DNA from: a virus
Length of the DNA stretch: 24,475 bases
Reading direction: 5' to 3' (one strand)
IMG/VR virus record: IMGVR_UViG_3300047095_000830
Span: 1-24,475 of that record
Below are positions 1-24,475 of this stretch, one piece after another. The stretch's first letter is position 1; the number at the start of each line of letters is the position of its first letter. The position numbers were made by a program, and so were the translations under genes. The notes under the pieces are model-generated. The model was not told where the DNA came from. It made no database searches and saw only the letters and a program-made list of their open reading frames with translations.

Positions 1-44
1 GGATGAGGTGCGATACCAGTAGCCCGAAGCAAAGCCGAGCCCAG

Positions 45-79
45 AGCCCTGACTCCAGAACCCCTGTGGAGTCGGGGCT
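45..79. other. Strong stem-loop upstream of the helicase gene
   Basis: Positions 45-57 (AGCCCTGACTCCA) pair with 67-79 (TGGAGTCGGGGCT): 13 bp with a single T/G wobble and a 9-nt loop. No U-tract follows on the plus strand, and on the minus strand the U-run comes before the hairpin rather than after it, so this is not a standard intrinsic terminator. It may be an RNA end or processing structure for an upstream gene, or part of the leader region of the helicase gene. The reading frame is open through it, but the encoded peptide looks spurious. Confidence 0.6.
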
Positions 80-106
80 TCTGGCATTCTGGGGCTCTAA
101 AAAAAA

Positions 107-117
107 GTCTGTAATGT
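107..117 (+). promoter_or_regulatory. Candidate promoter core GTCTGTAATGT before helicase gene
   Basis: The 11-mer GTCTGTAATGT lies 60 bp before the helicase start, and the identical 11-mer is found again at 1691-1701, 33 bp before the next gene. TGTAAT resembles a -10 element, and TCTRTAAT matches the TCTATAAT seen before several leaderless genes further on. No convincing -35 box is visible. Promoter function is inferred from the repetition and position. Confidence 0.45.
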
Positions 118-176
118 CCTGCCGAAACCATTCCAAACTGGCTACGCTGAACCCAACCGATTCCACAGGAGGAAAT

Positions 177-1664
177 ATGAAAACCCAGTCAGATGCACTT
201 CAAGGCTTCATGTCAATTTTGAATGATGCACCAAGCAAGTTGAACTTCGCTGTTCAAGAAACTGCATTGCCATTGATGCCACATCAAGTTGAAGCAACCA
301 AGTTTGCATTGGAGCGTCAGCGAGTGTTGCTTGCGATGGAGATGGGAACAGGCAAGTCACCAACTGCTGTTGCGATTTCGCAATCAAGTGTTCAAGCAGG
401 AATGCGCCCAGTACTGATTGTTTGCCCACCGACAATGCGATTGCAATTCAAGCGTGAGTTCTCACGCTTCGCTCCGCAGTTGAGTGTGCATACCATCACG
501 GGTACTAACCCTGTGAAGCAGGGAATCAAGTCATTGCCAGATGTTGATGTACTCATCATGGGTGACACATCGGCAGATGGTTACAAGAATCTGTTGAAGG
601 GTCATGTGAAGGGAATCATCGTGGATGAATGCCAGCGCATCAAGGGTGGCAAGCGAGCAAAGCGTTCGCAAGCCGTGATTGATATTTCGCAATCAATTCC
701 ATTGTCTGGAATCCGAGTGATGATGTCGGGAACGCCACTCATCAATCGCCCAATGGAATTGTTGTCGGTCATCAATGGTCTGGAGCAACAAGGTGCATTT
801 GAAGGTGGCATTCGTGGATACATGGCTCGTTATGCACCACGCATTGACAACTATGGCACTCGTGGAGCGCAACGCTTGAACGAATTGCACGATGTTCTCG
901 TGGGCTCATTCATGCTTCGCATGAAGCGTTCCGATGTTCTGGAATTGCCGAACAAGGGTCGTATGGAAGTTGCGATGGAGATGGAGGAGAAGTACGAGAA
1001 GTTGTATCGCTATGCCGAAGCAAATCTCTACGAGTGGATTCGCATCACCAAAGGTCAGGAGAAGGCGAACAATGTTGAGCGAGCAGAAGCATTGATTCGC
1101 ATCAATGAACTTCGCAAGTTGTCAGCACTTGGCAAGGTGAATGGCGTTGTTGCTTATGTGCGTGAACTTCTGGACAACGATGAGCAAGTGTTCATCACTT
1201 GTGCATTCAAAGAGGAGGCGAAGCGTTACATGGATGCATTCGCAGATGTGAATGCAGTACAAGTTGTTGGGGGCATGAATGACTCAGCGAAGATGGCAAG
1301 TGTTGATGCATTCCAGAACGGAACAGCACGAGTGTTGGTTGGCAACATCATTGCATCGGGAACTGGACTCACACTCACATCAGCACGACATCATGTGAGC
1401 GCATCGTTGCCTTGGACATCAGCAGACCTTCTGCAATGCGAAGACCGTTTGCAGAGAATCGGACAGAAGCGTGATGTCGTTTCGCACATCATGTTGAGTG
1501 CGATTGAGGAGCATTCAACGATTGATGAGCGCATGATTCAAATCATCATGATGAAGAACCGAATCTTGTCCAGCGTTCTGGATGGCGAGGCAGATGACCT
1601 GCTGGATGATGAGCGCAAAGCCGTTGCCATGTTGGTTCTGGAGTCCTACGGATGGGAGGGCTAA
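177..1664 (+). CDS. SNF2-type superfamily 2 helicase/ATPase
   Basis: A 495-aa DNA-dependent ATPase of the SNF2/RapA type (superfamily 2), expected to translocate on or remodel DNA in phage replication, recombination or repair. Visible motifs in order: Walker A MGTGKS (residues 56-61), motif II DECQ (150-153, a variant of DEAH), motif III SGTP (184-187), and motif VI QCEDRLQRIGQ (420-430), the hallmark SNF2 arginine-finger block. The preceding GNIIASGTGL stretch is motif V. The open frame extends to base 3, but I chose 177 because AGGAGG (167-172) sits 4 bp upstream and the earlier 58 residues have low-complexity, non-conserved character and span a strong RNA hairpin. The length is short for cellular SNF2 proteins but typical of compact phage forms (SMARCAL1-like core). 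It is followed 69 bp later by a zinc-binding protein, probably functionally linked. Confidence 0.93.
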   Translation: MKTQSDALQGFMSILNDAPSKLNFAVQETALPLMPHQVEATKFALERQRVLLAMEMGTGKSPTAVAISQSSVQAGMRPVLIVCPPTMRLQFKREFSRFAPQLSVHTITGTNPVKQGIKSLPDVDVLIMGDTSADGYKNLLKGHVKGIIVDECQRIKGGKRAKRSQAVIDISQSIPLSGIRVMMSGTPLINRPMELLSVINGLEQQGAFEGGIRGYMARYAPRIDNYGTRGAQRLNELHDVLVGSFMLRMKRSDVLELPNKGRMEVAMEMEEKYEKLYRYAEANLYEWIRITKGQEKANNVERAEALIRINELRKLSALGKVNGVVAYVRELLDNDEQVFITCAFKEEAKRYMDAFADVNAVQVVGGMNDSAKMASVDAFQNGTARVLVGNIIASGTGLTLTSARHHVSASLPWTSADLLQCEDRLQRIGQKRDVVSHIMLSAIEEHSTIDERMIQIIMMKNRILSSVLDGEADDLLDDERKAVAMLVLESYGWEG

Positions 1665-1690
1665 TACCCAGCACCACATTCGCCCCAAAT

Positions 1691-1701
1691 GTCTGTAATG
1701 T
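1691..1701 (+). promoter_or_regulatory. Second copy of GTCTGTAATGT motif
   Basis: An exact copy of the 11-mer at 107-117, in the 69-bp gap between the helicase gene and the next gene. It suggests the second gene has its own promoter rather than depending only on read-through from the helicase gene. TGTAAT would be the -10 element, giving a short leader that carries the AGGAGG at 1723-1728. Confidence 0.45.
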
Positions 1702-1733
1702 TCAAGTAACCCAAACGACCAGAGGAGGTCACC

Positions 1734-2552
1734 ATGTCAGTATCCACCGAACCAATCACTCCAGCGCAGATGAAGTTCCTGCTCACACTCATGTCACAGC
1801 GAGCATCGTTGTTCGGCATTGAGCCAACGATTGAATCTGCGAAGTCGTGGATTGAATCCAAGAATGCAAATATCACCAAGTCACAGGCGAGCAAATTGAT
1901 TTCAGAATTGAAGGACAAGCCTGTTGATGTCATCTCACCAAAGAATGCTGAAGTGTCATTCTCATTTGATTGCTCACACATTGTTGATGCAGGCACAACT
2001 GGTATGACACGCATCATTGAAAACAAGTATGCGAAGTCATGCGAACTCTGCGGACATGATGTCGCTTACATGAGTGGACTCGCCGTGTTGAGCAATGGTG
2101 GTTGGTCTACTTGGCATCACAAGGGTGAGTGCATTGAGCCTGCGAAGCCTTCATCAATTCTTGCGAAGCGTGTTGAGAAGTTCATCGCTGAAGCGTGTGC
2201 AGATTTGGATGGTGATGCTTACTTCGCATTGCCATCGCACACGGGCAACAACGATTTGGATTTCTATGGATTCGTGCAGAGCAGGCGGAAGTCGGGAACG
2301 ATTTATGTTCTGAAGCGAATCATTGGTGGAGCATTCAGCCACGAGGACACCAGCAATTCGCCAGTCATGTCACTCACCGAAGCGAAGCGTGTGATGGATG
2401 CGATTGAAGCAATGGACTCAGCCCAATGGGATGAAGCCCAGATGCAATTCGCCCAGAATCTCGGCAGGTGCTTCCATTGCAATCGCATCCTGACCGATGA
2501 TGAATCACGCAAGCGTGGCATGGGTGCGAAGTGTGCGGAGGGTGGATACTGA
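1734..2552 (+). CDS. Zinc-binding protein with C-terminal DUF6011-like motif
   Basis: A 272-aa protein in three parts. The N-terminus (about 8-60) is a helical segment beginning TPAQMKFLLTLMSQR, followed by a short helix-turn-helix-like stretch (SAKSWIESKNANITKSQASKLISEL). The middle has C103-x2-C106 and C133 with nearby histidines, a possible zinc site. The C-terminus has C246-x2-C249 and C267 in a CxxC...L-D-S...G-x-G-x-C pattern, which I recognise from DUF6011 proteins of phages. The start is set by AGGAGG at 1723-1728, 5 bp upstream. It lies directly behind the SNF2 gene and ends 19 bp before a terminator, so the two probably form the end of a replication or repair unit. Biochemical role unknown; nucleic-acid binding is inference. 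Confidence 0.85.
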   Translation: MSVSTEPITPAQMKFLLTLMSQRASLFGIEPTIESAKSWIESKNANITKSQASKLISELKDKPVDVISPKNAEVSFSFDCSHIVDAGTTGMTRIIENKYAKSCELCGHDVAYMSGLAVLSNGGWSTWHHKGECIEPAKPSSILAKRVEKFIAEACADLDGDAYFALPSHTGNNDLDFYGFVQSRRKSGTIYVLKRIIGGAFSHEDTSNSPVMSLTEAKRVMDAIEAMDSAQWDEAQMQFAQNLGRCFHCNRILTDDESRKRGMGAKCAEGGY

Positions 2553-2571
2553 GTCAATCGCTCTGCACGAG

Positions 2572-2607
2572 CCCCGATACCCAGATGAGTGGGTATCGGG
2601 GTTTTTT
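2572..2607 (+). terminator. Rho-independent terminator
   Basis: A perfect 12-bp stem, CCCCGATACCCA (2572-2583) with TGGGTATCGGGG (2590-2601), a 6-nt loop (GATGAG) and six T residues (2602-2607). This is a textbook intrinsic terminator for the plus strand, ending the helicase/DUF6011 unit. Confidence 0.95.
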
Positions 2608-2711
2608 GCATTTATGCCCAGATTTACAGGCGATATGAGCCCTTCTAAGCCTCTGGAATGAATGCAGATGGATGATGAGTAAGCGAAACTTCGCGTAAAC
2701 ACTCGTGACAG

Positions 2712-3062
2712 GTGCATTCCGATGTCATGCGAATTGAGCCCAATTTCATTGATGATTTCATCTCGCCGCTAAAGCCGATTTCGCCCAGGCTCTTTACATC
2801 CAGATACCGAAGAATGCTCGTACATCGCATGGACACATACACGGAACAGCAACGCCACGATGCCCAGATGGTGCTCGTGAGTCTCGCCAGATACGCCACA
2901 CGCATTGCACAATTCGCCCCAAGCGAACCCATTGAGCATCTCCTCATCATGGAGGGAATACAGGAGCATCTGGAGTCGCTGGAGTACGCACTAGGAATGC
3001 GTGAGCGTGTTCTGGAGTCGGTAACGCTCAATGGTGAACCAGTAGCGGTCTGGAGCGTGTAG
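2712..3062 (+). CDS. Possible small helical protein, unknown
   Basis: A 116-codon frame starting at GTG 2712 (an ATG start at 2727 is also possible). I do not recognise it. The C-terminal half (about 40-100) reads as amphipathic helices (MDTYTEQQRHDAQMVL, then LLIMEGIQEHLESLEYAL), which argues for real coding. Against it: no good SD or -10 box at the start, it follows a terminator, and a long minus-strand frame overlaps (2645-3031), though that one is Ser/Arg/Cys-rich and less protein-like. A 14-bp direct repeat, AGGAGCATCTGGAG, lies in its 3' part (2962-2975) and just behind its stop (3061-3074). Treat as tentative. Confidence 0.45.
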   Translation: MHSDVMRIEPNFIDDFISPLKPISPRLFTSRYRRMLVHRMDTYTEQQRHDAQMVLVSLARYATRIAQFAPSEPIEHLLIMEGIQEHLESLEYALGMRERVLESVTLNGEPVAVWSV

Positions 3063-3350
3063 GAGCATCTGGAGCGTTCTGGTGCTGTGCCAGCGAATAG
3101 TTGCTACCAGCAGGCGTGACATGGGGTAAAGCCTCCACCTAGTCCCCGATACCGATTCATGCCCCAGCCATAGACCCAGAAGTAGGCATGGATTGCCCAT
3201 CCAGAGCCTCGTAGAGCGATGCAGACGGGGTAGTGCTGTATCTGGGCTATTCCAGCCTCCCAGACGCTCCTAGAGCCTCCTATTGCGTGGTTGAGTGTTG
3301 CTCCATACCCAGTAAGGATTCGCCCAAACACTAAACCATCTGGCATAACC

Positions 3351-3367
3351 CTCTACTGTAGGTAGAG
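3351..3367. repeat. Short hairpin CTCTAC/GTAGAG
   Basis: A perfect 6-bp stem, CTCTAC (3351-3356) and GTAGAG (3362-3367), with loop TGTAG. It has no adjacent U-tract, so it is not a clear terminator. Confidence 0.5.
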
Positions 3368-3425
3368 ACTATGGGGTATACACGGTGGATGAACCCTCTA
3401 GTAGTGGTTGAGGCTTGGGCAAACT

Positions 3426-3454
3426 CTAACCCTAACTCTCTAGTTGAGGGTTAG
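3426..3454. repeat. Inverted repeat with CTAACCCTAACT arms
   Basis: CTAACCCTAACT (3426-3437) pairs with AGTTGAGGGTTAG (3442-3454), with one bulged G and a CTCT loop. It is the strongest secondary structure in the convergent region. The arm GTTGAGGGTT recurs at 3476-3485, so this is a repeated element as well as a palindrome. Confidence 0.6.
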
Positions 3455-3539
3455 ACCCCCCACCCTTAAGTGAAGGTTGAGGGTTGTGAGGGGTGGAGCC
3501 CCCATTAGCCAATAACCACCCACCCACTAGATAGACCCA

Positions 3540-3555
3540 CCCCAAAAAATTGGGG
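3540..3555. repeat. Inverted repeat CCCCAA-AAAA-TTGGGG
   Basis: A perfect 6-bp palindrome with a four-A loop, 54 bp beyond the stop of the minus-strand block. It may contribute to transcript ends on the minus strand, although no T-run follows it in that direction. Confidence 0.5.
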
Positions 3556-3570
3556 GTACACACCCATTTT

Positions 3571-3616
3571 CGCCCTAAATAGACCTAAATTTCGCTCTAA
3601 ATTTGGCTCTAACTCT
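3571..3616. repeat. Imperfect 12-bp tandem repeats (CTAAAT units)
   Basis: Four consecutive units: CGCCCTAAATAG, ACCTAAATTT, CGCTCTAAATTT and GGCTCTAACTCT. The last unit overlaps the stop codon of the GNAT-like gene (stop at 3609-3611 on the minus strand). Iteron-like in form but short and degenerate. Confidence 0.55.
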
Positions 3617-3965
3617 CTGATGACCATCCATCAACGTCATCTGTGAGTCTTGGTACATGCCCACCAACGGCTTTTGCCCAAGCGTCACCTGCTTTAGTGC
3701 GTTGTGACGAGTGTACTGGTGGTGTAATTCCCCTAGTTTCAGCCTCTTCATGCGCTGTATCCCACATTGAGGTGGCAATACCCCTTCTGCGAGCGCTTTC
3801 ACCTACGTGAAGGTGTGATATTTCACCATCTTCAGAGTTCCATACCAGTCGGCCCACTTGCCCAGAGTCTGCAACAGCAGTGATTTCGTGTTCAGGAGTA
3901 AACGAAGGGTGTGACATCAGCCTGTAATTGAACTGTAAGTTACTTAAATTCTCATGTGCAGCCAT
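3609..3965 (-). CDS. GNAT-family N-acetyltransferase-like protein with QF tag
   Basis: A 118-aa protein predicted to transfer an acetyl group from acetyl-CoA to an unknown substrate. Residues 48-75 form the GNAT core: a beta strand with ISHLHV, then R59-R-R-G-I-A64, matching the Q/R-x-x-G-x-G/A acetyl-CoA pyrophosphate loop, then an alpha helix. The C-terminal HSSQRTKAGDAWAKAVGG stretch is the kind of ending I know from small phage GNATs. It is shorter than a typical GNAT (about 150 aa), so the N-terminal strands are reduced. The protein starts MAAHENLSNLQF, the Gln-Phe tag shared with its neighbours. Its ATG overlaps the upstream stop (TAATG), so translation is probably coupled. It is the last gene of the minus-strand block. 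Confidence 0.85.
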   Translation of the reverse strand: MAAHENLSNLQFNYRLMSHPSFTPEHEITAVADSGQVGRLVWNSEDGEISHLHVGESARRRGIATSMWDTAHEEAETRGITPPVHSSQRTKAGDAWAKAVGGHVPRLTDDVDGWSSES

Positions 3966-4432
3966 TATTTAGCCTTAAATGGTGGTTTACCACCGACCAT
4001 AGTAGACATAGCGTTTACACCAATTTCATGCCCATAGTCCCCACCTTGAGAGAAATGCTGGAATTGTATTCCTAGGTGTTTTACGTGGTTTCCTACAAAT
4101 TTTGAAGGAATAACATAGGAAGTTGAGCCTTTATCTTCATATCTGTTTGTGTATGGGTAGATTCGTTTCTGATTCAACTCAGGTACGTCATTTGGACCAT
4201 GTGTAAAGCCATCACCTGGGTCATCCCACGTCTTACGGGAAGTTGGGGCATTATCAGAGATTTCATATTTATGGATTTTATAAGTTGGTTCATCTTGTCC
4301 ACCAGCGCCAGCATTTTCTATTTCACCGTCTATGCGGTCATATGCAGCAGACATAGTACCTGTATGGAAAGGGTTACCATAAACATGAGGTGGTTCATCA
4401 CTAAACGTGCCGTGATAGACGATTTTACCCAT
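3965..4432 (-). CDS. ADP-ribosyltransferase-like protein (HGT motif)
   Basis: A 155-aa protein beginning MGKIVYHGT, with H7-G8-T9 on the first strand. This is followed by a second block (GNPFHTGTMSAAYDR) and a strand TYKIHKYEI, an arrangement typical of small phage ART-fold proteins. If active it would attach ADP-ribose from NAD+ to a host target; the third catalytic position is not obvious, so activity is unproven. Unlike its neighbours it lacks the Gln-Phe tag and starts almost directly with the catalytic strand. Both ends overlap neighbours in TAATG junctions (start at 4432 on the stop of the 54-aa gene, stop at 3965 on the GNAT start), giving tight translational coupling. Confidence 0.72.
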   Translation of the reverse strand: MGKIVYHGTFSDEPPHVYGNPFHTGTMSAAYDRIDGEIENAGAGGQDEPTYKIHKYEISDNAPTSRKTWDDPGDGFTHGPNDVPELNQKRIYPYTNRYEDKGSTSYVIPSKFVGNHVKHLGIQFQHFSQGGDYGHEIGVNAMSTMVGGKPPFKAK

Positions 4433-4596
4433 TATTTCTTCCTTTTGGCTTGTTTGGCTTTATGCTTTTCTAGCAAGTAAGCAGGGTCACGCTTGGTAAA
4501 ACCTGCTGCTTTGTGTATTTCCTCACGTGCGACAGGCTCACCCTCTACCCATACATAGTCGTTGAACTGACCACCTAGGTTGTTTTGGGCTGGCAT
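4432..4596 (-). CDS. Tagged 54-aa small protein
   Basis: A 54-aa protein starting MPAQNNLGGQF, the Gln-Phe tag, followed by an acidic stretch (VWVEGEPVAREE) and a strongly basic end (LEKHKAKQAKRKK). Both ends fit the operon exactly: its ATG overlaps the stop of the upstream ART-like gene (TAATG at 4596) and its own stop overlaps the ATG of the next one (4432). That organisation, plus the shared tag, makes it a real gene despite its size. No function known. It could be a carrier or adaptor that consists of the tag and a charged tail only. Confidence 0.8.
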   Translation of the reverse strand: MPAQNNLGGQFNDYVWVEGEPVAREEIHKAAGFTKRDPAYLLEKHKAKQAKRKK

Positions 4597-5039
4597 TAGG
4601 AACCAAATTTCTTACTCATGTAGTTTTGGTAAACATCACGCTCTTCTTCGGTATCTACTTGACCTGTTGTCAAAGCCTTGGCAGGGAATGAGCCAGTTAC
4701 ACGAGCACCACGAGCATGGCGAGTACCCGAAACAACGGTATCCCTGCTTGCTTTCTCTAATAATGGTCTTCCAATTGGCTCTACTACGTGAATGTAGCCA
4801 GATGGGTGCTCACTTTTGTTTTCGTAATCTTCCTTAGTCCACGTGTACTGTAGAGCAGTTATTGGGTTTGGAGCCATGTAAACACGGTCTGGGTTGTACC
4901 CAGGGTGGGTTTTTCGTTGATGTTCCATGTGTTCTGGGGTGCTTACCTTGCTTGCAGGGATAACCTCGGAGCCTGTGGGAATGCGTGTAGGCGAACCATG
5001 CAAGAACTGCTGAGGGTGGAGTGAGTCTTTAGCAGCCAT
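4596..5039 (-). CDS. Arr-like ADP-ribosyltransferase-fold protein with QF tag
   Basis: A 147-aa protein. After the tag MAAKDSLHPQQF comes LHGSP (H14-G15-S16), then DRVYMAPNPITALQYTW and a strand with HVVEPIGRP, closely following the rifampin ADP-ribosyltransferase (Arr) pattern of HGT, a VYxTxxxxxA strand-helix, and VxEPxG. The G-T-R-H-A-R-G-A-R-V segment near residue 110 fits the last Arr strand. In Arr this fold binds NAD+ and modifies a small molecule; here the target is unknown and may be a host protein or nucleic acid. It has S where Arr has T in HGT. The start overlaps the stop of the ParB-like gene (TAATG at 5039), and the stop overlaps the start of the 54-aa gene. Confidence 0.8.
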   Translation of the reverse strand: MAAKDSLHPQQFLHGSPTRIPTGSEVIPASKVSTPEHMEHQRKTHPGYNPDRVYMAPNPITALQYTWTKEDYENKSEHPSGYIHVVEPIGRPLLEKASRDTVVSGTRHARGARVTGSFPAKALTTGQVDTEEERDVYQNYMSKKFGS

Positions 5040-5341
5040 TATTTACCCTTATCCACATCTCTGATAGGTATTTGGTCAATCCCTAGGTCACGGGCAACGA
5101 TGGCCCTGTGATGCCCATCAATTAGCAAATTACGCTTAAGAGACACATCTAATGGTGTTTTAATACCTTCAGTTTTGATGGAGTCATGTAACGACTGATA
5201 GCGCTCGGTATCATCTTGAAAGATATTTTCAGCATCTAAATCCCCTATGGTGTACTCATTCCCAGAAGGGTCATCAAAGTGCATGTCGTTAGAAACCAAC
5301 CCACGCAACTGCTCCTGGTTAATGTGTTCGTGGGCTGGCAT
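5039..5341 (-). CDS. ParB/sulfiredoxin-fold protein (first of three)
   Basis: A 100-aa single-domain protein. The core is a helix (YQSLHDSIKTEGIKTPLDV), then LLIDGHHRAIVARDLG with D-G-H-H-R at 75-79, the phosphate-binding motif of the ParB/Srx fold, and an IPIRDVD strand. Such domains bind or cleave DNA or use NTPs; which one applies here is unknown. The N-terminus MPAHEHINQEQL is a divergent version of the tag (QL instead of QF). The start has TATAAT (5348-5353) with 6 bp between hexamer and ATG, so the mRNA is probably leaderless. It is the first of five cistrons chained by TAATG overlaps. Confidence 0.85.
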   Translation of the reverse strand: MPAHEHINQEQLRGLVSNDMHFDDPSGNEYTIGDLDAENIFQDDTERYQSLHDSIKTEGIKTPLDVSLKRNLLIDGHHRAIVARDLGIDQIPIRDVDKGK

Positions 5342-5347
5342 TAACTA

Positions 5348-5353
5348 ATTATA
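5348..5353 (-). promoter_or_regulatory. -10 box TATAAT, leaderless start at 5341
   Basis: The minus strand reads TCTATAATTAGTTAATG: a perfect -10 hexamer, 6 bp, then the ATG. With transcription normally starting about 7 bp after the hexamer, the mRNA should begin at or next to the ATG. No SD is present. Confidence 0.75.
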
Positions 5354-5384
5354 GATGGTAAAAAATTTGCCGTTGAAAGGGCGA

Positions 5385-6101
5385 TTATCCCTCTTTATGC
5401 ATTCCATAATCTCGCCATACATATTTATCTGGCTCTGTAGGTGCAATGTTTGAAGGGTCTAGGGAGTATCTGTTTATTGTTCTTTGAACATCACGCAAAT
5501 CCATTTGTTTAGAGGTTAACCCACGTTCTGGCAATTGTTCAGCCATGATGTTAGGGTTTTTAAGAAATTGTTGTAAATGTTTTTCTGTTGTCTTAAGATT
5601 GTTGTCATACGTCTTAAATCTGTCTTTAATGTGTTCACCACTGTGGTGAATACCCTCATCTATGACATGAATAGGCATATCAGGGTCAATTGCATGGGCA
5701 GCAGCAATTCTGTGATGCCCTTCGGTCAAAAGCACTTGGTCTGGCTTACTAGGGTTTCTCATAGCCCAAACAGCGTTTGACTTATCTAGACCATGTTTTT
5801 GAATATGTCGGTATAAGGAATCTGGCTCTCCCCATTTTGCTCTTTGGTATTTAATGTCTAGTAGGTGAGGAGAATGCTTATATTGCACAAAATCACGGTT
5901 ATCAAAGTCCTGACTAGTTTGCTTTTCCCAGTCAGTACGTGCCATCTTGCCTTCTGTGATATTGCGAGGTTGTTCAGCCGTAACCATTTCTAAAGCGTCA
6001 GATGCAGAAATAACCTCAGTTGCCATCCACTTTTTGATGGGTACTCCAGAACTCTTTTGAGATGGGGTTGCTTTATGAAACTGATTAGGGTTAAGAGCCA
6101 T
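5385..6101 (-). CDS. ParB/sulfiredoxin-fold protein (second), 238 aa
   Basis: Starts MALNPNQF, a short form of the tag, then about 60 residues of linker. The ParB-like core lies at about 85-150: LDIKYQRAKW, a helix with LYRHIQKHGLDKS, VLLTEGHHRIAAAHAI with E-G-H-H-R at 127-131, and a strand MPIHVID. The C-terminal third (about 150-238) is helical and charged with no motif I know; it ends with a DxxDYGMHKEG-like tail. The role is unknown; DNA nicking, NTP hydrolysis or a modified Srx-type reaction are all possible for this fold. It has its own -10 box (6108-6113), 6 bp from the ATG, and lies 15 bp after the ART-like gene. Confidence 0.83.
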   Translation of the reverse strand: MALNPNQFHKATPSQKSSGVPIKKWMATEVISASDALEMVTAEQPRNITEGKMARTDWEKQTSQDFDNRDFVQYKHSPHLLDIKYQRAKWGEPDSLYRHIQKHGLDKSNAVWAMRNPSKPDQVLLTEGHHRIAAAHAIDPDMPIHVIDEGIHHSGEHIKDRFKTYDNNLKTTEKHLQQFLKNPNIMAEQLPERGLTSKQMDLRDVQRTINRYSLDPSNIAPTEPDKYVWRDYGMHKEG

Positions 6102-6107
6102 TTACCA

Positions 6108-6113
6108 AGTATA
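6108..6113 (-). promoter_or_regulatory. -10 box TATACT, leaderless start at 6101
   Basis: The minus strand reads TCTATACTTGGTAAATG: TATACT, 6 bp, ATG. It shares the TCTATA lead-in with the boxes at 5348, 7242 and 10588. Confidence 0.72.
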
Positions 6114-6115
6114 GA

Positions 6116-6481
6116 TTATTCGTCAGGTAGCACTCTGCGTACTACACGAAGACCTTTTGCACGAATACCAGCAGGGTGTCTTGGGTCTGTCATTGCTTCC
6201 CCTACAGGTTCTACCTGAAACACATGAGGTTTATAGTTTTCGTATTCAGCAGCATTTGGGTGGTCACCATCAGCATTCCATTCGGCGTACCCACGGGCGG
6301 AGTCTAACTTTGATGTGGCATGAGCCCAATGTTTTGCTTCAGGGTATTCTCTTGGGTCATGGTGTGGTTCTGCACCAACTTCTATTCCTGGCTTAATGAT
6401 GTCACCTGCTTTGATGTGACCATAACGAAAAGTAGTCCCATGAAAGAATTGCTTACCACTTAAACTTTCATGTGCTGCCAT
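6116..6481 (-). CDS. Arr-like ADP-ribosyltransferase-fold protein with QF tag
   Basis: A 121-aa protein. The tag MAAHESLSGKQF runs straight into FHGTTFRYGHIKAGDIIKPG, a very clear Arr-type opening (H14-G15-T16, then a K-A-G-D-x-I-x-P-G turn). The middle has WAHATSKLDSARGYAEW (strand-helix), then HVFQVEPVGEAMTDP, and the end is GLRVVRRVL, matching the order of the rifampin ADP-ribosyltransferase family at nearly its full short length. It is expected to use NAD+; the substrate is not predictable. The first 14 bp overlap the end of the upstream ParB-like gene in another frame. No -10 box is seen at this start, so translation is probably coupled; a GAAAG at 6491-6495 on the minus strand is a weak SD. 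Confidence 0.85.
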   Translation of the reverse strand: MAAHESLSGKQFFHGTTFRYGHIKAGDIIKPGIEVGAEPHHDPREYPEAKHWAHATSKLDSARGYAEWNADGDHPNAAEYENYKPHVFQVEPVGEAMTDPRHPAGIRAKGLRVVRRVLPDE

Positions 6482-7235
6482 TATCTAGTCTTTCGTTCTT
6501 TAGATTAAACATGTCGTTCCTAAATTGGGTTAATCCCCGTCTACCTAATCCAGATTTAGGAGGCGGTGTGTACATATTATGAATAACTTCATTAAAGTGA
6601 TGCTGATGGTAGGTATGGAATCTTCCTGCGTAGTCCCCACCATGACGGTGACCTCTGATGTAAGGAAGGGTGCGGTCATAGTCGCTAGGAACACGCAACA
6701 TTGCCCCCTCACCCTTTTCAACCCGTTGACCACACGCTTTGCAGTTGGCTGAGTATTTAGTGTTTGTCAAAACTTCAGGCATCTTCTTTTTATTGTATTT
6801 ATACGGGTTTACACCTGGAAACTGTGGAGCACCATTCCTTGCGTACATTACAGGAATTTTTTGGTCTGGGTTTAATTCATACGAAGCATGAAGGCGATGA
6901 TGCCCATCTACAATGGTTGGCTCTTTTTTTGGTTTACGCTCATGTTGGTAATCCTCAGAAAGAACTACAGGCCATTGCTTGTCATAGCCTTTTTCCTTAA
7001 TACTTTTTACCATGTATTGTGCGCTGTTGTTACTATCTATGTGCCAAGCGGTTCCGCCCTCTTCCATACCTTTAGCGTCTTGTTCTGCTTTGGTAGGAGC
7101 ACTAAGGTCGCCAGAACGGTGAGTTTCAACAATTTCTCTAGGGGTAAGCGACTTTGACCTTGTGATGAACCTATTACCCCCTGCATAGTACGGGGGGTGC
7201 GTTAAGTCAAACTGTGGTCCAACAGGTCTTGGCAT
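6468..7235 (-). CDS. ParB/sulfiredoxin-fold protein fused to a zinc-binding segment
   Basis: A 255-aa protein. The start is MPRPVGPQF, a tag form close to the two metallopeptidase-like proteins on the other strand. The ParB-like core is at about 65-132: a helix (SAQYMVKSIKEKGYD), PTIVDGHHRLHASYEL with D-G-H-H-R at 110-114, and a strand KIPVMYA. Behind it is C165-x2-C168 (NCKACGQRVEKGEG) and a histidine-rich stretch (RGHRHGG at 194-200, HTYHQHHF at 207-214), likely a metal site. This is the only one of the three ParB-like proteins with a second domain. It has its own -10 box (7242-7247) and sits 28 bp after the desaturase gene. Target and activity unknown. Confidence 0.83.
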   Translation of the reverse strand: MPRPVGPQFDLTHPPYYAGGNRFITRSKSLTPREIVETHRSGDLSAPTKAEQDAKGMEEGGTAWHIDSNNSAQYMVKSIKEKGYDKQWPVVLSEDYQHERKPKKEPTIVDGHHRLHASYELNPDQKIPVMYARNGAPQFPGVNPYKYNKKKMPEVLTNTKYSANCKACGQRVEKGEGAMLRVPSDYDRTLPYIRGHRHGGDYAGRFHTYHQHHFNEVIHNMYTPPPKSGLGRRGLTQFRNDMFNLKNERLDNGST

Positions 7236-7241
7236 TTATAA

Positions 7242-7247
7242 AGTATA
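7242..7247 (-). promoter_or_regulatory. -10 box TATACT, leaderless start at 7235
   Basis: The minus strand reads TCTATACTTTATAAATG: TATACT, 6 bp (TTATAA), ATG. The box lies inside the 28-bp gap behind the desaturase gene. Confidence 0.72.
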
Positions 7248-7263
7248 GACGGTTGTATCGTTG

Positions 7264-8145
7264 TTACCTTTTCCAAGGCTTTCTATTGAACCTTCCCAGG
7301 ATAACTACCTTGTTTTCTTCTAATTCATCAAGTATTTCAAAATGCAGTTTTCGCAGATACGAAGAAGGAACCGAAGGGTATAGGTGGTGTTCTGTGTGAA
7401 AGTCCACTAGTTTGATAAACGAAACCCTATTTATCAATGGAGTTATCAAACTACGAGTGTTTTTATATCTGTCCGAGCTTCCAGACACATGTGGTAACCA
7501 CATAAAAAGCACCATCAAAACATACCGTTGCAAAAGAAACGGAAAGTAAATCAACCATAAACCGTAAGACCCGTAGCCTGTAACCACAGTAGCCAAAACA
7601 ACAAGAAGGGTTATTCCTAACTGTCTGTCAATAGTCTTATTCTTACGGAACTCCAGCCTTTGTCTAACAAACTTGGGAAGTCTCTTAATCATGTACTTGT
7701 TAAAAATTGGAATAATTGAACCAACTTGAATTAGATACGACAAAAAGTAATACCTATTCATCAACCTAAACGATGGGAACGGTATAAAATCTGGGTCTGA
7801 GCCAAATGTTCCAGTGTTTTTGTGGTGTTCAATATGCAGGTTTGCAAATGGTTTATATGGTATTTGGGTTAGTACTCCAGATGTTTTCCCAATAGTTTTA
7901 TCTACCCATAGGTACTTACTCAAACCACCAGAAAAGTGTCGGTGTGCTGCTGCATGCATTGAGTTAAACAAAATAAAATAAGATAAACAGATAGTTATTG
8001 AACCAATTGCTAGCGGTATTGAACCACCAATGGTTAGCGCTACTGCAAGGAAGTAAAACAATAATCCAGCAAACCACTCAACTAACAGTGGTTTGCAAAA
8101 CTTGTTGGTGTACTTTTTGGTGGTGTTTGTGTGTGGGTAGTCCAT
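7264..8145 (-). CDS. Membrane fatty acid desaturase
   Basis: A 293-aa integral membrane di-iron desaturase that introduces a double bond into an acyl chain, using O2 and an electron donor. All three histidine boxes are present: HAAAH (64-68), HIEHH (104-108) and HTEHH (250-254). Hydrophobic spans before the first box (about 21-61) and between the second and third boxes fit the usual topology, and the length is close to the family norm. The regiospecificity and lipid substrate cannot be read from sequence. A membrane lipid enzyme is an auxiliary metabolic gene in a phage; it may alter host membrane fluidity during infection. It has its own TATAAT, 6 bp from the ATG, no tag, and stands between tagged genes and the unknown gene at 8163. 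Confidence 0.93.
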   Translation of the reverse strand: MDYPHTNTTKKYTNKFCKPLLVEWFAGLLFYFLAVALTIGGSIPLAIGSITICLSYFILFNSMHAAAHRHFSGGLSKYLWVDKTIGKTSGVLTQIPYKPFANLHIEHHKNTGTFGSDPDFIPFPSFRLMNRYYFLSYLIQVGSIIPIFNKYMIKRLPKFVRQRLEFRKNKTIDRQLGITLLVVLATVVTGYGSYGLWLIYFPFLLQRYVLMVLFMWLPHVSGSSDRYKNTRSLITPLINRVSFIKLVDFHTEHHLYPSVPSSYLRKLHFEILDELEENKVVILGRFNRKPWKR

Positions 8146-8151
8146 GTGGTG

Positions 8152-8157
8152 ATTATA
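8152..8157 (-). promoter_or_regulatory. -10 box TATAAT, leaderless start at 8145
   Basis: The minus strand reads GGTATAATCACCACATG: a perfect -10 hexamer, 6 bp, ATG. It sits in the 17-bp gap between the unknown gene and the desaturase gene, so the desaturase can be transcribed alone. Confidence 0.75.
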
Positions 8158-8162
8158 CCTAA

Positions 8163-8774
8163 CTATAAGGAAGTGTCTGGGGAAATAACTGTATCAAAAG
8201 GGTCAGACACATCTAAACCCTCTGGATACCAAATTTTAGTGTTTGTAATGTATTTGGGGCGTTCATCAGACAGTTTGACAAAAGACTCATCAAACACGAG
8301 CATACGGTTTCCAGGCCAAGCACCTACACGCCCACAATCTAAACGCACAAAGTTAAAGTGTTTGTGCTGGTCAGGGGTTGATGAGTACATATCACCGTAA
8401 GGGGCGGCAGTAAACATATACCTGCCTGTTTCCCACACCCCTTCTTTCATGTATACCTTTACGGCTAACTCAGACAGGGCGCTGTACTCATGGGTAGTGA
8501 AATCTTGCCCATAGCAACTCCATACCTGCAAATGGTCTAAAGGATGGTGGTGTACAGCAGGTGTATGGAAAGTTAAAGCGTGAAGTGGTACATGTTGTAC
8601 TAATGCACCATTCTCTAAAAGTAGAGATACACCCCATGCCCTATTAGGAATTGCAGATAGCCCATAGACTAAACAAGCAGTGTATTCACCAAACCCTTTT
8701 TCAAAGTTGTACAAAAACTCATTTTGGACATTACAGTAAAACGGTTTAGGAATGTCGGTAATGTGCGTTGCCAT
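8163..8774 (-). CDS. Phage protein of unknown function, 203 aa
   Basis: A soluble protein without signal peptide or membrane span. The stretch WGVSLLLENGALVQHVPLHAL, the PDQHKHFNFVRLD block and the end GNRMLVFDESFV recall a phage family of unknown function I have seen in actinophages; I cannot name a domain. I set the start at 8774 (MATHITDIPKPFYC) rather than the upstream ATG at 8798, because a TACTAT -10 box lies exactly 6 bp before 8774 and because the longer form would overlap the start of the divergent FmdB-like gene. It is the first gene of the minus-strand block. Confidence 0.75.
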   Translation of the reverse strand: MATHITDIPKPFYCNVQNEFLYNFEKGFGEYTACLVYGLSAIPNRAWGVSLLLENGALVQHVPLHALTFHTPAVHHHPLDHLQVWSCYGQDFTTHEYSALSELAVKVYMKEGVWETGRYMFTAAPYGDMYSSTPDQHKHFNFVRLDCGRVGAWPGNRMLVFDESFVKLSDERPKYITNTKIWYPEGLDVSDPFDTVISPDTSL

Positions 8775-8780
8775 ACGGCG

Positions 8781-8790
8781 ATAGTATAGT
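8781..8790. promoter_or_regulatory. Divergent overlapping -10 boxes
   Basis: The 10 bp ATAGTATAGT hold a plus-strand TATAGT (8785-8790), 6 bp from the ATG at 8797, and a minus-strand TACTAT (8781-8786), 6 bp from the ATG at 8774. The two hexamers share 2 bp, and the whole intergenic space is 22 bp. This is where the accessory region splits into its minus and plus arms. Confidence 0.68.
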
Positions 8791-8796
8791 GTCTCC

Positions 8797-8970
8797 ATGC
8801 CAACATATGCTTATAAATGCCCAAACGACCATCGTCACGAGGAAACTCGCAGTATCTACGATGAGCAGAAAACAATCCTGTGTCCAGACTGTAATGAGAA
8901 GTTGCGCCCTGTTTATTTCTCTCCAGCAGTAAATCTTGTAGGTAGAGGCTTTTATTCCAACGGAGGATAA
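8797..8970 (+). CDS. FmdB-like zinc ribbon protein, 57 aa
   Basis: Reads MPTYAYKCPNDHRHEE at the start, has C29-P-D-C32 in the middle, and ends NLVGRGFYSNGG. This matches the FmdB/CxxC_CxxC_SSSS zinc ribbon family: MPxYxYxC, a CPxC knuckle, then a GxGFYxxD-like end. In the first knuckle the usual second Cys is absent and H12 or H14 may be the ligand. Family members are small putative regulators with no firm function. The start fits a leaderless transcript from TATAGT at 8785-8790. The gene ends 17 bp before the first metallopeptidase-like gene. Confidence 0.85.
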   Translation: MPTYAYKCPNDHRHEETRSIYDEQKTILCPDCNEKLRPVYFSPAVNLVGRGFYSNGG

Positions 8971-8975
8971 TGGTT

Positions 8976-8981
8976 TATAAT
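8976..8981 (+). promoter_or_regulatory. -10 box TATAAT, leaderless start at 8988
   Basis: TTTATAATTAAGCCATG: a perfect -10 hexamer, 6 bp, ATG. It lies in the 17-bp gap behind the FmdB-like gene. Confidence 0.75.
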
Positions 8982-8987
8982 TAAGCC

Positions 8988-10592
8988 ATGCCTTTAGGAC
9001 CGCAGTTTAGCAACACATATTGGGAGGACCCTGAATCAAACAAGGTCATGTCTTCCACAGAGTTGCCTACTACAAAAGGTGACCTGCCTACAATGGAACA
9101 ACGAAAACCACAGATTGCTGAAGGTTTTGGTACTTCTGATAACCCACAGGGTATGTTGTTTAGCCCATACTCATACACAGGGTTAAAAAACGACCCAACT
9201 GTTCCTGCTGAACAACGGGTGGGCGCTATTAACAAAGCATTACATTTAGGTGATTTAGAGCATTTTAAAAAAAGAAAAGCATTAAGGGAAGCAAAGAATG
9301 CTGAAAGAGTGGAATACAACCGTAACCGAAAACCTGGTCAAGACCGCCGTAATATTTTGCCTGAATACGGTGACCCTGTTATTTCTTTTAAAAAACATGA
9401 AGCACTTGGAAAAGCCGCAAATGCTTTAGATATACCAACCCGTGAATATGAAACAGGTATAAATGCTCCTACCTATCCTACGGATTGGGGAAAAGGTTGG
9501 GCAAGTTTTGGTGAAATATATGTTGGTGTGGGTAGAGACTCATCAACTGTTACAACAGAAAAAACAACGTATGAACCATCTGACAAGCCTATTGTAAACA
9601 AAGGCTTTTGGAACCAATACGAGAAGAAGATACAACACCCTTACAACATCCACACGATACTTGAAGAAGACGGTGTTCATTGGCAAAATGATAAAGGCCA
9701 TGTTATAACAGGTGACGTTCCTGAACATGTTGGTAAGGTTATTGGGGAAGACCCATCTCAAAATATGACAATGGATTGGTTAAAAGAAAATAACTATCAC
9801 CCAAACGTGTACCCAACTAAAGGAGAGGGCGGTAAAAAACACGCAGTTGGTGAAGAACTTTCTCTTGAAAGTGGTCCACACCCACTTGTTGGTGGTGAAT
9901 ACACTTACCAAACATGGCACACACGGTTTGAACCAGACACAACAAAAGAACCTAAAGTTACACAGACTAGAAAAAATGTACAAGGTGAGTATGTAGCAAA
10001 CAAACGAACACTTGCTCACGAGTTAGGTCATACGCTAGAACCACATGATAAGGCTCAACGTGATTTAACTAAGCGTAGCGGTAGGCAGATATATGACCTT
10101 GACCCAGTTAGTGAAGGGTATGCAGACGCACTAGCCGACAGAGCGCATCATTATTCTGGTCAATTTGAAAAACACTTAACTAACACCCAGTTACGTGCAA
10201 AAGATATTAGTGAAACTGGCTACACCTCTAGTTACCACGCATGGAACGCTGAAGAACGAGCCCTTTATTCTGCTACTCGTTTTCACCTAGCAGCGCACCC
10301 TGAGCGTAGAGATGAAATGCCTACCCGTAAAGGTTTGGGAGAAACTCTTCTTAGTACTAGGTATTCACGTAGTGGTGAAATCCCAACAACAAAGTTAATG
10401 CTTGGGCATATGTACGAAAATATGCCACACGTTCGCCCAGTACTACACGAACTTGGTTTTGGTAAAACTGCCCAAACAGCACATGAAGAATTTATGTCAA
10501 GGGTTCCTAATAAATCCGCTATGCGTGGAAAACAGTATTATGACGGTAAACAACGGGAAGTTTACGAACAGCCAGAACTACCTGGTCTATAA
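8988..10592 (+). CDS. Zinc metallopeptidase-like protein (HELGH), first paralogue
   Basis: A 534-aa protein. The tag MPLGPQF is followed by SNTYWEDP, and a QGMLFSPYSYTG box sits near residue 50. The catalytic motif is H344-E-L-G-H348 in TLAHELGHTLEPHD, and E376 in SEGYADALAD is a good third zinc ligand, an arrangement of the gluzincin type. The region after it (ALYSATRFHLAAHPERR, MYENMPHVRPVLHELGFG) is shared with the next gene, so the two are paralogues. The first 300 residues are low in hydrophobic core and may be a long linker or an undetected domain. No signal peptide. It ends QPELPGL. Substrate unknown; host protein or cell-surface cleavage is possible. It is leaderless from TATAAT at 8976-8981. 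Confidence 0.82.
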   Translation: MPLGPQFSNTYWEDPESNKVMSSTELPTTKGDLPTMEQRKPQIAEGFGTSDNPQGMLFSPYSYTGLKNDPTVPAEQRVGAINKALHLGDLEHFKKRKALREAKNAERVEYNRNRKPGQDRRNILPEYGDPVISFKKHEALGKAANALDIPTREYETGINAPTYPTDWGKGWASFGEIYVGVGRDSSTVTTEKTTYEPSDKPIVNKGFWNQYEKKIQHPYNIHTILEEDGVHWQNDKGHVITGDVPEHVGKVIGEDPSQNMTMDWLKENNYHPNVYPTKGEGGKKHAVGEELSLESGPHPLVGGEYTYQTWHTRFEPDTTKEPKVTQTRKNVQGEYVANKRTLAHELGHTLEPHDKAQRDLTKRSGRQIYDLDPVSEGYADALADRAHHYSGQFEKHLTNTQLRAKDISETGYTSSYHAWNAEERALYSATRFHLAAHPERRDEMPTRKGLGETLLSTRYSRSGEIPTTKLMLGHMYENMPHVRPVLHELGFGKTAQTAHEEFMSRVPNKSAMRGKQYYDGKQREVYEQPELPGL

Positions 10593-10593
10593 T
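10588..10593 (+). promoter_or_regulatory. -10 box TATAAT overlapping a stop codon, start at 10599
   Basis: TCTATAATTAGTCATG: TATAAT, 5 bp, ATG. The TAA stop of the upstream gene (10590-10592) lies inside the hexamer. Confidence 0.72.
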
Positions 10594-10598
10594 TAGTC

Positions 10599-12050
10599 AT
10601 GCCTAGATTTGGTTCACAGTTCAATAACACCTACTTCAACCCTGAAGATGGTGGAGAGACACAAGAGTTTCGCCATCCTTATCAAGAAGGACACCTTCAA
10701 GGCGTGTTGTTTCATCCTGCAACAGGAACTATGACTTCAGAAGACCCAACGTATCCTGGGAAAAAACGCCTTAATGACTTTTCTAAAATACTAAAAACTG
10801 AAGATTCATTATTAATATATCATGCTGGAAATACAGATTTGCCAATAGCAGAAATGGACCCAAGCGTTGTTGGGCTACACCCACGTGACGGTATCTTTAA
10901 TGGTGTAAGAATAAACAATAAATTAAAAACGTACAGTGGAACCTGGTCAAGTACGAACCGCCAAATCCATATGTCAGGTAACAATAACAGCATGGATACT
11001 ACCCTTGCCCATGAGTGGGGTCACAGGGAAGATTCGCCAGATGGTAAAGGTGAGGACCATTCACACACTCGTTTAGAAAGTGCAATGTATAACAAAGGCC
11101 GTATGCATATATCTCCGTACATGGAAGGAACTGCCGATGGTTACATGGAAAGATATTCTGAACCGTACTCTAACATGAAATGGGAAGGTGACCCCAAGGG
11201 TATACGTAAGGGTGTGGGTTATAACAGAAGACACGAAGCAGTATTAGACCCAGCACAAAGAGAAGATAGACACTTAGATTTATGGAGAAAAACTGGGGAA
11301 CTATCTGGGTATGGGGTTGATAACAAGAGGTGGAAAGATAAAAGGGAAATGGCTTTATATGCGGCTGCACGATTGCACGTAGCCTCTGGCGGTAAGTCTG
11401 CAATTGATTCATTACCTAATATGACTGAACTTGCAGAAACTCATTTAAGAGATTATGGTCATACTTTGTATAAAAAAGACAAAGACAGAGTAATGAAATC
11501 AGAAAAAGGATTTGCTAGATTGCCTCATGATATTCCTGAATATCAAAATGCGGCTAAACATCTTTATTTAGGGAAATTAGTTCACGAAAACCCATCACTG
11601 CACGGTCAATTAGACAAAATGGGGCTAGGAGAAATCTCTACCTACTCGCAAGCCTTTTATAAACACCATGTTGCAAATACTGCGCTTGTAAATAGGGAAG
11701 ATACTGAAAGAGCAATGGACCTGTATGACCAGAGGCAGGCTGATTCAGAACGACCTTACAATAACCCTATGACAAATAAAATTGAACATGGGCGTAACCC
11801 CTATGTGCGTTTGGGTCACCCAGGGGAACCATACGCAGATATGGGAATGAAATACATGGGTAAACGGCACCAGTATGTTGACGGAAAATACTTAAGTGTT
11901 CAGCACACCCTTCCAGGAATGGAACAGTTTGACGAACTTCAAGTTAATCATGACGCAAACCCAATGCCTAAACCTTTGACCAAAAAACAACTTACACGTA
12001 CTGATGACCTTCATCTTCAAAGAAACATAAAGATACCACGACTTAAATGA
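10599..12050 (+). CDS. Zinc metallopeptidase-like protein (HEWGH), second paralogue
   Basis: A 483-aa protein. The tag MPRFGSQF is followed by NNTYFNPEDGG, parallel to the preceding paralogue, and by QGVLFHPATGTM. The zinc motif H138-E-W-G-H142 is in TLAHEWGHREDSPDG, and E176 in MEGTADGYME is the likely third ligand. C-terminal to it the ALYAAARLHVASGG and LHGQLDKMGLGEIS segments align with the first paralogue, while about 200 residues are missing before the catalytic motif, so the pair differ mainly in the N-terminal linker. It ends with a basic stretch. It begins 6 bp behind the stop of its paralogue and has its own TATAAT. Substrate unknown; a phage effector or virion protease is inference. 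Confidence 0.82.
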   Translation: MPRFGSQFNNTYFNPEDGGETQEFRHPYQEGHLQGVLFHPATGTMTSEDPTYPGKKRLNDFSKILKTEDSLLIYHAGNTDLPIAEMDPSVVGLHPRDGIFNGVRINNKLKTYSGTWSSTNRQIHMSGNNNSMDTTLAHEWGHREDSPDGKGEDHSHTRLESAMYNKGRMHISPYMEGTADGYMERYSEPYSNMKWEGDPKGIRKGVGYNRRHEAVLDPAQREDRHLDLWRKTGELSGYGVDNKRWKDKREMALYAAARLHVASGGKSAIDSLPNMTELAETHLRDYGHTLYKKDKDRVMKSEKGFARLPHDIPEYQNAAKHLYLGKLVHENPSLHGQLDKMGLGEISTYSQAFYKHHVANTALVNREDTERAMDLYDQRQADSERPYNNPMTNKIEHGRNPYVRLGHPGEPYADMGMKYMGKRHQYVDGKYLSVQHTLPGMEQFDELQVNHDANPMPKPLTKKQLTRTDDLHLQRNIKIPRLK

Positions 12051-12056
12051 TATGGT
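12051..12056 (+). promoter_or_regulatory. -10-like TATGGT before 12064
   Basis: TATGGT followed by 7 bp (AGGGGAC) and ATG, directly behind the stop of the metallopeptidase-like gene. It is a weaker match than the others; the AGGGG is too close to the ATG to be a normal SD. Confidence 0.4.
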
Positions 12057-12063
12057 AGGGGAC

Positions 12064-12195
12064 ATGACAGACTTTCAAGATGGTTTAGGAGAATACGGTA
12101 AACAACGCTTCCGTGAATTGGTTACAACCCGTGAAGAGCGTGTGGAACAAAGACTTTCCGAGTTGTTCCGTAAAACCGATGATTCCAAAAAATAA
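12064..12195 (+). CDS. Small charged protein, 43 aa, unknown
   Basis: Reads MTDFQDGLGEYGKQRF, then a helix of alternating charges (RELVTTREERVEQRLSELF) and a KTDDSKK end. It is not recognised. The helix is amphipathic and could be a coiled coil. The spacing to the upstream gene (13 bp) and the -10-like TATGGT support it, as does the 17-bp overlap with the next small gene. The KQRF near residue 16 might be a decayed tag, but this is doubtful. Confidence 0.55.
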   Translation: MTDFQDGLGEYGKQRFRELVTTREERVEQRLSELFRKTDDSKK

Positions 12196-12331
12196 TAATC
12201 TAAGTTCTCAATTTCCCGATGAAGAGGAAGAGTTGTACGAGGATTACCACATTCATAAAGAAAACCGTAAATCTTCAAATGACCGCAAGGAAAAAAAGAA
12301 GATAAAGAAGTTTTCAAAATACGATTACTGA
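12179..12331 (+). CDS. Tagged 50-aa small protein
   Basis: Starts MIPKNNNLSSQF, a clear Gln-Phe tag very like that of the 54-aa protein on the other strand (NNLGGQF). An acidic stretch (PDEEEELYEDYH) follows, then a lysine-rich tail (RKEKKKIKKFSKYDY). A longer frame extends upstream to 12113, but I prefer ATG 12179 because it places the tag at the N-terminus. It overlaps the preceding gene by 17 bp, so coupled translation is likely. No known function. Like its minus-strand counterpart it consists of little more than tag plus a charged region. Confidence 0.68.
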   Translation: MIPKNNNLSSQFPDEEEELYEDYHIHKENRKSSNDRKEKKKIKKFSKYDY

Positions 12332-12334
12332 CGA

Positions 12335-12340
12335 TAGGAT
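12335..12340 (+). promoter_or_regulatory. -10-like TAGGAT before 12347
   Basis: TAGGAT, 6 bp (TTAGAC), ATG. It keeps the spacing of the stronger boxes; the hexamer matches TAnnnT. Confidence 0.5.
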
Positions 12341-12346
12341 TTAGAC

Positions 12347-12505
12347 ATGGTAATCACCTACACAATTCATACGCCTCAAATGCTTGACGCAAAGGAACAG
12401 GCTGTTATACTCGCACATAACCAAGGATTCAGTTCGGTCATGGTTACAGCGATTGACCAGCCAGAATACGGTGAATACCAAGTAACACTATCCGTAATGA
12501 AATAA
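12347..12505 (+). CDS. Small protein, 52 aa, unknown
   Basis: Sequence in parts: a strand MVITYTIHTP, a helix MLDAKEQAVILAHNQGF, and two strands SSVMVTAI and EYQVTLSVM. This reads as a compact beta-alpha-beta-beta fold, which supports real coding. I do not recognise a family. The start is supported by TAGGAT at the leaderless distance. It lies 15 bp after the tagged 50-aa gene and 10 bp before the next gene. Confidence 0.72.
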   Translation: MVITYTIHTPQMLDAKEQAVILAHNQGFSSVMVTAIDQPEYGEYQVTLSVMK

Positions 12506-12515
12506 AGGAACAAAG

Positions 12516-12761
12516 ATGGCAACTAAAGAAGAACTTGACTTTGACACATGGTTGGCAATGGGGATTGACAACAAATGGTGTTTGTACCCAACCTGTTACA
12601 TGCATGATGGGATTCCAACTACCGATGAAGAAGAAGACGAAATGGAAGATGGTGGTGACCCTTGTATGCACGTAATTCGTGTATTCAGCACCCCAGAAGA
12701 GTTTGATGAAGCCCTCAAGCGCATGGAGGCGATTCTTCCGTACCGTATGCCTAGGGAGTAG
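12516..12761 (+). CDS. Small acidic Cys/His protein, 81 aa, unknown
   Basis: Contains C22-x4-C27-x2-H30 and, after an acidic loop (TTDEEEDEMEDGG), C50-x-H52, which together could bind one zinc ion. The C-terminus is a helix (PEEFDEALKRMEAIL). The WCxxPxC...HDGxP...GGDPCxH layout is one I associate with small actinophage proteins of unknown function. It has an SD-like AAGGA about 7 bp before the ATG, unlike most neighbours that are leaderless, so it may share a transcript with the 52-aa gene. No enzymatic motif. Confidence 0.8.
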   Translation: MATKEELDFDTWLAMGIDNKWCLYPTCYMHDGIPTTDEEEDEMEDGGDPCMHVIRVFSTPEEFDEALKRMEAILPYRMPRE

Positions 12762-12767
12762 TACAAT
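12762..12767 (+). promoter_or_regulatory. -10 box TACAAT, leaderless start at 12774
   Basis: GTACAATCTATGCATG: TACAAT, 6 bp, ATG. The hexamer begins on the base after the upstream TAG stop. Confidence 0.68.
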
Positions 12768-12773
12768 CTATGC

Positions 12774-13088
12774 ATGGGTACAGAGGAAAATCTTAATTGG
12801 GACCAACACGCTCTTAATGAGGAACGTGTCCGTGGTTTGACCACTGATAAACCCTTTCGTGAAATGTTGACCCGTGTAGGTCAAGGAAGCACCCCTGTGA
12901 TGGGTCACAAGACTCAAAGCGGTCATATCCAACTTCGCATCAAAGGTGATGGGGTTGTCCACATGGCTAGTACCCCTTCAGACCATCGTGCAGTAAAAAA
13001 CATGGAAAGTCTTGTTCGCAGAAAGATGTCTGAGATTGGTCACGACTTTCCTAAGAAGAGTGGTGGCAAGGGTAAAGGTAAAAAGTAA
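12774..13088 (+). CDS. HicA-like small protein, 104 aa
   Basis: Residues about 28-85 (FREMLTRVGQ, SGHIQLRIKGDGVVHMAS, TPSDHRAVKNMESLVRR) follow the helix, beta-hairpin, beta, helix order of the HicA/dsRBD-like fold: a glycine-histidine (G50-H51) before the second strand, a short turn with GDG, then TPSDHR and a closing helix. HicA proteins are RNA-binding mRNA interferases; phage relatives with TPSDHR may only bind RNA. No HicB antitoxin gene is adjacent, so a toxin-antitoxin pair is not supported. The C-terminus is a Gly/Lys tail (KKSGGKGKGKK), suitable for nucleic acid contact. Leaderless from TACAAT. Confidence 0.6.
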   Translation: MGTEENLNWDQHALNEERVRGLTTDKPFREMLTRVGQGSTPVMGHKTQSGHIQLRIKGDGVVHMASTPSDHRAVKNMESLVRRKMSEIGHDFPKKSGGKGKGKK

Positions 13089-13094
13089 TTGGGG

Positions 13095-13100
13095 TACAAT
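13095..13100 (+). promoter_or_regulatory. -10 box TACAAT, leaderless start at 13107
   Basis: GGTACAATAGGTAAATG: TACAAT, 6 bp, ATG. It is probably the promoter of the tail-fibre module, since the next genes overlap or follow closely and use SD sites. Confidence 0.7.
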
Positions 13101-13106
13101 AGGTAA

Positions 13107-13820
13107 ATGGTCGCCCGTACAGTAAATTATGTTGCCACTCAAGGCATTCCTCTTAAGCGCATACTTGTAATTAAAAGTAAAAGCAAACACCGTTTGATGG
13201 TTCCAACTGCTGTTAAAGCACAAATTCAATCAACAGCGACATCTAAACGAAAACTTAATGCTGAAATCACAGGGTCTGGGGAAATCCTATTGTCCCTTAC
13301 TGGGGCTGAGACTTCTGAACTACCAATTGGTGACTTGGAGTATGATGTTTTAGCCAAGTTTAATGACACGTACTACAGAGTTAGTGCTGGAGTTATCACA
13401 GTAGAAGCCAATAATACAGTAACAGATGGAAATGAGGCGCAATCAATGGAACTGCGTATGACCCAAAATCAGGATTTCCGTAAAACATTTACGTGGAAAG
13501 ACAGTACTGGAGCACTTCAGGTTGTCTCTAACGCATACCTTCAGGCAGTAGACGCTAACGATGTAAAGACTCTTGACTTGCGTTGGTACTCAACTGCCCC
13601 CAACGAAGAAACAATTATTGCCCTCACTGCTAATAGGCGTGGTTACTTGGCCCCAAAGACTGGGACTACCTTAGAAATGCATATTTCGGATAAAAACCCT
13701 ATTCCTGCAGGTAGCCATACCTTTGACCTGTTTGTTCAAGACAGCGCTGGAGATTGGGACAGAATTGCTTCAGGAACCATTGTTGTAGACGCTTCGGTGG
13801 CAACTAACCCGTATGCCTGA
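13107..13820 (+). CDS. Tail/baseplate protein with BppU-like Ig-type domains
   Basis: A 237-aa protein. The N-terminal part (about 25-105) is beta-rich and ends in LEYDVLAKFNDTYYRVSAGVITV. The C-terminal part (about 110-230) begins with ELRMTQNQDFRKTFTWKDSTG and ends AGSHTFDLFVQDSAGDWDRIASGTIVV, the pattern of the BppU N-terminal/Ig-like domain found in phage baseplate and fibre proteins. It probably links fibres to the baseplate or head surface. It is the first gene of the adsorption module and overlaps the next gene by 8 bp (ATGCCTGA), so the two are translated together. Confidence 0.75.
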   Translation: MVARTVNYVATQGIPLKRILVIKSKSKHRLMVPTAVKAQIQSTATSKRKLNAEITGSGEILLSLTGAETSELPIGDLEYDVLAKFNDTYYRVSAGVITVEANNTVTDGNEAQSMELRMTQNQDFRKTFTWKDSTGALQVVSNAYLQAVDANDVKTLDLRWYSTAPNEETIIALTANRRGYLAPKTGTTLEMHISDKNPIPAGSHTFDLFVQDSAGDWDRIASGTIVVDASVATNPYA

Positions 13821-14241
13821 TTACACCCTTGTACTTAGTCCAGATGACAGCATTGTCTATGTAGACGAATCTGCTCTTGGTAACTTAAGTGTAAACTCTT
13901 CAACCGTTGACATAGTTGTCAGCGACCCTGGTGTTGCTGGCCCACCAAACACCTTAACCATCGGAACGGTCACTACTGGGGAAACTGCTAGTGCCAGCAT
14001 TACTGGTATTTCTCCTAACCAAATTCTCAACCTTGTTTTCCAAAAGGCATCACGCCATGTACATACTCAAGGAACAGCGTCAGCAACATGGACAATAAAC
14101 CACTCTTTAGGTGGTTACCCGTCTGTTTCTGTTGTTGACAGTGCAAAAACGGTTGTATTCGGAGAAGTCACATATACCAGCACCACACAAGTTGTAGTAA
14201 ACTTTTCATCAGCGTTCTCAGGCTATGCCTACCTCACGTAA
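13813..14241 (+). CDS. Small tail-fibre protein with TWTINHSLGxYPSVSVVDS domain
   Basis: A 142-aa all-beta protein. The C-terminal 60 residues (ATWTINHSLGGYPSVSVVDS, then VVFGEVTYTSTTQVVVNFSS and AFSGYAYL) form a domain I recognise from many phage tail fibres and tail collar proteins, usually at fibre tips or junctions. The N-terminal 80 residues are Ser/Thr/Val-rich strands. The ATG overlaps the stop of the preceding gene. It likely trimerises with the other fibre subunits. Confidence 0.78.
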   Translation: MPDYTLVLSPDDSIVYVDESALGNLSVNSSTVDIVVSDPGVAGPPNTLTIGTVTTGETASASITGISPNQILNLVFQKASRHVHTQGTASATWTINHSLGGYPSVSVVDSAKTVVFGEVTYTSTTQVVVNFSSAFSGYAYLT

Positions 14242-14250
14242 GGATTTTTA

Positions 14251-15549
14251 ATGGCTCAAAAATTTCTAACTAATATTGACCTTAATCAGAATCAACTGCT
14301 TAACGCTACCTTTGAAGTAGTTGGCACAGACCCAAGTACGGGCAACTTTGATGGTCGGATGATTTTCAATAGTACTGAAGGTACTATTAAGGTTTACGAC
14401 ATTACTGCCGCCGCATGGCGAAAGATGATTACTGGCGTAAGTTCTGCTGGCCTATACAGCAACGCTTTGACCATTAGCGAATCAAATGGTGCTATCACCA
14501 TTACAGCAAACCTTGCTACATCGGCAAGTGCTGGTTTGATGACCGCTTCAGACTTCTCAAAACTGGCTGATGCAACTTCTGAAGCAACTGCAAACAAATT
14601 GGTTATCCGTGATTCTAACGGTCAGGCTAAGTTTGGAACCCCAACTCACGATGACCATGCAGCAACTAAGGCATATGTAGATGCTGCCCGTTCTGGACTT
14701 GATGTTAAGGCTTCAGTACGTGCCGCAACAACTGCACCAATTAACCTTGCGTCAGACCTTGAAAACGGTGACACTCTTGACACTGACGTAACGCTTGCAA
14801 CAGGTGACCGTGTTCTTGTTAAGAACCAGAGCACTGCATCAGAAAACGGTATCTATATTGTTCAGGCTTCGGGTGCAGCAGTTCGTGCAACTGACTTTGA
14901 TTCTAACGCAGAAGTAACCCCTGGTGCGTTTACCTTCGTTGAAGAAGGTGCTGTTAACGCAGATAGCGGTTGGGTACTCACCACTAACGGAACTATCAAC
15001 GTAGGTGTAACGGGTCTTACATGGGCTTTGTTCTCAGTTGCTGGAACCATCCTTGCTGGTGACGGTCTTACCAAAACTGGAAACGTACTTAACGTAGTTG
15101 GTACTTCTGACCGAATTACGGTTAATGCTGACTCTGTAGATATCGCATCAACCTATGTTGGTCAGTCCAGCATCACTACTTTGGGAACCATCACCACGGG
15201 TGTATGGAACGGTACAGACGTTGCTGTTACAGACGGTGGTACTGGCGCAAGTGATGCGGCAACTGCTCGTACAAACCTTGGTATTAAAACTAGTGCTGGT
15301 GCAGTCACAACATCAACCTCAACACTTGCTCGTATTGCCAAGCAAGGTTGTGCCGCAAGCAGCACAGGCGTATCAACCACCACAGTTACTCACAACTTTA
15401 ATACAACAGATGTAAACGTGCAGATTTACGAAGTATCAACTGGTGCTACGGTAATTGGAGATGTGACCCGTGCTAACGCAGATACTGTGTCAGTTGTTCT
15501 TTACGGAACTATCTCCGCTAACGATTACACCATCGTTGTAGTAGGTTAG
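14251..15549 (+). CDS. Tail-fibre protein with repeat shaft and phage collar-type domain
   Basis: A 432-aa protein. The N-terminus MAQKFLTNIDLNQNQLLNATFEV is a fibre-attachment-type start. About 130-270 holds the domain HAATKAYVDAARSGLDVKASVRAAT, DRVLVKNQSTASENGIYIV and ADSGWVLTTNG, found in many phage tail proteins and repeated in the 1478-aa fibre. About 310-350 has the TTLGTITTGVWNGTDVAVTDGGTGA motif typical of shaft repeats. The C-terminal domain is a beta-sandwich (VTHNFNTTDVNVQIYEVSTG). No lyase or glycosidase motif is visible. The SD AAGGA (TAAGGATTTTTAATG) sits in the 9-bp gap behind the preceding gene. Confidence 0.85.
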   Translation: MAQKFLTNIDLNQNQLLNATFEVVGTDPSTGNFDGRMIFNSTEGTIKVYDITAAAWRKMITGVSSAGLYSNALTISESNGAITITANLATSASAGLMTASDFSKLADATSEATANKLVIRDSNGQAKFGTPTHDDHAATKAYVDAARSGLDVKASVRAATTAPINLASDLENGDTLDTDVTLATGDRVLVKNQSTASENGIYIVQASGAAVRATDFDSNAEVTPGAFTFVEEGAVNADSGWVLTTNGTINVGVTGLTWALFSVAGTILAGDGLTKTGNVLNVVGTSDRITVNADSVDIASTYVGQSSITTLGTITTGVWNGTDVAVTDGGTGASDAATARTNLGIKTSAGAVTTSTSTLARIAKQGCAASSTGVSTTTVTHNFNTTDVNVQIYEVSTGATVIGDVTRANADTVSVVLYGTISANDYTIVVVG

Positions 15550-15559
15550 TACCTAAATA

Positions 15560-15573
15560 GACTCTGAGGAGTC
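15560..15573. repeat. Small hairpin between fibre genes
   Basis: GACTC-TGAG-GAGTC, a perfect 5-bp stem with a 4-nt loop in the 48-bp gap. No U-tract follows, so it is not a terminator. It may affect ribosome access to the following GTG start or stabilise the upstream message. Confidence 0.4.
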
Positions 15574-15597
15574 ATAACATAGAAAGCGATTGAGGTC

Positions 15598-16230
15598 GTG
15601 GCACAGAAATTTACAGTACCTATCACTGTTAAGCAGTTATCATCTGCTGGTTCTGATGCTATAACCGTTTATGTTGACCAAGACACATATTCTCGCTTAA
15701 AAATTGAAGCAGGTGGTCGTCTTGTTTGGGGTGACGGTTCTGCCGTTGGTGATGTAAACCTATACCGTGACTCTGCCAATGTTCTTAAGACAGATGACAC
15801 TTTTAAAACACCAACTCTGTTTGTAGACAGCATTGAAATAGACCCTACGGGTGCAACTACAAATCAAGTTCTTAAATTTGATGGCACTAAGTTTGCCCCA
15901 GGGGTTGCCAGCACCGTTGGTTCTATTGATGACCTATCAGATGTCAGTGCGTTTGCACCAACTGATGGGTATTTTTTAAAATATGTTTCAGCATCATCTT
16001 CATGGGTTCCATCAGCAATTCCGACAATTAATTCACTTGATGATGTTGGTAATGTGTCAGTACCTTCCCCAACTACTGGGCAGATACTGGTCTATAATGG
16101 GACCAACTGGGTTAATCAAGACAACAGCGCTAGTTTACTAGATATTGATGGCGGAACAAGTTTTGAAGATATTTTTGAAGCAGAACTTACTAACATGATT
16201 GAGGCAGTTTATGACGGAGGAGTATTCTAG
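15598..16230 (+). CDS. Tail-fibre/adaptor protein, 210 aa
   Basis: Starts with GTG, giving MAQKFTVPITVKQL, the same MAQKF opening as the previous fibre gene. About 50-110 is a beta repeat (AGGRLVWGDGSAVGDVNLYRD and LKFDGTKFAPGVAS). About 115-180 has the paired modules LSDVSAFAPTDGYFLKYVSA and LDDVGNVSVPSPTTGQILVYN, which reappear near the C-terminus of the next, much longer fibre. It ends in a helix (SFEDIFEAELTNMIEAVYDGG) that could be a trimerisation or docking segment. A GAGG lies just before the GTG. The stop overlaps the next start by one base (TAGTG). Confidence 0.78.
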   Translation: MAQKFTVPITVKQLSSAGSDAITVYVDQDTYSRLKIEAGGRLVWGDGSAVGDVNLYRDSANVLKTDDTFKTPTLFVDSIEIDPTGATTNQVLKFDGTKFAPGVASTVGSIDDLSDVSAFAPTDGYFLKYVSASSSWVPSAIPTINSLDDVGNVSVPSPTTGQILVYNGTNWVNQDNSASLLDIDGGTSFEDIFEAELTNMIEAVYDGGVF

Positions 16231-19200
16231 TGAGCGTTAAAATTCAATTAAAGCGTTCTACTGCTGCTGCATGGACTGCTGCCAACCCAACACTCTCTTC
16301 AGGAGAAATTGGGTACGAAACAGATACTGCCAAGTTTAAGATTGGTAATGGTTCTACGGCATGGACAAGTCTTGGCTATTCAAACGCTAACCTTGGTAGT
16401 GCCTCTCTTGATGCCCTTTCGGATGTCACAATTACCAGCGCAGCCAATGGTGATTTCCTTCGTTGGAATGGAACTTCATGGATTAACGATGCCGTAAATC
16501 TTTCAACCGACACGGTTGGTTCATACGTTGAGTCACTTGTTGCTGGAACTGGTCTGACCATTACAAACAATTCAGGTGAAGGTTCCACCCCAACAGTAGC
16601 GATTGGTCAGGATGTATCAGCATCTACCTCTCCAACATTTGCTGGTTTGAACCTAAACGGAAGCATTGTTTTTGAAGGTGCAACCGCTAACGAGTTTGAA
16701 ACTACTCTTTCTGTAACCGACCCAACTGCAGACAGAACTATTACTCTGCCTGATGCAACGACAACCCTTGTCGGCACGGATACGACTCAAACGCTTTCTA
16801 ATAAAACTCTTACCACTCCAACCATTAATGGACCAGAAATTACGGCTACTGGTGGAACTCCAAGAATTCATGGTATTTATCTTCCAGAACCACACTTCAT
16901 TACATTTGAAGGCGCAACAACAAACGAGTTTGAAACAGTACTTACTGTTGTAGACCCAACTGCCGATAGAACCGTAAGTCTTCCTGATGCGAGCGGAACT
17001 CTTGCCATAAGTGGAACAATTGCTCTTGGGACTGACACAACTGGAAACTACATGTCAGACCTTACGCAGGGTACTGGTGTAACAATCACACACACCCCAA
17101 GCGAAGGTTCAAATGCAACCATCGCAATCGGTCAAGCGGTAGGTACATCTGCCTCTGTAACTTTTGCTCAAGTATCACTTACTAACAGCCCAGTTTCATC
17201 AAACCATGCTGTAACAAAACAGTATGTTGATGCTATTGCCGCAGGTATCAACTGGCATTTGTCTGTAAAACTTGCAACAGCAACAATTTTGCCTAATCTA
17301 CCAGATTACGACAACGGAACAGATGGTGTTGGGGCAACACTCACCGCTACTCAAAATGGTCGTTTGTCTATTGATGGTGTGAATGCAACAACAAATGACA
17401 GAGTTCTGATTAAGAATCAGGCTGACGCAAAACAAAACGGTATCTACCTTGTTTCAGACCAGGGTTCTGCTAGTGCTGTGTACATTCTTACAAGAGCAAT
17501 AGACTTTGATGGTTTTGAAGACAATGTTGTTCGTGGAGATGCTTGTTACATTGGTTCAGGTTCTGTGAACGGTAACCAAGGATTTCTTGTTAGTTCAACT
17601 GGTACAGGTAATGGAACAGAACAACACCATGAAATTGGTACTGATGATATCGTTTTTACTCAATTTACAGGTACAGCAAACATTATTGCTGGTACGGGCA
17701 TTACAAAAACTGGAAACACTCTGTCCATTGGACAAGACGTAGCAACCAGTGCTTCTGTTACTTTTGCTAGGGTTTACGGAGAGTTTACAGGTAATGCTGA
17801 TACAGCCACAACACTTGCTACCCCAAGAAACATTCAGTTAACTGGGGCAGTAACTGGAACAGTGCCTTTTAATGGAAGTTCCAACGTAGAAATTCTTTCA
17901 ACTATGAATTCAACATTGGGTTCATTAACAGACGTATCTGCGTCTGCTCCTGGTGAAAATGCCTTCCTTAAATGGGTAAACACTGGTTGGGAACCTGAAG
18001 TTATTAATCTAGGAACCGACACCACTGGTAACTACATGGTAGACCTAACCCAAGGAACTGGTGTAACCATTACACATACTCCTGGTGAGGGTTCTAACGC
18101 CACAATTGCAATTGGGCAAGATGTAGGTACTAGCGCAAGCGTAACATTTGGTCAGGTAACAGCACCACTTATTGGGAACGCCTCAACTGCAACGACATTA
18201 CAGACTTCTCGTAATATTGCTGGACAAGCATTTAACGGTTCTGCTGATATATCTATTGCCCCAACTGACCTTACTGGTGTAACCGCTACTGCCACAGAAC
18301 TTAACTATGTGGATGGCGTAACTTCGGCTATTCAAACCCAGTTAGATAATAAAGCAAGTGCTACTGCATCCCCAGTAATCACACTTGGTGGTGACCTTAG
18401 TGGTTCAGCAACATTTACCAATCTTGGGAATGCAACTCTCACAGCAACAATTGAACCAAACTCTGTAGCGCTTGGCACAGACACGACTGGCAACTACGTA
18501 AATGACGTAACTGCTGGTACTGGTGTCACGGTAACACACACTCCTGGTGAAGGCTCAAGTCCAACCATCGCCATTGGGCAGGCTGTTGGGACAAGCGCAT
18601 CGGTAACTTTTGCTGCTGTTACTGCTCCAGTAATTGGTAACGCATCTACTGCAACAGTCTTACAGACAGCAAGAAATATCGCTGGTCAATCATTTGATGG
18701 TTCTACAAATATTTCTATCGCTCCAACGGATTTAACTGGTGTTACTTCAACAGCCGCAGAACTAAATATTCTTGATGGGGCTACGCTTTCAACAACTGAA
18801 CTTAACTACGTTGATGGGGTTACGTCTGCTATCCAAACACAGATTGATTCTAAGGCCCCAAGCGCCTCGCCTACTTTTACTGGAGTTGTAACACTCCCAG
18901 ACAACACAGTGGCTCTTGGAACAAAGACTACTGGTGACTATGTTGCATCGCTTGTTGCTGGAACGGGTCTTACCATTACCAACAACTCTGGTGAGGGTAC
19001 AACTCCAACAATTGCAATTGGTCAATCAGTTGCTACATCTGCTTCACCAACATTTGGCTCGTTGTCAACAACTGGTGCTATGTATGTAGGTACTGACTTG
19101 CATGTTGGTGGTGTCTACTACACAACAACAGAGACAAACCTTGCAATTGAAGACTCATTTATCTACTTGAATGATGGAAACACCATTTCAAACCCAGACC

Positions 19201-20666
19201 TCGGTATTGCTGGAAACTACAACGATGGGACTTACAGGCATGCTGGAGTATTCCGTGATGCTACTGACGGTAAGTGGAAGTTCTTTGATTCTTATCAACC
19301 AGAACCAACTGACCCAATCAATACTGCTCATGCAAGTTACTCAGCCGCACCTCTTGTTGTAAAGACCCTTGAAAGCACAATTGCAACTGGCACTGCTCCA
19401 ATGTCTGTTTCATCGTCTACGGTTGTTACAAACCTTAACGCTGACCTTCTTGATGGGCAAGAGGGTTCGTATTACCTGAATACGTCATCAACACTGGATA
19501 ACATTTCGGATGTCAGTGCTTCAGCACCCGTAGATAATAGTCCTCTTGTTTGGTCTTCATCTGCATCCGCATGGGTTGCAAACAGTCAAGGATTGACTTT
19601 AGGTGTACCTGGCACTACCGACTACCTAACAATAAGCGCTACATCTGGTATTTCCATGTCCTCCGCAGTGGAGGGTACATTGGATATAACAGTGGACCAA
19701 ATTCTTGGGGCAAACGCCTTGGATGGTCCTTATTATTCATTAAATGCTAATAGTATTAATTTCAGCAATGGTACAGATGTATTTCAAATAGACCCATATT
19801 GGGGTACTAGTGGTCAGGTTCTGGCATTTACTCCTGCTGGTGGTGCTGGTGGAACATGGGGTCCAACAACTCCTACCCTTGACTTTTTATCCGATGTTTC
19901 TGCATCAGCACCATCAAATGGAGAATTCCTCAAGTATGTATCTGCATCTTCCGCATGGGTTCCAGCATCAGTTCCAATCATCAATGCTCTTGATGACATT
20001 GGCAATGTTTCTGCTTCAGCCCCTACTTCAGGTGATTTCCTTAAATGGAACGGCTCTGCTTGGGTTAACGCAAGTGGTGTTGTAACTACTAGTGATAGTG
20101 GGACTGTCACAAGCACAATGATTGCCGATGCAACCATTGTCAATGATGACATCAGCGCATCTGCTGGAATTGCACTCAGCAAATTGGCAACAAGTACTGC
20201 TGGAAACATCATTGTTTACAACTCATCTGGAGTCCCTACTTCCGTTACTGAAACTGGAGATGTAACTATCTCGGATACTGGCGTAACCGCAATTGCTTCT
20301 GGTGTGATTGTGAACACTGACATTAGTGCATCTGCTGCAATTGAACTTGGTAAGTTGGCTGACGTTTCAACAAACGCCCAAACTGCTTCTTACACACTCG
20401 TGTTGGCTGACAAAAACAAGGTTGTGGAGATGGGTGTCGGCTCTGCTAACACCCTTACGGTTCCCTTGAACTCATCAGTGGCATTCCCAGTTGGTTCGCA
20501 GATTAACATTCTTCAGACTGGTTCTGGACAAACCACAATCGTGGCTACGGGTGGAGTGACCATCAACGCCACACCAGGACTCAAGATGCGAGCACAGTGG
20601 TCATATGCTACGCTCATCAAGAGAGCAGAAAACACTTGGGTGCTCGTTGGAGACATTTCGGCATAA
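16230..20666 (+). CDS. Large repetitive tail fibre, Mtd-type N-terminus (1478 aa)
   Basis: The longest gene in the window, a receptor-binding fibre candidate. Residues 4-50 (IQLKRSTAAAWTAANPTLSS, GEIGYETDTAKFKIGNGSTAW) match the major tropism determinant N-terminal domain, which docks fibres. Five copies of a 45- to 50-residue module (TDTTGNYxxxLTxGTGVTIT...GEGSxxTIAIGQxVxTSASxTF) lie at about 92-137, 267-314, 595-641, 749-795 and 897-943. Other pairs of repeats occur (FEGATxNEFET; GNASTAT...SIAPTDLTGVT). About 330-460 carries the YVDA...DRVLIKNQADAKQNGIYLV domain. The C-terminus (YTLVLADKNKVVEMG, QINILQTGSGQTTIVATGG, LIKRAENTWVLVGDISA) is a common fibre-end domain. It starts with GTG behind a GGAGGAG SD. 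No catalytic motif is seen. Confidence 0.92.
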   Translation: MSVKIQLKRSTAAAWTAANPTLSSGEIGYETDTAKFKIGNGSTAWTSLGYSNANLGSASLDALSDVTITSAANGDFLRWNGTSWINDAVNLSTDTVGSYVESLVAGTGLTITNNSGEGSTPTVAIGQDVSASTSPTFAGLNLNGSIVFEGATANEFETTLSVTDPTADRTITLPDATTTLVGTDTTQTLSNKTLTTPTINGPEITATGGTPRIHGIYLPEPHFITFEGATTNEFETVLTVVDPTADRTVSLPDASGTLAISGTIALGTDTTGNYMSDLTQGTGVTITHTPSEGSNATIAIGQAVGTSASVTFAQVSLTNSPVSSNHAVTKQYVDAIAAGINWHLSVKLATATILPNLPDYDNGTDGVGATLTATQNGRLSIDGVNATTNDRVLIKNQADAKQNGIYLVSDQGSASAVYILTRAIDFDGFEDNVVRGDACYIGSGSVNGNQGFLVSSTGTGNGTEQHHEIGTDDIVFTQFTGTANIIAGTGITKTGNTLSIGQDVATSASVTFARVYGEFTGNADTATTLATPRNIQLTGAVTGTVPFNGSSNVEILSTMNSTLGSLTDVSASAPGENAFLKWVNTGWEPEVINLGTDTTGNYMVDLTQGTGVTITHTPGEGSNATIAIGQDVGTSASVTFGQVTAPLIGNASTATTLQTSRNIAGQAFNGSADISIAPTDLTGVTATATELNYVDGVTSAIQTQLDNKASATASPVITLGGDLSGSATFTNLGNATLTATIEPNSVALGTDTTGNYVNDVTAGTGVTVTHTPGEGSSPTIAIGQAVGTSASVTFAAVTAPVIGNASTATVLQTARNIAGQSFDGSTNISIAPTDLTGVTSTAAELNILDGATLSTTELNYVDGVTSAIQTQIDSKAPSASPTFTGVVTLPDNTVALGTKTTGDYVASLVAGTGLTITNNSGEGTTPTIAIGQSVATSASPTFGSLSTTGAMYVGTDLHVGGVYYTTTETNLAIEDSFIYLNDGNTISNPDLGIAGNYNDGTYRHAGVFRDATDGKWKFFDSYQPEPTDPINTAHASYSAAPLVVKTLESTIATGTAPMSVSSSTVVTNLNADLLDGQEGSYYLNTSSTLDNISDVSASAPVDNSPLVWSSSASAWVANSQGLTLGVPGTTDYLTISATSGISMSSAVEGTLDITVDQILGANALDGPYYSLNANSINFSNGTDVFQIDPYWGTSGQVLAFTPAGGAGGTWGPTTPTLDFLSDVSASAPSNGEFLKYVSASSAWVPASVPIINALDDIGNVSASAPTSGDFLKWNGSAWVNASGVVTTSDSGTVTSTMIADATIVNDDISASAGIALSKLATSTAGNIIVYNSSGVPTSVTETGDVTISDTGVTAIASGVIVNTDISASAAIELGKLADVSTNAQTASYTLVLADKNKVVEMGVGSANTLTVPLNSSVAFPVGSQINILQTGSGQTTIVATGGVTINATPGLKMRAQWSYATLIKRAENTWVLVGDISA
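16503..19057 (+). repeat. Five diverged coding repeats in the large fibre
   Basis: Approximate copies: 16503-16640, 17028-17170, 18012-18150, 18474-18613 and 18918-19057. They are far more alike in protein than in DNA. For example, the GTDTTGNYM start is GGGACTGACACAACTGGAAAC in one copy and GGAACCGACACCACTGGTAAC in the next. Larger second-tier repeats at about 18175-18360 and 18637-18855 encode the ASTAT...LNYVDGVTSAIQTQ module. Confidence 0.8.
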
Positions 20667-20669
20667 TTT

Positions 20670-21512
20670 ATGGCAACAAAGGATTCAGGCGGCAAAATTC
20701 CAGGAGTACCAACGATTGGTACACCAACACTGGTATCAGGTACTGCGGCTAACGTAGTTTTTACTGCCCCGACTTATGTTGGTAAGGGGACTATTTCCTA
20801 CAGAGCCACATCTAGTTCTGGTCAAAGTGCAACAGGAAGTTCTAGCCCTATTCAAGTTACTGGACTAACAGCAGGAAGTACTGTTACTTTTACTGTTACA
20901 GCCATTTCTTCAAATGGTGTTGAATCTGTCGCATCTTCGTCAAGTCCATCGTTGGTAATGGGTGTTGCCCCGTCAGCCCCAACTAGCCCCAGCGCTTCTG
21001 GTGGTAACGCTGAAGCAACAGTAACTTTTACACAAGGGGCTACTGGTACTGCTGCTGCTGGTGATGTTACTTACAGAGTAGTATCAAACCCTGGTGGGTT
21101 ACAAGCAACTGGTGTAAACGTCACTTCACGCACGGTTACAGGATTAACAAACGGAACTGCTTACACATTCACTGTAAGAGCAGAGAGTGTTTACGGAAAC
21201 AGTGCGTACTCAGCAGCATCTAACTCCGTTACCCCTGTTGCCCCTCCTTATTTTCCTCCAAACTTTTGCCCTCCGTGTGCTCCGCCACCGTATCCTGGTA
21301 ACTGCTCATACGTTGGTATTAGTTGTGACGGTCAAGTTTCCTACCAGTACTATGATTGCGGTGGATGTCAAACATGCGCTGGAACTGGTGGGTATAATGG
21401 AGCGTATAGAGATGGGCAATGTGGTTATGTAGCGCCACCATCTTTTGGTCCTTCATTTCCACCACCATTTGGTCCATCGTTTGGCCCATCGTTTGCACCT
21501 GCATTTAAATAA
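20670..21512 (+). CDS. Fibronectin type III protein with Cys/Pro-rich tail
   Basis: A 280-aa protein. Two FN3-like beta-sandwich domains lie at about 15-95 (TFTVTAISSNGVESVASSSS near its end) and 100-190 (PSAPTSPSASGGNAEATVTF, then TAYTFTVRAESVYGNSAYS). From about 190 the chain changes: a proline-rich spacer, eight cysteines (CPPC, NC, SC, DCGGCQTC, QC), then PSFGPSFPPPFGPSFGPSF repeats. FN3 domains in phage tails are thought to bind carbohydrate loosely. The Cys-rich tail could form disulfides outside the cell or hold metal. The start follows the fibre stop by 3 bp without a clear SD, so coupling is likely. Confidence 0.85.
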   Translation: MATKDSGGKIPGVPTIGTPTLVSGTAANVVFTAPTYVGKGTISYRATSSSGQSATGSSSPIQVTGLTAGSTVTFTVTAISSNGVESVASSSSPSLVMGVAPSAPTSPSASGGNAEATVTFTQGATGTAAAGDVTYRVVSNPGGLQATGVNVTSRTVTGLTNGTAYTFTVRAESVYGNSAYSAASNSVTPVAPPYFPPNFCPPCAPPPYPGNCSYVGISCDGQVSYQYYDCGGCQTCAGTGGYNGAYRDGQCGYVAPPSFGPSFPPPFGPSFGPSFAPAFK

Positions 21513-21542
21513 CAAAAAAAGTAAAAATAAAAGGATAACAAG

Positions 21543-22217
21543 ATGGATAACAAGATGGATATTACTTTTGACTATGTTTCAGATTTCAAATTAGGAATTG
21601 TTATATATCATAATGTTTTACCAAAATCTTTAAGGCTTATTGAAAGGCTTGAAGAAACTATTGGTGAAAGCACAACACCTACATACATGTGGAAAGAAGC
21701 ACTTGTTGGTGACTACGAGTCTATGCCTGAGTACCGAAATTGTTTTGATTGCAAAATAGATGAAATTAGGGCAAAAAGTGCTCCACCTCAATATTCTGAA
21801 ATATATAATATTTGGAAAGACACAACCGACCCATTAGTAGCATGTCTTAGACATTACGAATCTCTTGTAAATGTTAAAACTGAGTATATGGAAGCAATCA
21901 ATTACGTTAAGTACGGGGTTGGTCAACACTTTGCAGTCCATTCAGACCACGGTTTTTCCTACACATGCACAGTATCTTCCGTCATGTACCTCAATAATGA
22001 CTACGAGGGTGGTGAGTTATGGTTCCCACGGTTTGACTTAAAAATTAAACCAGATGCAGGAGACATTATTTTCTTTCCATCTGCGTACTTATTCCAACAC
22101 GCCTCACTGCCCGTTATTAGTGGGACAAAGTATTCTGCAGTTACTATGTTTGACTACAACGATAGACACCACAAATGCACAGGAATAAGTCAAGGTAACT
22201 ATAGTGACAAACATTAA
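21543..22217 (+). CDS. 2-oxoglutarate/Fe(II)-dependent dioxygenase
   Basis: A 224-aa oxygenase of the prolyl-4-hydroxylase type. The iron ligands are visible: H133-x-D135 in AVHSDHG and H186 in QHASLPV, with K196 (SGTKYSAVTMF) as the likely 2-oxoglutarate contact in place of the more common Arg. The jelly-roll strands around YLNNDYEGGELWFPRF and GDIIFFPSAYLFQHA are typical of the family. Phages often carry such enzymes near tail genes; substrates may be tail proteins, host proteins or nucleotides. AAAGGA (21530-21535) lies 7 bp before the first ATG; a second ATG at 21555 gives a shorter form. It overlaps the following gene by 14 bp. Confidence 0.9.
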   Translation: MDNKMDITFDYVSDFKLGIVIYHNVLPKSLRLIERLEETIGESTTPTYMWKEALVGDYESMPEYRNCFDCKIDEIRAKSAPPQYSEIYNIWKDTTDPLVACLRHYESLVNVKTEYMEAINYVKYGVGQHFAVHSDHGFSYTCTVSSVMYLNNDYEGGELWFPRFDLKIKPDAGDIIFFPSAYLFQHASLPVISGTKYSAVTMFDYNDRHHKCTGISQGNYSDKH

Positions 22218-22911
22218 GTTTTTAAAAGTATCTAACAACCCACCCGAAATCAGACAATCCAGACTAAAGAGGGATTGGATGGATGCTACACATAACAAGC
22301 ATGCATATCAATGTTTACCTGTCACAACAGCCAATGTTTTAGGGTGGGAGTTTGTGCTACAAGAAGATGTTGTCGTACAACTTGATGAGCCAAACTCAGT
22401 GGCAAGGATTATATCTGGAGAAACAACAGCAGACGGTAGGGAACAGGCACGAGCAGGAATCATAGACATGGTTACTTTTCACCTAGATTGGGCTATTGAG
22501 ACTGATGAAAACTACAGTACGTGGATTACTGGTTCGCCAAACTATTTTCATCCAGATGCTGACCCACTATCAGCGTCAATTCCTAGTTTCTGGTGGCCTG
22601 ACACAGTTGACATTAGTTGGAGAATTCGCACAATTGGAAAACCAGTGACCTTCCATGCTGGAGAACCTTTTTGTTTCTTGACTATTTACGACAATACCAT
22701 TTTAGAAAATGTGACAGTCTCAACAGGAAACTGGGGGGATGATAAAGAAAAGGTTCGCCAACGGTTACGGTACATGGAATCAAAACAGAAAAATAGCGTT
22801 GAAAACCCTTGGACTTGGGTTAAGGGTATAAAAACAGGAGTTGACGCAGACGGTAATTGCATCGGACCACCCACTAGAGGCTTACCCAGATTAGCCACCC
22901 CAGTAGTGTAA
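22204..22911 (+). CDS. DUF6065-like protein
   Basis: A 235-aa protein starting with GTG inside the end of the oxygenase gene. The stretch AYQCLPVTTANVLGWEF followed by VVVQLDEPNS resembles the CxPxxxANxxGW opening of the DUF6065 family. A HLDWAIETDENYSTWITGSPN block and a WRIRTIGKPVTFHAGEPFCFL segment suggest a cupin-like or mixed beta fold. I remember this family in phages and cyanophages close to 2OG oxygenases; its function is unknown. The overlap with the oxygenase gene argues for joint translation and a shared role. Confidence 0.62.
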   Translation: MTNIKFLKVSNNPPEIRQSRLKRDWMDATHNKHAYQCLPVTTANVLGWEFVLQEDVVVQLDEPNSVARIISGETTADGREQARAGIIDMVTFHLDWAIETDENYSTWITGSPNYFHPDADPLSASIPSFWWPDTVDISWRIRTIGKPVTFHAGEPFCFLTIYDNTILENVTVSTGNWGDDKEKVRQRLRYMESKQKNSVENPWTWVKGIKTGVDADGNCIGPPTRGLPRLATPVV

Positions 22912-22920
22912 ACTACACTA
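22904..22920. repeat. Inverted repeat TAGTGTA-AAC-TACACTA
   Basis: A perfect 7-bp inverted repeat with a 3-nt spacer, overlapping the TAA stop (22909-22911). The right arm holds TACACT (22914-22919) followed by AGGTAA, nearly the same as the TACAATAGGTAA box at 13095. It may be a promoter with an operator-like palindrome for the next genes. Confidence 0.5.
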
Positions 22921-22946
22921 GGTAACTATATACAAAGGATAACATT

Positions 22947-23159
22947 ATGGCCCTTTCACCAGAGCAAATGCTTAAAGCAAAAACTGAAGCAACTTCACAC
23001 TTGGAGTACTCCATCAGCGTATTGGCTGCTGCATTGGGTGTTGATATATCTACCATTGATTACCCCTACGAACATGACTTTCCTGAAACTGACCTCATGT
23101 TTAAATCGCATGAATTGCTAAAAAAGCACGTTTCAAATTTGGAAAAACTTAAGGCATAG
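22947..23159 (+). CDS. Small helical protein, 70 aa, unknown
   Basis: Starts MALSPEQMLKAKTEATSHLE, then IDYPYEHDFPETDLMF, and ends with a helix HELLKKHVSNLEKLKA. It is probably a two- or three-helix bundle. No family recognised. The SD AAAGGA stands about 8 bp before the ATG (AAAGGATAACATTATG), the same leader as in the oxygenase gene. It may be transcribed from the candidate promoter at 22914. Confidence 0.7.
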   Translation: MALSPEQMLKAKTEATSHLEYSISVLAAALGVDISTIDYPYEHDFPETDLMFKSHELLKKHVSNLEKLKA

Positions 23160-23165
23160 TTAGTT

Positions 23166-23369
23166 ATGAAGCCTTTTGAAACCCCGTTTCCACCAAATGT
23201 GGATGAAACAACGGATGACGACACTACAAAGGTTCCAGAAACCAACCTTGATGAGTTGATTGTTCGTTATGACCCAAACTCAAAGCAATGGTTTACTCAA
23301 GATGAAAATGTGCTTTTAATTTGTTCAGCACAAATGGCTACGTACAAAGACAAGACAGAGGATAACTAG
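23166..23369 (+). CDS. Small acidic protein, 67 aa, unknown
   Basis: Reads MKPFETPFPPNVDETTDDDT at the start, with a more structured C-terminal half (LDELIVRYDPNSKQWFTQDE, then VLLICSAQMATYKD). It is not recognised. It has no SD and lies 6 bp behind the previous stop, and the next gene starts 1 bp after its stop, so it is probably an internal cistron of the same message. Confidence 0.65.
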   Translation: MKPFETPFPPNVDETTDDDTTKVPETNLDELIVRYDPNSKQWFTQDENVLLICSAQMATYKDKTEDN

Positions 23370-23370
23370 T

Positions 23371-23703
23371 ATGCCAGTTTCATGTGAACCAGGTTCGTCA
23401 GCAGTACTTTACGATTGGGCTGAGGATTTAAACAGGCATGAGTATTGGTTTACTGTTCTTATGATGATTACAGGACTAGACCCATCTAAATTAGAAGAAA
23501 TGACAATAGATGAGTATATTGATGCATTACGCAAAACATACAACTACATACTAGTTCCTGATAACAAATCTGAGGAAGAGAATTATAGTAACGATATGTT
23601 TTCTATTTATCCGTTTGTAAGTAAAAACTATCAATATTTTATCCATAGAATAAGAGTCAGTTGGCAAGGGTTGACCCTTTGTAAGTATTTGGAGCAAGCA
23701 TGA
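23371..23703 (+). CDS. Protein of unknown function, 110 aa
   Basis: A mostly helical protein: LYDWAEDLNRHEYWFTVLMM, LDPSKLEEMTIDEYIDAL and a C-terminal FIHRIRVSWQGLTLCKYLEQA. It is not recognised. GAGGA of the leader (GAGGATAACTAGTATG) lies about 10 bp upstream of the ATG. The stop overlaps the next start (ATGA at 23700), so it is coupled with the methyltransferase-like gene. Confidence 0.7.
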   Translation: MPVSCEPGSSAVLYDWAEDLNRHEYWFTVLMMITGLDPSKLEEMTIDEYIDALRKTYNYILVPDNKSEEENYSNDMFSIYPFVSKNYQYFIHRIRVSWQGLTLCKYLEQA

Positions 23704-24413
23704 ACAAAGACGTTGCGTATACTGCCTTAATTTCTTCTAAACTGTCTTCCTTTAATTCACAGGTTTCATCAGAAGAAACACGTACAGAGTGGAATGATTT
23801 CATTAGTAAAGTAAAACAAACTACGGTTGAAGCAAACCTTGATGCTCGTTTTATTGCTCGTGGAGTGCATCTTGAAACAAATTGGTACGACATTCCATTT
23901 ACAGAAGATTTACATGCCATTGCTGGGGCAAACTGTCTAGTTGATTTATTACTTATTTCAACAAAAAAACCACAAAATGTCCTTATTGTTGATGGGTTAA
24001 TTAACCGACTTCCTTTGTACGGGTTGTTAAAAGACTCAAATATAAATTTTGTAAACAATCAGTATTTCTTTTGGTGGGAAAAACACCTAAAGAACACATC
24101 AGAAAACCACTCATTTGGATACACTGCCTACTCTATTGAAGAGTTGGTTGGAATGCAAGAACCAATATTTGACATGATTTTTATTTCTGGATATTCACTG
24201 TTTAACAACTCTGAAGTATTGGATTCTTTTTCTAACCTACTACTACCAGGAGGCATGATAAGTGCTTCTTCTACGAATGGGTTTTCAACTCTTTACTCAC
24301 CTTTGTATAAAGAACACGACATGTACCCGTTACATGAGACACTTAATAACGCTGATGGGCTAACCATACATCTTGCTAACTTCCTTGGAAGTACTTATTT
24401 CCTAAAGAACTAG
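23700..24413 (+). CDS. Methyltransferase-like Rossmann protein
   Basis: A 237-aa protein. From about 95 on it shows a degenerate class I methyltransferase layout: strand NVLIVDGL, then NINFVN, strand FDMIFISGY and the LLLPGGMIS segment that usually follows strand 4 or 5. The glycine-rich SAM loop (GxGxG) is missing (DGLINRLP), so it may not bind SAM in the normal way. Before it is a helical region with an H-L-E-T-N-W-Y segment. Function uncertain: a catalytically altered methyltransferase or merely a similar fold. GGAG stands before its ATG. No clear continuation after its stop. Confidence 0.55.
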   Translation: MNKDVAYTALISSKLSSFNSQVSSEETRTEWNDFISKVKQTTVEANLDARFIARGVHLETNWYDIPFTEDLHAIAGANCLVDLLLISTKKPQNVLIVDGLINRLPLYGLLKDSNINFVNNQYFFWWEKHLKNTSENHSFGYTAYSIEELVGMQEPIFDMIFISGYSLFNNSEVLDSFSNLLLPGGMISASSTNGFSTLYSPLYKEHDMYPLHETLNNADGLTIHLANFLGSTYFLKN

Positions 24414-24418
24414 TTACC

Positions 24419-24432
24419 ATACTTAGAAGTAT
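24419..24432. repeat. Inverted repeat ATACTT-AG-AAGTAT
   Basis: A perfect 6-bp inverted repeat 6 bp after the stop of the last gene. It is AT-rich and without a T-run, so not a plain terminator; an operator for the next gene outside the window is possible. The remaining bases to the window end are open in both directions and cannot be assigned. Confidence 0.45.
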
Positions 24433-24475
24433 CGTATTGGTGCATCCAAAGCCCATTAAAGAAGCGTTCTGTTTC

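Follow-up and report, generated by a model that had tools for sequence, protein, structure and literature searches.

Desaturase genes in phages

Genes of the membrane desaturase superfamily have been described in phages on several occasions. Desaturase-superfamily genes are reported from cyanophages (Roitman et al. 2018, ISME J 12:343), and viral FAD genes from Arctic brine and sea ice are under purifying selection, form some clades without microbial members, and are present in several copies in some viruses (PMC7300359). Desaturases have also been found in Lake Baikal viruses of Nitrospirota (PMC7678222) and on a likely pelagiphage scaffold (PMC11480375), and gp73 of Microbacterium phage Min1 is annotated as an acyl-CoA desaturase.

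The gene considered here lies in a stretch of 24,475 nt, positions 1-24,475 of IMG/VR record IMGVR_UViG_3300047095_000830, which we refer to as the window. It is similar to the reported cyanophage lipid desaturases in being a desaturase-superfamily auxiliary metabolic gene of aquatic phages, but its host is probably actinobacterial. With the Arctic genes it shares a phage location and purifying selection and, with some of them, membership of a phage-only clade and the presence of multiple copies in some phages; the hosts and the habitat (subzero brines) are different. Min1 gp73 likewise belongs to the desaturase family and comes from an actinobacterial phage, but it gives an insignificant match (E 2) to a paralogue found in related phages and no match to the window protein. 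A tblastn search of 50,697 phage records with the window protein returned no match even at E 10. The expectation that desaturases are rare among phages is therefore only partly right: no annotated phage record matches this protein, yet such genes have been reported repeatedly, and what is new here is a well supported member in a different host group. The desaturases assigned to the Acinetobacter 'phage' MD-2021a (L135 and L136; CAKLQH020000002.1), found with other queries, were set aside since the bacterial housekeeping genes uppP and ydiU adjoin them and the contig is probably bacterial.

The gene and its product

The features of the locus are listed in Table 1. The open reading frame begins with ATG, has no internal stop, and matches the Pfam family FA_desaturase with an E-value of 6.2e-31 across residues 45-281, its score of 108.5 bits being well above the gathering cut-off of 29.7. 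The histidine pattern of the family, H-x3/4-H, H-x2/3-HH and (H/Q)-x2/3-HH, is present in the three boxes, and their eight histidines (H64/H68, H104/H107/H108 and H250/H253/H254) together with H219 are invariant in an alignment with 34 homologues. Hydrophobic stretches at residues 15-68 and approximately 170-221, in a protein modeled as helical, are compatible with two membrane-spanning pairs, where the family typically has about four spans, and box III follows the second hydrophobic pair as is usual in desaturases. PHROGs contains no family for the protein. From its sequence, the gene is an intact membrane desaturase or hydroxylase of the fatty-acid-desaturase superfamily, and the complete gene and boxes of the original prediction are borne out, its membrane spans being probable.

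Table 1. Coordinates of the desaturase-type gene, its conserved motifs and its upstream elements in the window.
Feature	Position	Strand	Remarks
Membrane-bound di-iron desaturase/hydroxylase gene	7264..8145	-	293 aa; PF00487
Histidine box I, HAAAH, residues 64-68	7942..7956	-	From sequence; both His invariant, 34 homologues
Histidine box II, HIEHH, residues 104-108	7822..7836	-	From sequence; His invariant
H219 in WLPH, further conserved His of metal-ligand type	7489..7491	-	Invariant in alignment
Histidine box III, HTEHH, residues 250-254, in DFHTEHHLYPSVP	7384..7398	-	From sequence; His invariant
TATAAT box, candidate -10 of a leaderless transcript	8152..8157	-	6 nt before ATG; leaderless start putative
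CAGACA	8179-8174	-	16 nt upstream of TATAAT
Upstream same-strand gene, phrog_3704 'ferredoxin'/'PurM' family	8163..8798	-	Start probably 8774 (MATHITD...); no Pfam domain

An AlphaFold2 model of the protein (pLDDT 80.8, pTM 0.80) was compared with solved and viral structures. The PDB matches include a subunit of the Chlamydomonas Ycf2/Orf2971-FtsHi complex (Z 13.6-14.4) and the alkane monooxygenase AlkB (Z 9.8-10.5 over 226-228 residues); these span 226-249 residues with Z values well above those of unrelated entries, to be read with caution given that the model is mostly helical. The top four matches in a library of viral structures are giant-virus proteins, of which three are named as desaturases and one for a cytochrome b5-like domain. 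A sequence search of solved structures gave no significant match, and stearoyl-CoA desaturase structures are absent among the Foldseek matches listed, which is uninformative as to the fold. The comparisons support a predicted fold resembling that of histidine-rich di-iron membrane enzymes; with the intact motifs and purifying selection (see below), this favors the earlier suggestion that the enzyme is likely active.

Phage location and probable host

The same gene is present in three further IMG/VR contigs (L002, L003 and L006) at 98-100% identity. The next gene in the window is also found in L002 and L003, and the preceding gene in L002 and L006, so in independent viral contigs the desaturase is flanked by phage genes, as is required of an auxiliary metabolic gene. 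The prediction that this is a phage gene is upheld, and a bacterial contaminant devoid of phage neighbors is ruled out by the shared flanks.

A tail sheath is encoded on longer contigs of this phage, along with a terminase sharing 45-47% identity with its counterparts in Streptomyces phages LuckySocke, Alone3, pSt2308, GiJojo and BRock. A 62 kb contig (L016) also encodes two WhiB-like regulators (10653-11021 and 12128-12541); among the control genomes, WhiB matches were obtained in Corynebacterium only. Because of the two WhiB genes and the similarity of the terminase to those of the BRock type, an actinobacterium is the most likely host, although this falls short of a host assignment. The best explanation of these contigs is that the carriers are contractile-tailed phages of actinobacteria with the desaturase as an auxiliary metabolic gene. 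No RNA family was found in the window, and a scan of the related contigs found no tRNA.

Three additional contigs (L004, L005 and L007) come from related phages, which share with the window phage, for example, a 2OG-Fe(II) oxygenase (57%) and a DUF6065 protein (56%). Their homologues are 67-70% identical to the window protein and are encoded directly after a second desaturase, a paralogue that is about 28% identical to the window protein. The location differs from that in the window phage, and the desaturases adjoin a glutathione-peroxidase-like gene and several genes resembling the 2OG oxygenase of the window. In two of these contigs (L004:1904-4653 and L007:4085-6842) there are two tandem desaturases, a small uncharacterized gene and the glutathione-peroxidase-like gene, with several 2OG-Fe(II) oxygenase-like genes adjoining.

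The near copies differ almost only silently: over 289 codons the window and L003 are separated by 11 synonymous changes and 2 non-synonymous ones, and between the window and either L002 or L006 all differences are synonymous; for the more distant L007 copy dN is 0.2 and dS is near saturation. Judged by these substitutions, the gene is under purifying selection and has been kept functional. This bears on the view that it is a passenger, or an artifact of assembly, with no role for the phage. The carriers number just seven contigs, window included, within the searches made, as might be expected of a passenger, but the same flanks recur in independent contigs, selection is purifying, and a related gene is found elsewhere in related phages. 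The purifying selection and the shared flanks largely refute that view, and we regard it as highly improbable.

Gene neighborhood and expression

The gene immediately upstream belongs to phrog_3704 and adjoins the desaturase in L002 and L006, although not in the second phage group. Relatives are present in 114 phage records, mostly of cyanophages, where they are annotated as 'PurM' or 'ferredoxin', names that look unreliable because the protein matches no Pfam domain.

Segments 3609-7235 and 8988-12050 contain genes with recurring short N-terminal tags, many of them ending in QF (MAAHESLS..QF, MPRPVGPQF, MPLGPQF, MPRFGSQF). Two of the tagged genes have HExxH motifs (HELGH and HEWGH). The desaturase itself is without the tag of the surrounding block.

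The desaturase was proposed to have its own promoter box within this block. The TATAAT box (8157-8152) is real and is unchanged in the three near copies (L002, L003 and L006), but it is a feature common to seven genes of the block: a TATA[AC]T hexamer, at 5353(-), 6113(-), 7247(-), 8157(-), 8788(-), 8976(+) and 10588(+), stands 5-8 nt ahead of each start codon. The frequency of promoter-like sites in the window is no higher than chance. Over the phage contigs, 13 of 43 TATA[AC]T hexamers lie 5-8 nt before an open reading frame of at least 60 aa, a count in which copies of one site may appear twice as some contigs overlap; for the other hexamers tried, 0-12% are followed by an open reading frame of at least 60 aa at any distance of 3-12 nt. 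Since the spacing would put the start of the transcript at or near the ATG, these sequences suggest that the window phage uses leaderless transcription. Leaderless mRNAs are common in actinobacteria. In the phages represented by L004, L005 and L007 the gene is instead directly downstream of the second desaturase.

Cellular homologues and origin

A first scan of genome contigs found no relative, and a profile scan then recovered actinobacterial, proteobacterial and one verrucomicrobial homologue with 22-38% identity in the best segments. When about 1,230 genomes from three phyla were searched with HMMs, nothing closer appeared: identity reached at best about 30% across most of the sequence, and the best group lay within a single actinobacterial order. 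The nearest cellular group is a set of actinobacterial desaturase-family proteins (L023-L026, L051-L054 and L092-L099) which have the same nine histidines but are only about 21-30% identical to the window protein.

In both of the trees constructed the phage proteins form one clade (support 99/96 and 99/95). The cellular members of a larger, well supported clade (99/93 and 99/99) are its sister group, so that the phage proteins fall outside the nearest cellular group; that both phage paralogues group together may reflect long-branch attraction. In the second tree the phage proteins are also apart from DesA-like and CrtW-like proteins. Because the phage clade is well supported and the nearest cellular homologues are only about 19-30% identical, there is no sign in these sequences of recent capture from a host, and the lineage appears so far to be confined to these phages.

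Substrate and proposed role

The designation as a fatty acid desaturase stands for the superfamily but does not establish an acyl substrate, since every curated desaturase model scores below its cut-off and a carotenoid hydroxylase gives the best of the weak matches. Among the NCBIfam models the window protein scores 37.6 bits against CrtR beta-carotene hydroxylase (NF045688, cut-off 475), a member of the same superfamily, followed by the arginine hydroxylase GntB, DesB and then the beta-carotene ketolase CrtW (NF045690, 20.3 bits, cut-off 350) and DesA; the DesA and DesB models (NF052548/NF052549) give 17.3 and 25.4 bits against a cut-off of 500. This ranking calls for caution and is weak evidence because NCBIfam has few fatty-acid desaturase models of this type, showing just two for bacteria.

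We favor the interpretation, with a probability of roughly 0.6, that the gene encodes an intact di-iron oxygenase, carried as a phage auxiliary gene with its own promoter, that most likely desaturates or hydroxylates acyl chains of the host membrane and so shifts its fluidity. The sequence data speak directly to the superfamily, the intact motifs, the phage location, the purifying selection and the relatives among actinobacterial phages. The enzyme would be made from its own promoter during infection and placed in the host membrane, where it would receive electrons from a host carrier, presumably ferredoxin or similar; we recognized no phage electron donor, the adjacent 'ferredoxin'-family gene having no Pfam domain. 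It would then activate O2 to desaturate (or hydroxylate) a hydrophobic molecule of the host, most probably an acyl chain of membrane lipids, and the resulting change in membrane fluidity while the phage replicates could be of benefit to it. The earlier suggestions of a role in low-temperature fluidity, DNA entry or lysis are conjectural. Acyl chains are kept as the most likely substrate because they represent the commonest function of the superfamily. Counting against them are the sub-threshold scores with curated fatty-acid desaturase models, the separation of the phage clade from DesA-like and CrtW-like groups in the tree, and the non-lipid neighbors of the plasmid homologues described below.

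An enzyme of the same superfamily could instead act on a host carotenoid or other terpenoid in the manner of a CrtR-type hydroxylase, altering during infection pigments with a role in membrane protection or rhodopsin function. CrtR is the best weak curated match not only of the window protein but also of the phage paralogue, which scores better (about 60 bits), and of most of the nearest cellular homologues tested, and many freshwater actinobacteria carry both rhodopsins and carotenoids. However, all of the scores are far below the CrtR cut-off in a ranking that includes only two bacterial fatty-acid desaturase models, and by eye the neighborhoods of the cellular relatives are mixed, with no conserved lipid or carotenoid operon and no carotenoid gene recognized. 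We therefore consider a carotenoid substrate possible, though unlikely.

The second place of GntB raises the prospect that an amino-acid-derived compound or other secondary metabolite is hydroxylated or desaturated. Two plasmid homologues, from Nostoc and Novosphingobium, are situated in what look like clusters of small-molecule genes, adjoining SDR, aminotransferase, nitric oxide synthase or FMN-monooxygenase genes and not lipid genes; these homologues are only about 25% identical to the window protein and branch apart from the phage clade. A small-molecule substrate is improbable.

Implications

With this gene, for which the evidence of selection is good, probable actinobacterial phages join the carriers of membrane desaturase-type enzymes. 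The finding indicates that the enzyme's evolution in phages has lasted long enough for a clade of its own to form, some of the phages having a tandem paralogue. It also cautions that the label 'fatty acid desaturase' on phage genes of this superfamily does not fix the substrate. A broader proposal is that these proteins are a phage-specific clade of di-iron oxygenases, with tandem paralogues in some members, acting on a host molecule other than an acyl chain, such as a carotenoid. We think this distinctly unlikely, but if true it would be a phage modification of membranes or pigments of a kind not yet described.
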